Positions 1 through 64,000 of a DNA stretch of 64,000 nucleotides are shown piece after piece (the stretch's first letter is position 1; each line of letters starts with the position of its first letter). The position numbers and the translations under genes were made by a program. Source of the DNA: Microbacterium sp. AZCO (GTDB lineage Bacteria > Actinomycetota > Actinomycetes > Actinomycetales > Microbacteriaceae); the NCBI RefSeq assembly GCF_039614715.1, contig NZ_CP154857.1, positions 806,001-870,000 on the forward strand. Reading direction: 5' to 3'. Under the pieces are notes generated by a model that saw only the letters and a list, made by a program, of their open reading frames with translations, made no database searches and was not told the origin of the DNA.

Positions 1-1454
<1,454 letters not shown>

Positions 1455-1530
1455 ACGACAAGCTGCACCGCACCGCGGCATCCCGCCCCGACCCGATGAC
1501 CCGCCCCGACTACGACCTGGAGCCTTCCTC

Positions 1531-2187
1531 GTGACGACCCCCGTCAAAGCCACCCTCATCTCGCTCGCCCTCATCATCGTGCTGGTGATCGCCGCCATCA
1601 TCGTGACGATCCTCAACCGCCCCGCCACACCCGTCCCGGATGGGTCGGCGGGGGCTGCGCCGGTCACGCGCGCGAACTCGCACGTCGTCGACAACGCGGG
1701 GGAGGATGCGCCCACCCTGGTGGAGTTCCTCGACTTCGAGTGCGAGGCGTGCGGCTCGCTCTACCCGACTGTCGAGCAGATCCGCGCCGACTACGAGGGC
1801 AAGATCAACTACGTCATCCGCTACTTCCCGCTTCCCGGTCACTTCAACTCCATGAACGCCGCCATCGCCGCAGAAGCAGCAGCTCAGCAAGGCGAGTTCG
1901 AGGGCATGTACCACCGACTGTTCGAGACCCAGACGCAGTGGGGCGAGCAGCAGGTCTCACACGCGGATCTTTTCCGCACGTTCGCCGAAGACCTCGGCCT
2001 CGACATGGACGCCTACGACGCAGCCGTCGCCGACCCCGCCACCCAAGCGCGCGTCGAAGAAGACTTCAACGACGGCCAAAACCTCGGCGTCAGCGGCACA
2101 CCTTCGTTCTTCCTCAGCGGTCAAAAGCTCGAACTCAGTCAGCTGACGGATCTCACAGACGCACTGGATGCGGCGACTGGCCGCTGA
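1531..2187 (+). CDS. Membrane-anchored DsbA-family thiol oxidoreductase
   Basis: Extracytoplasmic disulfide oxidoreductase or isomerase, 218 residues. A single N-terminal membrane segment (residues about 8-28) is followed by a short linker and a DsbA/thioredoxin_4 fold with active-site CEAC (C71, C74) in FLDFECEACGS and the cis-proline loop SGTPSFF near residue 195. The GTG at 1531 is chosen because it lies 8 bases after a CTGGAG ribosome site and places the membrane anchor at the very N-terminus; the frame is open further upstream to 1372 but that would overlap the ATPase and add a proline-rich tail. Its position just behind the metal ATPase suggests that it protects or matures thiols of extracytoplasmic proteins under metal stress, which is inference. 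Confidence 0.9.
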   Translation: MTTPVKATLISLALIIVLVIAAIIVTILNRPATPVPDGSAGAAPVTRANSHVVDNAGEDAPTLVEFLDFECEACGSLYPTVEQIRADYEGKINYVIRYFPLPGHFNSMNAAIAAEAAAQQGEFEGMYHRLFETQTQWGEQQVSHADLFRTFAEDLGLDMDAYDAAVADPATQARVEEDFNDGQNLGVSGTPSFFLSGQKLELSQLTDLTDALDAATGR

Positions 2188-2275
2188 ACCCGCTGCCGGG
2201 CCCCGTGCCCGTGCGACCTCCCCTCACCGCACGCCGCACGTTTGAGGATCCCGATGCGGCAGTGCCCGCCTTGTC

Positions 2276-3778
2276 TTAGACGGCCGAGAGTGACGCTCTC
2301 ACTGCGAGGAAGACCTCGCTGGCCCGCCCTGGTTTGGCAGCAGCCGCCACGAACCCGTCGGGCCGCACAAGGTAGAGTCGCCGATCGGACAAGCGGTGGT
2401 GCGGATCGCGATTGAAGCTGTGCGGGTCCGCGTCGATCGCGCCAGCGACTCGGACGCAATCAGCTCCGGGCGCGCCGTAGCTGTGCACCTGCCAATTCGT
2501 GCGGCGGACCGCGGCATAGTTGCTGCCCGTCCAGGGCAGGCGGCGCCCGACCGCCTTGTCGCGTGCGGACACGGATGGCATCCGGTACCGGATCCGTGTT
2601 TGTGAGAGGTAACCGTACAGTCGCTCGGTGCCGACGAGGCGCGGCACGATTGGCAGCGCGAGCGGTGCGATTACCGGCACGACTCTGTCTCGAACGAATC
2701 CGGCGATGCGGCCGCGAGAGGTGAGGCGAACGAACGCGGCATCCGTCGTCTTGACGAGGATTGCCGCGACCGGTCGACGCTCAGCTTCGTAGCTGGCCAG
2801 CGACGCGACGCCGGCCGTTCCGCGGATGACCTCGGCAAGCTTGAACGCGAGATTGTGCGCGTCCTGCAAGCCCGTGTTCATGCCCTGGGCGCCCACGGGC
2901 GAGTGAACGTGGGCCGCGTCGCCGACGAGGAATACCGGACCGACCCTGAAGTGCGTCGCAAGCCGATGGTGCGCGCGATAGCGGGAGAACCACGTCGACT
3001 CGGAGTATCGGATGCCGAAACCCTCTTCCAGCCGACGCTGGATGAGTCGCTCGAGATCAGCATCCGGGAGCGCATCGGGGGCGTCGGCGACGCCGAGAAT
3101 CCGGAAGTGCCCGGGCGCCCCCATCGGGAATCCGAGGATGAAGTCGTCCCCATGGATTCGCATGTTGATCGCGTCGGGCACCAGTCCGGCGGCATCCCGG
3201 GCGTCCGCCACGAAGAACGACAGCTCATTCGTCACGCCTTCGAACGAGAGTCCCAGCGCATTGCGAACACCAGACGACGCTCCGTCCGCGCCGATGCACC
3301 AGCGCGCCCGGATCGTCTCGTCGCCGGCGCGGCCGTCGCACACCACCTCGACCAACTGGCCCTCATCCACGACACGGAGGTCCCGCATCCGACATCCCCA
3401 CCGGATCTCGCCGCCGCGGGCGAGGAACACGTCGCGGAGGATCCGCTCGGTCTTGCTCTGCTCCAGGATGAACAGCCCGGGGTAGGGCGTCACACCGGTT
3501 CCCATCCGGGCCAGCGACAATGAGCCGAAGACGCGCCTCCCGTACCCGGGACAGATCGACGGGGCCGGGTTTCCCTCCCCGAGGACTCTGGACGCGATGT
3601 CCAGTTGATCGAAGATCTCCAACGACCGCGCCTGCAGGGCCAACGCCCTGGACTCCCGCGTCGGACCATCTTTGTGGTCGATGACGAGCACGCGCACCCC
3701 CAGAGTCGCAAGACACACCGCGGCCATCAGCCCGCTCGGACCGGCACCGACGACAATCACGTCATACTCGACGTTCAC
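2276..3778 (-). CDS. FAD-dependent aromatic-ring monooxygenase
   Basis: Class A flavoprotein hydroxylase (PheA/TfdB/UbiH family, PF01494), 500 residues, expected to hydroxylate a small aromatic or polyketide-like substrate with NAD(P)H and oxygen. Visible motifs: the Rossmann GAGPSG at residues 11-16, a DG motif in GADGASSGVRNALG, and the FAD-ribityl GD motif in FLVGDAAHVHSPVGAQG. The GTG at 3776-3778 is preferred because it puts the FAD fingerprint at the normal distance; an in-frame extension to 3871 gives a non-conserved tail. The gene lies on the opposite strand to its left neighbours and has no obvious link to metal resistance, so it may be island cargo of independent origin. The substrate is unknown. 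Confidence 0.88.
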   Translation of the reverse strand: MNVEYDVIVVGAGPSGLMAAVCLATLGVRVLVIDHKDGPTRESRALALQARSLEIFDQLDIASRVLGEGNPAPSICPGYGRRVFGSLSLARMGTGVTPYPGLFILEQSKTERILRDVFLARGGEIRWGCRMRDLRVVDEGQLVEVVCDGRAGDETIRARWCIGADGASSGVRNALGLSFEGVTNELSFFVADARDAAGLVPDAINMRIHGDDFILGFPMGAPGHFRILGVADAPDALPDADLERLIQRRLEEGFGIRYSESTWFSRYRAHHRLATHFRVGPVFLVGDAAHVHSPVGAQGMNTGLQDAHNLAFKLAEVIRGTAGVASLASYEAERRPVAAILVKTTDAAFVRLTSRGRIAGFVRDRVVPVIAPLALPIVPRLVGTERLYGYLSQTRIRYRMPSVSARDKAVGRRLPWTGSNYAAVRRTNWQVHSYGAPGADCVRVAGAIDADPHSFNRDPHHRLSDRRLYLVRPDGFVAAAAKPGRASEVFLAVRASLSAV

Positions 3779-3920
3779 CCCACCACTCTTCCACCACCCG
3801 TGCGATCGAAGGAGACAAGTCCGAGCCGCACGACAAAGCGGTTGGTCAGTGACGACGCCGGTACGCGTCACACGCGAACGCCCCAGCTCAGGGCACTACG
3901 CGCAAGGGGATCCGCGGCGG

Positions 3921-4073
3921 CTAGCTTGCTGGCTCCCTATCGCCTCGCCACCAGAGCGCGACCCACAGGCCGCAGCGGCGGCAGATCCGTGCTCCCCCTG
4001 CCTCGAGCTCGTGAAGCTTCGCTCGTGGCAGGTCGCGGCCGCAGCACGAGCAGCTCACGCGGTCAGTGTCCAT
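3921..4073 (-). CDS. Tiny zinc-ribbon protein
   Basis: A 50-residue protein with two cysteine knuckles, CSCCGRD near residues 8-14 and CRRCG near residues 34-38, spaced like a zinc ribbon, ending in a short tryptophan-containing tail. The ATG at 4071-4073 lies inside the last codons of the upstream thioredoxin-like gene (11-base overlap), with GGAGG about a dozen bases before it, so the two genes are probably co-translated. A longer in-frame start at 4139 would overlap the upstream gene much more. No family name is recognised. A DNA-binding or metal-buffering role would fit the neighbourhood but is inference. Confidence 0.6.
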   Translation of the reverse strand: MDTDRVSCSCCGRDLPRAKLHELEAGGARICRRCGLWVALWWRGDREPAS

Positions 4074-4374
4074 GCGAACCGATCGCCTCCACCAGTTGGT
4101 CGACCGTCGGCATCCCCGCGAGCCCGTCGGGTGTGACATAGACGCGGCAGGCGAGATCCGACGTGCGACCCTCGCCGGGAAATAGGTCCTCGTCGTCGAG
4201 GGTTATCGTGGGGGAGCCCGCGAACGGGAGCGCGTCGGCTTCCTCCCGGGTGTGAATGAGTCGACACTCCACCAGCGTCGTGGTGTCCCGGAGGTGATCC
4301 AATGCCTGACGGATTCGGTCGTCCGCACGCTTCCAGTTCGGGCAGTCGTCGATGTGGAGAACCTCGATCTTCAT
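4063..4374 (-). CDS. Thioredoxin-fold protein of the mercury/metal neighbourhood
   Basis: A 103-residue protein starting MKIEVLHIDDCPNW, a thioredoxin/glutaredoxin-like beta-alpha start in which only one active-site cysteine (C11) is present (CPNW rather than CPxC), followed by a GSPTITL cis-proline strand and a second cysteine in LACRVY. Proteins like this are commonly found near merR/merA-type genes of actinobacteria. The ATG at 4372-4374 is chosen because the methionine directly precedes the conserved strand; a -10-like GACAAT (complement of 4381-4386) lies 6 bases before it, so the message may be leaderless. It is divergent from the MerR-controlled genes and shares their intergenic region. 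Confidence 0.75.
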   Translation of the reverse strand: MKIEVLHIDDCPNWKRADDRIRQALDHLRDTTTLVECRLIHTREEADALPFAGSPTITLDDEDLFPGEGRTSDLACRVYVTPDGLAGMPTVDQLVEAIGSHGH

Positions 4375-4444
4375 GCCTCCATTGTCCCGCCGCGCTCGTC
4401 TAAGAAGCAGGTGCATGCGTCGTCGGCGCACATTCCCACCGGTC

Positions 4445-4476
4445 TTGCATCCGGTACTTGGGTACAGGTTTACGGT
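4445..4476 (+). promoter_or_regulatory. MerR-type promoter/operator
   Basis: A -35 element TTGCAT (4445-4450) and a -10 element TACGGT (4471-4476) are separated by 20 bases, the overlong spacer typical of MerR-activated promoters. The spacer holds a dyad CCgGTAC-ttgg-GTACaGG, close to the classical mer operator arrangement. The ATG of the first gene is at 4483, 6 bases after the -10 box, so transcription should start at or next to the start codon. The regulator is presumably the MerR protein encoded second in the same operon. Confidence 0.8.
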
Positions 4477-4482
4477 AGGTCC

Positions 4483-4815
4483 ATGACCGAGCTCGAGAAC
4501 CTCCTGACGCAGGCTCCGGGCGCCTGCACGCTGCCCACTGCCGACCGTCCATTGCGCGTTCGCGCGTTCGCCGCGCTGTTCGCGACCTCCGTCCGGCAGG
4601 TTGACCGCACGTCACCGACCTCGGCCACTGTCACTCTTCCAGGAGCACTCCTCAACACGGCGCGCGACCTCGCCGCCAGAGAGACCGCGTGCTGCTCGTT
4701 CTTCGACTTCGAGGTCGAACCGGCCAATGACCACGCCAGGATGACGATTCGCGTGCCGGAGCAGTACGCCGACGTGCTGACCGCGCTGACGAGCCTCGCC
4801 GGGAGCGCCCGATGA
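4483..4815 (+). CDS. Small conserved protein with ETxCCSFF motif, first gene of the MerR operon
   Basis: A 110-residue soluble protein with no signal peptide or membrane segment. Its only striking feature is a vicinal cysteine pair in RETACCSFFDFEVE about two-thirds along, followed by beta-strand-like sequence. It is the first gene behind the MerR-type promoter and overlaps the merR-family gene by ATGA (4812-4815). The cysteine pair and the context suggest soft-metal or organometal binding, or delivery to the downstream transporter, but no family function is known to me. The ATG at 4483 follows the -10 hexamer by 6 bases, so no ribosome site is expected. Confidence 0.8.
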   Translation: MTELENLLTQAPGACTLPTADRPLRVRAFAALFATSVRQVDRTSPTSATVTLPGALLNTARDLAARETACCSFFDFEVEPANDHARMTIRVPEQYADVLTALTSLAGSAR

Positions 4816-5228
4816 CCCTGCGCAGCGGCGAGGTCGCGGCGCGGGCGGGGGTGAACCTGCAGACTCTGCGCTACTACGAACGCCGCGGTCTGCTCGCCCC
4901 GCCACTGCGCACTTTGGGTGGGCACCGCACCTACCCCGACGACACTGTTCAACTCGTCGGTGTGATCAAGGCCGCGCAGCGGCTTGGGTTCACCCTGGAC
5001 GAGGTCGCGGAGCTGATCGACACCCGCCGCCGCGGGCACATCACTCCGGACCTGCGCGTGCGCGCCGAGGCGAAGATCGTGGAGGTGCAAACCAAGATCG
5101 ACGACCTGGTCACCATTCGTGAAGCACTCGAGCAGGTCGTGGCGGCGGGGTGCACGAGCATCGAGGGCTGCACCTGCCCGGACTGTCCCATCCCGTTCGT
5201 CGAGCTCGCACACGAAGACCCGTCGTGA
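4812..5228 (+). CDS. MerR-family metal-responsive regulator
   Basis: A 138-residue transcription factor. Residues 3-71 form the winged HTH of the family (RSGEVAARAGVNLQTLRYYERRG start, with the TLRYYE signature at 18-23), followed by the long dimerisation helix (about 80-111) and a cysteine-rich end with C114, C120, C122 and C125 (GCTSIEGCTCPDC). Classical MerR uses one cysteine at the start of the dimer helix plus two in the tail; the helix cysteine is missing here, while the tail has four, so metal choice may differ from Hg(II). The gene is coupled on both sides by 4-bp overlaps (ATGA upstream, GTGA downstream) and presumably acts on the promoter at 4445-4476. Confidence 0.92.
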   Translation: MTLRSGEVAARAGVNLQTLRYYERRGLLAPPLRTLGGHRTYPDDTVQLVGVIKAAQRLGFTLDEVAELIDTRRRGHITPDLRVRAEAKIVEVQTKIDDLVTIREALEQVVAAGCTSIEGCTCPDCPIPFVELAHEDPS

Positions 5229-5515
5229 CGGATACGAAGTCGACCTGCGCGCGTCGCGAGATCCCCGCGGGCGCGCCGCTGCGCACCAAGGTGGCGGGGG
5301 TGCTGGCGCTGCTCGCCTGCGTCGGATGCTGCGCTCTGCCCTACCTGATCGTCGCGGGGGTGCTGACCGGCGCCGGTGCGGCCATCGCGCAGCAGGCTCT
5401 CATCGCCGCAGCGGCGGCGCTGGCCGTGCTCGCGCTCGGAATGTGGTGGCTGTATCGCTCGCGTCGAGTGCGGACCGTGACCTCAGGGTGCGGTGACGCC
5501 GGGTGTGCGTGCTGA
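5225..5515 (+). CDS. MerT/MerF-like metal transport protein
   Basis: A 96-residue membrane protein with two predicted helices (about 22-48 and 54-78). The first helix carries CVGCCALP (C32, C35, C36); a vicinal cysteine pair in the first helix is the hallmark of the MerT/MerF mercuric-ion carriers. The C-terminus GCGDAGCAC (C89, C94, C96) could receive or hand over metal in the cytoplasm. The GTG at 5225 overlaps the merR-family stop codon by four bases, making it the third gene of the operon. No merA reductase follows, so imported metal would need another sink. Confidence 0.78.
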   Translation: MTDTKSTCARREIPAGAPLRTKVAGVLALLACVGCCALPYLIVAGVLTGAGAAIAQQALIAAAAALAVLALGMWWLYRSRRVRTVTSGCGDAGCAC

Positions 5516-5564
5516 CCGGCCGATCGATTTGAACTGGGGTACTGCGTCCGGCCAATCTGAAAGG

Positions 5565-6542
5565 GTGCGGAACGCGATCGACTGGTGGGAACGGCATCAG
5601 ATCGCGCTCTACATCGGGGCGATCCTTATCGGTGCGGGCGTCGGGCTCGCTCTCCCTGCGCTCGCCCACCCCTTCGAACTCGCCATCAACCCCGTCCTCG
5701 GGGTGCTGCTGTATTCGACCTTCCTCGGCGTGCCTTTGACGCGAGTCGGCACCGCGTTCCGCGACATTCGATTCCTCGGCGCAGTGCTCCTGCTCAACTT
5801 CGTCCTGATCCCGATCGTCGTGTTCGCGCTCAGCCGATTCGTCGCGGACAACCAGGCGCTGCTCGTCGGGGTACTATTCGTGCTGCTGACACCCTGCGTC
5901 GACTATGTGATCGTGTTCGCTGGGCTCGCCGGCGGCGCGAAGGAGCGACTGCTCGCCGCGACACCACTGCTCATGCTCGTGCAGATCCTCCTCCTTCCCC
6001 TCTACCTGTGGCTCATGGCGGGACCGGCAGTCGTGGAGGAGTTCGACGTGCGCCCGTTCGTAGAGGCTTTCCTGCTCCTGATCGTTCTGCCGCTCACCCT
6101 CGCTGCCATCACGCAGCTCCTCGCCCGACAGTCGCGCGCTGCGCGCGGCATTCAGCACGGGCTGCTCTCCGCGATGGTTCCGCTCATGATGCTCACCCTC
6201 GCCGTCGTCGTCGCCTCACAGATGTCCGCCGTGATCGGTTCGCTCGCGCAACTGCTTGTGGTCGTGCCGATCTTCATCGCCTTCGTGCTCCTCGCGGCAC
6301 CGCTCGGCGCGTTTGCGGGCCGACTCGGAAAGCTCGACGTTCCGAGCCGCCGCGCCGTCATCTTCAGCGGCGCCACCCGGAACTCGCTCGTCGTGCTTCC
6401 GCTTGCCCTCGCCCTCCCGACTGGATTCGCGATCACCCCGCTCGTCGTCGTGACCCAGACGCTCGTCGAGCTCATCGCCATGGTCGCGATGGTGGGCCTC
6501 GTCCCCCGCCTCAACCCGCACGGGCCACCACACCCTGACTGA
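5565..6542 (+). CDS. ACR3-like arsenic resistance exporter
   Basis: Polytopic membrane protein of the bile acid:sodium symporter/ACR3 superfamily, about 325 residues and ten hydrophobic segments. The sequences TPCVDYVIVFAGLAGG and SGATRNSLVVLPLAL correspond to the cysteine-containing helix and the ATRNS helix conserved in ACR3 arsenite exporters. The expected role is efflux of arsenite or a related oxyanion driven by membrane potential. The start is uncertain: GTG at 5565 (protein VRNAIDWWERHQ) is used because it immediately precedes the first helix; an earlier GTG at 5493 would overlap the MerT-like gene by 23 bases. It follows the MerR operon on the same strand and is probably co-expressed. 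Confidence 0.82.
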   Translation: MRNAIDWWERHQIALYIGAILIGAGVGLALPALAHPFELAINPVLGVLLYSTFLGVPLTRVGTAFRDIRFLGAVLLLNFVLIPIVVFALSRFVADNQALLVGVLFVLLTPCVDYVIVFAGLAGGAKERLLAATPLLMLVQILLLPLYLWLMAGPAVVEEFDVRPFVEAFLLLIVLPLTLAAITQLLARQSRAARGIQHGLLSAMVPLMMLTLAVVVASQMSAVIGSLAQLLVVVPIFIAFVLLAAPLGAFAGRLGKLDVPSRRAVIFSGATRNSLVVLPLALALPTGFAITPLVVVTQTLVELIAMVAMVGLVPRLNPHGPPHPD

Positions 6543-6609
6543 AAGGCGACACGAACGACCGCACAGGTCCCCGCCACGCGCGATGCCCGATGAAGGAGGT
6601 CGGTGAGAT

Positions 6610-7044
6610 TCACAGTCGGAGCCCGTTCGAGCGGCGCGCAGTTCGTCGTTTCTCAAACCCGGAACGCGCCGGTGGTGCCACGTAATCTGAAGTGCCCGCA
6701 AGAACCGGATCGAAGCGGCGCAGGAGTGACACGTACCCGAAGTGATGGTTGTAAGTCAGGACGTATCCGAATCCGTCGTCGCGGATGACGTGGTCAGTGG
6801 GACTCTCGGGAATCTCGTCGTATACGTATCCGTTCACCAGCGCGGCATCCCGGGTCTCATCGCCGTAGTCCCATTGGGACAGGTGATGGATCGCCGCCTC
6901 CGGTCCATTCCGGTCGATCATGTCGATCACGGTGTCGGCTTCCTCGCCCTGCAGAAAGACGATGCTCATCCAGCGTCGCTCGACTGGTGGTGCGCCCGAG
7001 GACTCCGTCGCGATGGACTTCGCCGTCGTGGTGGTGCTGTTCAT
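6610..7044 (-). CDS. Hypothetical protein of the island edge
   Basis: A 144-residue soluble protein with no family recognised. A serine/threonine-rich N-terminus is followed by a compact acidic and aromatic core (FLQGEEADTVIDMID, then WDYGDETRDAALVNG and a tyrosine-rich stretch around YVLTYNHHFGYVSLL) and a basic tail ending RRSNGLRL. The ATG is well supported by a strong AAGGGAG ribosome site 7 bases upstream. It is transcribed toward the ACR3-like gene and away from the att site, and is the last gene inside the island. Core proteins of this look occur in actinobacterial accessory regions, but no activity can be inferred. Confidence 0.65.
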   Translation of the reverse strand: MNSTTTTAKSIATESSGAPPVERRWMSIVFLQGEEADTVIDMIDRNGPEAAIHHLSQWDYGDETRDAALVNGYVYDEIPESPTDHVIRDDGFGYVLTYNHHFGYVSLLRRFDPVLAGTSDYVAPPARSGFEKRRTARRSNGLRL

Positions 7045-7053
7045 TTGGAGCTC

Positions 7054-7071
7054 CCTTCTCTATGGAGAAGG
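7054..7071 (-). promoter_or_regulatory. Inverted repeat over the ribosome site of the 6610-7044 gene
   Basis: CCTTCTC-tatg-GAGAAGG is a perfect 7-bp inverted repeat. Read on the minus strand, its second arm runs into the AAGGGAG ribosome site of the downstream gene, so an RNA hairpin here could mask initiation; alternatively it is a protein operator. Confidence 0.35.
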
Positions 7072-7414
7072 TGCGTACTGCTCACCGGTCCCGGACAGCC
7101 GCATTGGGGCCATTCCTATTGGTCCCGCTCCGATCGAGCTCGTGGAGCGACGAGGCAACATGCGAGCTGAACCTCGCGTTTGCAGGAGGTGGTCCAGATC
7201 GGTAGTGCGAGGGTGTGAAGGCCGTGTAGCCAGAGGAGTGAAGGAGCTGCATCGCGGGGGAGTAGGCCATCGTTTTCCCACCTCAATCACCCAGGGGCGA
7301 CCCGAGGCGACCCGATACAATCGGAGAACTCGAACCGTCCGGTTCCCTGTCAACGCAAGGGAACGCAAGGGTTCTCAAGACATCCGGTGGGGTTCGGAAA
7401 TGGCCCGAACTCTC
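7072..7414. other. Intergenic stretch between last island gene and att site
   Basis: About 340 bases without a convincing gene on either strand; short open frames here lack a ribosome site and have no recognisable composition. It should contain the promoter of the leftward gene and the island end next to the recombination site, including possible arm-type integrase sites, but I could not identify any. Confidence 0.5.
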
Positions 7415-7451
7415 CAAGGGGTCGCAGGTTCAAATCCTGTCATCCCGACCA
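7415..7451 (+). other. Displaced 3' end of tRNA-Pro (attachment site)
   Basis: The sequence reads as the end of the anticodon stem, variable loop (GGGGTC), T-arm (GCAGG TTCAAAT CCTGT), 3' acceptor strand CATCCCG, discriminator A and encoded CCA of a bacterial tRNA-Pro. The matching 5' acceptor strand CGGGATG and the D and anticodon arms are absent upstream, so this is not a working tRNA. It is the duplicated 3' fragment left at the far end of an element that recombined into the tRNA gene. Confidence 0.82.
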
Positions 7452-7454
7452 GAA

Positions 7455-7488
7455 AGTCCCGGAAACTCAAGGGTTTCCGGGACTTTTT
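7455..7488 (+). terminator. Intrinsic terminator of the tRNA-Pro locus
   Basis: A perfect 12-bp stem (7455-7466 with 7473-7484, AGTCCCGGAAAC and its complement) closes a 6-base loop and is followed by TTTT. It lies four bases after the tRNA CCA end, as expected for the original tRNA-Pro terminator, now separated from the intact tRNA by the island. Confidence 0.9.
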
Positions 7489-7534
7489 CGTTGCTGAGAT
7501 GTGATGAGGTCATCGACTGCCCATCGCCATGCCT

Positions 7535-8479
7535 TCAGCGTGCGAGGGTCTGACTCGGGTGTTCCCCGTACGCTGCCGCGTACGCAGCAGCGAACCGGCC
7601 GGCGTGCGTGAAACCGGACGCCATGGCGATCGCGCCCACTGTGTCCACCGTCGGATCCGCATTGACCAACGCGTTCCACGTCCGCCGGAGGCGCTTGTCT
7701 CTCAGGCGATCGGTGGGGGTGATCCCGAGCTCCGCACGGAACGCGAGCTGGAGAGCGCGAATGCTCACTCCACACGAACGAGCGATACTCGAAGCGGTCA
7801 AGGGTCGATCGAGGTTCTCGTCCATGACCCTCTCGGCTTTGCGCACCAGGCGTGCGGTGCGGGTGACCCGATCGCGCGGCGCATCCGCGAGCGCGAATGC
7901 GACAACCGTCACTGCGCCGAGGTGTTTCAAGGCGGACTCGCGGATCAGGTCGTTGTCGTAGAGGACGTCGTTGGAGTAGACCAGCCGCACCTGCTCGAGG
8001 GCGCCCCACCACGCGTCGGCATACGGCTGGCGAAGCCCCGCGATCCGATCCAGGCGAGGGCCGGTCGCGTCCGGCGCGAGGTCACGCGCTGCGTCGTTCA
8101 GAGTCGCCCGGGACAGCTGGATCACATCGAGATCGATGTGATCGATCGCGAACGGGATTTCGACTTCGACGGGGTAGATCGTGGGATTCCCAGGCTGCAC
8201 GAGGCGACCATCGCCGTGTGCGGATATCCGCAGGTTGCCACGACGCGTCCGCATGATCACAGGGTCCGCATAGCCCTCGTGCACGCCGAAGAATTTCGCG
8301 CTGATCTTGCCGTGGGCGATGCTCGCGTGAGCATCGACAACGCCGACCTGCCTGAGTTCCGCCCGCGGACCCGGGCTGTACGACGTTCCGCCGCCATACA
8401 TCGCGTCCACTTGCTGCACCACCGCGTCGTTCCCCACGGCGTGAAGATCGAAGGCGCGCGAGGGGATGGGGTCAGTCAT
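7535..8479 (-). CDS. AraC-family transcriptional regulator
   Basis: About 314 residues. The N-terminal two-thirds resembles the AraC-binding-like domain of regulators that sense small aromatic or other effectors (PF14525 type). The C-terminal hundred residues form the double HTH: LTASSIARSCGVSIRALQLAFRAELG and a second helix pair ending GAIAMASGFTHAGRFAAAYAAAYGEHPSQ, the family signature. The ATG at 8477-8479 is used; a GTG seven codons upstream is possible. It is the first gene outside the island and is transcribed toward the tRNA terminator. No target operon is adjacent on the left, so it may act in trans or may have lost its neighbour to the insertion. Confidence 0.88.
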   Translation of the reverse strand: MTDPIPSRAFDLHAVGNDAVVQQVDAMYGGGTSYSPGPRAELRQVGVVDAHASIAHGKISAKFFGVHEGYADPVIMRTRRGNLRISAHGDGRLVQPGNPTIYPVEVEIPFAIDHIDLDVIQLSRATLNDAARDLAPDATGPRLDRIAGLRQPYADAWWGALEQVRLVYSNDVLYDNDLIRESALKHLGAVTVVAFALADAPRDRVTRTARLVRKAERVMDENLDRPLTASSIARSCGVSIRALQLAFRAELGITPTDRLRDKRLRRTWNALVNADPTVDTVGAIAMASGFTHAGRFAAAYAAAYGEHPSQTLAR

Positions 8480-8783
8480 CCCGCGATGGTCGACCTGCAC
8501 TCACGCGGATGGCACGCCCCTTGACCACCAGTCCCCGAAACGCTACGCTCTCCGGTCTCGGCGATGGCTCTTGCGGCGGCGGCGGTGCCGCGGCCGGCGG
8601 GGTGCGCGGCAGCCGCCGTACTCGTCCAGATCTCGTCGAGTTGGGCACCGCCTTCTGACTCGGGGCTTGTCTCGTCACCTCGGATCCCGTCGGCGGGGGA
8701 GCGGGCAGGAGTGAGGCGGCGATGCGCGTGTCCTCTGCCGGCATCGCGTGGAGGTGCGGCGGCTCCTCGCCCGACTCGCGACG
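8480..8783. other. Gene-free stretch upstream of the AraC regulator
   Basis: About 300 bases very rich in GCGGCGG-type runs. Open frames exist on both strands but overlap one another and have no ribosome site or recognisable motif. It should hold the AraC-gene promoter; no operator is evident. Confidence 0.4.
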
Positions 8784-9554
8784 TCAGCCTCGTCCACCGG
8801 GCTGAACAGGCCGCCGGAAGACCGTGTAGCTCTCGCGCTCGACCGCGGGAGCGAACCCGCGCCCCTGGAACATCGACGGCGGCCCGCAGAACGAAGACGC
8901 ATCCTCCTCGGTGGCCGCGCGGCGGGGATAGCCTTCGACGTACCGCGCGCCCCGCGCTTCGGCATCGGCGATGACGCGATCCAGGAGCGCGGATGACACG
9001 CCGTGGCGGCGGTAGGGCGGGGCGATGGTGAAGCAGGAGACGCCCACGACCTCCTCGGGCGGCGGCCCTTCCGGGTCGAGTCCCTCGTACTGCCGGTAGG
9101 TGGAGCGCAGCGAGGCGTTGACCCAGCCGGCGGGGCGGCCGTCGACGTACGCGAGGTAGCCGAGCGTGGCTCCCGCTCGCAGGCGCTCGATCATGTCGGA
9201 ACGCACATCGCGCCACGGCCGCTCAGGTGCGTCACCCGTGTGCGGATGCAGGCAGTAGCACGACCCCCAGTCCGGATTGTCCGGGAACGCGTCGCGGTCG
9301 AACAAGCGCAGCCAGTCGTCGATGCGCTCCTCGGTGACGGGCTGCACCTCGATCGCTCCGATCGAGGGAAGGCGCTCAGTGGGACCGTCTTCGCGGACGG
9401 AGGCTTCCGCGAAGTTGCGGGCCCAGATCCCGACCTCCTCGTCCGGGTACGGCGCGCCGTGGGTCACGCGGACGTGATCGACCATCTGCGCGACGAGCGG
9501 GTCGATCTCGTCGCCCTCGACGCGCGCGTCCTTCTCGAAGCACTCGATCCACAT
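8784..9554 (-). CDS. GNAT-family N-acetyltransferase
   Basis: A 256-residue protein. The C-terminal half carries the GNAT core: strand VVGVSCFTIAP followed by the acetyl-CoA pyrophosphate loop PYRRHGVSSALLDRVIADAEARG (R/Q-x-x-G-x-G/A pattern as RRHGVS) and a later strand ARYVEGYPRRAATEEDA. The N-terminal hundred residues are an extra domain with CYCLHPHTG. The likely reaction is transfer of acetyl from acetyl-CoA to an amine; the acceptor is unknown. The gene stands alone, divergent from the oxidoreductase to its right. Confidence 0.85.
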   Translation of the reverse strand: MWIECFEKDARVEGDEIDPLVAQMVDHVRVTHGAPYPDEEVGIWARNFAEASVREDGPTERLPSIGAIEVQPVTEERIDDWLRLFDRDAFPDNPDWGSCYCLHPHTGDAPERPWRDVRSDMIERLRAGATLGYLAYVDGRPAGWVNASLRSTYRQYEGLDPEGPPPEEVVGVSCFTIAPPYRRHGVSSALLDRVIADAEARGARYVEGYPRRAATEEDASSFCGPPSMFQGRGFAPAVERESYTVFRRPVQPGGRG

Positions 9555-9662
9555 CGCTCCAGACTAGAAGCGCAGGGCGCAGCGCGCTCCGGTTTCCGAT
9601 CCGTTGACGACCCCGCGCCTCACCTGACACGCTCGTCTGATCGCCTCGGAGAGGAGCGACCG

Positions 9663-11036
9663 CTGAGGGAATCTCCCGCGAAGGTCTTCGCCCGACTCAG
9701 CACGCGGGAGCGACCGGACGTCGCCGCCCCGCGATTGCGGCGCGCGGTCGTGCTGGGCGGCAGTGTCGCCGGTCTCCTGGCCGCGCGGGTTCTCGCCGAC
9801 CACGCCCACGAGGTCCTCGTTGTCGAGCGGGATGGCGAGGCGGCCGGGGAGGAGCGGCGCGGCGTTCCGCAGCGGCTTCAGGTGCATGCGCTGCTGCCGG
9901 GCGGACGCGCGCAGATCGAGCGCTGGTTCCCGGGGTTCGGGCAGGAGGCGGCGGAGCAGGGTGCGGTTGCCTCCGCGGCCGAGCAGAGCGAGCAGTGGAT
10001 CGACGACGTCCGGGCGGTGCGCGCCCCGAACGTCGTGCTGCTCAACGGCAGCCGGACCTTCATCGAAGCGCTCGTGCGCCGTCGCACGCTGGCCCTGCCC
10101 AACATGCGGCCGGTGCATGTCGCGGCGATCGGGCTGACGTATCGGGACGGGCGCGTCAGCGGCGTGCGAGTCTCGGGAGTGGATGACGAGAGCATCCTGC
10201 CCGCCGACTTCGTCGTGGATGCGATGGGACGCTCCAGCCGACTGTCGGCCTGGTTGGAGACGGACGGGTGGCAGCCGCCGCCGCTCGAGCGCATGCAGAT
10301 CGATGTGAACTACGCGACCGCCTACTTCGCTCGCCCCGAGAACGAGCCGCGCGTCGCCGTGGCGACCTCACGCGTCTCTCCGGACTACCCGAAGAAGACC
10401 CACGCGGCGCTCACCGCGGTCGAGAACGGCCGATGGATGCTTCTGCAGATGACCTACGGCGAGGATCGGCCGCCGCAGGACTGGGAGGGATTCCTGGCCC
10501 GATGCGCCGACCTGCCGCCGGTGTTCGCCGAGGTGGCGCGGAACGAGCCCATCGGGGAGGTGCACACCTTTCGGCTGGCCGAGGCGCGACGCCGCCGGTA
10601 CGACCGGCTCGACCGACTCCCCGGTGGCCTCGTGAGCGTGGGGGATGCCGTCGCATCGTTCAACCCGATCTACGGGCAGGGCATGTCATCGGCCGCGCTG
10701 CACGCGTCCTGTCTTTCGGAGTACCTGTGCGCCGCGACGGATGCCACCCGCCCGGCGAGGCGCTTCTTCGAGCTCCAGAAGGTGGTCGTGGATGCTGCGT
10801 GGGATCTGTCCACTCAGGCCGACGCGCAGCGGCTCGAGACGAGCAGCCCCCCGCTGCCGGTGCGGTTCCAGCGCGCCCGCGTCGATCAGGTCCTGGATGC
10901 CGCGGTGGTCGACATCCGTGTCGCAACGGCCTTCAACGAGGTGGCCTTCATGAACGCGCACCCCAGGACCCTGGCCGCACCCGCGGTCGTGCTGCGGTCG
11001 CTCGCCACGAACATGCGCACCCGTGTCAGACGTTAG
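9663..11036 (+). CDS. FAD-dependent oxidoreductase (geranylgeranyl-reductase/hydroxylase type)
   Basis: About 457 residues. The Rossmann fingerprint VVLGGSVAGLLAARVLADHAHEVLVVERD begins near residue 28, a DAMGRSSRLSAWLE segment corresponds to the DG motif, and SVGDAVASFNPIYGQGMSSAA is the GD motif binding FAD. The protein belongs to the broad UbiH/halogenase/geranylgeranyl-reductase group; substrate unknown. The start is unusual: the only candidate with a strong ribosome site (GGAGAGGAG) is a CTG at 9663; a TTG at 9735 sits four codons before the fingerprint without a ribosome site. The stop codon overlaps a -10-like hexamer of the next gene. Confidence 0.78.
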   Translation: MRESPAKVFARLSTRERPDVAAPRLRRAVVLGGSVAGLLAARVLADHAHEVLVVERDGEAAGEERRGVPQRLQVHALLPGGRAQIERWFPGFGQEAAEQGAVASAAEQSEQWIDDVRAVRAPNVVLLNGSRTFIEALVRRRTLALPNMRPVHVAAIGLTYRDGRVSGVRVSGVDDESILPADFVVDAMGRSSRLSAWLETDGWQPPPLERMQIDVNYATAYFARPENEPRVAVATSRVSPDYPKKTHAALTAVENGRWMLLQMTYGEDRPPQDWEGFLARCADLPPVFAEVARNEPIGEVHTFRLAEARRRRYDRLDRLPGGLVSVGDAVASFNPIYGQGMSSAALHASCLSEYLCAATDATRPARRFFELQKVVVDAAWDLSTQADAQRLETSSPPLPVRFQRARVDQVLDAAVVDIRVATAFNEVAFMNAHPRTLAAPAVVLRSLATNMRTRVRR

Positions 11037-11046
11037 AGTTCCTCGC

Positions 11047-12633
11047 GTGGACGGTGCCGCCGCTGACTGGTTCCTCGATCGTGCTGAGCGAGGAAACCCG
11101 GCGAGCATCGTCCAGGCCGGCCCGTCCGGTTCCTCCGCGTGGTCGGAGGGGAATCTGGTGCGACCGCTCGTGCACGGCGCGACCTACTTCGCCCGACTGC
11201 ATGACGAACTGTCGGCATTGCGTCCCGGTGACCGGGTGTTCTTCACCGACTGGCGGGGGGATGCCGACGAGCTGCTGCAGCCGGGTGGCCCGTCGATCGG
11301 CGATCTGCTGTGCACGCTGGCGGCCGCGGGCGTCGAGGTGCGCGGGCTGGTGTGGCGGTCCCACGGTGAGCGCGTGTCTGCCCCGATCAGCGGCGTGTCC
11401 AATGTCCGCCTCGGTCGTCGCATCAACGAGGCCGGAGGCGAGGTGCTGCTGGACCAGCGCGTCCGCCTGTTCGGATCGCACCATCAGAAGTTCTTCGTCA
11501 TCCGCCACCGGGACGACCCGACGCGCGATGTGGCGTTCGTCGGCGGGATCGATCTCTGCCACAGCCGCCGTGACGATGCCGATCACGGAGGCGACCCGCA
11601 GGCGCTGGACATGGACTCCCGCTATGGCAGGCGACCGCCATGGCACGATGCGGCCCTCGAGCTCCGTGGTCCCGTCGTCGCGGATCTGCTGGCGGTGTTC
11701 GCCGAGCGCTGGGACGACCCTGCCCCGCTGGACCACCGCACCCCGTACCGGATGCTTCTTCAGCGACTCGCCGACATGCCGCGGCATCCGCGTCCCCTTC
11801 CCGAGACGGCGACCCCGCCGCCGCCCGCCGGTCCGCATGCCGTGCAGCTGCTGCGGACCTATGGGCGTAAGCGTCCGCCGTTCCCCTTCGCTCCGGCGGG
11901 AGAGCGCAGCATCGCGCGCGCGTACGGGAAGGCGTTCACACGTGCGCGCTCGTTCATCTACATCGAGGACCAGTACCTGTGGTCGAGGGAAGTGACCGCC
12001 GGGATCGCCCAGGCCCTGACCGACAATCCTCGGCTGCATGTCATCGTCGTGCTTCCTCGGTACCCCGATTCGGACGGCCGTCTGTCTGGGCCTGCGAGCC
12101 GATTGGGCCAGCTCCGGGCCATCTCGATGCTGAAACGCGCCGGCCATGACCGCGTCGCCGTGTTCGACCTCGAGAACGACGCGGGAACGCCCATCTACGT
12201 CCATGCCAAGGTCTGCATCGTCGACGACATCTGGATGACGTGCGGTTCGGACAACTTCAATCGTCGGTCCTGGACGTCGGACAGTGAGCTCACCTGCGCC
12301 GTCGTCGACGACTCCACATCCGACGCGGGGTCGGTCTCCCCGGTGGCGCGTGCGCTGCGCCTTCAGCTCTGGGCGGAGCACCTCGGTGTGGATGCGGAGG
12401 ATCCCCGGATCCAGGATGCCTCCGACGGCCTCGCCCTCTGGAAGTCCAGCGCCGACGCTCTCGATCGCTGGCACAGCACCGATCGGCGGTCGCCGCGCCC
12501 GTCCGGGCAGGTGCGACACCATCACACCGAGCCCGTGTCGCGCGTGCAGCGCCTCTGGGCCCGCCCGCTCAACCGCCTCGTGTTCGACCCGGACGCCCGC
12601 CCCCGCCGCCTCCGGCGAACAGCCCAGTTCTGA
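11047..12633 (+). CDS. Phospholipase D-family protein
   Basis: A 528-residue enzyme with the two HKD half-sites of the PLD superfamily: HHQKFFVIRHRDD followed by FVGGID in the first half, and VHAKVCIVDDIWMTCGSDNFNRRS in the second. The two histidines form the phosphohistidine intermediate in phosphodiester hydrolysis or transphosphatidylation. There is no signal peptide, so action at the inner membrane face or on cytosolic substrates is likely. The GTG at 11047 is chosen because TAGAGT (11034-11039) lies 7 bases upstream, giving a leaderless transcript; the earlier GTG at 11023 overlaps the upstream gene. Confidence 0.9.
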   Translation: MDGAAADWFLDRAERGNPASIVQAGPSGSSAWSEGNLVRPLVHGATYFARLHDELSALRPGDRVFFTDWRGDADELLQPGGPSIGDLLCTLAAAGVEVRGLVWRSHGERVSAPISGVSNVRLGRRINEAGGEVLLDQRVRLFGSHHQKFFVIRHRDDPTRDVAFVGGIDLCHSRRDDADHGGDPQALDMDSRYGRRPPWHDAALELRGPVVADLLAVFAERWDDPAPLDHRTPYRMLLQRLADMPRHPRPLPETATPPPPAGPHAVQLLRTYGRKRPPFPFAPAGERSIARAYGKAFTRARSFIYIEDQYLWSREVTAGIAQALTDNPRLHVIVVLPRYPDSDGRLSGPASRLGQLRAISMLKRAGHDRVAVFDLENDAGTPIYVHAKVCIVDDIWMTCGSDNFNRRSWTSDSELTCAVVDDSTSDAGSVSPVARALRLQLWAEHLGVDAEDPRIQDASDGLALWKSSADALDRWHSTDRRSPRPSGQVRHHHTEPVSRVQRLWARPLNRLVFDPDARPRRLRRTAQF

Positions 12634-12743
12634 CCGCACCGCGCAGGTGAGGGGCTGCTGTTCCCCCCTCGCAACCAGCGCGACGGAGGCCTTGAGCACG
12701 GCCCGATGAGTTCGTAAAATCCCGCACCGAAAGGAGCGATCTG

Positions 12744-12995
12744 ATGGACGGACCAGATCTTCTCGCGGCGCGACTTCTCCGGGCGATGGTCGCCGACGAC
12801 GTCGACGCCGTGGCTCACCTCGTGGTCGAGATCGAGGACAGCGCCTACGCCGGGCTCGTCGCGACGGGACTCGCGCAGTCCTACATCGCGGAAGTGCTCA
12901 AGACGGCCAGACGCGAGCCCTTCCTGCGGGCACTCGAGGCGCGCATCCTCGAGCTGACAGCCGCGGCCGAGGAGAAGAAGAACGACCCGGTCTGA
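12744..12995 (+). CDS. Small acidic helical protein
   Basis: An 83-residue, almost entirely helical, alanine- and leucine-rich protein without cysteine, signal peptide or membrane segment. It has a strong AAAGGAG ribosome site 8 bases before the ATG, which, with its regular codon pattern, supports a real gene. It lies between the phospholipase D gene and the convergent helicase gene. No family is recognised. Confidence 0.7.
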   Translation: MDGPDLLAARLLRAMVADDVDAVAHLVVEIEDSAYAGLVATGLAQSYIAEVLKTARREPFLRALEARILELTAAAEEKKNDPV

Positions 12996-13021
12996 TCGGC
13001 TCCTCGACGAAGCGGATCGTC

Positions 13022-15058
13022 TCATGCGAAGAGCTCGTCGAACGCGTCTGTACGCACGCGTGGCCCCGCGGCGGCCCGCTCGATCGCCGGCTCGGGCCGG
13101 ACAGCGTCGGTGCTGACGGAGTCCATCAGAGCGCGCGCGGCGTGCGTCAGGAACCTGCTCGGCTTCGCGGCGACGTGCTTGGCCATGAAGGCGGTGGGAT
13201 GCGTGGGCAGCTGCGAAGGCACGTACACGTCGAGCGTGTCGCGTGCGCGGGTGAGCGCGACGTAGAAGAGGCGCCGCTCCTCCGCCAGGCCGGCGGCGGA
13301 GCTGAGCGCCATGTCGGACGGCATGGCGCCGTCGTTGGCTCGCAGGAGGTGGACGGCGTCCCATTCCAGACCCTTGGCGGAGTGGATCGTCGACAGGGTG
13401 AGCCAGTCCTCGTCGAGATGCGGCTGCTTCGCCCAGTCGCCGGCGACGTTCACCGGATCGATCGCCTGTTCGCTGACGAACGTGCGGAGATCGCTGTGTC
13501 GCGCGGCGGCCTGGGCAATGCCGTCGACCTCGGTGACTCGACGCTGCCAGTCCGGATAGTGCGCGCGCAGCAGCGGGTCCACCGCGCCTCGACACGCCTC
13601 GACCAGTTCGGCCACAGCGGTTGCGCCGTCGACCGCGCTCAGCATCGAGAGTGTGGACGCAAGACCGGTGCGCGCCTTCGGGGGTGCCGCCGCGACGACG
13701 TCGGCCGCGCGATCGACGCCTCCGTCTGCAAGCATCCTGGCGAGTGATCGAGCACTGGCTTTGCCGATCGCGCGGTGCCGCGTGAGCAGGCGGTACCACG
13801 ACACCTCGTCCGCCGGATTGAGCACGACGCGAAAGCTCGCGAGGAGGTCGCGCACGTGCGAGGTCTCGAGGTACCCGATCCCGCCGAACTTGTGGAACGG
13901 GATGCCGCGCACGGCGAGCTCGACCTCCAGCTGTGCGCTGTGGGATCCGGTGCGCATCAGAACGGCCTGGGAGCGCAGGGACACGCCGTCGATGTGGGCG
14001 GCGAGGATGCGGTCCGCGACGGTGCGGGCCTCGTCGTCGGCGTTTCGGCAGGTGACGAGCGTCGGCCGGCCGCCCGGCTGCGCTCGGTCGGCCACCAGCC
14101 GCAACCTCAGGTCGCCCGGCCGCACCTCGTTCGCGAGGTCGAGGATCGGCTGCGTCGAACGGAAGTTCCGTTCGAGACGGACGAGTGCGGCGTCGGGATA
14201 GGCCTCGACGACGTCGAGCAGCTGTCCGGCGCTCGCTCCCCGGAAGGCGTAGATCGCCTGCGCGTCGTCGCCGACGACGGTCAGCCCACGGCCGTCGGGG
14301 CTGAGCCCGCGGACGATGTCGACCTGGAGCTGGTTGACGTCCTGGTACTCGTCGACGAGCACCCAGTCCCACCGTGCCCGCAGCCGCGCTCCGACATCAG
14401 GATCAGCGACCAGCGCGCGCCAGGCGATGAGCAGGTCGTCCAGGTCGAGCAGGCCCCGCTCGCGCTTCCGCTCCCGGTAATGGCGTAACAGGCCGGCGAT
14501 CGCGTCGGAGTGCTCGAGCGCCCAGGGGAACTGCTCCTCGATGACCCTGCGCGCCGGGGTCACCGTGTTGATCGCCCGCGACGCGATATCGGCGATGGTG
14601 CGTGTCGTGGGCAGACGCACCTCCGTGCCGTCGAGCCCGTGCTCCGCGCGCAGCAGATCCATCAGGTCGATGACGTCGTCCGGATCGATGACGGTCAGGT
14701 CCTCCAGCCCGAGGTGCTGTGCGTGCTCGGCGACGATCCGGTGCGCGACCGCGTGGAAGGTGCCCCCGGCGATGCGCTGCGCCGCCTGGGCGTCGCCGCA
14801 CATCACCGCAGCGCGAGCGAGCATCGCGGATGCCGCGCGCCGGGTGAACGTCAACAGCAGGATGCGTTCCGGGGCGACCCCGGCCTCCAGCAGTCGTGCC
14901 ACGCGGGCGGTGAGCACGCGCGTCTTCCCCGTGCCGGCCCCGGCCGCGACGACGAGCGGTCCCTGCCCGTGCTCGACGGCCTCCAGCTGTGCCGGATCCA
15001 GCCCGGCGAGCGCATCAGATACTGCCACGGAGGCGACGGTAACGGGCCCCCCGGACAT
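13022..15058 (-). CDS. UvrD/Rep-family superfamily 1 DNA helicase
   Basis: A 678-residue ATP-dependent 3'-5' helicase. Motifs appear in the standard order: Walker A GAGTGKT at 40-46, Walker B/DEXX-type VDEYQD, motif III VVGDDAQAIYAFRG, motif IV ERNFRSTQPI, motif V STIHSAKGLEWDAVHL and motif VI RLFYVALTRARD. It is slightly shorter than PcrA/UvrD1 and lacks a visible C-terminal partner domain, resembling the UvrD2-like or Rep-like short helicases of actinobacteria. Expected roles are DNA repair or replication restart. The ATG at 15058 is plausible; a start a few codons inside is possible. Confidence 0.93.
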   Translation of the reverse strand: MSGGPVTVASVAVSDALAGLDPAQLEAVEHGQGPLVVAAGAGTGKTRVLTARVARLLEAGVAPERILLLTFTRRAASAMLARAAVMCGDAQAAQRIAGGTFHAVAHRIVAEHAQHLGLEDLTVIDPDDVIDLMDLLRAEHGLDGTEVRLPTTRTIADIASRAINTVTPARRVIEEQFPWALEHSDAIAGLLRHYRERKRERGLLDLDDLLIAWRALVADPDVGARLRARWDWVLVDEYQDVNQLQVDIVRGLSPDGRGLTVVGDDAQAIYAFRGASAGQLLDVVEAYPDAALVRLERNFRSTQPILDLANEVRPGDLRLRLVADRAQPGGRPTLVTCRNADDEARTVADRILAAHIDGVSLRSQAVLMRTGSHSAQLEVELAVRGIPFHKFGGIGYLETSHVRDLLASFRVVLNPADEVSWYRLLTRHRAIGKASARSLARMLADGGVDRAADVVAAAPPKARTGLASTLSMLSAVDGATAVAELVEACRGAVDPLLRAHYPDWQRRVTEVDGIAQAAARHSDLRTFVSEQAIDPVNVAGDWAKQPHLDEDWLTLSTIHSAKGLEWDAVHLLRANDGAMPSDMALSSAAGLAEERRLFYVALTRARDTLDVYVPSQLPTHPTAFMAKHVAAKPSRFLTHAARALMDSVSTDAVRPEPAIERAAAGPRVRTDAFDELFA

Positions 15059-15088
15059 TCAGCCGTCACGATCGGCCGACGGAGCGGA

Positions 15089-15448
15089 TCAGGCCGCGTT
15101 GATGCGCGCGAGCTCGGAGCGCCAGTTCTCGGGGACCCGGCCGGCGGGCCCGGGCGAGGGCTGGTCGTCGGGTCGGGACTCGGGCGGAGCGAGCGGCGGA
15201 CCCTCGACCGTCTCCTCCTCGAGGTAGTCCCAGTACCAGGTCTCGCCGGGCTCGAAGCTGCGGATGTACCGGTGGCCGCTCTGGCGGAAGTGGGCTGTGG
15301 CGTGCTTCGCGGGCGAGGTGTCGCAGCATCCGATGTGACCGCACGCTGCGCAGCGGCGCAGGTGCACCCACCATCCGCCCACGTCTTCGCACTCGGCGCA
15401 GCCGGTCCCGGTCGGTGGAATGCGCGGGTCGATCTGCGGATCGGTCAC
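15089..15448 (-). CDS. UBP-type zinc-finger protein
   Basis: A 119-residue protein containing a ZnF-UBP fold: CAECEDVGGWWVHLRRCAACGHIGCCD followed by HATAHFRQSGHRYIRSF, giving the C/H ligands of PF02148, then WYWDYLEEE and a proline-rich tail. In eukaryotes this domain binds ubiquitin C-termini; bacterial copies have unknown ligands. The GTG at 15448 follows an AGGGGGG ribosome site. It is divergent from the cNMP/thioredoxin-reductase fusion gene with less than 100 bases between them; this pairing is one I associate with other actinobacteria, suggesting a joint redox function. Confidence 0.85.
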   Translation of the reverse strand: MTDPQIDPRIPPTGTGCAECEDVGGWWVHLRRCAACGHIGCCDTSPAKHATAHFRQSGHRYIRSFEPGETWYWDYLEEETVEGPPLAPPESRPDDQPSPGPAGRVPENWRSELARINAA

Positions 15449-15542
15449 GGTGCCCCCCTGAGAACGAGTCGTCTTCGCACTATAGGCACTTCGGCGCCGG
15501 CTCGCCCGCCTTCGGCCCACCGCCCGGACTACCCTGTCCCCC

Positions 15543-17168
15543 ATGGGCGGCTATGTGACCGACGAGACCATCGCTCCGAGACTCACGGACGAGCAGTGGG
15601 AGAAGCTGTGCGCACGGGCTGAGGCGCGGGATGCCGCAGACGGTGAGCACGTCTTCCGCACGGGGGATGCCGACTACCCGATGATCCTCGTCGAGGAGGG
15701 GGAGGTCGAGGTCGTCCGCGACGCCCTGTGGTGGATCGGCGAGGAGGTCGTCGCGCTCATGGGGCCGCGGTCGATGGTCGGCGAGCTGGGACTGCTCAAC
15801 GGACAGCGGGCCTTCCTGTCCGCGCGCGCGAAGGGGCCGGCGCGCGTGCGCGCCCTCTCTCGGGAGAACCTGCGCCGCATCATCTCCGAGGAGGACGAGC
15901 TCGGCGAACTGATCCTGCACGCGCTGTGGGCGCGTCGCGAGTCGCTGCGCAGCGGTCCCGCCGCGCTGACGCTCAAGTTCGTGGGCAGGGGAACGTCCCG
16001 CGAGTTCCTGGCGCTGCGCCGCTTCGCGGAGCGCTTCGACCTCGTCCACACCGCGATCGCCGTCGACCAGGTCGAACCGCATCCGGGTCACAGTTACGTC
16101 GAGGCCGATCTGCCCATCGCGTTCGTCCAGGGGGAGGCGTTCCCGCGCGCGACTCCGGGAGTCGTCGCCGAGCAGCTCGGTCTCAGCTACGAGCCCGGCG
16201 CCGAGTCGGTCGTCGACCTCGTCGTGATCGGCGGCGGCCCCGCGGGGCTCGCCGCAGCGATCTACGCGGCGTCCGAAGGGCTCAGCACCGTGCTGCTGGA
16301 AGCCGTCGCGCCCGGCGGCCAGGCGGCATCCACCTCCCGCATCGAGAACTTCCTCGGATTCCCTTTCGGGGTGAGCGGCGACCGGCTCATCGGTCAGGCG
16401 ACGCTGCAGGCGATCAAGTTCGGTGTGCGGGTCTGCGCGCCCTGCGAGGCGGTCGACCTGCGGCCGGTCGATGACGCCATCGAGGTGACGCTGTCGGACG
16501 GGCGCGTCATCCGCTCGCGCACGGCGATCGTGACCTCGGGCGCCGCGTACCGCACGCTGCATCTGGACCGCTGGGAGGACTTCGAGCGTTCCGGCATCTT
16601 CTACGCGGCGACACCGCTGGAGCTGAAACAGGTCGCGGGGTCGCCGGTCGTCGTCGTCGGCGGGGCCAATTCCGCCGGGCAGGCGGCGCTCTACCTGTCG
16701 TCGAACGGATCACCGGTGCATCTCGTCGTGCGCGGTGCCGACCTCGGCACCCGCATGTCGGCGTACCTCGTGGACCGCATCACGGACGACCCCCGGATCA
16801 GCCTGCACACCGAGTCGAACGTGGTGCGCCTCGACGGCAACGGCACGCTGCAGTCGGTCCGGATCGACACGGCGGGCGACGTCGACGCCAAGGGGCTCTT
16901 CTGCTTCATCGGCGCCGACCCCGCCGCGGCCTGGCTGCCGGGCGTCGATCGAGACGGATCGGGGTTCATCCGCACCGGCACCGACGTGACGACGCAGACC
17001 CTCGGCCACTGGCAGCGCCTCGGCCGCGAGCCGCTGCCGTTCGAGACCTCGATCCCGCGCGTCTTCGCCGCCGGCGACGTGCGTCGCGGGTCGATGAAGC
17101 GCGTGGCCGCCGCCGTCGGCGAGGGTTCGAGCGCCGTGGCCTCCGTGCACCGCGCTCTGGCGGGCTGA
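15543..17168 (+). CDS. Cyclic-nucleotide-binding domain fused to thioredoxin-reductase-like flavoprotein
   Basis: A 541-residue fusion. Residues about 15-130 form a CRP-like cNMP-binding fold (MILVEEGEVEVV and GELGLLNGQRAFLSARA), a linker follows, and from about 222 a pyridine nucleotide-disulfide reductase fold begins with VVIGGGPAGLAAAIYAASEGL, then PGGQAASTSRIENFLGFP, a second Rossmann motif VVGGANSAGQAALYLS and a terminal FAD loop VFAAGDVRRGSMKRVAAAVGEG. The CxxC redox pair of true thioredoxin reductases (after the YxATCDG position) is replaced by FYAATPLE, so it cannot reduce thioredoxin by the usual route. TACCCT at 15530-15535 lies 7 bases before the ATG, so the message is probably leaderless. 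Confidence 0.9.
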   Translation: MGGYVTDETIAPRLTDEQWEKLCARAEARDAADGEHVFRTGDADYPMILVEEGEVEVVRDALWWIGEEVVALMGPRSMVGELGLLNGQRAFLSARAKGPARVRALSRENLRRIISEEDELGELILHALWARRESLRSGPAALTLKFVGRGTSREFLALRRFAERFDLVHTAIAVDQVEPHPGHSYVEADLPIAFVQGEAFPRATPGVVAEQLGLSYEPGAESVVDLVVIGGGPAGLAAAIYAASEGLSTVLLEAVAPGGQAASTSRIENFLGFPFGVSGDRLIGQATLQAIKFGVRVCAPCEAVDLRPVDDAIEVTLSDGRVIRSRTAIVTSGAAYRTLHLDRWEDFERSGIFYAATPLELKQVAGSPVVVVGGANSAGQAALYLSSNGSPVHLVVRGADLGTRMSAYLVDRITDDPRISLHTESNVVRLDGNGTLQSVRIDTAGDVDAKGLFCFIGADPAAAWLPGVDRDGSGFIRTGTDVTTQTLGHWQRLGREPLPFETSIPRVFAAGDVRRGSMKRVAAAVGEGSSAVASVHRALAG

Positions 17169-17203
17169 CGCTCGGCCTCACGACCGCCCGCCGACGACCC
17201 GCC

Positions 17204-17974
17204 TCACGTGGCTCGGTTCTCCGCGTTCTGCGGCCGGACTTGCGCAAGCCACTGATCGAAGGTCTGCCGGCCGCGCTCCGCCTCGTCGGAGGGCAGGTTG
17301 AGGCCGGCGCGCATTCCCTTCATCTGCTTCCCGGGCAGCGAGACCGCGAGGACGGGCCCGCGGTGATCGATGGCCCGCGCGTAGCGCTTGATCAGTTCGG
17401 AGAGCTCCTCCTCGCGGGGGCCGGCGATCTCCTTGACGCTCTGGAGGGGAGTCCCGGATGCTGCCGTGACGAGGTGCTCGCCGACCTCACTGGCGGCGAT
17501 GGGCTGTGTACGAGCGCGGGGTGCGAGGTGCAGCGGCCCCAGCCGCGCCTGATCGAACATCTGCGCCGCGAACTCGTGGAACTGGGTGGCGCGAACGATG
17601 CTCCAGGGCAGGGACGACCGGATGTAGAGCTGTTCCTGGGCGAGCTTCCCGGCGTAGTAGTCGGGCGGATTGCAGTCGACGCCGACGATGGACAGCAGAA
17701 CGACGTGGGACACGTTCGCGCGACCGGCTGCGGACAGCAGGTGGCCGCTCGTCGTCTCGAAGAACTCGGTCGCCTTCCGCGCGTTCATCGTCGAGACGTT
17801 CGCCGTGTCGATGACGGCATCCACTCCCTCCAGCGCCCCATCCAGCCCGGAGCCCGTCGACAAGTCGACTCCGCGACTGCGGCTCAGGATCGTGACGTCG
17901 TGACCGGCGCGACGGGCGGCCTCGACGACCTGACTGCCGACGACTCCGGTTCCTCCTGCGACGGCGATCTTCAT
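17204..17974 (-). CDS. NAD(P)-binding NmrA/SDR-like protein
   Basis: A 256-residue atypical short-chain dehydrogenase with the N-terminal Rossmann motif GGTGVVGSQVVEAARRAGHDV directly after the start, and VVLLSIVGVD followed by YYAGKLAQEQ (the Y-x-x-x-K pair). The family includes NmrA-like sensors and NADH:quinone-type reductases. The ATG at 17974 has GAGGAG upstream. It follows the methyltransferase gene by 63 bases on the same strand and probably belongs to the TetR-controlled group. Confidence 0.85.
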   Translation of the reverse strand: MKIAVAGGTGVVGSQVVEAARRAGHDVTILSRSRGVDLSTGSGLDGALEGVDAVIDTANVSTMNARKATEFFETTSGHLLSAAGRANVSHVVLLSIVGVDCNPPDYYAGKLAQEQLYIRSSLPWSIVRATQFHEFAAQMFDQARLGPLHLAPRARTQPIAASEVGEHLVTAASGTPLQSVKEIAGPREEELSELIKRYARAIDHRGPVLAVSLPGKQMKGMRAGLNLPSDEAERGRQTFDQWLAQVRPQNAENRAT

Positions 17975-18037
17975 CTGTGCTCCTCTCCTCGGTGCTTCCC
18001 GGTTTGGTGGGTCGGTGGGTCGGCGGCTCACGCGGAC

Positions 18038-18880
18038 TCAGAACGTGAACCTCAGCACCCCGAGGTCGCTGCGTTCCGCGAGCCCGGGGAAGGCGTTCAT
18101 CACGGCGATCGCGGCGCGCAGACCCCGAGGCATCCTGTCGACATACGGCGAACGGCTCAGCATCGTGCGATCCGCCAGGCGCAGTCGCGGGTGCCACTTC
18201 TCCGGTTCGTGCGGATCGTCGAACGCCGTGCCGCCCGCCGTGTCGATGCCCAGATCGCGGATGGCTCTGACTCGTGGCATGAGTGTGCGTGCGAGCGTCG
18301 TGTAGCCGTTCATCACCAGTTCGCCGTGCGGGGCATGCTCCACGAGCCGGTGGACGAGGTGCTCAGCGTCACGCTCCGCGAGGAAGGGGAAGAAGCCGTC
18401 GGCGAGGATGACGAGCGGTCTGTCGGACGGCAGGGAGTCCACCCACTCGGCAGAGGTCGCGTCGACCTCGAGCTCATGGTGAGCTGCGGCGATCACCGGC
18501 CGCGTGGCGAGTCTCCGGCGCAGGGACATGATGCCGGGAAGGTCGACGTCGAACCACATCGTCTCCTCCGGCGGATCGACGCGCTGTGCACGGTCGTCGA
18601 GTCCTGACCCGAGATCGAGCACACAGCTGCGGGGGTTCGCCTCCAGGAACCGGCGAGCGGCGTCGTCGATCAGGCGGGCGCGAGCGGCCACGGTGGATGC
18701 CTCTTTCCGAGGCAGGCCGAGATGATCCCAGTCGACCGACACCTCGGCCACCACCACCGAAGCCCAGGTGTCACCGAGTATCGGGCGCCGGCTCTCCGCA
18801 TCCTGCGCGCGTCCCAGAATCGGCAGGAGCGCCGAACGCTCCACGGGGGAGAGGTCGGGCGGCAGGTCCACGCGGCTCAC
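18038..18880 (-). CDS. Class I SAM-dependent methyltransferase, LCM/Tcmp type
   Basis: A 280-residue methyltransferase of the leucine carboxyl methyltransferase-like family (TcmP-like). The SAM-binding motif is CVLDLGSGLDDRAQR with the characteristic downstream WFDVDLP. The expected reaction is O-methylation of a carboxylate or hydroxyl on a small molecule. Its start overlaps the tetR-family stop by four bases (18877-18880), so the pair is co-translated; the regulator probably controls this gene. Confidence 0.86.
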   Translation of the reverse strand: MSRVDLPPDLSPVERSALLPILGRAQDAESRRPILGDTWASVVVAEVSVDWDHLGLPRKEASTVAARARLIDDAARRFLEANPRSCVLDLGSGLDDRAQRVDPPEETMWFDVDLPGIMSLRRRLATRPVIAAAHHELEVDATSAEWVDSLPSDRPLVILADGFFPFLAERDAEHLVHRLVEHAPHGELVMNGYTTLARTLMPRVRAIRDLGIDTAGGTAFDDPHEPEKWHPRLRLADRTMLSRSPYVDRMPRGLRAAIAVMNAFPGLAERSDLGVLRFTF

Positions 18881-19473
18881 CGCGGGTCCTCACCGCGCAG
18901 CAGAGCGGTGCTCACGACGTCCTCGATGAACTCGCGCTTCTCGCCGAGGAGCGCGGTGACCAGCTCGAGGACGAGGGCCAGCTGCCGCGCCGGTGGCGGG
19001 TCATCCCGCAGCCATCCGTGGTCGGCGGCGTCGGCGAACCACGCCGTCAGCTGCTGTGCGCCGGCGTCCTCCGCCTCCGGACGCAGAGCATTGAACGAGT
19101 GCCACCCTGAGGCTCGTTCCCACGCGAGGATCCGCGCCGCCTCGGCATGCCCCGCCAGGAAGTCGGCGGTCGCGCCGGCCAGATCTCGCACCAGCCTTCC
19201 GAACTCGTCGCGATCGCGGGGATCTGCTCTCTCCGATGCGATCAGCGCTCGGGTCTGCTGTGCGTCCTGCGCCACGCGCGCGAGCACTGCTCGATAGAGA
19301 CCCTCTTTGTCGCCGAACCGCTGGAAGAGAAGGGCTTTGTTGAAACCGGATGCCGCGCTGATCCGATCCACGCGGGCGCCCTCGTAGCCCCGCTCGGCGA
19401 ACTCGGCCGTCGCCGCCGTGAGAAGGCGCGCGGTGGATGCCGCCGAATCGCGCTGACGGACGGGCACGGGCAT
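18877..19473 (-). CDS. TetR-family transcriptional regulator
   Basis: A 198-residue repressor. The N-terminal HTH spans about residues 14-60 (LLTAATAEFAERGYEGARVDRISAASGFNKALLFQRFGDKEGLY, read as the TetR_N pattern), followed by a helical ligand-binding domain with many tryptophans. It is first in a same-strand group with the methyltransferase (4-bp overlap) and the SDR-like gene. A palindrome 14 bases upstream of its ATG is a good autoregulatory operator. Confidence 0.93.
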   Translation of the reverse strand: MPVPVRQRDSAASTARLLTAATAEFAERGYEGARVDRISAASGFNKALLFQRFGDKEGLYRAVLARVAQDAQQTRALIASERADPRDRDEFGRLVRDLAGATADFLAGHAEAARILAWERASGWHSFNALRPEAEDAGAQQLTAWFADAADHGWLRDDPPPARQLALVLELVTALLGEKREFIEDVVSTALLRGEDPR

Positions 19474-19487
19474 GACGGCATCCTTCG

Positions 19488-19503
19488 CTAAGTAACTACT
19501 TAG
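19488..19503 (-). promoter_or_regulatory. Palindromic TetR operator
   Basis: CTAAGTA-AC-TACTTAG is a perfect 7-bp inverted repeat with a 2-base centre, 14 bases upstream of the tetR-family start and AT-rich in an otherwise GC-rich region. Size, symmetry and position fit an autoregulatory TetR binding site. Confidence 0.8.
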
Positions 19504-19645
19504 TTAGAAATAGCACCCCGCGGACATGAGCGCAATGGTCTGCGTGGGGACGCTCGTCGATCGGAGCTTCACGGCGTCCGCGGCGGCGCCCAGAGCCTCT
19601 GCCGGGAGGGTGACGCGACCCGGCGCGACGTGTGATCATGACCTG

Positions 19646-20173
19646 GTGACCGACGGCTCCCGTTCCCGGCCTGCGATGCCGGTCGATGTCGAGGCCGCGC
19701 GCGAGATGTGGGCGCAGTACGCGCGGGCCCGGCCCGAGGCGGTGGCCCTCTCGCCGGAGTACTCGGTGGAGCGCTTCGGCGACTCCGAGGGCCTCGCCGA
19801 TGAGCTGCTCGAGCTGGTGCTGATCGGCCGCAAGCGGGCCACCGCCGGCCTGGTGGCCGAATTCCTCGCAGAGGGCGATGACGTGCCGCGGATCGGCTCC
19901 CACTGGATCGCGTGCGACGGGCGGGGCGTGCCGCGCGTCATCATCCGCTCGGTGGAGCTGCGACTGAGCGCCTTCGACGACGTGGATGCGCAGTTCGCCT
20001 TCGACGAGGGTGAGGACGACAGGTCGCTGGAGAGCTGGCGGCGCAACCACCGCCGCTACTGGGAGCGCGTCACGTCTGCGCTCGGCACGACGTGGTCGGA
20101 GACCGACGAGATCGTGCTCCAGCGATTCTCGGTGGTGTGGCCACCGGAATTCGCCGACCCGGTTCGCCCGTGA
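19646..20173 (+). CDS. ASCH domain-containing protein
   Basis: A 175-residue protein whose core is an ASCH domain (PF04266, PUA-like fold): IGRKRATAGL, then IGSHWIACDGRGVPRVIIRSVEL, and the end signature FAFDEGEDDRSLESWRRNHRRYW. ASCH domains are thought to bind RNA or modified nucleosides; some act as amidohydrolases on N4-acetylcytidine. The GTG at 19646 is preferred over an earlier frame extension; GATCAT 6 bases upstream suggests a leaderless message. Convergent with the next gene, three bases apart. Confidence 0.85.
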   Translation: MTDGSRSRPAMPVDVEAAREMWAQYARARPEAVALSPEYSVERFGDSEGLADELLELVLIGRKRATAGLVAEFLAEGDDVPRIGSHWIACDGRGVPRVIIRSVELRLSAFDDVDAQFAFDEGEDDRSLESWRRNHRRYWERVTSALGTTWSETDEIVLQRFSVVWPPEFADPVRP

Positions 20174-20176
20174 GGA

Positions 20177-20707
20177 TCACTCGCCCAGGAGCCGCGTGAC
20201 GTCGGACATGTGCGAGCGGATGCTGTCCGGCAGCTCGCGCCCGCGCTCGGGACGCCAGGAGTCGGTGAGGTAGACGATCTTGCCCATCGGGTCGCCCAGC
20301 CAGAGGTTGTCGAACGTCGGCGGCGTGGTGAAGGACATGAAGAACGTGCTCTCGCCGATGTACACGAGCGCGAACACCGTCTTCAGGTTCCAGTTGGGGC
20401 TGTCGCCATCGGGCTCGAACCGCAGATAGACCGGGCTCTTGTCGATGTCGACGGTGTCGATCGCGAATCCCGCACGCGGATCGTTGAACTCGGGCCATTC
20501 GACGCGCACCTGCGGACTCGGCAGCTCCGGCTCCTTCGGGCCGCGCCCGAGTACGTACTCACGCCACGAGCCGCGCTCGTAGTCGTCGTCTTTGCTGTCC
20601 AGCCGGAACTCCCGCCCGCCCAAGCCCAGATAGACGCGTCCGTCGGTGCCCGCGCTGTCCACATCTCCGGTGATGACCTGCACGAGGATTCCCGTGATCG
20701 CTGACAT
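20177..20707 (-). CDS. PLAT/LH2-like domain protein
   Basis: A 176-residue protein beginning MSAITGILVQVITGDVDSAG and continuing TDGRVYLGLGGREFRLDS, then ERGSWREYVLG: the TGD-AGTD-VYLGLGG pattern matches PLAT/LH2 beta-sandwich domains, which bind lipids or proteins. The second half (PVYLRFEPDGDSPNWNLKTV) continues the sandwich. There is no signal peptide. The ATG at 20707 follows GGAGG by five bases; an upstream ATG four codons earlier overlaps that ribosome site. Function unknown. Confidence 0.75.
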   Translation of the reverse strand: MSAITGILVQVITGDVDSAGTDGRVYLGLGGREFRLDSKDDDYERGSWREYVLGRGPKEPELPSPQVRVEWPEFNDPRAGFAIDTVDIDKSPVYLRFEPDGDSPNWNLKTVFALVYIGESTFFMSFTTPPTFDNLWLGDPMGKIVYLTDSWRPERGRELPDSIRSHMSDVTRLLGE

Positions 20708-20862
20708 GACAACCTCCATTCCCTGAGCCGGCTCGGCGGTCGGCGGTTCGGAAGGGAAGAGCGGCAGTGGAGGGATGCTGATACATGCCGGGATGCCGGA
20801 GGGCGCTCAACCTGCGGCGGCCCAGGCGACCGCGGGGCAGAAGCCGCGCGCACAATGGTTCC

Positions 20863-21213
20863 ATGGTCGAGATCTCCGACGCGGACTTCGAGGCGATGGT
20901 CGGCGAGGAGTACGACGCTCTGCCCACGGAGATGGTGAGAGGCCTCGAGAACGTGGCCATCCTCATCGCGAACCAGCCGGTGGGGGAACGGCCGCGGCTC
21001 TTCGGCCTCTACACCGGACGGCCGCTGAAGACCCGCGGCGTGTACGGGTACGGAGAACTCCCCGATCGCATCACCCTGTTCAAGAACAACATGCAGGAGC
21101 ACAGTCCGGATCTCGACGCCCTTCGGCTGCGGGTGCGCATCACTCTTGTGCACGAGATCGGTCACTATTTCGGGCTGGATGACGCGCGCCTGCGCGAACT
21201 CGGGTGGGCCTAG
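20863..21213 (+). CDS. Small zincin-type metallopeptidase
   Basis: A 116-residue protein of the minimal metallopeptidase family (PF06262). The zinc motif HEIGHYFGLDD (H97, E98, H101) has the HExxH plus downstream aspartate arrangement of the group, preceded by the conserved TLFKNNM strand. CACAAT (20851-20856) ends 6 bases before the ATG, indicating a leaderless transcript. It lies just upstream of the Wadjet genes but with its own promoter and a 96-base gap. Substrate unknown. Confidence 0.88.
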   Translation: MVEISDADFEAMVGEEYDALPTEMVRGLENVAILIANQPVGERPRLFGLYTGRPLKTRGVYGYGELPDRITLFKNNMQEHSPDLDALRLRVRITLVHEIGHYFGLDDARLRELGWA

Positions 21214-21309
21214 CCGACCCCGCCGAACCGCCTCGAACGAGAAGCTGCCGCGTCCGCGCTCACTCGGCCCCGGCAAGCCGGGGCGCGGCATCCCGTTACT
21301 GTTGAAGCG

Positions 21310-22782
21310 ATGGGAAGTGCTCGGGCCGAAGCGGCGTATCTGCGGGCCCTTGCGGCATTCCGGACACCGACCCTCGATCTTCTCCACGGACGGTATGCGC
21401 CGTTCGTCGTGGCGGCGCTGTCGATCGTCTTCACGGTCGATCGGCCCGCTGTCGAGATCTCCGACGCCCACGCGGAAGTGGCCGAGATCCTCGACGAGCT
21501 GCGGGCAGCAGGCTACGACGAGGGCGACCGGGCGCTGCCGGTCGGCACGGCGCGCGAGATCTGCCGGTACTGGGTGCGCGTGGGGTGGCTCGTGCCCCAG
21601 ATCGACGGCGACGTCGAGGTGTACCGCCTCACGGCGCACGCCGTGGGCGCTCTCGAGATCACGGGTCGCACGGCCGGCGGCCGCACTCGCGTGAGCAACT
21701 CGCGCGTGCGGACTCTGCTCGAATCGGTCGAGCGCCTGTCCGACCACGCCGAGACCGACCCCGCGCAGCGGAAGGCGCGACTGATCCGCGAGCGCGATGC
21801 GCTGACCGCGGAGATCGCGCGCCTCGAGGCGGGGGAGCTGGAGGCAATCGACGACGAGCAGCTGCTCGAGGAGGCCGAGAACGTCCTGCACCTCGCCCGC
21901 GAGCTGCCGGCCGACTTCACGCGGGTGGCGGAGTCGATCAAGGCGATGCAGCGCGACGTCGTCGCGGATCTGCGCCGCGACGTGCGGCCGACGGGGGAGG
22001 TGCTGCGGGAGTATCTGCAGCGCGGACAGCACGTCATGCAGTCCACCGCGGAGGGGCGCGCCTTCGCGGGCGCGCTGCGCCTGCTGGGCGACCCGGACCG
22101 CATCGACAGCCTCACCGAGCAGCTGCACTCCCTGCTCGCACAGCCGTTCACGCGGCTCCTCGACGAGGAGCAGCGGCGGGAGCTCGACGCGATCGGAAGG
22201 CGGGTGGAGCTCGGCGTGGAAGAGGTGCTGACCGCGCAGCGCCGGGCGTCCCGTGTCATCACCGGTCAGGTGCGCACCCACGACCCGATCCGCGATCGGC
22301 AGGTCGACGACCTGCTGCGCGACGTCATGTCGGGGCTCCAGGCCTGGACCCGCAGCTCGTCGTCCGATGCGGCGGTCGAGCCGCTGCGCAGCCTGCCCAT
22401 GGCCGACATTGGACATCTGCGCCAGTCGCTGAGCGACATCCGTCCCCCCGGCTCTCCTGCGCCGCTCACGGGCGCTGACGAGGAGGCGGAATTCATGGAT
22501 GCCGACACCCGCGCCTGGGGAGGTCCGCGCTACGCCGAGCTCGAGGCGTACGTCGCCGGCCTCGGCGACCACTTCGATCTCGCCGATGCGTTCGAGGGAG
22601 CGGCCGACGACACCCGCCGCCCGGTCGACCTCGTGGGTCTCCTCGAGATCGCGCATCGCAACGGCATGAGCGAGGCTGACGACGTGTCGATCGTCGAAGC
22701 CCTCCGCCCCGACGGGACGACGCGTCGCTTCGCGTTCGGATCCGTGATCGCCCGCACCGTGAAGGAGCCCGCCGATGACTGA
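21310..22782 (+). CDS. jetA: Wadjet/Mks subunit JetA (DUF3375, kleisin)
   Basis: A 490-residue protein of family DUF3375, the kleisin-like MksF/JetA subunit of type I Wadjet systems, which bridges the SMC-like JetC dimer and recruits JetB. Seen: the N-terminal [18 protein letters not shown] and [20 protein letters not shown] blocks typical of the family, a helical acidic middle and a C-terminal winged region with [22 protein letters not shown]. Length matches the family. TACTGT (21297-21302) stands 7 bases before the ATG, so the operon message is probably leaderless. The end overlaps jetB by 8 bases. Confidence 0.92.
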
Positions 22783-23611
22783 GACCGCGACCCTCGGCGA
22801 CGTCGCCGCGGACACCCTCGCCGCCGATCCCGGAGCCGCCGATCCCGTGGCCGCCGAGCCCGCGGACGTCGTCCCAGACGTCGCCGCGAGCGCCGCCTTC
22901 ATCGAGCCCGCCGCGATGGAGGACGACCTCGCCGAGCTCTTCCCCGGCGACCGCGGAGTCCTCGAGCCCGCGGTGCGCCGCGTGTTCGTGCACGTGCTGC
23001 AGCGGCGGTTCCTGCAGGCCGACCGCAATCGCGACGAGTGGACGGTGCTGCTGGACAACCAGCAGCTCATCGAGTCGCGGCTCAACGACCTCTTCGTGCG
23101 TCTCGTCGTCGACCACGAGCGCGGCGTCGCGTACAAGCAGCAGGTGCGCTCGGACGAGCTCGAGATGCCGATCCTGCTGCGCGACGCCCCCTACACGCGC
23201 TCGGAGACCCTCGTGCTCGTGCACCTGCGCACCGTCTTCCAGCGGGAGTCGGCGGCGGGGGAGCCGGCGGCCCGCGTCGACATCGAGGACGTCGAGCAGA
23301 CCGTGATGAGCTACTTCGCGGACGCCGACGGCGACACCGCCCGCCGCCAGCGTTCGATCCGCAAGGCGATGGACCGGCTCGCGCGCGACGGCATCGTGGA
23401 CGAGGAGACGACCGGTCGCTTCCGCATCAGCCCGCTCGTCGAGATCGTGCTGAGCGCGGAGAAGCTACGCGAGCTGCGCGACTGGCTGCGCGCGCAGTCC
23501 GATCCCTCGGGCGCGGGGGCCGCGGCATCCATCCCCTCCGGAGACGTCTTCGACGACGACGACGTCGACGACGATCCCGAAGACGACGTCGATGAGGAGT
23601 TCGCGCTGTGA
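22775..23611 (+). CDS. jetB: Wadjet/Mks subunit JetB (DUF4194, KITE)
   Basis: A 278-residue protein of family DUF4194, the MksE/JetB winged-helix partner of JetA. The conserved core is [20 protein letters not shown], then [22 protein letters not shown] and the end helix-turn-helix [28 protein letters not shown]. An alanine- and aspartate-rich N-terminal extension of about 50 residues and a very acidic tail ([17 protein letters not shown]) flank it. It is translated by coupling on both sides: 8-base overlap with jetA and GTGA overlap with jetC. Confidence 0.92.
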
Positions 23612-26600
23612 CGATGCTCGACACGCTGTTCGGGCTCATCCCGGCGGCATCCCGCGGGCAGCAGTGGCTCGCCGAGGACCTGCAGCTCGTGAACTGGGGA
23701 GGGTACGACGGCGCGCACCGCGTGCGCTTCTCGCCCGAGGCGACGCTGCTGTGCGGCGGATCCGGCTCGGGCAAGTCGACGCTGATGGATGCCTACATCG
23801 CGCTCATGATGCCCCACACCACGCCGTTCAACGGGGCCTCGAACGGGGGAGTGACGGGTCGCCCGCGCGGCGACGAGCAGCGCAACATCCTCTCGTACGG
23901 ACGCGGCAAGCTCGACGAGTCGCGCACCGAGGAGGGCACGAAGATCCGCGTGCTCCGCGGTGACGGCGAGGACACCTGGACCGCCGTCGCGATGACGTGG
24001 GTCGACCACGACGGGACGCGCTTCACGGCGGTCCGCGCCTGGTACATCCCGGCCGCCGCCCGCGTGCTCGAGGACACCGTCCGAGTCCGCGCGACGACCG
24101 ACCGCGCGTTCGACCTCAGCTCGCTCGAGCAGGCGGCGGCGCTCCGGCTGTCGGACCTCGCGATCCGGAATGCGGGCCTGGATCCCGTCGGCACCGACCG
24201 CGAGTTCTCGGCCCGGCTGCACGCCGTGCTGGGCATCGGCGCCGCCGGCGCGGGGGCGAAGGCGATGAGCCTCCTCGCCCGCATCCAGGCCGGCCAGCAG
24301 ATCACGACGGTCGACGACCTCTACAAGCGCCTCGTCCTGGAAGAGCCCGAGACGATGACCACGGCCGATGCCGTCGTCGCCCACTTCGACGGCCTCGAGA
24401 GCACGCGCACGCGCATGCTCACGGCCCGCCAGCAGGTGACGGCGCTCGAACCGATCCCCGAGCTGCGCGGGAAGATCGCGGCCGCGGCCGAACGGGTGCA
24501 GCTCATCGACGAGGTGGGCGAGTTCTCCGACCCGGCGTCGCTCGCGACCCTCTGGCGCGCGGAACGGCGCCTAGGGCTGCTCCGCGAGGTCGAGACGGAG
24601 CTGCGCGACCGCAAGAACGCGGCGGACATCACGCTGCGCGAGAACCGCGCGCTGGCCGATGCGGCCGAGGCGGAGCGCGACGGCCTCGTCGAGGTGCTGC
24701 GGCTGTCGGGCGGCGATCGCCTCGAGACCGCCCAGCGCGAGATCCGCGAGGTCGAGCGCCGCCTGTCCAGCACGCAGCGCAACCGCGAGCTGCTGGATGC
24801 CGAGCTGAAGCCGCTCGGCATCGACGTCACGTCTCGCGAGGAGTTCGCCGAGCTCGTCACCCGGGCTCGTGCGGAGCTCGCCGACTCCGACGCGAAGGCG
24901 CGTGCACGGCACGCGTTCGCCGACGCCGCCTCGGCGGAGAAGAGCGTCGGCCGGGAGGTCGCCGAGCTCGAGGCCGAGGCGCGGCGAGCGGCGGCTCGCC
25001 AGGGCAGCATCCCTCGCCCTCTCCACGAGTCGCGCGAGCTGCTCGCACAGGCGGCGGGCCTCGAGGTGGGCGACCTCCCCTTCGTGGGCGAGCTCATCGA
25101 GGTGCGCACCGAGTTCGAGCCGTGGCGGGAGGCGTTCAACCTCGCGCTGGGCGGCTTCGCCACGACGCTGCTGATCGATGCGGCGCATCTCGACCGCTTC
25201 CGCTCGGCCATCGAGTCGGTCCGCACGCCGGTGCGGCTGCACTTCGAGGGCGTCCACACGGGGCTGGAGCCGGTCGGCGGGCTCGACGCGCGGACCCTCC
25301 CCGGTCGCCTGGACTACCAGAAGTCGCCGTTCACCGGCTGGCTGCAGGAGCGCCTCGAGGACCGCCACGGCTACGTGTGCGTCGACTCGCGCGCCGAGCT
25401 CTCGCGTCACCGGATGGCGTTGAGCATCACGGGCCAGGTCTCGCAGGGGAGCCGCGGCGCCCACGGCGGTCACGGGCGCGAGAACGTGCTGGGCTTCTCC
25501 AACCAGCGGCGTCTCGCGGAGCTCGGGCAGCAGCTCGACGACGCCCGCGGGCGCCTCGCCGAGGCCGTCGCGACGATGAACGCCGCGAGTCGGGCACTGG
25601 ACTCCGTGGATGCCGGAACCGCCGTCTACCGGAAGATCGTCGACCTCACGTGGGAACAGGTCGACGTGGATGCGGTCACCGCGGAGCGCGACCGCTGGCT
25701 CGCGGTGCACGACGAGGTGACGGCATCCGATCCCGAGATCGTGAAGGTGCAGGACAAGCTCGCCGACATCAAGGTGCGCATCGCCCGTCTGCGCGAGGAG
25801 ATCGGGCGCACCACGATCGAGCGCGAGCAGATCGAGGCGCAGTGGGGGGACGTCATCGACAATGTCGACTCCGACCAGACGATCATCGACGCCGCGGCGG
25901 ATGCGGAACGCGTGCTGACCCCCGAGCAGACCGCGTTCCTCGACACCCGGTTCACGGCGGCGGAGTCTTCCGCGCGGACGAGCGCCTCGGACGCGCTCGC
26001 GGTCTTCGTGGCTGCGCTCACGACCGCCGCGCAGCGCCTCGCGGAGGACCGTCGCGCGGCCGTCGACTCGCTCGAACAGCAGCGCGACGCGATGCGGCGC
26101 ATCATGGTCGGCTTCCTCGAGCGCTGGCCCAACCCCAATCTGCTGCCCGATCCACACGCGTCGGCCGGTGACTTCGAGCGGATCCTCGAGGCGCTCAGAA
26201 CGAGCGGTCTGCACGAGCTGGAGGCCGAGTGGCGCGACAGCCTCCTCAAGCTGTCCGGCAACGACCTGACGAACCTGGATTCGACGCTGAGCCGCTCCAT
26301 CCGCGAGATCCGCGACCGCATCGAGCCGATCAACGAGATCATGCAGGACCTGCCCTTCTACGACGACGCGCATCGCCTGCAGATCACGACGCGTGAGAAC
26401 CAGTCCGAGCCGCGGCGCCGGTTCCGCCGCGAGCTGCGCGAGGTGCGCGGGCTCATCGAGGCGGCGTCGACGGATGACGAGCGGGAGCAGGCCTATCGCC
26501 GCATGTCGCGGCTCATCGGGCACATGCGACGTACCGCCCCCGACTTCGGCGACCTCATCGATGTGCGCAACCACGTGCGCGTCAGCGCCGAGCGCGTCGA

Positions 26601-26958
26601 CGCGGCGACGAAGAGGCACGTGGCCCTCTACGACCACATCGGCGAGAAGTCCGGCGGCGAGTCCCAGGAGCTCATCGCGTTCATCGTCGGCGCGGCCCTG
26701 CGCTATCAGCTGGGGGATGCCGGCGCCGAGCGCCCGCGGTACGCGCCCGTGTTCATGGACGAGGCGCTCATCAAGGCCGACGCGCACTTCACGAAGCGGG
26801 CGATCGGCGCATGGCGCGGCCTCGGCTTCCAGCTCGTCATCGGCGCGCCGAACGACAAGTACAGCGCCATCGAGCCGCACGTCGACGTGGAGTACGACAT
26901 CCTCAAGGACACCCGCGGCCGGTCGTGGGCGAAGCCGAAGGTGGGGCTGCGGGCGTGA
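23608..26958 (+). CDS. jetC: Wadjet/Mks SMC-like ATPase JetC
   Basis: A 1116-residue SMC-like motor of the MukB/MksB/JetC type. The Walker A loop GGSGSGKST is at about residues 50-58; long coiled coils occupy about 290-450 and 620-760 around a central hinge-like region; the C-terminal ATPase half has a signature-like [19 protein letters not shown] near 1015 and Walker [13 protein letters not shown] near 1046. With JetA and JetB it would form a DNA-extruding complex that recognises small circular DNA. The GTG at 23608 overlaps the jetB stop; an ATG two codons later is equally possible. Its own end overlaps the next gene by GTGA, a slot normally taken by jetD. Confidence 0.93.
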
Positions 26959-27659
26959 CATCGCGCCCGGTGATCGGGATCCTGGGTGCCGGTCGACTCG
27001 GAATGGTGCTGGCGCGCCTCGCCGCGAACGCCGGCTACCCCGTCCTCGTCGCGGGCTCGGGCGACCCGCGACGGATCACGGTGCCGCGCGACCTCGCCGG
27101 CGTGGTGGCCACGACGGCGGCCGAGGTCGCCGAGCGGGCGGACATCGTGATCCTCGCCCTGCCGATCGGCCGGTATCGCACGATCCCGGCCGGGCCGCTG
27201 ACCGGAAAGCTCGTGATCGACGCCATGAACTACTGGTGGCAGACCGACGGCATCCTCGCCGACTTCACGGATCCGCTCACCTCGAGCAGCGAGGTCGTGC
27301 AGCGACACCTCCGGACGACGCGCCTCGTGAAGGCGCTCAACCACATGGGCTACGACGACCTCCTCGACGAGGCCCGGCCGGCCGGCGAGCCGGCGCGGAA
27401 GGCGATCGGCGTCGCCGGTGACGATCCCGCCGACGTCGAGGTCGTCTCGCGCCTCGTCGACGACCTCGGGTTCGACCCGGTCGTCGCCGGAGCGCTCGCC
27501 GACGGCGTGCGGCTCGAACCCGGCACCGACGCCTTCGGCGCCGACGTCGATGCGGGAGAGCTGCGGACGATGATCGACGGCTTCGCGATGTCGCAGCGCG
27601 GGCGTCGCCGATCGGCCGCGCAGCGTGCCGAGTCGCGGGGGACCGCGAGTCCGGAATAG
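26955..27659 (+). CDS. F420-dependent NADP reductase-like protein, coupled to jetC
   Basis: A 234-residue NAD(P)-binding protein of the F420-dependent NADP oxidoreductase (FNO) family, PF03807. The Rossmann motif [19 protein letters not shown] is at the N-terminus, followed by [26 protein letters not shown] and VIDAMNYWW, and a C-terminal helical half. Such proteins transfer hydride between NADP and F420 or another acceptor. The GTG at 26955 overlaps the jetC stop by four bases, so it is the fourth gene of the Wadjet operon, where jetD would be expected. Whether it is functionally linked or a chance neighbour cannot be seen. Confidence 0.87.
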
Positions 27660-27663
27660 CCGG

Positions 27664-28401
27664 TCAGGCCGGTCGCAGCCGCAGCCCCGACATGCCGCCG
27701 TCGACCGCGATCCACGTGCCCGTCGTCGAGCCGGCGCGCGGGCTCGCGAGGTACGCGACGGCGTCGGCGACCTCCTGAGGGTCGACGAGCCGGCCGTGCG
27801 GCTGGCGGGCTTCGAGGGCGGCGCGCTCGGCGACCGGGTTGTCGGCCGCGTCCAGCAGGCGCGCAACCCAGGGGGTGTCGGCGGTCCCGGGGTTGACGGC
27901 GTTGACGCGGATGCCCTCGCGCAGGTGGTCGGCCGCCATCTGCAGCGTCAGGGTGAGCAGCGCCCCCTTCGACGCGCCGTAGAGGGCGCGCGCGGGGAGT
28001 CCCGCCGTCGCGGCGATCGACGACATGTTGACGATCGCGGCCGACGGCGACTGCCGCAGCCACGGCAGGCAGGCACGGGAGAGGCGCACCGCGCCGAGCA
28101 GGTTCACGTCGAGCACGCGGTGCCACTCCTCGTCGGAGTTGTCGGCGACCGTGCCCTGCGCGCCGATGCCCGCGTTGTTGACGAGGATGTCGATGCGCCC
28201 CCAGCGCGCGCCGACGGCGGCCACGGCATCCCGGACCGATTCGTCGTCGGTGACGTCGACGGCGAACCCGCCCTCGGGCGGCCGCACGTCGAAGACCGCG
28301 ACGGCCGCGCCCTCGCCGCGGAGCCGGTCGGTGATCGACGCGCCGATGCCCGACCCGCCGCCCGTGACGATGGCGACGAGACCCTCCATCGAGGCGCTCA
28401 T
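27664..28401 (-). CDS. Short-chain dehydrogenase (sugar-acid type)
   Basis: A 245-residue classical SDR: cofactor motif TGGGSGIGASITD at the N-terminus, structural NNAG, catalytic serine in MSSIAATAG and the YGASK tyrosine-lysine pair. The ATG at 28401 overlaps the stop of the upstream FAH-family gene by four bases, so the two are co-translated. Such pairs occur in non-phosphorylating L-fucose or L-rhamnose degradation, where the SDR oxidises the 2-keto-3-deoxy acid and the FAH enzyme cleaves the product; that assignment is inference, as no dehydratase or kinase is nearby. Confidence 0.87.
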   Translation of the reverse strand: MSASMEGLVAIVTGGGSGIGASITDRLRGEGAAVAVFDVRPPEGGFAVDVTDDESVRDAVAAVGARWGRIDILVNNAGIGAQGTVADNSDEEWHRVLDVNLLGAVRLSRACLPWLRQSPSAAIVNMSSIAATAGLPARALYGASKGALLTLTLQMAADHLREGIRVNAVNPGTADTPWVARLLDAADNPVAERAALEARQPHGRLVDPQEVADAVAYLASPRAGSTTGTWIAVDGGMSGLRLRPA

Positions 28402-29240
28402 GCGATCACCTGCCGCTGCGCGCCCAGTCCGTCGATCGAGACCTCGACGACATCGCCCTGCGCGAGGTAGGGGAACCGGCCCGACAGGGCCACGCCCTCG
28501 GGTGTGCCGGTGAGGATCACGTCGCCCGGTTCGAGTGTGAGGTACTGGCTCAGGTGCCAGACGATCACGTCGACCGGGAAGATGAGGTCGGCCGTGGTCG
28601 AGTCCTGCCGGGCCTCGCCGTTCACGAAGCTGCGCAGGCGCAGGTCTGCGGGCGAGATCTCGTCGGGAGTCACGAGCTCGGGTCCGAGCGGCGAGAAGCG
28701 CGGCGCGCACTTGCCCTTGCTCCACTGACCGCCCGAGATCTCGAGCTGCCAGGTGCGCTCCGAGAGGTCGTTCGCGATCGTGTATCCGGCGATGTGCTCG
28801 GCGGCATCGGCCGGGCTGTCGAGGTAGCTCGCGCGCGTGCCGATGACGACGGCGAGCTCGACCTCCCAGTCGGTCTTCTCGCTGCCGCGGGGGAGCGGCA
28901 CGTCGTCGTACGGCCCGGACACGGTGTTGGGCGTCTTGAGGAACATCACGGGGTCGCGCGGCGGCTGCGCTCCGGATTCCGCGGCGTGGGCGGCGTAGTT
29001 CATGCCGATGCAGACGACGGCGGAGGGCCGCGCGATCGGAGCGCCGATGCGGAGCGCCTCGGCATCGGCGAGCCGCGTCAGCCGGCCCCCGGCGAGCGCA
29101 TCCTCGACGCGCCCCACGGGGTCGGCCTCGAGGAACGAGCCGTCGATATCCGCCGTCAGGGGAGTCAGATCCCACACGCCGTCCTCGCGCACCACCACGG
29201 GTGTCTCGGCGCCTTCCGGCCCCCTCCGCCCAAATCTCAT
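28398..29240 (-). CDS. Fumarylacetoacetate hydrolase-family enzyme
   Basis: A 280-residue FAH-family hydrolase. The core begins VCIGMNYAAHAAESG, continues PVMFLKTPNTVSGPYDDV and contains the metal-binding W-E-x-E element (DWEVELAVVIG) plus TGTPEGVAL near the end. Members cleave 2,4-diketo acids, including acylpyruvates and 2,4-diketo-3-deoxy sugar acids. It precedes and overlaps the SDR gene by ATGA. Together the two fit terminal steps of deoxy-sugar acid catabolism to pyruvate and a hydroxy acid. Confidence 0.88.
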   Translation of the reverse strand: MRFGRRGPEGAETPVVVREDGVWDLTPLTADIDGSFLEADPVGRVEDALAGGRLTRLADAEALRIGAPIARPSAVVCIGMNYAAHAAESGAQPPRDPVMFLKTPNTVSGPYDDVPLPRGSEKTDWEVELAVVIGTRASYLDSPADAAEHIAGYTIANDLSERTWQLEISGGQWSKGKCAPRFSPLGPELVTPDEISPADLRLRSFVNGEARQDSTTADLIFPVDVIVWHLSQYLTLEPGDVILTGTPEGVALSGRFPYLAQGDVVEVSIDGLGAQRQVIA

Positions 29241-29394
29241 GTCACTCCAGCCGTCGGAAGAATGGATGCCGCGATCCGGGCGCTCCGGGAGGAGCCTAGC
29301 CGCGGGTAGCGCGTGCGGGCCCGACCTTCAACCCCCTCCGCGTCCGCGTTACGGGCGAACGACACTGGCGGCCGAGGATTCGAGGAGGTCCGAT

Positions 29395-30045
29395 ATGGCT
29401 GACCAGCCCGGAAACCAGACGCCGAACACGCCCGACGTGAACGAGTCGGAGCTGCGCGACCTGAAGGTCGACGAGCTTCGCGAGAGGGCGAAGGATGCCG
29501 GCGTGTCCGGCACGTCCAACCTGAAGAAGGACGAGCTCGTGGACGCGATCGCCGAGCAGTCGCGTGGCGGCGGGCGTGGCGCCGACTCGGGGGGTGGCGG
29601 AGCCTCGGGCGGCGGAGCCTCGGGCGACGGAGCCGCGGGCGGCGGAGACGAGGAATTCGGCGCGGGACCCGATGACGGCCGCGTGCGGCAGGGGCCCGAG
29701 GCATCCCGTTCCCTGCAGTACTCGCAGGAGGTGACCTCGCCCGACGAGCAGCCGGAGCGCGCGGGCCGCAGCCTGGCGACGACGCACCACGAGGTCATCC
29801 GGCAGTGGGCCGAGGAGCGCGGCGGCACGCCCGCGACGGTCGAGGGCACCGAGCACGGCGACCACCTGGGCGTGCTGCGCTTCGACTTCGGCGACGACAC
29901 CGATCGGCTCCGTCACGTCGGCTGGGACGAGTGGTTCGCGACCTTCGACGACCGCCGACTCAACTTCATCTACCAGGAGACGCGCAGCGACGGCAGCCAG
30001 TCGAACTTCTTCCGGCTCGACAATCCCGAGCGGGAGGACGGCTGA
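29395..30045 (+). CDS. Rho_N-domain protein with glycine-rich linker
   Basis: A 216-residue protein. Residues about 15-52 (ESELRDLKVDELRERAKDAG then GTSNLKKDELVDAIAEQ) form a Rho N-terminal (SAP/LEM-like) domain, a small helical nucleic-acid binding module. A glycine/serine linker with GGGG, GGGA and SGGG repeats follows (about 56-82), then a conserved C-terminal block (HHEVIRQWAEERGGTPATVEG and the DEWFATFDDRRLNFIYQE core). The ATG has GAGGAGG seven bases upstream. Function unknown; DNA or RNA association is likely. Confidence 0.82.
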   Translation: MADQPGNQTPNTPDVNESELRDLKVDELRERAKDAGVSGTSNLKKDELVDAIAEQSRGGGRGADSGGGGASGGGASGDGAAGGGDEEFGAGPDDGRVRQGPEASRSLQYSQEVTSPDEQPERAGRSLATTHHEVIRQWAEERGGTPATVEGTEHGDHLGVLRFDFGDDTDRLRHVGWDEWFATFDDRRLNFIYQETRSDGSQSNFFRLDNPEREDG

Positions 30046-30048
30046 GGC

Positions 30049-30408
30049 CTACTCGGCGGCGGGCCGGAGCTTCTTCGGCAGCCCGGCGACGACGAGCTCG
30101 TACGATGTGTCGATCGCCTCGCGCAGCTCGTCGTCAGGGATGCCGCCGCCCGTCGTCAGGGTGTTCCAGCCCGAGCGGCCGATGTAGGCCGACACCCGCG
30201 CGTCGTCGGGGTAGCGCACGAGCCACTCGTCTGCCTCATCGCGCGTCCTCGCGGCCTTGACGCCAACGGTCGTGCCGTTGCCGCAGAAGGCGAAGATCTT
30301 GCCGCGCTCGCCGGGCCCCACCTTGTACACGAGGTCGTCCTCCCACGGCTGGTCCGGCCAGGCGCCCGGCTTCGCTGCGCAGTACGCGCGCACCTCTTCA
30401 GGAGTCAC
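30049..30408 (-). CDS. MmcQ/YjbR-family protein
   Basis: A 119-residue protein of PF04237: an N-terminal helix (VTPEEVRAYCAAKPGAWPDQ), a KIFAFCG beta-strand, and the closing GRSGWNTLTTGGGIPDDELREAIDTSYELV, where S/G-W-N and the D-E-L helix are conserved. The fold resembles a DNA-binding or ligand-binding barrel; no activity is established. GTG at 30408 is used. Convergent with the Rho_N-domain gene. Confidence 0.85.
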   Translation of the reverse strand: MTPEEVRAYCAAKPGAWPDQPWEDDLVYKVGPGERGKIFAFCGNGTTVGVKAARTRDEADEWLVRYPDDARVSAYIGRSGWNTLTTGGGIPDDELREAIDTSYELVVAGLPKKLRPAAE

Positions 30409-30514
30409 GGCGCCAGTATGACCCACGGATGCCGCGATCCGCGCGTCACGACCGATGGACGCGGATGGGTGTTGACCGTCTCGGAGTCGTCCTGCATGAT
30501 GGACGGAGCAAGTT

Positions 30515-30545
30515 GATTCGCGATTCCAATTTAGTCTCTCGAATC
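30515..30545 (+). promoter_or_regulatory. Inverted repeat upstream of the GH13 gene
   Basis: GATTCGCGA (30515-30523) and TCTCGAATC (30537-30545) match as inverted repeats in 8 of 9 positions, centres about two helical turns apart, 44 bases before the GTG start and in a locally AT-rich segment. This could bind a LacI-type regulator, but no such gene is adjacent. Confidence 0.35.
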
Positions 30546-30588
30546 CCCGGGCCAGTCACCCCACTCGAAACCCCCGAAAGGAACCTTC

Positions 30589-32271
30589 GTGACACTGACC
30601 GCCGATGCCCGAACGGATGCCGCACACTCCACCGCGGTTCCGCCCTGGTGGCGACAGGCCGCTGTGTATCAGATCTACCCGCGCAGCTTCGCCGACTCCA
30701 ACGGCGACGGACTGGGCGACATCCGGGGGGTGACGTCGCGCGCCGATTACCTCGCCGAGCTCGGGATCGACGCCGTCTGGCTCAGTCCGTTCTATCCGTC
30801 GGAGCTCGCCGACGGCGGGTACGACGTCGCCGACTACCGCGACGTCGACCCGCGGCTGGGCACCCTCGACGATTTCGACGACATGGTCGCGGCGCTGCAC
30901 GCGCGCGGCATCCGTGTCGTCGTCGACATCGTCCCCAACCACACCTCGGATCAGCACGCCTGGTTCCAGGAGGCGCTCGCCGCGGGCCGCGGGTCGGCCG
31001 CGCGCGAGCGGTACATCTTCCGCGACGGCAAGGGACCCGATGGCGCCGAGCCGCCCGCCGACTGGGTGTCGGTGTTCGGCGGGCCGGCGTGGGAGCGGGT
31101 GGCCGACGGGCAGTGGTACTTCCACAACTTCGCGACCGAGCAGCCCGACCTCAACTGGGACAACCCCGAGGTGCGCGCCGACTTCGTGCGCACGCTCCGC
31201 TTCTGGAGTGACCGCGGGGTCGACGGGTTCCGCATCGACGTGGCCCACATGCTCACGAAGGACCTCGCCGAGCCGCTGCCCTCGCGCGCCGAGCTCGACG
31301 CCCTGCCCTTCGACGGCACGCACCCCCTCATCGACCGCGACGACGTGCACGAGATCTACGCCGAGTGGCGGAAGGTCTTCAACGAGTACGACCCGCCCCG
31401 CACGGCGGTCGCGGAGGCGTGGGTCGCACCCTCGCGCATCCCGCTCTACGCACGGCCCGAGAGCCTCGGGCAGGCGTTCAACTTCGACCTGCTGCAGGCC
31501 GATTTCGACGCGGCCGAGTTCCGCCGCGTCGTGAGCGACAACCTGACGCTTGCCGAGGCCTCCGGCTCGTCGAGCACGTGGGTGCTGTCGAACCACGACG
31601 TCGTGCGCCACGCGACGAGGTACGGCCTCCCGCCGCTGCCAGGCGAGCGCGGACGCGATGCCGAGAAGCACGGCTCGGCGTGGCTGCGCGCGGGCGGACC
31701 GGAGTCCGCGCTGGATCGCGAGGGGGGCCTGCGACGTGCGCGGGCCGCGTCGGCGTTCCTCCTCGGCCTGCCCGGCTCCGCCTACCTCTATCAGGGCGAG
31801 GAGCTGGGCCTGCACGAGGTCGCCGACATCCCCGCCGGCGAGCGCCAGGACCCGACGTTCTTCCGCACGGAGGGCGAGGAGATCGGGCGGGATGGATGCC
31901 GCGTCCCGCTGCCGTGGACGGCTGAGGGAAGCTCGCTGGGCTTCGGCGCCGACGGCGCCCACCTGCCGCAGCCCGCGTGGTTCGCGCAGTACGCCGTCGA
32001 CGCGCAGGAGGACGACGCTCACTCCACGCTCGAGCTGTATCGTCGCGCGCTGAAGCTGCGGCACGAGCTGCAGACCGAGGAGAAGCTCGAGTGGATCGAG
32101 ACGGGACGTGACGACGTGCTGCACTTCCGCCGACCCAACGGCTGGGAGGTCGTGACGAACTTCGGCGTCGAGCCGTACGCCCTCGGCGCCGGCGAGATCG
32201 TGCTGTCGACCGCGGAGGATGCCTCCGGGGAGGTGCCGGGCGAAGCCACGGTGTGGGTGCGCACCGCCTAG
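30589..32271 (+). CDS. GH13 alpha-glucosidase
   Basis: A 560-residue glycoside hydrolase of family 13 (alpha-glucosidase/oligo-1,6-glucosidase subfamily). The (beta/alpha)8 markers are VYQIYPRSFADSNGDGLGD near the start, DIVPNHTS, the nucleophile segment DGFRIDVAH (about residue 214), the acid/base EAWV (about 275) and the transition-state NHD segment (about 338). No signal peptide, so it acts on imported maltose, isomaltose or sucrose-type sugars. The GTG is supported by AAAGGA 8 bases upstream. It stands alone with an inverted repeat in its promoter region. Confidence 0.93.
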   Translation: MTLTADARTDAAHSTAVPPWWRQAAVYQIYPRSFADSNGDGLGDIRGVTSRADYLAELGIDAVWLSPFYPSELADGGYDVADYRDVDPRLGTLDDFDDMVAALHARGIRVVVDIVPNHTSDQHAWFQEALAAGRGSAARERYIFRDGKGPDGAEPPADWVSVFGGPAWERVADGQWYFHNFATEQPDLNWDNPEVRADFVRTLRFWSDRGVDGFRIDVAHMLTKDLAEPLPSRAELDALPFDGTHPLIDRDDVHEIYAEWRKVFNEYDPPRTAVAEAWVAPSRIPLYARPESLGQAFNFDLLQADFDAAEFRRVVSDNLTLAEASGSSSTWVLSNHDVVRHATRYGLPPLPGERGRDAEKHGSAWLRAGGPESALDREGGLRRARAASAFLLGLPGSAYLYQGEELGLHEVADIPAGERQDPTFFRTEGEEIGRDGCRVPLPWTAEGSSLGFGADGAHLPQPAWFAQYAVDAQEDDAHSTLELYRRALKLRHELQTEEKLEWIETGRDDVLHFRRPNGWEVVTNFGVEPYALGAGEIVLSTAEDASGEVPGEATVWVRTA

Positions 32272-32290
32272 CTCGGCGACGCGCGCACGC

Positions 32291-33181
32291 TCAGACCGCG
32301 GGTCGGAGCGTGCGCGCGTAGTCCTCCTTGAGCACCGCGAGGTGGAACCAGGCTTCGACGTGCGCAACGCCCGGGAGTGAGCGGATGCGTTCGAGACTCG
32401 CGTAGAGGGCCCCGGCCGACGGCTCGACGAGCGTCATGACGGCGTCGAAACGGCCGAGGGTGCGGGCCGCGAAGTCGACGCCCCGCCACGTGCGCAGCGC
32501 GTCGAGGACCGAGTCGTCGTCAGCCAGGAGGTTGAGCCCGACGCCCATCGAGAGCTGGCGGTGCGCGAGCCCGCGCGCCTCGACGGCGCTGATCTTGATG
32601 ACGCCGCTCTCGATCAGCCGCTCGACTCGGGTCGTGACGGCCGAGGGCGAGAGGCGCACCGCCTCGCCGAGCGCCCGAAAGCTCATGCGGCCGTCGCGCT
32701 GCAGCAGCTCGATGAGCGCGGTGTCGGTCGCATCGATCGTGACGTCTCCCCGGTACTCCGACACGAAGAAGCCCTTGATGACGCTCGAGTAGATGAGCGT
32801 GTTGATGTCGACGACGCCTGGCATCGCGCGGATCTCGGCGAGGAGGTCGTGCAGGGCCGCCATGGAGCCGACGCGCACCTCGGTGACGAGGTCGTGCGCG
32901 CCGCCGATGGCCGAAACGAGCACCGTCTCGGCCAGCCCGCGCAAGCGCTGGGCGAGCGGCTCGACGGTGGCATCCGTGCGGATCGAGACGTGTGCGAGCA
33001 CGTGCTGGCCGAGAAACCCGGGATCGACGGCGGCGACGACGCGCACGGTCCCGTCGGCGAGCATCGTGCGGAGTCGGTCGGAGACGGCGGCACGCGGGCG
33101 GCCCAGTCGCTCACCGAGGGAGTGGATGCTGGCCCTCCCGTTCTCCTGCAGGGCGCGGATCAGATCGGCGTCGAAGTCCAT
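32291..33181 (-). CDS. Double-length Lrp/AsnC-type regulator
   Basis: A 296-residue regulator made of two tandem Lrp units. The first HTH is DADLIRALQENGRASIHSLG with GRPRAAVSDRL, followed by an RAM-like sensor strand set; the second HTH begins near residue 155 (DATDTALIELLQRDGRMSFRALG) with its own sensor region to the end. Ordinary Lrp proteins are about 150-160 residues. It is divergent from the transporter-amidohydrolase-TPP-ureohydrolase operon and is its most likely controller, plausibly responding to an amino acid or guanidino compound. Confidence 0.88.
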   Translation of the reverse strand: MDFDADLIRALQENGRASIHSLGERLGRPRAAVSDRLRTMLADGTVRVVAAVDPGFLGQHVLAHVSIRTDATVEPLAQRLRGLAETVLVSAIGGAHDLVTEVRVGSMAALHDLLAEIRAMPGVVDINTLIYSSVIKGFFVSEYRGDVTIDATDTALIELLQRDGRMSFRALGEAVRLSPSAVTTRVERLIESGVIKISAVEARGLAHRQLSMGVGLNLLADDDSVLDALRTWRGVDFAARTLGRFDAVMTLVEPSAGALYASLERIRSLPGVAHVEAWFHLAVLKEDYARTLRPAV

Positions 33182-33276
33182 GCTCGCTCGATTCGTCGAA
33201 TTTCCCGGGATCGCTCGGGATCCCCGACAGAAGTAGATCACAGATCCGCTTGCGAGTGACGTTTTCCGAAGACCTG

Positions 33277-33287
33277 CATTGGCAATG
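33277..33287. promoter_or_regulatory. Small palindrome between Lrp gene and MHS operon
   Basis: CATTG-G-CAATG is a perfect inverted repeat about 109 bases before the transporter start. A second dyad-like stretch rich in GGGATC/GATCCC lies at about 33210-33225. Both are in the shared divergent region and could be Lrp sites; neither matches a site I can name. Confidence 0.3.
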
Positions 33288-33395
33288 AGACGGAACTCCA
33301 GTGAGAGGCCGAATCTGCTGGACTTTCGCGGTTGCCGAGGCATCCCGACGCTCGTAGCATCCTTCGCATCCCCGATCATCCGCAAAGGAGCGGCC

Positions 33396-34724
33396 ATGAG
33401 TTCCAGCACCACGACTCAGCGAGCGCGACGAGCCGGGCTCGCCGCGTTCGCCGGCACCACGATCGAGTGGTACGACTTCTACGTCTACGCCACGGCGGCC
33501 GCCCTCGTGTTCGGTCCCCTCTTCTTCCCGAGCGGCGACCCGCTCGCCGAGACGGCGGCGGCGTTCGCCACCTTCGCGGTCGCGTTCCTCGTACGGCCGC
33601 TCGGCGGCATCCTGTTCGGCCACATCGGCGACAAGCTCGGCCGGCGCGTGTCGCTCGTCATCACCCTGCTTCTCATGGGCGCCGCGACGGTGCTCGTCGG
33701 CTGCCTCCCGACATACGACGCGATCGGCATCTGGGCGCCCATCCTCCTGATCCTCCTGCGCGCGCTGCAGGGCCTCGCGGTCGGCGGCGAGTGGGGTGGT
33801 GCCGTCCTCATGAGCGTCGAGCACGCGCCGGAGGGCAAGAAGACCTTCTACGGCGGCTTCACGCAGCTGGGCAACCCCGCCGGAGCACTCCTGGCCTCCG
33901 GGATCTTCGCCATCATGGCGCGGTTCGGCGACGACTTCATCATGAACGGCGGATGGCGCATCCCGTTCCTCCTGTCGATCGTGCTCGTCGCCGTCGGCTT
34001 CTGGGTGCGGTACCGCGTGGAGGAGTCGCCGGTCTTCGAGTCGAAGGTCGAGGGGCGCAAGCAGTCGATGCCGCTCGCCTACGCGCTGCGCGTCAACTGG
34101 AAGCCGATCCTTCTCGGCATCGGCCTGCTGCCGATCTCGACCGGCGGCTACTACTTGGCGACCACGTTCGCGACCGCGTACGCGACCGGCGACACGATCA
34201 ACATGAGCGAGTCCCTCATCCTCGACGCCATGACGATCGCGTCATTCATCGAGTTCGTCGTGACGCTGCCCGTCGCGTGGCTCGGCGACAAGTGGGGCCG
34301 CAAGAACATCATGTACATCGGTCTCGCCACCTCCGTGCTGACGTTCGTGCCGTTCATGCTCGTTCTGCCCGGGCGCATCGAGCCGCTCGTCTTCCTCTTC
34401 GCGTCGCTCGTGCGCATCGCGATGAGCGCGACGTACGCGCCGATCGCGGCGATTCTGGCGCAGATGTTCCGCCCGCAGGCGCGCTACACGTCCATCGCCC
34501 TCTCCTACGGCGTCGGGGCGGCGATCTGGGCCGGGTTCTCGCCGTGGTTCGCGACGCTCCTCATCGCCTGGACGGGGAGCATCTGGTCGGTCGTCGCGAT
34601 GTTCACCGGCATGGCGATCCTCGCCGCGATCTGCACGAAGCTCGCTCCGCAGCACTCCGACGAGGCACCCGTCACCGACAGCTTCGTCCCCCGCACCGAC
34701 ACCACCACGAATCGAGTGTCATGA
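33396..34724 (+). CDS. MHS-family metabolite:proton symporter
   Basis: A 442-residue, twelve-helix MFS transporter of the metabolite:H+ symporter family (ProP/ShiA/KgtP type), recognised by the opening AGTTIEWYDFYVYATAAALVFGPLFFPSGDP, the GHIGDKLGRR loop and the GGEWGGAVLMSVEHAPEGK segment. It probably imports the organic substrate used by the three enzymes that follow. AAAGGAG lies 7 bases before the ATG. Its stop overlaps the amidohydrolase start by ATGA. Confidence 0.92.
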   Translation: MSSSTTTQRARRAGLAAFAGTTIEWYDFYVYATAAALVFGPLFFPSGDPLAETAAAFATFAVAFLVRPLGGILFGHIGDKLGRRVSLVITLLLMGAATVLVGCLPTYDAIGIWAPILLILLRALQGLAVGGEWGGAVLMSVEHAPEGKKTFYGGFTQLGNPAGALLASGIFAIMARFGDDFIMNGGWRIPFLLSIVLVAVGFWVRYRVEESPVFESKVEGRKQSMPLAYALRVNWKPILLGIGLLPISTGGYYLATTFATAYATGDTINMSESLILDAMTIASFIEFVVTLPVAWLGDKWGRKNIMYIGLATSVLTFVPFMLVLPGRIEPLVFLFASLVRIAMSATYAPIAAILAQMFRPQARYTSIALSYGVGAAIWAGFSPWFATLLIAWTGSIWSVVAMFTGMAILAAICTKLAPQHSDEAPVTDSFVPRTDTTTNRVS

Positions 34725-36391
34725 GAAAGCTCGCCGCCTTCGACTGTCCCGTGCAGACGACGCCGCGCCTCGTCACGGCACGCGTCATCCACACCGTCGA
34801 CGACGCCGACAGCACCGCCTCTGCGATGCTGACTGACGCGGGCCGCATCCTCGCCCTCGGCTCCCTCGCCGAATGCGAGACGGCCGCCGCGCGCCTGGGC
34901 CTCGAGCCCGAGCGGGTCGACCTCGGCGATGCCGTCGTCGTCCCCGGCTTCATCGACGCCCACGCGCACCCGCTCATGTTCGGCCAGTTGATGACGTGGG
35001 TGGACTGCGGGCCGGAGAAGGCGGCGAGCATCCCCGAGATCATCGCCCTCCTGAAGGATGCCGCGGCCGGTCTTCCCGCCGGCCGGCCTGTGCGGGGCTA
35101 CGGCTACGAGCACCGCAACCTCGCCGAGCAGCGGCATCCCACCCGTTTCGAGCTCGACGAGGTCGCGACGGACCGCGAGGTGTACCTCATGAACGCGTCC
35201 GGCCACGGCGGAGTCGTCAACTCGCACACCTTCGCGCTGCACGGCGTCGACCGTGACACCCCGAACCCCGACGGCGGGGAGTACTTCCGCGATGCCGACG
35301 GCGAGCTGACCGGTGAGATCTCCGACGCGGCGTGCAACATCCTGACGGGCGTGCACGGCGTCAAGATCGGGCACCACGGGCCGAACTTCCACCTCGCCGA
35401 CGAGCCGGAGGAGCACCTGCGACAGCTGGATGCCGCGACGCAGCGCTTCCTCGCCGGAGGCGTCACGACGATCGGCGACGCCCAGGTGTCGCGGCGCGAG
35501 TTCGACATGTACCTGCGTCTCGCCGAGGCGGGCCGCCTCGAGCTGCGTGTCTCGATGTACCTGCTGTCGCACCTGCTCGACGACGCGCTCGACATGGGGC
35601 TCGTCGGCCAGTTCGGCAACGCCTACCTGAGCTTCGCAGGTATCAAGCTGTATGCCGACGGCACGCTCGGCGGCTGGACCGCGTACTTCCCCGACGGCTA
35701 CGTCGGAGACCCCTGCCGCACGGGCCAGCTGTATCACGAGCCTGCCGAGTACGCCGAGCTGATCCGCCGCGCGCACGGCGCCGGTCTGCAGACCGCGACG
35801 CATGCGCAGTCCCCGACGGCGATCGAGATGGTGATCTCGGCCATCGAGGCGGCCCTCGCGGACCGGCCCGATGCCGACGCCCGCCACCGCATCGAGCACT
35901 GCGGGCTGCCGACGCCGGAACAGATCCAGCGGATGGCGAGCTCGGGCATCCGACCCGTCAACCAGACGCAGCACTACTTCAACTGGGGCGAGGGCGTCGA
36001 GCAGGCCATCGGCACGCCGGGTGAGCGGTTCAACCCGCTCGGCGAGTTCGAGGCGGCGGGTGTGCCGTTCACGATCTCGTCCGATGCTCCCGTCGCCGAG
36101 CCCATTCCGCTCGAGGCGATCCAGACCGCCGTGACCCGCGTGACGCGCCGGGGGCACAGGCTCGGCCCCGACGACTTGCGCGTCTCGGCGCACGCGGCAC
36201 TCCGCGCCCACACGTACGCGGGTGCCGTCTCGATCGGCCGCGAGGACGACCTCGGCTCTCTCGAGCTGGGCAAGTACGCCGACTTCGCCGTGCTGTCGGA
36301 CGACCCGCTCGCGGTCGCAGCAGACGAGATCTCGGGCATCCGCGTGCTCGAGACGTGGGTCGACGGCGAGCTCCGGCACCGGGCGGCGTGA
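34721..36391 (+). CDS. Amidohydrolase family 3 (YtcJ-like)
   Basis: A 556-residue metal-dependent hydrolase of the amidohydrolase_3 group. The N-terminal metal motif is FIDAHAHP, followed by a lysine-containing strand (KLYADGTLGG), THAQSP and the RHRIEHC histidines, then ISSDAPVAEP with the catalytic aspartate. These enzymes hydrolyse amide or amidine-like bonds; N-acyl or guanidino substrates would fit the downstream ureohydrolase. It overlaps the transporter by ATGA and is followed after 2 bases by the TPP enzyme. Confidence 0.9.
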   Translation: MRKLAAFDCPVQTTPRLVTARVIHTVDDADSTASAMLTDAGRILALGSLAECETAAARLGLEPERVDLGDAVVVPGFIDAHAHPLMFGQLMTWVDCGPEKAASIPEIIALLKDAAAGLPAGRPVRGYGYEHRNLAEQRHPTRFELDEVATDREVYLMNASGHGGVVNSHTFALHGVDRDTPNPDGGEYFRDADGELTGEISDAACNILTGVHGVKIGHHGPNFHLADEPEEHLRQLDAATQRFLAGGVTTIGDAQVSRREFDMYLRLAEAGRLELRVSMYLLSHLLDDALDMGLVGQFGNAYLSFAGIKLYADGTLGGWTAYFPDGYVGDPCRTGQLYHEPAEYAELIRRAHGAGLQTATHAQSPTAIEMVISAIEAALADRPDADARHRIEHCGLPTPEQIQRMASSGIRPVNQTQHYFNWGEGVEQAIGTPGERFNPLGEFEAAGVPFTISSDAPVAEPIPLEAIQTAVTRVTRRGHRLGPDDLRVSAHAALRAHTYAGAVSIGREDDLGSLELGKYADFAVLSDDPLAVAADEISGIRVLETWVDGELRHRAA

Positions 36392-36393
36392 AG

Positions 36394-38079
36394 ATGAGCA
36401 TCGTGAGCAGCGAGCAGACGGCGGCCGAGAGCGCCGCACCGTACGCCGACACCGCGGGCCGCGCCGTGATGGAGACGATCCGCGCGTACGGCGTCACGAC
36501 GATCTTCGGCATCCCGGGCACGCACAACCTCGAGCTCTACCGGCCGCTCGCCGACCTCGGCATCCGCGCCGTGACGAACCGCCACGAGCAGGGCTCGGGC
36601 TACGGCGCCGACGGGTGGGCGCAGCAGACGGGGCTTCCGGGCGTCGTCATCACGACCTCGGGTCCGGGCCTTCAGAACGCCATGAGCGCGATCGGCACCG
36701 CCTTCTGCGAGTCGCGGCCGCTCCTCGTCGTCTCGCCGGGTGTGCCGCGCGGTGAGGAGTTCCGCGACGTCGGAACCCTGCACGAGACGAAGGACGCCTC
36801 CGCCATGGTCGGCGCGATCGCCGAGTGGTCGCGCCGTGTGTCGAGTGCCGCCGAAGCCGTCGACGCGGTGCACGACGCGTTCGCGCTGTTCCGCACCGGC
36901 CGACCGCGTCCGGTGCACATCGAGATCCCGCTCGACGTGCTCGAGGCGCCGGCCGATCTTCCCGCGGGCGCTCGCGCAGCACGGCCTGCCGCCCGCGGCG
37001 AGCGCATCGATCGGGATGCCGTGGCGCGCGCGGCGCGCCTCATCGCCGCCGCCCGGAACCCCGTCATCGTCGCGGGAGGGGGAGCGACGCGGGCGTCGCG
37101 GGAGGTCACGGCGCTGGCCGAGCGGCTCTCGGCGCCCGTCCTCACGACGCTCAACGGAAAGGCGACGCTTGATGAGCGGCATCCCCTCTCCCTCGGCGCC
37201 AATCTGCGGCTCGCGGCGGCCCGCGAGGTCGCCGAGGCGGCCGACGTGCTCATCGTGCTGGGCTCGAAGCTCGGCGCGGCCGAGCTCTGGGCGCCGGCGC
37301 TCGAGGCGCGTGGCCCCGTCGTCCGGGTCGACGTGTCGGCCGCACAGCTGCACAAGAACCTCGAGGCCGCCGTCGGCATCGTCGGCGACTGCGCCGCGGT
37401 CGTCGACGAGCTGCTCGGCGCGCTTCCCTCCGAACCGCGGTCGCAGCCGGACCTCGCAGCCGCACGTGCGGCGATCGCGGCGGAGACGCACGAGGCCGCG
37501 CCCGAGACCGTCGCGCTCGCCGAGCGGATCGCCGCGGCGCTCCCCGAGGACGCGATCGTCGCGGGCGACTCGTCGCAGATCGTCTATCTCGCGCTCGCCA
37601 ACGTCGTGCGGCAGGCGCAACCGCACTCCCTCCTGTACACGCCCACCTACGCGACGCTCGGCTACGGCCTGCCCGCCGCGATCGGGGCGCGCGTCGCCCG
37701 GCCCGACCGGCCCGTCATGGCCGTGCTCGGCGACGGGGCGCTCATGTTCTCGATCAACGAGCTGGCGACCGCCGTAGAGCAGGGCCTCGACCTCACCATC
37801 GTGTGCGTGGACAACGGCGGCTACGCGGAGATCCGGCAGAACGAGGTGGATCGCGGCATCCAGCCGATCGGGGTCGATCTGGTGCAGCCCGACTGGGCCG
37901 CGCTGGCGGTGGCGTTCGGCGGTGCCGGCCGTCGCGTCGACGCGCTCGACGATGTCGGAGACGCCATCCGGGGCGCCGTCGCGAAAGGCGGCGTGCAGCT
38001 CATCCACATCCCGCAGGCGGCACTCACCGGCCACGCGGCGCCTGCGCGCCGTGACGACAGCTCGAAGGAGGACTCATGA
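36394..38079 (+). CDS. TPP-dependent 2-oxo acid decarboxylase (2-ketoarginine decarboxylase-like)
   Basis: A 561-residue enzyme of the acetolactate synthase/benzoylformate decarboxylase superfamily. The catalytic glutamate is E65 in [16 protein letters not shown]; the TPP/Mg motif is GDGALMF near residue 447 ending in VCVDNGGY. A neighbouring ureohydrolase and an Lrp regulator make 5-guanidino-2-oxopentanoate decarboxylase (AruI, arginine transaminase pathway) the most attractive role: 2-ketoarginine to 4-guanidinobutyraldehyde. An aldehyde dehydrogenase and transaminase would be needed and are not in the window. Acetolactate synthase itself is less likely because no small subunit is present. 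Confidence 0.85.
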
Positions 38080-39035
38080 CCGACAACATCGGACCTGTCG
38101 ACGCATCCCTCAATCCGCGCTATGCGGGCATCGCGACGTTCGCGCGACTGCCTCGGATCGAAGAGGTCGAGCGCGCGGACATCGCCCTCGTCGGCATCCC
38201 CTTCGACTCCGGCGTGAGCTATCGGCCCGGCGCACGCTTCGGCCCGTCGCATGTCCGCGAGTCGTCGCGGCTGCTGCGCCCGTACAACCCCGCGCAGGAC
38301 GTCTCGCCGTTCGCGGAGGCTCAGGTGGTCGATGCGGGCGACATCCCCGCCAACCCCTTCGACATCGCCGAGGCCGTCGGGGAGATCGAGCGGGCGGCGA
38401 CCGTGCTCGGCGAGCGCGTCGACCGGATCGTCACGATCGGCGGCGACCACACGATCGCCCTGCCCCTGCTGCGCGCGGTCACGAAGAAGCACGGCCCCGT
38501 CGCGGTGCTCCACTTCGACGCGCACCTCGACACGTGGGACACCTATTTCGGCGCCCCCGTCACCCACGGCACCCCGTTCCGCCGCGCGAGCGAGGAGGGG
38601 CTCATCGACCTCACCGCGAGCTGTCACGTCGGCACGCGCGGCCCGCTGTACTCCCGGCAGGACCTCGACGACGACGAGCGCCTCGGCTTCTCGATCGTCT
38701 CGAGCGTCGACGTCGAGGAGCAGGGCGTCGAGCGGGCGATCGAACGGATGCTGCAGCGGCTCGGCGACCGCCCCGTGTACGTCTCCATCGACATCGACGT
38801 GCTCGACCCTGCGCACGCGCCGGGTACCGGTACGCCGGAGGCCGGCGGTCTCACCAGCCGAGAGGTGCTCAGGATGCTGCGCGCCCTGAGCGGCAGCCGG
38901 ATCGTGGGCGCCGACGTCGTCGAGGTCTCGCCCGCCTACGACCACGCCCAGCTCACCGGCATTGCCGCCAGCCACGTGCTCTACGAGCTCGTGACGCTCA
39001 TGGCCGCGCAGATCGGCGGCACGCGCCGGGCGTGA
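38076..39035 (+). CDS. Ureohydrolase (agmatinase/guanidinobutyrase family)
   Basis: A 319-residue binuclear manganese hydrolase that releases urea from a guanidino group. All family signatures are visible: [23 protein letters not shown] with HGTPFRRA, and [22 protein letters not shown] with the metal aspartates. Sequence alone does not separate agmatinase from 4-guanidinobutyrase; the upstream decarboxylase favours the latter. It overlaps the TPP gene by ATGA (38076-38079) and closes the four-gene operon. Confidence 0.92.
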
Positions 39036-39058
39036 CCGCCCGGATCGTGGGCGCCGCC

Positions 39059-42000
39059 TCAGCTGCGCCGTCTCCTGCGCAGCACGAGGACGATCCCGAG
39101 GGCGAGCAGGGTTCCGGCCAGCGCCAGGGGCACGGTCGGATCGGCGCCCGTCGTCGGCAGACCGTTGGTGCCGTACGTCGGTGCGGGCGTCGGCGTCGGA
39201 CTCGCGGGCGGCGGCGGCGCGCTCGGCGCAGCGACGACGACCACCTGGATGGACAGCGCGGCGCCGGTGGCGCCGTCTCTGTCGGTCGCGGTCAGCGTCG
39301 CCGAGTACGTCCCCGCGGCGGCGTACGTGTGCGTCACGGGCGGGTCGGCGGGCCCGACGACGCTGAGCATCGACGTGCCGTCGCCCCAGTCCACCGTGTA
39401 GGTGAACAGTGCCGCCATGTCGGCGGACGAGGGGTCGTCGGCGCCGACCTCGATCGTGAAGGGCTGGCCGGCGGTGGCCCTCAGCGATCCCGTCACCACG
39501 GTGGCGGGAGCCGTGTTCGTCACCTCGAGGGTGGCCGTGTCGGTGACCTGCTGCTGCCCCGACGTCACCCGGACCCTCACGGTGCGCGCGACGGGCGTCG
39601 CATCCCCGTCGTCGATTCCGAGCGCCTCGAGCTGCGCCCACGTGAGGGTCGGTGAGACACCAGTCGCGTCGCTGAAGTCACCGTCGCCGTCGACGTCCCA
39701 TTCGTAGGTCGCACCAGGGCTCGAGCCCGAACCGTCCAGCTCGAGGTCTTCGCCCTCCGCGACGGAGTAGGGGCCGCCCGCGTCCGCGACGACGACGGGC
39801 TCGACGACCTGTGCGAGGTCGTCGTCACTGCCGGCGTAGACCGCGTCTCCCGTGAAAGTCGCCGTGATGTCGTGGGTTCCCGGACTCAGGCTGCTCGTCG
39901 TGATGGACGCCGTCCCATCGGCTGCCAGGGCGACAGCACCCACGAGCGGAATTCCTCCGTCGGCGAAGACGACCGAGGAGACCCCCACCGCCGCGCCGCC
40001 CGCCGTCACGGTCGCGGTGAAGGTGACCGCGTGCCCGGCGATCGACGGGTTGGCGCTCGAGGCGAGCGAGGTGGAGGTCGGAATCTTCTCGACGACCTGG
40101 TCGACGGCGCTCACGCTCGTGGCGTACTGGGCGGTTCCGGAGTAGGTCGCGGTGACGGGGTGAGTGCCCGCAGCGAGGGACGCCGTGGTCAGGGTCGCGG
40201 TGCCGTCGACGGCGAGCGGGACGGCGGCCCCGAGAGGGGAGCCGTTGTCGGCGAACGTGACGGTGCCGGTCGTCACCGGCGAGCCGTTCGCCGTGATGGT
40301 CGCCGTGAACGTGACAGCCTGTCCGGGCTGCGAGGGGTTCGGAGCCGACGAGACCGCGGTCGAGGTCGGGATCACGTCGACCTGCTGCGAGACGGCACCC
40401 GAACTGGCGACGTACTGAGCGGTTCCCGAGTAGGTCGCTGTGATCGGATGCGTGCCCGCCGCGAGGGACGCCGTCGTCAGGGTCGCAGTGCCGTCGGCGG
40501 CGACCGCGACGGCGGCCCCGAGCGGAGTGCCGTTGTCGGTGAACGCGACGGTGCCGGTCGTGACCGGCGAGCCGTTCGCCGTGACCGTCGCGGTGAACGT
40601 GACGGGCTGCCCGACGGCAGACGGGCTCGAGCTGGTGGTCACACCCGTCGATGTCTGAATCAGCGTGACGACCTGATCGAGTTCATCGGAGCTCCCGGCG
40701 AACTCGACGGGGCCCGAGAAGGTCGCCGTGATCGGGTGGGTTCCCACACCGAGCGAGTTGAGGGTGAGTGTCGCCGTTCCGGTCGGCGATACGGCCACCG
40801 GCGCTCCCAGCGACGACCCGTTGTCCGTGAAGGCGACGGTGCCGGTCGTGACCGGCGAGGCGCCCGACGTGACAGTTGCGGTGAGCGTCACGCTCTGCCC
40901 GGCGGTCGACGGGTTCACGCTCGACGTCAGCGACGTGGCCGTGGGGCTCACGGTCGTGATGGTGAGACACCAGCCTCCGCTGATCGAGCCGGCGTCGCCG
41001 TTCGCGTCGTCCACGACCCACAGGCTCCACACGCCGTTGCCGCTCGAACCGGCGAAGGTCGAGAGCGTCGTGGCCGAGCTCGTCGCGGGAGCCGGCGCGG
41101 GGAACGCGGCATCCGGGACGTCCGAGTCGTCGTCCGTCGGCGTGTACGTTCCCGATGCGAGAGTCGGCGGCACGCCGCCGGCCGCCGCGTCGTCGAACAC
41201 CACGTTCACGCCGGTGACCGCAGAGTTCCCGCCGACGTCGCTCATCAGCATGACGTTGGTCGAGGGCGTCGGCCCGGACAGCATCACGTCGAGGTCGACG
41301 GGGGAGGTGTGGGTCACGCCCTTGAGGGTCGCGGTGACCTTCGCGATCGGCGCGGTGAGCCCCGACACCGTGATGTTCGACGGGTAGGGTGATGTGGCTC
41401 CGGCATCCGGCACCGTCAGTGCGCCGGTGTTGCAGTACGTGTTGCCCGTGACGACTGTCGGGTTGTCGACCCGCTGCGTCACAGTGCCGTTGCTCGTGAG
41501 GAATCCGGGGCTTCCCGAGTAGGTCGCGACGATCGTGTGCGTGCCTTCGGCGAGCGCACTCGTCGTCAGGCTGGCCGAGCCGGAGGCGTTGAGGGCGACC
41601 GTGCCGAGAGTCGCGGCCCCCTCGGTGAAGATCACCGATCCCGTCGTGACCGGGTTGCCGGCGCCGGTGACCGACGCGGTGAACGTCACTGCGCTGCCCG
41701 TCGCCGACGGCGAGCCCGACGTGACGACCGTCGTCGTGGTGGAGACGGCGGCGACCTCGGTCGTGATGACGAGGCTCCAGCCTGCGATGCTGCCGACGTC
41801 GCCGGTGTTGTCGTCCACGACGTACAGCTGCCACGTGCCGTTCGGGTTGATCCCGGTGAAGGCGCCCGCGAGGGTGGTCTGTCCCGACGGGGCCGGTGCC
41901 GGCGCGGTGAAGGCGTCGCCGCCTCCGACGTTGGTCGGCTTGTACGTGCCGGTGGGCACGTTGCCGGTCGGCACTCCGCCAGCCGCCGCGTCGTCGAAGG

Positions 42001-42415
42001 TCAGTGTCGCGTTGGTCGCGAACGTCAGCGTGGCGGGGGGTGCGTCGCCCACGTCGGACAGCACGACGAGGTTCGCGCCCGTCGGCGCGACCACGAGGGC
42101 GTCGATGTCGTTGAGGGCGCCGTGCGTCACGCCGTTGAGCACGACTTGAACCTTCGTGACAGCTCCCGCCATGCCCGACACGGTGATGCTCGACGGATAG
42201 GGGTTGGCGGCGCCGGTCTGATTCGGCGAGTTCAGGAGCGGAACATCGATGGTGGCGGGATTGGAGAACGTGCTCGGCCCGTCGGCCTGTGCCAGAGAGG
42301 GCGCCGCGAGCGCGCCGCCGAACACGGCGAGGAGGACGGCGATGGATGCTGCGATGCCGCGTCGTGGCGATCGTGGTGCTGCGACCGCGCTGCGGGCGGA
42401 ATCGAGTCTGGGCAT
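39059..42415 (-). CDS. Large LPTTG-anchored surface protein with Ig-like and PKD repeats
   Basis: A 1118-residue secreted protein. A signal peptide (residues 1-43, cut after AQA) is followed by a proprotein-convertase-P-like beta domain (about 47-225), one Ig-like repeat, a second P-like domain (about 320-480), four more Ig-like repeats with the pattern TxxVxSxPNPS..GQxVTFTATVT..TGTVxFxDNG..TLTTASLAxGTHxxTATYSG, two PKD-like domains with WDVDGDGD and DWGDGTS, a proline/threonine stalk and a sortase signal LPTTG (about 1086) with a membrane helix and RRRRR tail. It is expected on the cell wall as an adhesin or matrix protein. The ATG at 42415 follows AGGGAG. Sortase is not in the window. Confidence 0.9.
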   Translation of the reverse strand: MPRLDSARSAVAAPRSPRRGIAASIAVLLAVFGGALAAPSLAQADGPSTFSNPATIDVPLLNSPNQTGAANPYPSSITVSGMAGAVTKVQVVLNGVTHGALNDIDALVVAPTGANLVVLSDVGDAPPATLTFATNATLTFDDAAAGGVPTGNVPTGTYKPTNVGGGDAFTAPAPAPSGQTTLAGAFTGINPNGTWQLYVVDDNTGDVGSIAGWSLVITTEVAAVSTTTTVVTSGSPSATGSAVTFTASVTGAGNPVTTGSVIFTEGAATLGTVALNASGSASLTTSALAEGTHTIVATYSGSPGFLTSNGTVTQRVDNPTVVTGNTYCNTGALTVPDAGATSPYPSNITVSGLTAPIAKVTATLKGVTHTSPVDLDVMLSGPTPSTNVMLMSDVGGNSAVTGVNVVFDDAAAGGVPPTLASGTYTPTDDDSDVPDAAFPAPAPATSSATTLSTFAGSSGNGVWSLWVVDDANGDAGSISGGWCLTITTVSPTATSLTSSVNPSTAGQSVTLTATVTSGASPVTTGTVAFTDNGSSLGAPVAVSPTGTATLTLNSLGVGTHPITATFSGPVEFAGSSDELDQVVTLIQTSTGVTTSSSPSAVGQPVTFTATVTANGSPVTTGTVAFTDNGTPLGAAVAVAADGTATLTTASLAAGTHPITATYSGTAQYVASSGAVSQQVDVIPTSTAVSSAPNPSQPGQAVTFTATITANGSPVTTGTVTFADNGSPLGAAVPLAVDGTATLTTASLAAGTHPVTATYSGTAQYATSVSAVDQVVEKIPTSTSLASSANPSIAGHAVTFTATVTAGGAAVGVSSVVFADGGIPLVGAVALAADGTASITTSSLSPGTHDITATFTGDAVYAGSDDDLAQVVEPVVVADAGGPYSVAEGEDLELDGSGSSPGATYEWDVDGDGDFSDATGVSPTLTWAQLEALGIDDGDATPVARTVRVRVTSGQQQVTDTATLEVTNTAPATVVTGSLRATAGQPFTIEVGADDPSSADMAALFTYTVDWGDGTSMLSVVGPADPPVTHTYAAAGTYSATLTATDRDGATGAALSIQVVVVAAPSAPPPPASPTPTPAPTYGTNGLPTTGADPTVPLALAGTLLALGIVLVLRRRRRS
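39800..40950 (-). repeat. Four tandem Ig-domain coding repeats
   Basis: Four consecutive units of about 280-285 bases encode the Ig-like domains of the surface protein. The two central units (about 40090-40670) are nearly identical over long stretches at the DNA level, for instance around GGCGAGCCGTTCGCCGTGA-like blocks seen near 40280 and 40565, which suggests recent duplication or gene conversion. Copy number is likely to vary between strains. Confidence 0.8.
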
Positions 42416-42570
42416 GCGTGAGCCACTCCCTGTCGACGTCCGCTTCGATCGGCGACCGGTCTGGCGGACACGGTTCCCCCGAGGGCACACTATGACTGCG
42501 ATGGGGCGTCTGTACAGATCAGGGCCGCTTCGCACACTGGGGGAGATCCGCTCCGACCTCTGGAGGACGC

Positions 42571-43080
42571 ATGGATCCATTCATCGGCGAGTTGCGCCTT
42601 TTCGGCTTCACCTTCGCCCCGCAGGGCTGGGCGCTGTGCAACGGACAGCTGCTTGCCATCTCGCAGAACACCGCTCTCTTCTCACTGCTGGGCACGACGT
42701 ACGGAGGCAATGGGCAGACGACCTTCGCTCTCCCCGACCTTCGAGGCCGCGCACCGATCGCGTTCGGACAGGGACCGGGTCTGACGAATCGCGCCCAGGG
42801 CGAGGTGGGTGGTGAGGAGGCCGTGACCCTCACCGCCGCGACGCTTCCGCCGCACAGCCACACGGTCGCCGCCGCATCGGCCGCCACGACCAAGAACCCG
42901 TCGGGCTCGCTGCCGTCCGTGACCGCCGCCGGCGCCTCCTACGGCACGACCGCGGACCTCGTCATGAGCCCCGCCATGATCGGCGGTGGCGGCTCCAACC
43001 AGCCGCACGACAACATGCCGCCCTTCCTCGTGCTCAACTGGTGCATCGCCCTGGAGGGCATCTTCCCGTCGCGTCCCTGA
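42571..43080 (+). CDS. Tail-collar (microcystin-dependent protein-like) protein
   Basis: A 169-residue protein of the phage tail-collar fold (PF07484), typified by MDPFIGELRLFGFTFAPQGW then CNGQLLAISQNTALFSLLGT, the YGGNGQTTFALPDLRGRAP block and LPPHSHTV, ending NMPPFLVLNWCIALEGIFPSRP. In bacteria such MdpB-like proteins occur in clusters outside phage and are thought to be secreted or displayed repeats; no other phage gene is nearby. It is divergent from the LPTTG surface protein, with which it shares a 155-base promoter region. Confidence 0.9.
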   Translation: MDPFIGELRLFGFTFAPQGWALCNGQLLAISQNTALFSLLGTTYGGNGQTTFALPDLRGRAPIAFGQGPGLTNRAQGEVGGEEAVTLTAATLPPHSHTVAAASAATTKNPSGSLPSVTAAGASYGTTADLVMSPAMIGGGGSNQPHDNMPPFLVLNWCIALEGIFPSRP

Positions 43081-43104
43081 TCTCAGCGACGTGTGTCGGA
43101 GGCC

Positions 43105-43140
43105 GCAACGGGGTCGACCAGCACCGTTCTTCCCCGTTGC
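43105..43140 (+). terminator. Candidate terminator after the collar gene
   Basis: A perfect 9-bp stem GCAACGGGG/CCCCGTTGC closes an 18-base loop 25 bases after the stop codon. There is no clear T-run after it, so it may act only as a pause or processing hairpin; it also overlaps the promoter region of the next gene. Confidence 0.4.
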
Positions 43141-43171
43141 CGCCCGGCATGCGCAGGTCTACCCTGACGCC

Positions 43172-44770
43172 ATGACCGGGGATGGGGATGCCCCTGTCGA
43201 GGCTTGCGACGACAGTGCCGACGTCGATGAGGCCGACGGGGATGCTGTGGACGCGCCCGCGGGCGCAGGTGACGACGCCGCCACGATCGGGGTCGCGATC
43301 TCGGGCGGAGGCCTCCGAGCGACGATCTTCTCGCTCGGGGCAATCCTCTACCTCGTTCACTCGGGTGCGAATCGCCACGTTCGGCTGGTCACGTCCGTCT
43401 CCGGCGGCTCCATCACCAACGCGCTGCTCACGCTGCTCGGTGACTTCAGCCAGGCGGATGAGAGCGAGGTCCGCACTTCGACCCGCCGAGCGGCTCGGGT
43501 CATCGCGAAGACCGGAACGTTCTTCTTCCCCTCACTCGCGACCTGGGGCACGCAGCTGCTGATTCTGCTGCTCTTCCCCGTGGTGATGTTCCTGTGGCAG
43601 CTCTGGGAGGGCGTGCCGATCTGGGATGCGCTGTGGCAGGCGGTCGTCTACGGCGTCGGTCTGTACGTCGTCCTGATGCTGATCTATCAGCTCGGCGCCG
43701 TCATCCTGCTGCGCCGGGGAACGCAGATCGGTCTTTACAACAGACTCCTCGCGACGGTGCTCAGCGCTGACGATGCGAAGCCGAAGGAGGTCGCTCGCAA
43801 AGCCTCCGAGTGTCAGAAGCTCACGCTCGGTGAGATCGCGCACGACTCGAACGTGCGACACGTCTTCTGTGCGACAGAGCTCGTCTCGGGGCGACCCTTC
43901 TACATGAGCCCGACCCGGATCTCTTCGCCGGCTTTCGGAAGCTGCGACGCGACGCTCAAGCTGAGCGAGGCGATCTACGCATCGGCAGCCTTCCCGGGGG
44001 TGTTCCCCCCGCTGCGGGTGTCGACGGCCGAACTCGGCCTGCGTGGCGGCGACGAGCCCGAACGTCCTCGGCGCCTCGTGCTCGCCGATGGGGGAGTCGC
44101 GAACAATCTGGGCACGGATTGGTTCGATGAATCGGCCCGTCCGCTCAGCCTCGTGCACGACTTCGGCGAGGTTCCCTCGGTCGCTCGCAAGGTCATCATC
44201 AACGCCTCGGCGCCGCGCCGGGTGGTGAAGATCGCCGGCTGGTGGCCGATGCGCTTCTTCCAGAGCCTCATGCGCATCTTCGGCGTCATGTACGAGAACA
44301 CGGTGACTCCTCGGCTCGCCGCTCTCAAGGCGAGCGCGGATGACGGCCACGTCGCGATCGTCGACATCGCGTTCTCGACGGGGGCGACGGCGCGCGCCCT
44401 GTGCGGATCGCAGAATGAGCTCATCAAAGGGAGGGCGAAAGAGCTGGCACGGCTGCTCGGCGAAAGCACGCTCGCGGGATACCTCGACAAGATCGCGGTT
44501 CGTTCGTCGGGATTGCGCACCACGCTGGGACGCATCGGCGACACGACGACGATCCAGCTGCTCGTGCACGGGTATGTCAGCGCGATGGTCTCGTGCCACG
44601 CCTCGTTCGGCACCGGGATGTCGCTGCCCGATCTCGCATGGTTCGAAGACCTTGTGCTCGACGGCCCGAAGGCGGCCGCGTCTACCGCGCCTCACGTCGA
44701 GCCGCAGCCCGCCGCCGTACCCGCCCTCGCGCCTCAGCCCGTCGTTGCTGCTCCCCCCGCGGTCGAGTAG
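43172..44770 (+). CDS. Patatin-like phospholipase with internal membrane segments
   Basis: A 532-residue protein of the patatin family. The oxyanion loop is SGGGLRAT (44-51), the nucleophile elbow is SVSGGS (serine 77) and the catalytic aspartate is in LADGGVANN near residue 307. Unusually, two strongly hydrophobic segments (about 124-145 and 155-180) interrupt the catalytic domain between serine and aspartate, which should pin the enzyme to the membrane. An acidic, low-complexity first 35 residues and a proline/alanine tail are also present. TACCCT (43160-43165) ends 6 bases before the ATG (leaderless). Likely activity: acyl hydrolysis of membrane lipids. Confidence 0.86.
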   Translation: MTGDGDAPVEACDDSADVDEADGDAVDAPAGAGDDAATIGVAISGGGLRATIFSLGAILYLVHSGANRHVRLVTSVSGGSITNALLTLLGDFSQADESEVRTSTRRAARVIAKTGTFFFPSLATWGTQLLILLLFPVVMFLWQLWEGVPIWDALWQAVVYGVGLYVVLMLIYQLGAVILLRRGTQIGLYNRLLATVLSADDAKPKEVARKASECQKLTLGEIAHDSNVRHVFCATELVSGRPFYMSPTRISSPAFGSCDATLKLSEAIYASAAFPGVFPPLRVSTAELGLRGGDEPERPRRLVLADGGVANNLGTDWFDESARPLSLVHDFGEVPSVARKVIINASAPRRVVKIAGWWPMRFFQSLMRIFGVMYENTVTPRLAALKASADDGHVAIVDIAFSTGATARALCGSQNELIKGRAKELARLLGESTLAGYLDKIAVRSSGLRTTLGRIGDTTTIQLLVHGYVSAMVSCHASFGTGMSLPDLAWFEDLVLDGPKAAASTAPHVEPQPAAVPALAPQPVVAAPPAVE

Positions 44771-44799
44771 CCGACGGCAGGGCGCGCGCCAAAGACCCC

Positions 44800-45045
44800 T
44801 CAGCCCGCGAGCTGAGCCTTCGTGTACCCCACGATCGCCTGCGCGTGGCCGTGCCCCAGGCCGTACTCGGTCTTGAGGTACTCGACGACCTCCATGTGCT
44901 TCTGGGTGTCGAGCTGATCGGCGGCGATGTCGAGCCAGTCCTGGATGGGTCGGCCGTAGTTCTTCTCGATGCTCGGGAAGTACGAGGCCGGCCCCTTGGG
45001 CTTCTCGTCCGAGGGCGGGGGCGGGGTCACGCGGTGCTCAGCCAT
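44800..45045 (-). CDS. DUF4287-family small protein
   Basis: An 81-residue protein. The conserved core PKGPASYFPSIEKNYGRPIQDW followed by KHMEVVEYLKTEYGLGHGHAQAIVGY is the DUF4287 signature, seen alone or joined to DUF5655 in actinobacteria. No enzymatic motif. The ATG at 45045 is the natural start; the frame remains open upstream without similarity. Function unknown. Confidence 0.82.
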   Translation of the reverse strand: MAEHRVTPPPPSDEKPKGPASYFPSIEKNYGRPIQDWLDIAADQLDTQKHMEVVEYLKTEYGLGHGHAQAIVGYTKAQLAG

Positions 45046-45127
45046 GATCGCGACTCTAGCGCCGGGGCGCGACACGGTCGGGGAACGCCGGGTTGCGGCA
45101 TCCGTCGCCCCCGCAGACCATGGAGTG

Positions 45128-46024
45128 ATGAGGGGCCGAAGGATCGTCGTGCTCGCCGTCGCGTGCGCGTCGGTGCTGATCCTCGGCGTCGCGATCGCGA
45201 TGTTCGGCCGCGCCGCGACGCCCGCCGCATCCGCTCCCTCTCCCTCGCCCGCCGCGACGCGCACGCCGACCCCGACTCCGACGCCCACCCCCACGCCGAC
45301 CCCGACGGGCTACCCCGCCAACACCGCGTTGTACGACCTGCAGGCGCTTCCCGACACCGACGTCTTCGCGGTCAACGCGGCCATGCCCGTCGACGATCAG
45401 CCGTACGGCGCGTTCACCGGCATGACGGCGCACGTGCGCGACTGGGCCGCCCCGGTGTTCGCCGACCCGCTCGGCCAGCCCGTCGCGCGGCTCCTGAGCG
45501 ACTTCGTCTACGGCGGCACGACGGTGCCGGTCGTCGAGCAGCAGGACGACTGGGTCAAGGTGCTCCTGACCGGTCGTCAGGCGGTCCCGTCGCAGGGGAA
45601 TCCGGCGCAGGTGGCCGGATGGCTGCGGATGCAGGACGTCGAGCTCGTCCCGCTCGACACGATGGTCGAGGTGAGCATCTCGGCGCGGACCGTCGACGTC
45701 TGGCGCGCCGGTGTCGCCGAGCGCGTCGCGACCGACTTCGCGTGGGGAACGCAGTCGACTCCGACCCCTCTGGGTCGTGCGTTCGTCATGCTCGTGCGCC
45801 CTGACCCGAGCCTCTGGTACACGCGCGGCCACCCCATCGTCTACCTCTCGGTGCAGTCGCCGACGCTCGACGGGTTCGGCGGCTCCAGCGTCGCGGTCAC
45901 CGCGTTCCACTATCACGACGACCACTCGGGGCAGATCTCGAACGGATGCCTGCGCATGGATCCCGACGCGATCGAGAAGCTCGCCCAGCTCCCGGTCGGC
46001 ACGCCCGTGTTCATCCGCGCGTGA
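45128..46024 (+). CDS. L,D-transpeptidase (YkuD family), secreted or membrane-anchored
   Basis: A 298-residue cell-wall enzyme. A signal peptide or anchor (residues 5-30) precedes a Thr-Pro stalk (PTPTPTPTPTPTPTG, coded by an imperfect 6-base DNA repeat at about 45262-45310), an SH3-like middle region and a YkuD domain with TPTPLGRAFVML and the catalytic cysteine in ISNGCLRM. It would form 3-3 peptidoglycan cross-links or attach proteins. The ATG at 45128 is preceded by TGGAG; a GTG directly before it is in frame. Its stop overlaps the next gene by GTGA. Confidence 0.9.
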   Translation: MRGRRIVVLAVACASVLILGVAIAMFGRAATPAASAPSPSPAATRTPTPTPTPTPTPTPTGYPANTALYDLQALPDTDVFAVNAAMPVDDQPYGAFTGMTAHVRDWAAPVFADPLGQPVARLLSDFVYGGTTVPVVEQQDDWVKVLLTGRQAVPSQGNPAQVAGWLRMQDVELVPLDTMVEVSISARTVDVWRAGVAERVATDFAWGTQSTPTPLGRAFVMLVRPDPSLWYTRGHPIVYLSVQSPTLDGFGGSSVAVTAFHYHDDHSGQISNGCLRMDPDAIEKLAQLPVGTPVFIRA

Positions 46025-46431
46025 GGCGTCACGCACGCCGCGTGTGGGCGGCAGTACTCCTCGCGCTGACGCTGGGCGCGGGCCTTGTCGTGCATCTCGT
46101 GCTGCCCGACTCCCACGCGACGGACATCGCCGGCGACGGCCTCTACGCCGTCGCCGTGTACCTCGCCGTGGTCATCGTCGCGCCTCGGCTCCCGGCCGTC
46201 GTCGTGGCGGCGATCGCCCTCGCGTGGTGCGTCGGCGTCGAGCTCTTCCAGCTCACGGGACTGCCGGGGGAGTGGGCCGCGATCTTCCCGCCGATCGTGC
46301 TCGTGTTCGGCACCGTCTTCGACGCGCGGGACCTCGTCGTGTACGCCGTCACGGTCGCGCTCGCCCTCGGGCTCGACCTCGCGATCACTGCGGGCGTCCG
46401 AGGTCCCTCGCGCCCGGGCACAATCGACTGA
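46021..46431 (+). CDS. DUF2809 membrane protein
   Basis: A 136-residue integral membrane protein with four hydrophobic segments. GDGLYAVAVYLAVVIVAPRL and CVGVELFQLTGLPGE are family features of DUF2809 (VanZ-like fold). The GTG at 46021 overlaps the transpeptidase stop, and its stop overlaps the start of the glycosylase gene by one base (TGATG), so the three genes form a tight group. Function unknown. Confidence 0.85.
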   Translation: MRRHARRVWAAVLLALTLGAGLVVHLVLPDSHATDIAGDGLYAVAVYLAVVIVAPRLPAVVVAAIALAWCVGVELFQLTGLPGEWAAIFPPIVLVFGTVFDARDLVVYAVTVALALGLDLAITAGVRGPSRPGTID

Positions 46432-47000
46432 TGGGGTTCACGCGCGCCGAGCTCGAGTCGTATCGGGATGCCGTCATCGACGACCTCCTGCCCGAGCATC
46501 CGCTCCTCGTCTTCGTCGGGATCAACCCCGGCCTGTGGACCGCCGCGACCAACACCCCGTTCGCGCACCCCGGCAACCGCTTCTATCCCGCCCTCGCGGC
46601 CGCGGGCATCATCCCGCGGGTTCCCGCCTTCTCCGAGGGCTTCAGCGACGACGACCGGCGCCTGCTGACGGATCGGGGCATCGGCATCTCGAACCTCGTG
46701 CGCCGGGCCACCGCGCGGGCCGACGAGCTCTCGCGCGACGAGCTGCGCGAGGGGGCGGCGCGATTGGAACGGGATGCTGCGCACTGGCGCGCCCGGGTCA
46801 TCGCCGTCGTCGGGCTGACGGCGTACCGTCAGGGCTTCGCGCGGCCGAAGGCGACCGCTGGGCGCCAGCCGGAGTCGCTCGGCGGCTCGGAGCTGTGGAT
46901 CGTGCCCAACCCGAGCGGGCTGAACGCCCACGACACGATCGCGTCCCTCGCCGAGGCCTACGCCGGCCCTGCCCGCGCGGCGGGCATCCTCGACTCCTGA
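46431..47000 (+). CDS. Mismatch-specific uracil/thymine DNA glycosylase (MUG family)
   Basis: A 189-residue base-excision repair enzyme that removes U or T mispaired with G. The active-site loop VGINPGLWTA (the family G-I-N-P-G) and the intercalation loop VPNPSGLNAHDT are both present. The ATG at 46431 shares a base with the upstream stop. CACAAT (46419-46424) lies 6 bases before the ATG, so a second, leaderless transcript may start inside the DUF2809 gene. Confidence 0.93.
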   Translation: MGFTRAELESYRDAVIDDLLPEHPLLVFVGINPGLWTAATNTPFAHPGNRFYPALAAAGIIPRVPAFSEGFSDDDRRLLTDRGIGISNLVRRATARADELSRDELREGAARLERDAAHWRARVIAVVGLTAYRQGFARPKATAGRQPESLGGSELWIVPNPSGLNAHDTIASLAEAYAGPARAAGILDS

Positions 47001-47078
47001 GCGGACCCGTGTGCGGCTCTCGGGCCGGGACGAGATCGCACCGTCCGCGCGCGCACTGCTTGCGATGTCGGCCGGAGG

Positions 47079-47477
47079 CTACTTCGGCCCGGCCATCGCG
47101 GCGACGGCGCCCAGCGTGTACGGCACGAGCCAGATCGCCCACACGACGATGCTGAAGCGGTGGAACCTCCGCTTCTCGGCGTCGCGATCGCGCACGAGCA
47201 CGACGATCGCCCACGCGAGATGCACGGCCATGAGGAGGATGGCGGCCGTCCCCGTCCAGGCCATGAGGACGTCGAGCGCCCCGGGCTCGACACCCGCCGC
47301 GCGGCGCTCCGAGGCGATCCCGGTCATCATCAGCGTGCCGATCGTGTCGCACGCAAGGCCCAGCGCGAAGAAGGCGGCGTGCCACCACTTCAGGGTCTTC
47401 TGCACGCGTTCGGCCCAGACGCCGATCGTGTAGAAGACGAGCGCGAGGGTGATAACGATGATGGCGGGGACGAGCAC
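47079..47477 (-). CDS. HsmA-family (TIGR03987) membrane protein
   Basis: A 132-residue protein with four membrane helices. LVFYTIGVWAERVQKTLKWWH and GLACDTIGTLMMTGIASE, then HRFSIVVWAIWLVPYTLGA, are the hallmarks of this small family of unknown function. The GTG at 47477 is chosen because GTGGAG lies five bases upstream; another GTG three codons earlier lacks a ribosome site. Divergent from the aldo-keto reductase. Confidence 0.83.
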   Translation of the reverse strand: MLVPAIIVITLALVFYTIGVWAERVQKTLKWWHAAFFALGLACDTIGTLMMTGIASERRAAGVEPGALDVLMAWTGTAAILLMAVHLAWAIVVLVRDRDAEKRRFHRFSIVVWAIWLVPYTLGAVAAMAGPK

Positions 47478-47568
47478 GTGCTCCACTGTAGACGAAAGCT
47501 TCAGTAATACGAAAGGTGCGTGGCGGGGGCAGGATGGATGCATCCCCCCGGCGTGCGAAGGAGCCATC

Positions 47569-48561
47569 ATGCAGCAGCGTCCCCTCGGTCGAACCGGCCG
47601 CTCCGTCTCGGCCATCGGCCTCGGCACCTGGCAGCTCGGCGCCGACTGGGGCGACGTGAGCGAAGCCGATGCTCGCGCCGTGCTCGAGGCATCCGCTTCC
47701 CACGGGGTGACCCTCTTCGACACCGCCGACGTCTACGGCGACGGCCGCAGCGAGTCGATCATCGGCGGCTTCCTGCGCGAGCGGGACGGCCACGACATCG
47801 TCGTCGCGACGAAGATGGGCCGCCGCCTCGAGCAGACGCCCGAGAACTACACGCCCGAGAACTTCCGCGCGTGGACCGATCGCTCGCGCCGCAACCTCGG
47901 CATCGACACGCTCGACCTCGTGCAGCTGCACTGCCCGCCCACGGCGGTCATCGAGGACGACGCCACGTACGAGGCCCTCGACGCGCTCGTCGCCGACGGC
48001 GCGATCGCGGCGTACGGCGTCTCCGTCGAGACGGCCGACCAGGCGCTCGCCGCCATCTCGCGGCCTCACGTCACGAACGTGCAGATCATCTTCAACCCGT
48101 TCCGGCTCAAGCCGCTCGACGCGGTGCTTCCCGCGGCCGAGAAGGCCGGCGTCGCGATCTTCGCGCGCGTACCGCTCGCGTCGGGCCTGCTGTCGGGAAA
48201 GTACACGTCGTCGACGACCTTCGCCGAGAACGACCACCGCAGCTACAACCGGCACGGCGAGGCCTTCGACCGCGGCGAGACGTTCTCGGGCGTCGACTAT
48301 CAGGTGGGCCTGGATGCTGTCGCCGAGCTCGCCGGCGCGTTGCCGGAGGGCGTCCCGCTGCCCGCCGCGACGCTGGCCTGGATCGCGTCGCGCCCCGGTG
48401 TGACGTCGGTGATCCCGGGGGCGCGCAACGTGCGCCAGGCGCAGTCGAACCCGGATGCCGCGGCGCTGCTCGACGGCGGCTTCGACCTCGCCGCCTTCGA
48501 TGCCGTCATCCACGACGTGTACGACCGCCGCCTGCGCGAGGCCATCCACCCCCTCTGGTGA
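47569..48561 (+). CDS. Aldo/keto reductase
   Basis: A 330-residue NADPH-dependent oxidoreductase with the (beta/alpha)8 AKR fold. The tetrad is visible: D51 and Y56 in FDTADVYGDG, a lysine in VVATKMG (about 82) and a histidine in DLVQLHCPP (about 122); the coenzyme loop SVIPGARN is near the end. It probably reduces aldehydes or ketones of sugars or xenobiotics. AAGGAG lies 7 bases before the ATG. Single-gene unit. Confidence 0.93.
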   Translation: MQQRPLGRTGRSVSAIGLGTWQLGADWGDVSEADARAVLEASASHGVTLFDTADVYGDGRSESIIGGFLRERDGHDIVVATKMGRRLEQTPENYTPENFRAWTDRSRRNLGIDTLDLVQLHCPPTAVIEDDATYEALDALVADGAIAAYGVSVETADQALAAISRPHVTNVQIIFNPFRLKPLDAVLPAAEKAGVAIFARVPLASGLLSGKYTSSTTFAENDHRSYNRHGEAFDRGETFSGVDYQVGLDAVAELAGALPEGVPLPAATLAWIASRPGVTSVIPGARNVRQAQSNPDAAALLDGGFDLAAFDAVIHDVYDRRLREAIHPLW

Positions 48562-48600
48562 CCCCGGCGCTCATCTCGAGTCGCGGGGGTGCGAGCGCCG

Positions 48601-49005
48601 TCAGCGCGCGAAGAAGAACCAGACCAACGCGCCGAGAGCGAGCACGTTCACCACGACCGTGGTCCAGAACGCCCGGCGGAACGTCCGCTTGCGGGTCTTG
48701 TGGCGGAACACCTGCTGCGCGACGAGCGCTCCCGGCCAGCCGCCGAGCAGGCCGAGCGTCAGGAGGGCCTGCTCCGACGTGCGAGGCGCTGCGCGCCGGG
48801 CGGCGCGCTTGTCGAGGGCGTAGGCGGCGAACGCCACGACGCTCAGCACCGCATAAGCCGCCGGCAGCCACCACGGCAGCGCGAGCACGACGTACGCCAC
48901 CGCGAGGGCCGCGACGAAGACGACCAGCACCGTCCAGCTCAGCGCCGCGGGCAGCGGCACGGACAGGTCACGCGCACGTTCGGCGGAGCGAGGACTCGTC
49001 GACAT
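48601..49005 (-). CDS. DUF1294 membrane protein
   Basis: A 134-residue protein with three to four hydrophobic segments. The DUF1294 signature is YALDKRAARRAAPRTSE followed by LLTLGLLGGWPGALVAQQVFRHKTRK. In other bacteria this domain is often fused to a cold-shock domain; here it stands alone. Start at 49005 is preferred over 49035. Function unknown. Confidence 0.88.
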   Translation of the reverse strand: MSTSPRSAERARDLSVPLPAALSWTVLVVFVAALAVAYVVLALPWWLPAAYAVLSVVAFAAYALDKRAARRAAPRTSEQALLTLGLLGGWPGALVAQQVFRHKTRKRTFRRAFWTTVVVNVLALGALVWFFFAR

Positions 49006-49066
49006 GCGCTCGATCCTATGCATCCCGGTCCCCATCCCGGACCCAATCCGATCCCGGTCCCACCCC

Positions 49067-49093
49067 GGTCCCCGAGCTTGTCGAGGGGTCGAG
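49067..49093. repeat. Palindromic intergenic repeat (one copy)
   Basis: One copy of the CCCCGAGCTTGTCGAGGGG repeat, preceded at 49021-49066 by degenerate CCCGGTCC-type units. It lies between two same-strand genes. The core is an imperfect palindrome and recurs at 54.1, 56.1 and 57.2 kb. Confidence 0.8.
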
Positions 49094-49157
49094 CCCGAAC
49101 CCGCGATGATCGCCGGCTCGACCTCCGACGCTTCGATCAGCTCAGCGCCCCCACAAA

Positions 49158-49197
49158 GGATGCCTCGGCCCGGCGAACCCGCCGGGCCGAGGCATCC
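49158..49197 (-). terminator. Hairpin terminator of the beta-helix gene
   Basis: A perfect 18-bp stem with a 4-base loop (49158-49175 paired with 49180-49197, arm GGATGCCTCGGCCCGGCG) stands 17 bases downstream of the stop codon of the leftward gene. On the minus strand it is followed by a short TTTG run. It is the strongest hairpin in this part of the window. Confidence 0.8.
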
Positions 49198-49213
49198 CGA
49201 ATCAGTCGAAGCG

Positions 49214-51112
49214 TCAGCCGGTGTAGTCGGTGACGTACCGCGGCTGCCCGATCACCGACGTGTCGGCGGTGCCGCCGACGCCGTTGACGACGTGCTCGAT
49301 CGTGCCGGCCGAGAGGTTGACCGTCATGATGTGGTGCAGCTTCACGCCCGGCGTCTGAGGCACGGTGAAGCCGTTCGCCGTGACGATCTGCGGGTTGTTC
49401 TGGTTGAACACGTACACCCCGCCGCCGTCGAGCTCGTGCTTCTTCACGCCGTCGGCCACCTTGTAGCCGGGGTAGCCGAGCGTGCCGTCGGGCTGCGTCC
49501 AGTCCGCCTGGGTGGGCGGGTCGTAGGGCAGCTCGTTCTGGTACAGGATGACGCGCCCGTTCTCGCCGTTCCAGAGCGTGTTGTACGTCTGGAAGTGCTC
49601 CACGAAGAGTCCGGTCGCGGTGACGTTGTCACCATTAACGATGACGCCCGTCGTGCCGGTGTTCGTGTTCCAGCGCTCGGTGTCGCCGCCCGCGAATCCC
49701 TCCACGCCGTGGTCGGCGCGCCACACCCACGTGTGGTCGATGAGCACGTTGTCGGAGTTGACCTCGAGCGCGGTCGTGACCTTGCCGACGTGGGGTCCGC
49801 CGACGCGGAAGTACACGTCGCTCAGGGTCACCGGGTTCGCGGCATCCACCTTGTTGCCGTGTCCGTTGCCGTTCGCCTTGCCGACGCGCAGCAGCGCGGG
49901 TGAGAGCGTCGTGCCGGCGTCGATCGTTACGCCCGCGACGACGGCCCCCGACACGTCGCCGACCTGGATCGGCACGGCCCCGCCGACGGCGGTGAGGGTC
50001 GCGTGACCCATGCCGAGCACGACGGTGTCGTTGCGCTTGATGTCGATCGTGCCGGCGATGTCGTAGACGCCGGGGGTGAGCAGCAGGTTTTTGCCGCGGG
50101 CCAGGTTGGTGTTGATCTCCTGCACCGAGTCGCCCGGCTTCGCGATGAAGAAGTCGGTGATCGGGATGCTGCGCCCCGACGTCGCGTCGCTCTGCCACGA
50201 CGTGCCGCTCGTGGCGGTCTGCGCGGCGGGCACGCGCACGGCGTACTTCCCGTCGGCGCCCACGTACAGGAACGGCTTCTCACGCGAGATCGGCGTCGTC
50301 GCGACCGTCGTGTACGGCGGGTTCGGGAAGCCCGCGTCGTCCGGAGCGCCCACGACGCCCGAGAAGACCTGGTTCCACACGGCGTTGCTCCAGCCGGCGA
50401 CCTCGCTGTTGCGGGTCAGCCACTGCTGCTGCGAGCCGTTGACGGTGAAGGGCAGCTTCGAGTCGGCGATGAAGCCGCCGCTCGCATACTGCGGGCCGGC
50501 GGTGCAGTAGTCCATGAGCGAGAGCTGCGTGGGGCCCGTGAACTGCACGCGTCGCAGCGAGACCGCCTGCGACACGGCCCAGAAGTTGGCGCTCTGGCGG
50601 CAGCCGTCCTGGCCCGACTTGTCGATGTTCACGGTGAGGTTGGCGAGCGTCCGCCAGAAGTTGACCAGGGCGAGGCAGTTCGCGGTGCCGTTGTTCTCGA
50701 GGCAGCGGTTGTAGACCTCGGCGGCCCCGCGGATCGTCACGTCGCCGGGGGTCGCGCCGAGGCCGGCGACCTCGGTGTAGTACCCGACCTGGAACTGCAG
50801 CGGCGATTCGGCCGTGCCGTACTGACCGGGGAGGAAGTAGACCGCGTGCCGGGCGGACGACATCTCGGCGTCGACCTGCTGGTCGGAGAGTGTCTTGAGC
50901 GTGGACCGGATCTGGGCGAGGGGCGTCTGCGGGCTGAAGATCGTGACGTTCGGGCCGAAGTCGGGGTTGGTCGGGTCGACGGCGCGGGGCGGTGCGGCAT
51001 ATGCCGGCGCGGACATGAGCGCTCCGGCGATGAGTGCGGCGCCCGCGGTGATCGCGGCGACGAGGCGCCGGCGACCGCGGGAGCGTCGGGTGGATTCGGG
51101 ACGGGGGATCAT
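49214..51112 (-). CDS. Secreted right-handed beta-helix protein
   Basis: A 632-residue exported protein: twin-basic start RRSRGRRRLVAAITAG and hydrophobic signal cut near residue 39 (AYA). The mature protein begins DPTNPDFGPNVTIFSPQTPL and contains VYFLPGQYGTAESPLQFQVGYYTEVAGLG, QQQWLTRNSEVAGW, FPNPPYTTVATTPISREKPFLY, LLLTPGVYDIAGTI and DHTWVWRADHGVEG, the blocks of a conserved actinobacterial family with GH55/pectate-lyase-like beta-helix character. Related entries are often named adenylyl cyclase or coagulation factor 5/8 protein, but no cyclase or F5/8 motif is visible. A polysaccharide-binding or -cleaving role is more likely. Confidence 0.85.
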   Translation of the reverse strand: MIPRPESTRRSRGRRRLVAAITAGAALIAGALMSAPAYAAPPRAVDPTNPDFGPNVTIFSPQTPLAQIRSTLKTLSDQQVDAEMSSARHAVYFLPGQYGTAESPLQFQVGYYTEVAGLGATPGDVTIRGAAEVYNRCLENNGTANCLALVNFWRTLANLTVNIDKSGQDGCRQSANFWAVSQAVSLRRVQFTGPTQLSLMDYCTAGPQYASGGFIADSKLPFTVNGSQQQWLTRNSEVAGWSNAVWNQVFSGVVGAPDDAGFPNPPYTTVATTPISREKPFLYVGADGKYAVRVPAAQTATSGTSWQSDATSGRSIPITDFFIAKPGDSVQEINTNLARGKNLLLTPGVYDIAGTIDIKRNDTVVLGMGHATLTAVGGAVPIQVGDVSGAVVAGVTIDAGTTLSPALLRVGKANGNGHGNKVDAANPVTLSDVYFRVGGPHVGKVTTALEVNSDNVLIDHTWVWRADHGVEGFAGGDTERWNTNTGTTGVIVNGDNVTATGLFVEHFQTYNTLWNGENGRVILYQNELPYDPPTQADWTQPDGTLGYPGYKVADGVKKHELDGGGVYVFNQNNPQIVTANGFTVPQTPGVKLHHIMTVNLSAGTIEHVVNGVGGTADTSVIGQPRYVTDYTG

Positions 51113-51250
51113 GCGCAGTCCTCTCCGTTGAGGGTCGTGCGGCGGGGTGCCGCATTTACTTACTGAACTGTAACCAAATCATAGGAGCGCTCTCAAGAGT
51201 CGATTCCGGAACGTTCGGGATGCCTCCACTCGGCCCGACCCGCAAACGCC

Positions 51251-51284
51251 GAGGGCGCCCCATCCCGAAGGATGGAGCGCCCTC
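51251..51284 (-). terminator. Hairpin terminator of the DUF7144-like gene
   Basis: GAGGGCGCCCCATCC (51251-51265) pairs with 51270-51284 in 14 of 15 positions around a CGAA loop, 17 bases after the stop of the leftward gene. There is no long T-run. Confidence 0.65.
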
Positions 51285-51301
51285 TCGAAGACGCGACCGG
51301 A

Positions 51302-51706
51302 TCAGCGGTCGGCGAGCTCCTTGCCGTGCACGACGAGCGCGAAGATCACGAGGATGTCGATCGCGATGATCGCCAGCGCCCACCACGGCTGGTAGCCGAA
51401 GGTGCCGAACTGACCCACGGCGTTGATCGCCACGAGGATGACGGCCGTGATGCGGGCCCACGTCGCGCCACGCAGCACGAAGACGCCGACGAGCACGAGC
51501 GCGAGGCCGATGATGAGGTGCCACCAGCCCCAGCCCTGCACGTCGAAGAGGATCGCGCTGCCGGTCGTGGTGTTGAGGAAGATGCTGCTGTCGGGGCCGA
51601 TGATGGCGGCCAGGCCGAAGAGCGCGTCGAAGACGCCGGCGATGATGACGAGGATGCCGCCGAACACGGCCCATCCCACCCAACCGGACTGCTTGGTGTC
51701 GGACAT
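51302..51706 (-). CDS. Four-helix membrane protein (DUF7144-like)
   Basis: A 134-residue protein starting MSDTKQSGWVGWAVFGGILV, with four membrane helices (GWVGWAVFGGILVIIAGVFDALFGLAAI, a WWHLIIGLALVLVGVFVLRG helix, an ITAVILVAINAVGQ helix and a WWALAIIAIDILVIFALVV helix). Repeated tryptophan-glycine segments match a common actinobacterial membrane family of unknown function. The ATG at 51706 has GAAAGGG upstream and a terminator hairpin follows the gene. Confidence 0.82.
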   Translation of the reverse strand: MSDTKQSGWVGWAVFGGILVIIAGVFDALFGLAAIIGPDSSIFLNTTTGSAILFDVQGWGWWHLIIGLALVLVGVFVLRGATWARITAVILVAINAVGQFGTFGYQPWWALAIIAIDILVIFALVVHGKELADR

Positions 51707-51936
51707 ATCCGTCTTTCCCTTTCTCGGGGTTGTGGTCCGCGGGGTACCGCGGTTGCGAGGGGCGGCTCTCACAGGAACCGCTCAGCTTCGATGTTCCCGT
51801 GACCTTCCGGCGCCGTCGACGCAGGCGCGCCGCTGATCACCCGCACCGGGTGACGTCTCGTCGCCCCGCGCGTCACCGTCCGTCATCACCCGTCTCATGC
51901 CGCAATGTCCGTCGGCGGCGTTAGCCTGGCCACGAG

Positions 51937-53280
51937 ATGACGACAGCGCGGACCCACCCGAGAATGCCCGGACTTCGCCCGTGGTCGATGGTCGTGGGCC
52001 TCGGGCTCGTGAGTCTCACGATCGACATGGTCGCGGATGGCTCGGCCTCCGTGAGCGGGGCGCTCCTGCAGCAGCTGGGCGCGTCGGCGGTGCTCGTGGG
52101 CCTCGTGTCGGGTGGGGCCGAGGCGCTCGCCCTGCTCCTGCGGCTCGTCACCGGTCCGTGGGCCGACCGCACCGGCGCCTATTGGGCCTTCACGATCGTC
52201 GGCTACGCGCTGACGGCGGTCTCGGTGCCGCTCCTCGCCGTCACGCCCTTCATCGGGGCGGCGGGTCTCGCCGTCGCGAGCACGCTGCTGCTCGTCGAGC
52301 GGACGGGCAAGGCGATCCGCGCTCCCGCCAAGACCGTCCTGCTCGCGGATGCGGCCGGGGCCGTGGGGCGCGGCAAGGGCTTCGGCGTGCACAAGCTGCT
52401 CGACCAGATCGGCGCGTTCGGCGGTCCGCTCATCGTCGCCGGCGTGGCGGCGCTCACCGGCGCGCTGTGGCCGGCGTTCCTCGTGCTCATCGTGCCGGGC
52501 GTGATCGCCATGATCATCCTGTTCTGGCTGCGCGCGAAGGTGCCCGACCCGAGTCTGTACGCCGAGCTTCCCGCTCCCACGCCGGTGAGGGGGAGGGATG
52601 CTGCGCCCCCCGCCGCCGACACGGGCGACGCCGTCGAGCCGGGCATGCCCGATCTCCCTGCGGAGCCGGATGGTCGTCCCCCGGCCGCACCGGACACGAT
52701 CTCGCCCGCCGCGTTCCGCACGTTCATGCTGTTCTCGCTCTTCGCGGGGCTGACCACGTTCGGGCTTCTGAGCTACGGCGTCATCGCCTTCCACCTCGCC
52801 GACGCGGCTCTCGTGCCCACGAGCGCCGTGCCGCTCGTGTACGCGCTCGGCATGGCGACGGCTGCGCTCGCCGCCGTCGCGACGGGGTGGGCGTACGACC
52901 GGTGGGGTCCGGCAGTGCTCTTCGTCGTGCCCGTGCTGACGGTCTTCGTCCCCGGTCTCGTGCTCGGTCCGACGCTCGCGGCGGTGCTCGGCGGCGTCGT
53001 CGTGTGGGGTGCGGCATCGGGCGTGCAGGACTCCACGGTCAAGGCGCTCGTCGCCGATCTCGTGCCCGGCCGGCGCCGTGGAGCCGCGTACGGCTGGTTC
53101 GCGGTCTTCCAGGGCGTCGGCGCTCTCGCGGGCGCCGTCGTGGCGGGAGCGCTGTACGCGTCGGTCGGCGTGCTCATCGGTCTCGTCGCCGCGCTGCAGG
53201 TCGTCGCGATCGTCGTGCTCGTCGTGGTGCTGCGGCGCCGTGCGGCGCGGTCGTCCGAGGACGCGGAGCGCCGGGAGTAG
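51937..53280 (+). CDS. MFS transporter
   Basis: A 447-residue major facilitator with eleven to twelve helices and a long central cytoplasmic loop rich in proline and acidic residues (about 205-250). The signature GPWADRTGAYW between helices 2 and 3 and a conserved ERTGKAIRAPAKTVLLADA loop mark a subgroup of exporters without known substrate. TAGCCT at 51922-51927 is 9 bases before the ATG, so the leader is at most a few bases. Its stop codon TAG forms part of the -10 box of the next gene. Confidence 0.9.
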   Translation: MTTARTHPRMPGLRPWSMVVGLGLVSLTIDMVADGSASVSGALLQQLGASAVLVGLVSGGAEALALLLRLVTGPWADRTGAYWAFTIVGYALTAVSVPLLAVTPFIGAAGLAVASTLLLVERTGKAIRAPAKTVLLADAAGAVGRGKGFGVHKLLDQIGAFGGPLIVAGVAALTGALWPAFLVLIVPGVIAMIILFWLRAKVPDPSLYAELPAPTPVRGRDAAPPAADTGDAVEPGMPDLPAEPDGRPPAAPDTISPAAFRTFMLFSLFAGLTTFGLLSYGVIAFHLADAALVPTSAVPLVYALGMATAALAAVATGWAYDRWGPAVLFVVPVLTVFVPGLVLGPTLAAVLGGVVVWGAASGVQDSTVKALVADLVPGRRRGAAYGWFAVFQGVGALAGAVVAGALYASVGVLIGLVAALQVVAIVVLVVVLRRRAARSSEDAERRE

Positions 53281-53290
53281 GGTATGCGGC

Positions 53291-54085
53291 GTGTCACCCT
53301 CGCCCCGCGTCACGGTCGTCATTCCGTGCCGTGACGACGCGCAGTTCCTCGAGGCGTGCCTCGCCGCGCTCGCGGTGCAGACGCGCCCCGCCGATCGCGT
53401 GGTCGTGGTCGACAACGCCAGCACGGATGCCTCCGCCGAGGTCGGCCGCCGGTACGGCGCCGATGTCATCGAGGAGCCGCTGATCGGGATCTGGCCGGCG
53501 GCCGCGCGCGGCTACGACGAAGCTCGGGGGTCGGCCGACATCATCGCGCGACTCGACGCGGACTCGCGCCCGCATCCCGACTGGATCGCTCGTCTCGTCA
53601 GGGCTTTCGTCTCGGATCCGGGGCTCGGCGTGCTCACGGGGGGAGCCGAGTTCTACGGCGCGAGCCCGCTCGTGAACTACCTCGGCGAGCACTGGTACAT
53701 CGGCGGCGGCCACTACTGGATCGGCAAGTTCGTCGGCATCCCGCTCGTCTTCGGCTCCAACTTCGCGATGCGCACGGCGGTGTGGAATCGCCTGCGTGAT
53801 CGGGTCGATCGCACGAACGCAAGAATCCACGACGACCTCGACTTGACGATTCGGCTGCGTGCGTCGGATGGCGTGCGGTACGACGCCGATCTGCGCATGC
53901 CGGTCTCGGCGCGTCCGCTCACGAGGCAGCGCAGCCTGTGGCGTCGAGTGTGGCGCGTGGTCCCGACGTTCGCGGTGAGCTGGCCCGAGGGCGCCCGGTG
54001 GAAGAGGGGAGTGGATGCCGCTCCCACTGCCGCCGAGACGTGGTCACCCGTCGACGACGACCTCACCCCCGAGTTCGGCGCCTGA
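53291..54085 (+). CDS. Family 2 glycosyltransferase
   Basis: A 264-residue GT-A fold enzyme. RVTVVIPCRDDAQFLEACL opens the nucleotide-binding domain, VVVVDNASTDASAEV and ARLDADSRPHPDWI carry the metal-binding aspartates (DxD-like), and IHDDLDLTIRL is the acceptor-side ED motif. No membrane helix, so it works on the inner face. The GTG at 53291 is preferred because TAGGGT (53278-53283) ends 7 bases upstream, giving a leaderless message whose -10 box overlaps the stop codon of the MFS gene. Likely product: a surface polysaccharide or glycolipid. Confidence 0.88.
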   Translation: MSPSPRVTVVIPCRDDAQFLEACLAALAVQTRPADRVVVVDNASTDASAEVGRRYGADVIEEPLIGIWPAAARGYDEARGSADIIARLDADSRPHPDWIARLVRAFVSDPGLGVLTGGAEFYGASPLVNYLGEHWYIGGGHYWIGKFVGIPLVFGSNFAMRTAVWNRLRDRVDRTNARIHDDLDLTIRLRASDGVRYDADLRMPVSARPLTRQRSLWRRVWRVVPTFAVSWPEGARWKRGVDAAPTAAETWSPVDDDLTPEFGA

Positions 54086-54122
54086 CCCCCCGGGTCGACC
54101 CCAACCTTCCGGCACCCGCCCC

Positions 54123-54227
54123 GGTCCCCGAGCTCGTCGAGCGGTCGACCTCAAACCTCCCCGGCAGCCGGGCCGGTCCCCGAGCCTGTCGAGGTGTGGT
54201 CCCCGAGCTTGTCGAGGGGTCGACCCC
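54123..54227. repeat. Palindromic intergenic repeats (three copies)
   Basis: Three copies of the palindromic intergenic repeat at about 54123-54150, 54175-54197 and 54198-54227, with cores ending in TCGAGNGG. They fill the gap between the GT2 gene and the PxKF gene. The last two are directly adjacent. Confidence 0.8.
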
Positions 54228-54361
54228 AAGCCCCCAAGCCCTCGGTCCCCTTGACACCCGTCCCGCACCCGAGAACCATGTGCCCCAAGCGGCCGGCGAC
54301 AGGGGTGTCGCCGCTGCGCGATGGCCGGGACTGGGGTGCTCGGCATCGCTGGGGAGTCGTC

Positions 54362-56038
54362 ATGCTCGGCAATCGCTCACGTTCGCTCGTCGTCGCCGCT
54401 TCGGCGGTCGCGGTCCTCGTCGTCGGTCTCGCGACACCGGCGTTCGCCGACGACCCGCCTCCGCTCGTCTGGTCGACGGTGAGCACGACCTCGGTCGACG
54501 GCCTGTCGATCGAGTGGCAGACGGCATCCTCCACCAGTTCGCCGTTCGGCGGGCAGGAGATGCTCGATCCGATGCCGGTCTTCCGCCCGGTGATCGTGAA
54601 TGCGTCGCCCCAGTCCAGGTTCGTCGGCTTCGGCACGGACTTCACGACCCAGGGTTCGGTCGGTGAGCTCTGGACCTCGTCGGCGTGGGGCTCCTTCACC
54701 GCCGACATCGAGGCATCCGGTCTCTATGAATCGTTCTGGGCGGAGATCCCCGCGGGCGGCACCCTCGACGACGCCGAGCAGCAGAGCCGGTTCTGGACCG
54801 GCGGCATGCCGTCGTGGTCGGGTCACACGATCACCGTGTTCGAGCTCGACGCCGCACCGCTGGACGGAGCCGTGCCGGCTGCCACGCCCCTCGCGTCCGT
54901 CTCGACGCCCGGGCGCTTCGTCCCCACCGACCTCGTGAACGGCAACACCACGAATCTCTCGGCCGTGCTCGGGCAGCGCGCGACCGTGAGCAGCGGGTCC
55001 GCCGGGGCGCCCGAGCTCTTCGCCGGTGTCACCGCGACGGTCGAGGCATCCCATCTCACTCCCGGTGACTCCCTCGAGCTGTGGATCGCCGAGGGGCTCA
55101 ACTACGCGCTCTTCCAGGTGCTGGGCGGGGGGCTTCCGGTGGGCGCCATCAAGGTCGGCGAGGGGACGGTGGCCGCCGACGGCACGCTCGCGGCGACCTT
55201 CACGCTGCCCGCGAACCTGTCCATCGGCGACTACCAGCTCGTCGCCGGTGTGCGTGCGGAGCGCTACTGGCCAGCCGGCTCGTACGACGACTTCCACGTG
55301 ACGATTCCCGCCTCGACAGCCGCTGCGGCGACGCCGGCCGGAGCATCCACCGTTCCTGTGACCGTCGGTCCGACGACCGTGACGCTCGGTTTCCCCGCCG
55401 GCACGGGAGCGGGGACGACGTCGGTGACGGTGAGTCCGACCGGGCCTGTGAACAGCGGTTTCGAGTTCGTCGGCGACGACGTGCTGTACTACCACATCAG
55501 CTCGACGGCGACCCTGGGCGGGCCCGTCACCGTGTGCGTGAACTATGCGCCGGTGAGCGGATCAGGCTTCCCACCGCGGCTCTACCACTTCGACACGAGC
55601 CAGAGCCGGTGGTTCGACATCACGACGACGCAGAGCGCCACGCAGGTGTGCGGGCTGACGCCGAGCTTCTCGCCGTTCGCGCTCGGGTATCCGCCGCGGT
55701 TCGACTTCTCGGGATTCTTCGCGCCCGTGTCGATGGATGCCGAGAACATCGCGAAGCCGGGTCAGGCCGTTCCCGTGAAGTTCTCGCTCGGAGGCGATCA
55801 GGGCCTCAGGGTCGTGACGTCGGCCCGGTTCGTGCTCGAGGGTGCGGCGACGACGCTCGTCGGCGAGCCGCTCGACACGACCGCCGCGGGCGGCAGCGGG
55901 CTGAGCTACGACGCCCGCACGGGCCAGTACACGTACGTCTGGAAGACGAACAAGGCGTGGTCGCTGAAGTCCGGCCGCTTCGAGCTGACCCTCTCCGACG
56001 GCACGACCCACTCCTTCAGCGTGACCTTCAAGAAGTAG
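54362..56038 (+). CDS. Secreted PxKF-domain protein
   Basis: A 558-residue exported protein. A signal peptide ends near residue 30 (TPAFA). The middle holds beta-sandwich, Ig-like sequence (VEASHLTPGDSLELWIAEGLNYALFQVLGGG) and the C-terminal 90 residues form a PxKF domain (PGQAVPVKFSLGGDQGLRVV, then YTYVWKTNKAWSLKSGRFELTLSDGT). PxKF proteins are extracellular in actinobacteria; ligands are unknown. No LPXTG is present, so it is probably released or loosely bound. The ATG at 54362 is used; upstream codons are repeat sequence. Confidence 0.84.
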   Translation: MLGNRSRSLVVAASAVAVLVVGLATPAFADDPPPLVWSTVSTTSVDGLSIEWQTASSTSSPFGGQEMLDPMPVFRPVIVNASPQSRFVGFGTDFTTQGSVGELWTSSAWGSFTADIEASGLYESFWAEIPAGGTLDDAEQQSRFWTGGMPSWSGHTITVFELDAAPLDGAVPAATPLASVSTPGRFVPTDLVNGNTTNLSAVLGQRATVSSGSAGAPELFAGVTATVEASHLTPGDSLELWIAEGLNYALFQVLGGGLPVGAIKVGEGTVAADGTLAATFTLPANLSIGDYQLVAGVRAERYWPAGSYDDFHVTIPASTAAAATPAGASTVPVTVGPTTVTLGFPAGTGAGTTSVTVSPTGPVNSGFEFVGDDVLYYHISSTATLGGPVTVCVNYAPVSGSGFPPRLYHFDTSQSRWFDITTTQSATQVCGLTPSFSPFALGYPPRFDFSGFFAPVSMDAENIAKPGQAVPVKFSLGGDQGLRVVTSARFVLEGAATTLVGEPLDTTAAGGSGLSYDARTGQYTYVWKTNKAWSLKSGRFELTLSDGTTHSFSVTFKK

Positions 56039-56050
56039 CCCCCCTTCACT

Positions 56051-56128
56051 CCCCGCGCTCGTCGAGGGGTCGCCCCGCACCTTCCTGGCGCCCGCCCCGG
56101 TCCCCGAGCTTGTCGAGGGGTCGACCCC
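56051..56128. repeat. Palindromic intergenic repeats (two copies)
   Basis: Two copies of the family, a shortened one at 56051-56076 and a full one at 56099-56128 (core CCCCGAGCTTGTCGAGGGG), placed between the convergent PxKF and MDR genes. As hairpins they may also end transcription from both sides. Confidence 0.8.
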
Positions 56129-56159
56129 GCACCTTCCCGGCAGCCGCCCCCGGCATCCC

Positions 56160-57104
56160 TCACCCGATCCTGATGACGATGTTCCCGAGCGTCTCGTGCC
56201 CGAACTCGCCGAACGCCTGGCCGATGTCGTCGAAGGCGCGCTCGCGATCGATGATGACGCGCAGGTCGCCCGAGCCGGCGAGGCTCGCGAGCGTGCTGAG
56301 CGCCTCCGCGCTCGGATACCCCGCGATCGGCACGAATGTCACGCGCTCGGCATCCCCGAACATCTCGGGGGAGTAAAGGATCGGCGAGATGAACAGCCCG
56401 CCGTTCTTGACGAGCGACGAGAACGTGGATGCGTCGCCGCTCAGGTGCACGGCGACGTCGACGCCGTCAGGGGCGATCTCGCGGATCGCCGTCGTCAGGT
56501 CGGAGTAATCCACCGCGTGCGTCGCGCCGAGTTCGATGACGAGTTCGCGTCCGAGTGTCGTGCGTCCCGTGGCGATGACCGTCGCACCGGCCGCGGCCGC
56601 GAGCTGGATGAGCAGGGTCCCGACGCCGCCCGTCGCGCCCACGATGAGCATCGTCTTGCCCTCGGGCTCGTCGATCGCGCTGAGGATGGCGAGCGCCGCT
56701 GAGCCGGTGTGGGCGAGCGACGCGGCCTCGGCGTCGGACAGCACGTCGGGCGCGACGATGAGTCCGCCGTCCGCGTAGGCGGTGGTGTACTCGGCGAAGG
56801 CGCCCTCGCGCAGGAACGGCTTCGACACGACGCCGAGCACGCGGTCGCCGACTTCGATGCCCGAGACGTCGTCGGCGACGGCATCCACGACTCCCGCGAA
56901 TTCGCGTCCGAGCACGACCGGATATCGATGCTCGAAGAACCCGCCCATGTACCCCGCCGCGACAGCGAGGTCGAATCCGTTGACCGATGCGGCGACGACT
57001 CGAACGCGCACTTCGCCCGGCTCCGGTTCGGGAGGGTCGATGTCGATGTGCGCCGGCTGCTCGCCCTGCCCGGATACTGCGTATGCCTTCATCTCGGTCC
57101 CCAT
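56160..57104 (-). CDS. Zinc-free medium-chain reductase (quinone oxidoreductase type)
   Basis: A 314-residue NADPH-dependent MDR protein of the quinone oxidoreductase/crotonyl reductase-like group. MKAYAVSGQGEQPAHIDIDPPEPEPGEVRVRV starts the GroES-like domain, PVVLGREFAGVV follows, and the cofactor loop is IVGATGGVGTLLIQLA. Zinc-binding cysteines are absent. It probably reduces quinones or enones. Start at 57104 (GGAAGG four bases upstream); the methionine four codons inside is possible. Confidence 0.9.
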   Translation of the reverse strand: MGTEMKAYAVSGQGEQPAHIDIDPPEPEPGEVRVRVVAASVNGFDLAVAAGYMGGFFEHRYPVVLGREFAGVVDAVADDVSGIEVGDRVLGVVSKPFLREGAFAEYTTAYADGGLIVAPDVLSDAEAASLAHTGSAALAILSAIDEPEGKTMLIVGATGGVGTLLIQLAAAAGATVIATGRTTLGRELVIELGATHAVDYSDLTTAIREIAPDGVDVAVHLSGDASTFSSLVKNGGLFISPILYSPEMFGDAERVTFVPIAGYPSAEALSTLASLAGSGDLRVIIDRERAFDDIGQAFGEFGHETLGNIVIRIG

Positions 57105-57210
57105 CGACCTTCCGCACGCCCGTTCGCGGCCGTTCCGCGTACCCCATCGAACGCGCTCAGCCAACGGATATACCCGGCGCCCGCCCGCCGCAATACGTCT
57201 GGCTTCTTGG

Positions 57211-57276
57211 GGGTCACCGAGCTGGTCGAGGGGTTGTCCCCGCCCCGGTCCCCGAGCTTTTCGGGGGGTCGCCCCC
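57211..57276. repeat. Palindromic intergenic repeats (two copies)
   Basis: Two divergent copies at 57211-57240 (ACCGAGCTGGTCGAGGGG core) and 57247-57276 (CCCCGAGCTTTTCGGGGGG core) between the MDR gene and the DUF1905 gene. Confidence 0.75.
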
Positions 57277-57312
57277 GACCTGGCGTCCGCCGTCCCCGCT
57301 AGCCTCGACCCC

Positions 57313-57609
57313 ATGAAGGTGGAGTTCGACGGCGAGATCTTCCGCTGGGAGGTCCGCACCGATTCCTGGTTCTTCACGGCGCTGCCCGTCGACCTGAGCG
57401 ATCAGATCCGCGAGATCCCTCGTCCCTTCCGCGGCTTCGGCTCCGTGCGCGTCATCGCTCGCGTCGGAGGCTCCACCTGGCGCACGTCGATCTTCCCCGA
57501 CTCGTCTCACGGCGCCTACGTGCTGCCGCTGAAGAAGGCGGTCCGGGATGCCGAGGGCCTGGTCGACGGAGGTCCGGTGTCGGTCGGGCTTGAGGTGCTC
57601 GACGGCTGA
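57313..57609 (+). CDS. DUF1905 protein
   Basis: A 98-residue beta-rich protein of PF08922. FTALPVDLSDQIREIPR, GFGSVRVIARVGGSTWRTSIFP and GAYVLPLKKAVRDAEGL are the family blocks; the fold often precedes a YdeI/OmpD-associated helical domain, which is absent here. TAGCCT (57300-57305) lies 7 bases before the ATG, so the message is likely leaderless. Function unknown. Confidence 0.88.
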   Translation: MKVEFDGEIFRWEVRTDSWFFTALPVDLSDQIREIPRPFRGFGSVRVIARVGGSTWRTSIFPDSSHGAYVLPLKKAVRDAEGLVDGGPVSVGLEVLDG

Positions 57610-57618
57610 GTTGTCCGG

Positions 57619-59559
57619 TTAGACGCCACACCCCACGATCTTGTAGAGGTAGGCGTCGCCCTTGCGGTCAACGAGCTCGACGTTGGGTGAGGTGGCGAGG
57701 TTTTCGAGGCCGGCGTACTTCGTCGCGCCGGGAAGCGTCCCCTGCGTGGAACGGAAATCCAGAACCCACCGCACGTTGAGGTCACGCGCGGCGCGGCATG
57801 CGGGGTCACCGGGAGTCGCCGTGGCGAAGCCCTCGAGGAACGCCGTCGTCTCTGCGCCCGGGTCATCGAGCAGGTGAGGCAGCAGCACGCGTCGTCCGGT
57901 GAGGGCGTAGGTCACACTCGAGCCGCTCCACGGGTTTCCCGCGATGACGTCGGCTTTCGGAACCAATTTCGCGACCTCGCGTATGATCGCTCGCTCGTCC
58001 TCGCTCACCGCGACCATCACCGTGACGGCGCTGTCGGTCGGCTCGAACAGCACGTGTGCGGCGTCGACCACCGAACGCACTGCGGAACCTTGGGTCGCGA
58101 CGGCCAGGAGGACAATGCCAGCAGCGGCAATGCCCGCGCACGTTCCACCTCGAAGGCCAACCTTACGACGACGCAGCACCGCGCCCGCCCAGACCCAGAT
58201 GCTCGCTGCGCCCAATGCCGCGAGGGGAAGTGTGGCGAGTGGCGCATACGCCGCGATCCGATCGGCATCCGAGTTCCAAACGCCAGTCAACGCAAGCCGC
58301 CAGAGTTCGTCCCCGCCTGCGGCGATCACATACATCGCAAGGGATGTGCCCCACAGCCCGACCCCGGTCCACGCCGCGAGACCGCCACGCCGAACGGCCC
58401 GGACGGTTCCGATGAGCGCAAGTACGGCAACGGCTACGGCAACTGGAAGTCCGCCGAGAGACGACGACAACGCTTCACCGATCGCCTGCCCAAGTGTCCC
58501 TTTTGCGAGAGCGTCGTGGTCGTTGTCGGGTTGTAAGTACACAAGCGCGGTCACGACAAGGAGCGTGTAGAGGATAGAGCTCATGAGCCAGAGGCGCCGC
58601 TTGAGACCTGCGGTCGATCCTTGATACCTGGCGATCGAGACGACGATGAAGACAGGAAGCGAGAGGACGAGCAGCCAGATCGCACTCGACGGATGCGCGA
58701 CGGTGATACCCGGGAGCGTTGCCGCGAGTGTCAGCCCAGCAGCGCCCCGCCCAATCGGGATGCGCGCCACACCGAAAAGATGAGCGAGTGCTGCCACCGA
58801 GGCCGGTAGCAACGCGATCGAAAAGACCAGTGGATAAGTACCCATGATGACGATCTCGAACATGGGGAACGTCGCGAAAGCAGCAGAGAGAACACCGGCC
58901 GCGAGCGTCACACTTGCATTTGGCCCGACAAGAGACCGTGAGAGAAGCATCGCGCCAAGCGGCCAGACGACGCAGGAAATGGTCAGCAAAGCTGCGTTGG
59001 ACGCGACAGGTATCTCGACACCGGCCGTCTGGACCACCAGCGAGACTACGGCGTGCCACCCGCTCGGATAGGCAAATGTCTCCCCTGGTTGCGACGTCAT
59101 CGAACCGAGCGCGAGGGGGGACGCGTTGGAGGTGTCGAGGATGTAGCGAACGGCATTGAGATGGAAAACGTTGTCGAAGCTCTGTGCGAAATTGTCAGGT
59201 GCGCCGACGGCGCGCAGCACTTGCACGGCGAGCAGGGTCGCACCTGAGGTCACGCCGAGCGGAACCACCCAAGTGCGCGTCGCCGTGCCTTGGCGGGGCC
59301 GGAGGGCCGGCAACCAGCGGGTCGTGAGCCTAAGTAGTCCACCCGCGAGGATCGCTGCGCCGAGGACCGGCAACGGCGTCCACGCCAGGCTGATCAGCGG
59401 CGAGATGATCGCCGAGCCGACAATGGTCGTCACGCCGAGCAGCGGAGCGGATGCCGCGAACCAGAGGCCGCGGAGACGCAGCCCGAAGCTCACGAGCGCC
59501 CCCGGAATCCAGAGGACGCCGGCGCACGCCACGCACGCCAGGAACAGGCTTCCCCACAT
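57619..59559 (-). CDS. DUF6541-family polytopic membrane protein
   Basis: A 646-residue protein with about a dozen membrane helices and a C-terminal extracytoplasmic domain (about 500-646) that includes VIAGNPWSGSSVTYALTGRRVLLPH and CRAARDLNVRWVLDF. This arrangement, with a DNVFHLNAVRYI loop after the first helices and SYPSGWHA-like sequence, resembles GT-C glycosyltransferase/mannosyltransferase-like proteins. The ATG at 59559 has GGGGAGG upstream. It is divergent from the pilus operon; glycosylation of surface polymers or pilin is an attractive but unproven role. Confidence 0.82.
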   Translation of the reverse strand: MWGSLFLACVACAGVLWIPGALVSFGLRLRGLWFAASAPLLGVTTIVGSAIISPLISLAWTPLPVLGAAILAGGLLRLTTRWLPALRPRQGTATRTWVVPLGVTSGATLLAVQVLRAVGAPDNFAQSFDNVFHLNAVRYILDTSNASPLALGSMTSQPGETFAYPSGWHAVVSLVVQTAGVEIPVASNAALLTISCVVWPLGAMLLSRSLVGPNASVTLAAGVLSAAFATFPMFEIVIMGTYPLVFSIALLPASVAALAHLFGVARIPIGRGAAGLTLAATLPGITVAHPSSAIWLLVLSLPVFIVVSIARYQGSTAGLKRRLWLMSSILYTLLVVTALVYLQPDNDHDALAKGTLGQAIGEALSSSLGGLPVAVAVAVLALIGTVRAVRRGGLAAWTGVGLWGTSLAMYVIAAGGDELWRLALTGVWNSDADRIAAYAPLATLPLAALGAASIWVWAGAVLRRRKVGLRGGTCAGIAAAGIVLLAVATQGSAVRSVVDAAHVLFEPTDSAVTVMVAVSEDERAIIREVAKLVPKADVIAGNPWSGSSVTYALTGRRVLLPHLLDDPGAETTAFLEGFATATPGDPACRAARDLNVRWVLDFRSTQGTLPGATKYAGLENLATSPNVELVDRKGDAYLYKIVGCGV

Positions 59560-59695
59560 CGCGTTCCTCCCCGAGCGCCATCGCTCCGGGAATGATACGT
59601 GAAAGTCCGAACTGGACCCGTGGTCGATACCGGGTCTCATGCCTGACAAGATTCCGTATCGCGGTAGGCCGTTACCTGATCGTGAGTCCTCCCAC

Positions 59696-59724
59696 TTGAC
59701 GTTTCATGAGAGACCTCTCATGCT
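59696..59724 (+). promoter_or_regulatory. Promoter of the pilus operon with internal palindrome
   Basis: TTGACG (59696-59701) and CATGCT (59719-59724) are separated by 17 bases, giving a start near 59731 and a leader of about 190 nt before pilA. The spacer and -10 box are occupied by the 18-bp palindrome CATGAGAG-AC-CTCTCATG (59705-59722), so a dimeric regulator bound there would block RNA polymerase. Confidence 0.68.
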
Positions 59725-59730
59725 TGTCTG

Positions 59731-59924
59731 CGGGAGGGGATCCACGCCAGGCGTGTATCTCAAAACCCAGCTCTGTAGAGGCTGGGACGCGTAACTGGGG
59801 AATTCTTGGGGCCGGCACGTTCCGTTGTCGGATTTTGCTTACTGGGGTGTTTTTTCGAGGACTGGTGTTTTCAGCCGGTCTCTACAGCGCTGTCTTTTGT
59901 TTCCACGAACAAGGAGATACGCGC
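59731..59924 (+). promoter_or_regulatory. Structured 5' leader of the pilin mRNA
   Basis: About 190 nt of leader with a tight CACGCC-a-GGCGTG palindrome (about 59743-59755), a hairpin CCCAG..CTGGG (59766-59786) preceded by CAAAA and followed by ACGC, a CCGGCA..TGTCGG hairpin (about 59812-59830) with ATTTTG after it, and a T6 run near 59850. CAAAACC-hairpin-GGGACGC resembles the P1b region of the c-di-GMP-I (GEMM) riboswitch, but the rest of the consensus does not align well. AAGGAG (59911-59916) is the pilA ribosome site. Confidence 0.4.
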
Positions 59925-60347
59925 ATGCGTGCAACCATTCAGAACCACCTCGAGGCTGCGAAGGCGCGCCGGGAGGAGAACAACGAGAAGGGCTTTTCCC
60001 TGATCGAGCTCATCGTGGTCGTCGTGATCCTCGGCATCCTCGCCGCGATCGCCGTCCCTATCTTCCTCGGCATCCAGACGCAGGCGAAGACGAACTCTCT
60101 CAAGGCGATCGCCGGCAACGCCGCTTCTGCTGTTGCCGCTGACCTTGGGGGCTCGAGCCCGAAGACAACGGCTGGCGGCAGCGCCGCCATCGATGCAGCA
60201 ATCTTCAAGGCCGGAGACGCGACCGTGGTCATCAGCAAGCCCGCGTCGGGCGCCGTGACGCTCGACAACTTCTGCGTGACGGCGACCGGGACCTCTGGTA
60301 AGAGCCTCGATGGCGGGGCAGCCGCCAGCTCAGGTCCTGGCTGCTGA
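59925..60347 (+). CDS. pilA: Type IV pilin (major pilin candidate)
   Basis: A 140-residue type IVa-like prepilin. The leader of 23 residues (basic and acidic, ending NEKG) is cleaved before phenylalanine; the mature N-terminus is FSLIELIVVVVILGILAAIAVPIF with glutamate at position 5. The short C-terminal domain contains two cysteines (NFC and PGC), which may form the pilin disulfide loop. AAGGAG is 9 bases before the ATG. A leader region and a dedicated hairpin after the gene suggest that it is expressed far above the genes downstream, as expected for the major subunit. Confidence 0.92.
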   Translation: MRATIQNHLEAAKARREENNEKGFSLIELIVVVVILGILAAIAVPIFLGIQTQAKTNSLKAIAGNAASAVAADLGGSSPKTTAGGSAAIDAAIFKAGDATVVISKPASGAVTLDNFCVTATGTSGKSLDGGAAASSGPGC

Positions 60348-60356
60348 CATCACCTC

Positions 60357-60388
60357 ATCCGGGGTCGCTCCATCGAGCGACCCCGGAT
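60357..60388 (+). terminator. Internal hairpin after pilA
   Basis: A perfect 14-bp stem (60357-60370 with 60375-60388, arm ATCCGGGGTCGCTC) with a CATC loop follows the pilA stop by 9 bases. No T-run follows, so it probably gives partial termination or protects the pilA 3' end while allowing read-through to the minor pilins. Confidence 0.7.
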
Positions 60389-60418
60389 ATCCATTCCCAA
60401 CTGTCGGCGGTGATAAGC

Positions 60419-60793
60419 ATGCCTGAATCAGACGAATCCGGCTTCAGCCTCGTTGAGCTCGTCGTCGGCATGGTGCTGCTCGCGCTTCTCGCTGTCTCGA
60501 TACTTCCTGCGCTATACACCGGAGTCCGTTACTCCGTCCAGCAATCTGCAGTCGCGACAGCCACACGGGCGTTGAACGCAATAGTGGAGGAGGTGCGCGA
60601 AACGCCGACATGCGCGAAGTTGGCGGCCGCGGCGGCATCGACCACCTTCACCGACGGACGAGGCCGCCCACTGGTCTCAAATGGCTCGTACTCGACGTGC
60701 GCATCGAAGGCCACCGTGACCCTTCGTCTGGCCGCCACCAACAGCAGCGGAGCGGGTCTCGCGTCGGCCGTTGCGATCATCTATATCCCATGA
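60419..60793 (+). CDS. Minor pilin-like protein (PilV/GspI-type)
   Basis: A 124-residue prepilin with a short leader (MPESDESG) cleaved before FSLVELVVGMVLLALLAVSILPAL, glutamate at mature position 5. The C-terminal part has a cysteine pair (TPTCAK and STCASK). It is the second pilin of the operon; GTG at 60410 is an alternative start three codons upstream. The stop overlaps the next gene by ATGA. Likely role: pilus initiation or tip assembly. Confidence 0.86.
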   Translation: MPESDESGFSLVELVVGMVLLALLAVSILPALYTGVRYSVQQSAVATATRALNAIVEEVRETPTCAKLAAAAASTTFTDGRGRPLVSNGSYSTCASKATVTLRLAATNSSGAGLASAVAIIYIP

Positions 60794-61320
60794 GCATGCG
60801 AACAGGGCGCATGGGTGACGAAGGCGTCACTCTGATCGAGCTCATCATCTACTTCCTGCTCTCGAGCATCGTGGTCCTCACGACGGCAGCGATTCTCATC
60901 AACTCCTTCACTACAGAGCGCAACGTGACCTCAACGACTCAAGCAACTTCTCGCGGGCAGAGCCTGGGCGCAATCGTCGAGCGCTCGGTCCGCAACGCCG
61001 TCGCATACGAGATCGCATCTGATGGCACGTGGATCAAGGTGCGCACAACTCTTGGCGGAACTATGAAGTGCCAGGGGATCTACCTGAACACGAACGAGGC
61101 TCGATTCAGCCAGTCCGCCACGGCGCTGCCTGTCAGCCCGACGAGTTGGACCCTCTGGACCCAGGGCATCAAGCAGCAGGGAACGACGCGCTTCTTCGCC
61201 GAGTCGGGCGAACGAATCGTGTACACCTTCGACATTTCCACCAACGGAAGCGCCGTCAGGTTCACCGGGGACGCGGAACCGCGGTCGGTGGCGAGCGGCT
61301 CGAGCGACGGGTGCTGGTGA
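60790..61320 (+). CDS. Minor pilin-like protein (PilW-type)
   Basis: A 176-residue prepilin with leader MSMRTGRMGDEG cut before VTLIELIIYFLLSSIVVLTTAAIL; glutamate at mature position 5 is retained and a valine replaces phenylalanine at position 1. The C-terminal part is beta-rich with CQG and DGCW cysteines. It overlaps the upstream gene by ATGA and the downstream gene by one base (TGATG). Probably a minor pilin of the tip complex. Confidence 0.86.
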   Translation: MSMRTGRMGDEGVTLIELIIYFLLSSIVVLTTAAILINSFTTERNVTSTTQATSRGQSLGAIVERSVRNAVAYEIASDGTWIKVRTTLGGTMKCQGIYLNTNEARFSQSATALPVSPTSWTLWTQGIKQQGTTRFFAESGERIVYTFDISTNGSAVRFTGDAEPRSVASGSSDGCW

Positions 61321-62885
61321 TGAACAAGCTCCACTCACGCATCACCCGCGACGAATCAGGTGCGGTTCTGGTGACCGTCGTCGTGGTCATGCTGGTCGGC
61401 TTCATCATCGCGGCCTCAGTTGCGGCATCCGTCATGTTCGTCGTGAAAGACAACTACTCGAACCGCGGCCGCACCCAAGCCTTCATCGCCGCGGAATCCG
61501 GCCGCGACGTCGCCGTCGCCGCTCTCACCGCCGGCTGCTCGGCCACGAGCTTCACCGGCACCGACCCGATCTACTCAACCACCATCTACTCGACCGCCGG
61601 CAACCAGCCTTCCTCGTCGAGCGACGCCGGCGTCGCAGTCGGCTGCCCGACCTCCACGAGCCGCTACGTCGTGATCAAGTCGACGGGCACCGGCCCGAAC
61701 GGAGCGACTGTCACAACCGACTCCGTCTACCCGTGGCAGGTCACCTACTCGCAGCAGCCCGGCGGCGTCGTCACCTACTTCTCCGGCGGATTCACCGCAG
61801 GCGTGACCCACTACACGGGCGACCTGGTGCTTCGCGACGGCGACTGGGGCTGCAACGTCTCGGGCATTCTCGACGGCGACCTCTATGTGCTGTCGGGCAA
61901 CGTGTCATTCAGCAAACAGTGCACGGTCAATGGCGACATCTGGTCGAACGGCAACGTCACCAACAACAGCCAGCAGGTCACCATCACCGGCTCCGTGACG
62001 ACCAACGGCTTCGCGAGCTTCACCGCGAACGGCGGAACGAAGATCGGCAAGAACATCAGCGCCAAGGGCCAGGTCACCCTGAGCAATCAGGGCAGCGACG
62101 TGGGCACCGTCGGCGGCTCCATCTCGAGCCGCAATTCCGTCACCGTCGGGTCGAACTGGACAGTCACGGGCCCGGTCACGCAGAACAGTACGACGGACCC
62201 CGTCTTCGATCCGACGCTCGCCTGGCTCAAGGCCGCGACGAAGTGGATCGACCTCGACAACACCGGGTGGGGCACGAAGTACACCGCGACGAACGTGTGC
62301 GACCTGATCAAGAACAATCCGAGCCCGACGATCACCAGCCTCCTCGAGGCGGCGGGAACCCGGCTCGTGTTCGACTTCACGTCGTGCTCGCTCGGCAACG
62401 GCAATGAGTCGGTCACGATCGCGCTCGGCAACGTCAACCTCGCTCGCGACGCCGTCTTCATCGTGAAGCCGACGACGACGCTGACGGTCAACCTCACCGG
62501 CACGATCGCCGGCGGCACCGGGACGAAGCAGCTTCTCTTCATCCACTCCGATTCATCGCGCGCCTACACGAACGGCGAGCCCGTGCCGAACTGCGGCAAC
62601 GGCAACCAGAACGACACCTTCAACGCGAGCGGCGCCTTCACCGGCGATGTGCGCCTCATGTACTACACGCCCTGCGGCATGACGGGCACGGCCACCTCGA
62701 CCTTCTCCGGTCAGCTCTACGCCAACGACACCACGCACCTGCACGCCGCCGCATACACCTGCCAGTCGATGTCGTGGAGCCCCGCCTTCGACCAGCTCGG
62801 ATGCAAGATCAAGGGAGACGGAAGCATCTCCCAGGGGTCGCTCATCCAGCGCCTCGGCGACCTGGTGTACCAGACAGAGAAGTAG
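61320..62885 (+). CDS. PilX-like minor pilin with long beta-helical passenger
   Basis: A 521-residue protein. The N-terminus ESGAVLVTVVVVMLVGFIIAASVAASVMFVV is a pilin-like helix without glutamate at position 5, as in PilX/GspK-type subunits. The rest is a serine/threonine/asparagine-rich repetitive domain (SGNVSFSKQCTVNGDIWSNGN, then VTITGSVTTNGFASFTANGG and further IGKNISAKGQVTLSNQG turns) that looks like a bactofilin-like or parallel beta-helix, followed by a region with several cysteines. It is far larger than normal minor pilins and is a good candidate for a tip adhesin. Its ATG shares a base with the upstream stop. Confidence 0.85.
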   Translation: MNKLHSRITRDESGAVLVTVVVVMLVGFIIAASVAASVMFVVKDNYSNRGRTQAFIAAESGRDVAVAALTAGCSATSFTGTDPIYSTTIYSTAGNQPSSSSDAGVAVGCPTSTSRYVVIKSTGTGPNGATVTTDSVYPWQVTYSQQPGGVVTYFSGGFTAGVTHYTGDLVLRDGDWGCNVSGILDGDLYVLSGNVSFSKQCTVNGDIWSNGNVTNNSQQVTITGSVTTNGFASFTANGGTKIGKNISAKGQVTLSNQGSDVGTVGGSISSRNSVTVGSNWTVTGPVTQNSTTDPVFDPTLAWLKAATKWIDLDNTGWGTKYTATNVCDLIKNNPSPTITSLLEAAGTRLVFDFTSCSLGNGNESVTIALGNVNLARDAVFIVKPTTTLTVNLTGTIAGGTGTKQLLFIHSDSSRAYTNGEPVPNCGNGNQNDTFNASGAFTGDVRLMYYTPCGMTGTATSTFSGQLYANDTTHLHAAAYTCQSMSWSPAFDQLGCKIKGDGSISQGSLIQRLGDLVYQTEK

Positions 62886-62887
62886 AC

Positions 62888-63712
62888 ATGTCCGGCCTTT
62901 CCATCCTGCTCGTCGTGATCGCAGGAGTCTTCGGACTCGCGATCGGGTCGTTCCTCAACGTCGTCGCGTACCGCGTTCCGGCCGGCATCTCACTCAACCG
63001 CGAGAGCCGCTGCCCGGACTGCGGCGAGGCCATCGCTCCCTGGCAGAACGTTCCCGTCGTGTCATGGTTCGCGCTGCGCGGACGCTGCGCGCACTGCGGA
63101 GGAGCGATCTCGGCCCGATACCCTGCCGTCGAGGCCGCGACAGCGGCATCCTTCGCCATCATCACGTGGGCGATGCTCGAGGCCGCGGGTCCGTCGGCGA
63201 CGCCGGGCGCGTTGACGGCGGCGATCATCGCGTACCTCTACTTCGCCGCGATCAGCATGGTGCTGACGCTCATCGACCTCGACACGCACCGCCTGCCGAA
63301 TGCGATCGTGCTGCCGAGCTACCTCGTCGCGGCTGTGCTGCTGACGCTCGCCTCAGCTCTGGTCGGCGATTGGGGGGCGATCGTCCGGGCCGCGGCCGGC
63401 ATGGCGATCCTGTACGCCTTCTACTTCGTGCTGCGCCTCGTGCGCCCGGACGGCATGGGCGGCGGAGACGTCAAACTCGCGGGCGTCATCGGCCTGTACC
63501 TCGGCTGGATCGGCTGGGGCGCTCTGGCCGTCGGCGCCTTCGCGGCCTTCCTGCTCGGCGGCATCTTCGGCATCGCCCTCATCCTCGCGCGTCGCGCGGG
63601 GCGGCGATCGGCCATCCCCTTCGGCCCCTGGATGATCCTCGGGGCGTGGGTCGGCATCTTCACGGGCGAGGCGATCGCCGCGTGGTACACGGGACTTTTG
63701 ATCGGTAGCTAG
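62888..63712 (+). CDS. pilD: Prepilin peptidase
   Basis: A 274-residue membrane aspartyl protease that cleaves the prepilin leaders before residue F/V and may N-methylate the new end. The cytoplasmic zinc loop has C42, C45, C67 and C70 (CPDCGEA and CAHCGGA), and the catalytic aspartates are in IDLDTHRLPN and MGGGDVKLAG. Eight membrane helices are predicted. It begins 2 bases after the PilX-like stop, so it is expressed with the pilins it processes. Confidence 0.95.
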   Translation: MSGLSILLVVIAGVFGLAIGSFLNVVAYRVPAGISLNRESRCPDCGEAIAPWQNVPVVSWFALRGRCAHCGGAISARYPAVEAATAASFAIITWAMLEAAGPSATPGALTAAIIAYLYFAAISMVLTLIDLDTHRLPNAIVLPSYLVAAVLLTLASALVGDWGAIVRAAAGMAILYAFYFVLRLVRPDGMGGGDVKLAGVIGLYLGWIGWGALAVGAFAAFLLGGIFGIALILARRAGRRSAIPFGPWMILGAWVGIFTGEAIAAWYTGLLIGS

Positions 63713-63726
63713 GGGAGGCACCGCAC

Positions 63727-64000
63727 ATGGGGAGAACAGTCGTCGGGCTGGAGATCACGGAAGAGAGCGTGAGAGCAGCCCAGATCGCGATCGGGCGCAC
63801 ACCGCAGCTGGTGGGGTACGGCGAAGTACCGCTTCCGGCTGACGCCGCGCGCGATTCCGAGATCCAGGATGCCGGAGCCGTCGCCGTGGCCCTCCGTCAG
63901 CTGTGGACGGGGGCGGGCTTCAAGGGCAAAGAGGTCATCCTCGGCGTCGCGAGCCGGCGGATCCTCGTGCGCGAGTACACGACTCAGGCGATGAAGCCCG
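63727..64000 (+). CDS. pilM: Type IV pilus assembly protein PilM (3' partial)
   Basis: The first 91 codons of a PilM homologue, an actin-like cytoplasmic protein that links PilN/PilO to the motor. MGRTVVGLEITEESVRAAQI, then GYGEVPLPADAARD and AVAVALRQLWTGAGFKGKEVILG, match the start of PilM (ASKHA phosphate-1 loop GLEI). A strong AGGGGAGG ribosome site precedes the ATG. It is cut by the window end; pilN, pilO and the motor genes are expected to follow. Confidence 0.9.
   Translation, partial: MGRTVVGLEITEESVRAAQIAIGRTPQLVGYGEVPLPADAARDSEIQDAGAVAVALRQLWTGAGFKGKEVILGVASRRILVREYTTQAMKP

Follow-up and report, generated by a model that had tools for sequence, protein, structure and literature searches.

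A jetABC locus without jetD in Microbacterium sp. AZCO: a probable nuclease-free SMC complex derived from type I Wadjet

In Microbacterium sp. AZCO the genes jetA, jetB and jetC are followed, at the place where a type I Wadjet operon carries the plasmid-cutting nuclease gene jetD, by a reductase gene that overlaps the jetC stop codon. Does the reductase do the work of the nuclease, is a nuclease supplied from elsewhere, or does the JetABC complex have a role in which nothing is cut? The window, that is, the whole stretch of 64,000 nucleotides that was analyzed, holds the following features at this locus.

21310..22782, + strand: jetA / mksF-like kleisin (DUF3375), 490 aa; PF11855 E 9.9e-113, PADLOC JetA1 714 bits
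22775..23611, + strand: jetB / mksE-like KITE protein (DUF4194), 278 aa; PF13835 E 3.3e-40, PF21980 MksE E 2e-7, PADLOC JetB1 371 bits
23608..26958, + strand: jetC / mksB-like SMC ATPase, 1116 aa; PADLOC JetC1 1678 bits
26955..27659, + strand: NAD(P)-binding F420_oxidored-type reductase open reading frame, 234 aa; PF03807 E 1.2e-13
26955..26958, + strand: GTGA overlap of the jetC stop with the reductase start, at the position and in the frame where most of the compared jetD-bearing relatives start jetD (ATGA or GTGA)

A Wadjet gene set without its nuclease

All four frames are open on the + strand, and the overlaps of jetA with jetB (8 bp) and of jetB with jetC (GTGA, 4 bp) are exactly those given in a sequence-only reading of the locus, which had described jetABC as intact. 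Family profile searches identified JetA as DUF3375 (378 bits) and JetB as DUF4194 (138 bits), and a single PADLOC JetC1 model covers residues 2-1114 of JetC with 1678 bits. The ATPase motifs of JetC are all found intact, with motif positions taken from a script: Walker A (GGSGSGKST) from residue 50, the signature (SGGES) at 1015 and Walker B (FMDEA) at 1049. JetA, JetB and JetC thus stand together in one operon, as in type I Wadjet, and the protein families, the gene order and the overlapping junctions are shared with the JetABCD/MksBEFG systems of C. glutamicum and M. smegmatis (EptABCD). Homologous loci that do carry jetD are found at about 57-68% JetC identity to the window.

The difference from these systems lies in the plasmid-cutting nuclease. 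JetD/MksG (DUF3322 plus DUF2220/JetD_C), which is part of the definition of type I Wadjet, is missing from the locus and from the genome alike. The genome is a single complete contig of 4.23 Mb (completeness 100% by the tool figure), and profile searches of it returned no match for either PF09983 (JetD_C) or PF11795 (DUF3322), with C. glutamicum, among 14 control genomes, positive for both. A nuclease too divergent for both models could still be encoded there. Within 8 kb of jetC in the window, no jetD remnant was found with a JetD profile in frames of at least 30 aa. The absence of a JetD-like gene, proposed earlier for the window, therefore extends to the complete genome. An SMC, a kleisin and a KITE gene without a nuclease gene form a MukBEF-like set of the MksBEF kind, and JetB also matches the MksE family PF21980.

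The reductase gene downstream of jetC

The sequence-only reading had placed the reductase in the FNO family. Membership of the superfamily was borne out, as the NAD(P)-binding domain PF03807 was matched with 51.9 bits against a cut-off of 21.6, and this Rossmann domain is what the protein has in common with NADPH-dependent F420 reductase (FNO/NpdG). The assignment as that enzyme did not hold: the NCBIfam equivalog model for it (TIGR01915, npdG) gave 34.5 bits, far under the cut-off of 149.8. Among solved structures, seven sequences were matched at E ≤ 0.01; an uncharacterised protein scored highest (36.5 bits), followed by STEAP3 and an NADP oxidoreductase.

Could such a protein be a new effector, or a redox or cofactor sensor, that replaces JetD, the plasmid being sensed and NADPH or F420 depleted or read? 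We give this reading almost no credence. What speaks for it is the 4-bp overlap with jetC in the window and a frame that stays open over 234 residues, and the overlap had been taken to mean that mere coincidence was less likely. That argument is undercut by the comparison of the jetC 3′ junctions in 41 loci, 13 of them with an intact jetD. In 11 of these 13 (L042, L044, L233, L235, L110, L111, L113, L116, L120, L124 and L130), an ATGA or GTGA at the stop codon of jetC allows jetD to start there in the -1 frame; in the two exceptions (L118 and L234), it starts further on, without the 4-bp overlap. Because so many jetD-bearing relatives have the same kind of overlap, the GTGA is no argument for a tie between the reductase and the complex. 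It looks like the former jetC-jetD type of junction, a kind that predates the reductase. The first codons of the reductase read VTSR and may or may not be leftover jetD codons, as the jetD starts of relatives read VTAR, MSPR, MSAR or VSER but near reductases begin with MTVDRP or MTAGKP.

The junction itself was observed in the genome of the window only. Conservation of the reductase downstream of jetC was sought by tblastn (E ≤ 1e-4) in the 76 informative relatives, those of the 80 named ones (58-85% JetC identity) with at least 1.5 kb of sequence after jetC, and was seen in none (0/76), including at 85% JetC identity. In the 80 named loci, the sole reductase matches are on the opposite strand, at a distance of 2.9-5.6 kb downstream (L064, L065 and L066). 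The family as such is common, being present at E ≤ 1e-20 in 242 of 295 genomes of the genus. In nine genus genomes, chosen by eye among the matches listed, the distance from jetC to a downstream copy is about 2.9-23.6 kb, and every copy is on the strand opposite to jetC (9/9); further genes that flank the locus in the window recur in several of these regions. In a tree, the reductase of the window clusters with copies in four other genomes (G351, G338, G258 and G159; support 96*), apart from the nine jetC-region copies, and no jetABC was found near these four copies within the 20 kb fetched. The G351 copy adjoins relatives of two genes that are sited at 39-43 kb in the window. Since the nearest relatives of the reductase have no jetABC nearby and the G351 neighbors match these window genes, the jetC-reductase junction looks like a local rearrangement. 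The reductase would have been moved next to jetC by this event, landing by chance on a translational junction of the jetD type.

Neither the genus survey, nor the regions, nor the tree ties the reductase family to the SMC complex. The genes that come after jetABC in relatives are unrelated ones, and reductases of the family are found elsewhere, an arrangement that the sequence-only reading had itself taken as an argument against a functional link. Synteny, phylogeny and the older jetC-jetD junction led us to reject the reductase as an effector in place of JetD. A four-gene system of JetABC plus reductase is not supported, and the reductase is most likely an incidental neighbor that stands outside the system.

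Distribution of jetABC without jetD and its probable history of loss

In the sample of 295 genus genomes, a DUF3375 match of any kind was found in 135, and 137 full-length JetA loci of at least 240 bits were listed, window included. At 320-400 bits, the range to which the window (378 bits) belongs, only 4 of the 105 listed loci have a same-strand JetD match at a distance of 3-9 kb downstream, and one of the four is a 27-bit remnant. At 400 bits or more, JetD was present 3-9 kb downstream in 26/27 listed loci, the exception (G421) having JetD on another contig, and at 240-320 bits it was downstream in all five. A class-wide sample of 384 genomes, which overlaps the genus sample, includes the window and takes in JetA of at least 290 bits and JetD of at least 100 bits, gave JetD in 5 of 42 loci at 290-400 bits vs. 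22 of 23 at 400 bits or more. A JetC relative was detected in 30, and JetD in 16, of 150 genomes sampled across the family. The form without jetD is the usual one for the JetA class of the window. JetC matched 14 of 72,556 plasmid records, all with less than 60% identity.

Among the 80 named relatives, jetD is intact in 23, broken or a stub in 4 and absent in 49, with less than 1.5 kb of downstream sequence in the remaining 4; JetD coverage figures count about 20 residues in the frame that overlaps jetC, because stop-to-stop frames had gone into the profile. The broken gene is that of M. helvum (L064). The stubs, for this reason judged from junction sequences, keep roughly 15-40 codons of the gene start and occur in Nocardia, Sphaerisporangium and Actinoplanes (L117, L128 and L131).

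The JetC tree has 114 rows (77 without jetD, 29 with it, 4 with fragments and 4 of unknown state). Distant types were removed from it by hand, namely L059 and L060, which have no JetD match, and L236, L237, L239, L251 and L252, which have one; near-duplicates and rows with a JetC of less than 900 aa were also left out, which dropped L234 (jetD present, jetC broken). The state without jetD changes 10 times on this tree, all changes being forced by starred branches, against a mean of 28.5 with shuffled labels; the state with jetD changes 11 times, and 19 losses are needed if jetD is never regained. These counts come from a FastTree topology with long branches and are a guide only. Loci without jetD make up whole clades, the largest with 40 rows, and the sister loci L233 and L218 differ, one with jetD and the other without. 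Because relatives carry jetD at the same junction, stubs are seen in three genera and the M. helvum gene is broken, the data argue for loss of jetD rather than gain.

According to a review, MksBEF is likely the product of a JetD loss (PMC10586767), and an older review describes MksBEF as widely distributed in bacteria (PMC4255302). The three-gene MksBEF of Pseudomonas aeruginosa is, like the locus in the window, a MukBEF-like SMC complex without the nuclease MksG. It differs in belonging to another phylum and in having a reported chromosomal role, which for the complex of the window is a putative one, and in that jetD-bearing relatives and jetD stubs lie close to the window on the JetC tree. 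Because of these nearby relatives and stubs, the jetD losses of the window's lineage and of P. aeruginosa MksBEF look separate, as we infer. We found no paper on repeated jetD loss in Actinomycetota among the open-licence papers listed. The kind of complex is already known; this one has an unusually informative history.

Constraint on the remaining complex and its possible roles

Has the loss of jetD left a complex that is still in use? Stubs and breaks of jetD in relatives, the patchy presence of jetABC (DUF3375 in 135/295 genus genomes) and a shortened jetB in two loci (L043 and L069) could mean that the locus is a decaying defence remnant, with jetABC now following jetD into loss. Some jetD-less loci are indeed not intact, as the short jetB genes indicate. 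We nevertheless regard decay as quite unlikely for the window: all three of its genes are open, jetD-less loci form the large clades described above, and dN/dS is low without exceeding that of loci with JetD. By the Nei-Gojobori method, with pairs that are not independent, the medians for jetD-less Microbacterium loci, a set that includes L064 with its broken jetD, were 0.075 for JetA (17 pairs) and 0.089 for JetC (22 pairs). The JetA medians of loci with JetD were 0.086 within the genus (8 pairs) and 0.147 in other genera (54 pairs), and the JetC median was 0.243 in other genera (90 pairs). The same-genus JetA frames of this comparison (L181-L200) are the longest open frames, taken without individual inspection, and for one of these loci (L193, from G421) JetD is encoded on a different contig. 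JetB yielded no pair that satisfied the length limit. A second jetD-less type gave 0.171 for JetC (4 pairs). The JetC of the window paired with its nearest relatives gave somewhat raised values (0.17-0.18, above the 0.05-0.13 of the other 12 jetD-less pairs), a point on the side of decay. As a group, JetA and JetC are under purifying selection, without a sign of relaxation. Stronger constraint in the loci without JetD is suggestive only, because the genera compared differ.

A scan with simple patterns located the full set of three ATPase motifs in 62 of 77 jetD-less JetC rows vs. 26 of 29 rows with jetD. The jetD-less misses comprise 11 rows without the Walker B pattern and 4 without Walker A and B; these are pattern misses and may not be real losses.

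If the motor is maintained, it might still defend the cell from plasmids by working with a nuclease encoded elsewhere, be it an unrelated enzyme or the JetD from another Wadjet operon. This would agree with the need for all four subunits in the defence of B. subtilis against plasmid transformation, as stated in a review (PMC10586767), and a JetD of more than 100 bits is encoded elsewhere in 10 of the 101 genus genomes that have a jetD-less locus of the window's JetA class. The other 91 have no such JetD and the genome of the window has none at all, so that help in trans, one of the options offered by the sequence-only reading, is not general. Nor was a nuclease gene found to recur beside the locus. 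Gene calls around jetC were clustered for 101 loci with and without jetD and for 20 class-wide jetD-less loci; the calls, made by codon GC bias, are rough, and some antisense frames were called. Apart from jetA, jetB and jetC, and jetD where present, no gene kept a constant position in more than near relatives across these 101 + 20 loci; the other neighbors shared between loci are confined to near relatives or come from common families whose position varies. The idea of a different nuclease, or some other partner, kept next to jetABC was thus rejected. The N-terminal stretch of JetB (FIxPxxMEDD..LFxGDxG) looks, by eye, alike with and without JetD in the window's clade, so that a partner could still be bound, which leaves some room for a nuclease in trans. 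Overall, we hold this explanation to be rather improbable for the window.

The idea that JetB lost an N-terminal JetD-binding motif along with JetD proved uninformative, as the stretch looks the same in both states. An IFDR motif is mentioned in the review (PMC10586767), and a literal IFDR was not seen by eye in the JetB N-termini of the window's clade.

Restriction of plasmids by JetABC alone, by winding them up, silencing them or causing their mis-segregation without a cut, is a lesser possibility. An SMC motor with intact motifs, its defence ancestry and its patchy distribution are all consistent with this, and compaction without cutting by Smc5/6 is described in the same review (PMC10586767). 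Against it, deletion of mksG in the four-gene system of C. glutamicum alters plasmid copy number like deletion of mksB, according to a study of that system (PMC10123090).

The explanation that we consider probable is an SMC motor of the MksBEF kind that comes from type I Wadjet and has no nuclease. It is also the best supported of the three options of the sequence-only reading, which had listed it as a condensin-only complex. An ancestral type I Wadjet operon would have lost jetD, leaving a three-gene JetABC complex. The JetABC part of type I Wadjet has been proposed to be an ATP-driven DNA-loop motor, in the review cited (PMC10586767), and JetC with JetA and JetB would still bind ATP and extrude DNA loops. 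Without the executor JetD, the complex would not cut, and it may serve as a condensin or DNA-compacting factor of the MksBEF type on the chromosome and/or on plasmids. Because many relatives also do without jetD, the motor probably has another job than plasmid cutting. In Actinomycetota, a chromosomal role should not be taken for granted, since a study of C. glutamicum MksBEFG reports no effect on chromosome organization (PMC7083940); that system does have MksG.

In a wider form, one whole class of JetABC in Actinomycetia may have lost its nuclease time and again while the motor was retained for another function, for instance non-cutting compaction of plasmid or phage DNA, or chromosome folding; we regard this as a real possibility that falls somewhat short of probable. 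If true, this would be a natural series in which a machine of defence was converted to housekeeping or to work without cutting, with the stages intact, broken, stub and clean loss all represented. The change has apparently taken place many times among close relatives, and the question of what a Wadjet motor does without its nuclease is thereby testable in pairs of near relatives. For annotation, DUF3375/DUF4194/JetC loci of the window's class should not be taken for plasmid-cutting Wadjet unless JetD is present.

JetABC loci with and without jetD

In several of the compared genomes two types of JetABC coexist, the first having an intact JetD and the second lacking it: loci L043 (genome G135), L045 (G096), L210 and L252 (both G347), and L215 (G213). 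The inverse of a jetABC locus lacking jetD was observed at locus L234 (G190:C22), where jetD is matched over its full length but jetC is not open throughout as one frame, its strongest match starting at residue 442.

Genes around jetABC in the window

The start of jetA lies 96 bp past the end of a metallopeptidase gene on the same strand, and a fused reductase gene was found elsewhere in the window.

20785-21213, +, small metallopeptidase, Zincin_1 (PF06262)
15543-17168, +, fusion of cyclic-nucleotide-binding and pyridine-nucleotide-disulphide reductase domains (domain matches)

Genes with relatives in other genomes

Two genes form a divergent pair in the window, and relatives of both adjoin the closest relative of the window's F420_oxidored-type reductase in genome G351.

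39059-42580, -, surface-type protein, 1173 aa, five Big_3_5 Ig-like stretches and PKD domains
42571-43080, +, phage tail collar domain (domain match)

A double Lrp/AsnC regulator was also mapped: within a single polypeptide both of its domains, AsnC-type HTH and ligand-binding, are matched twice.

32291-33412, -, double Lrp/AsnC regulator, 373 aa

This regulator and its neighbors are kept near jetABC in several same-genus genomes.
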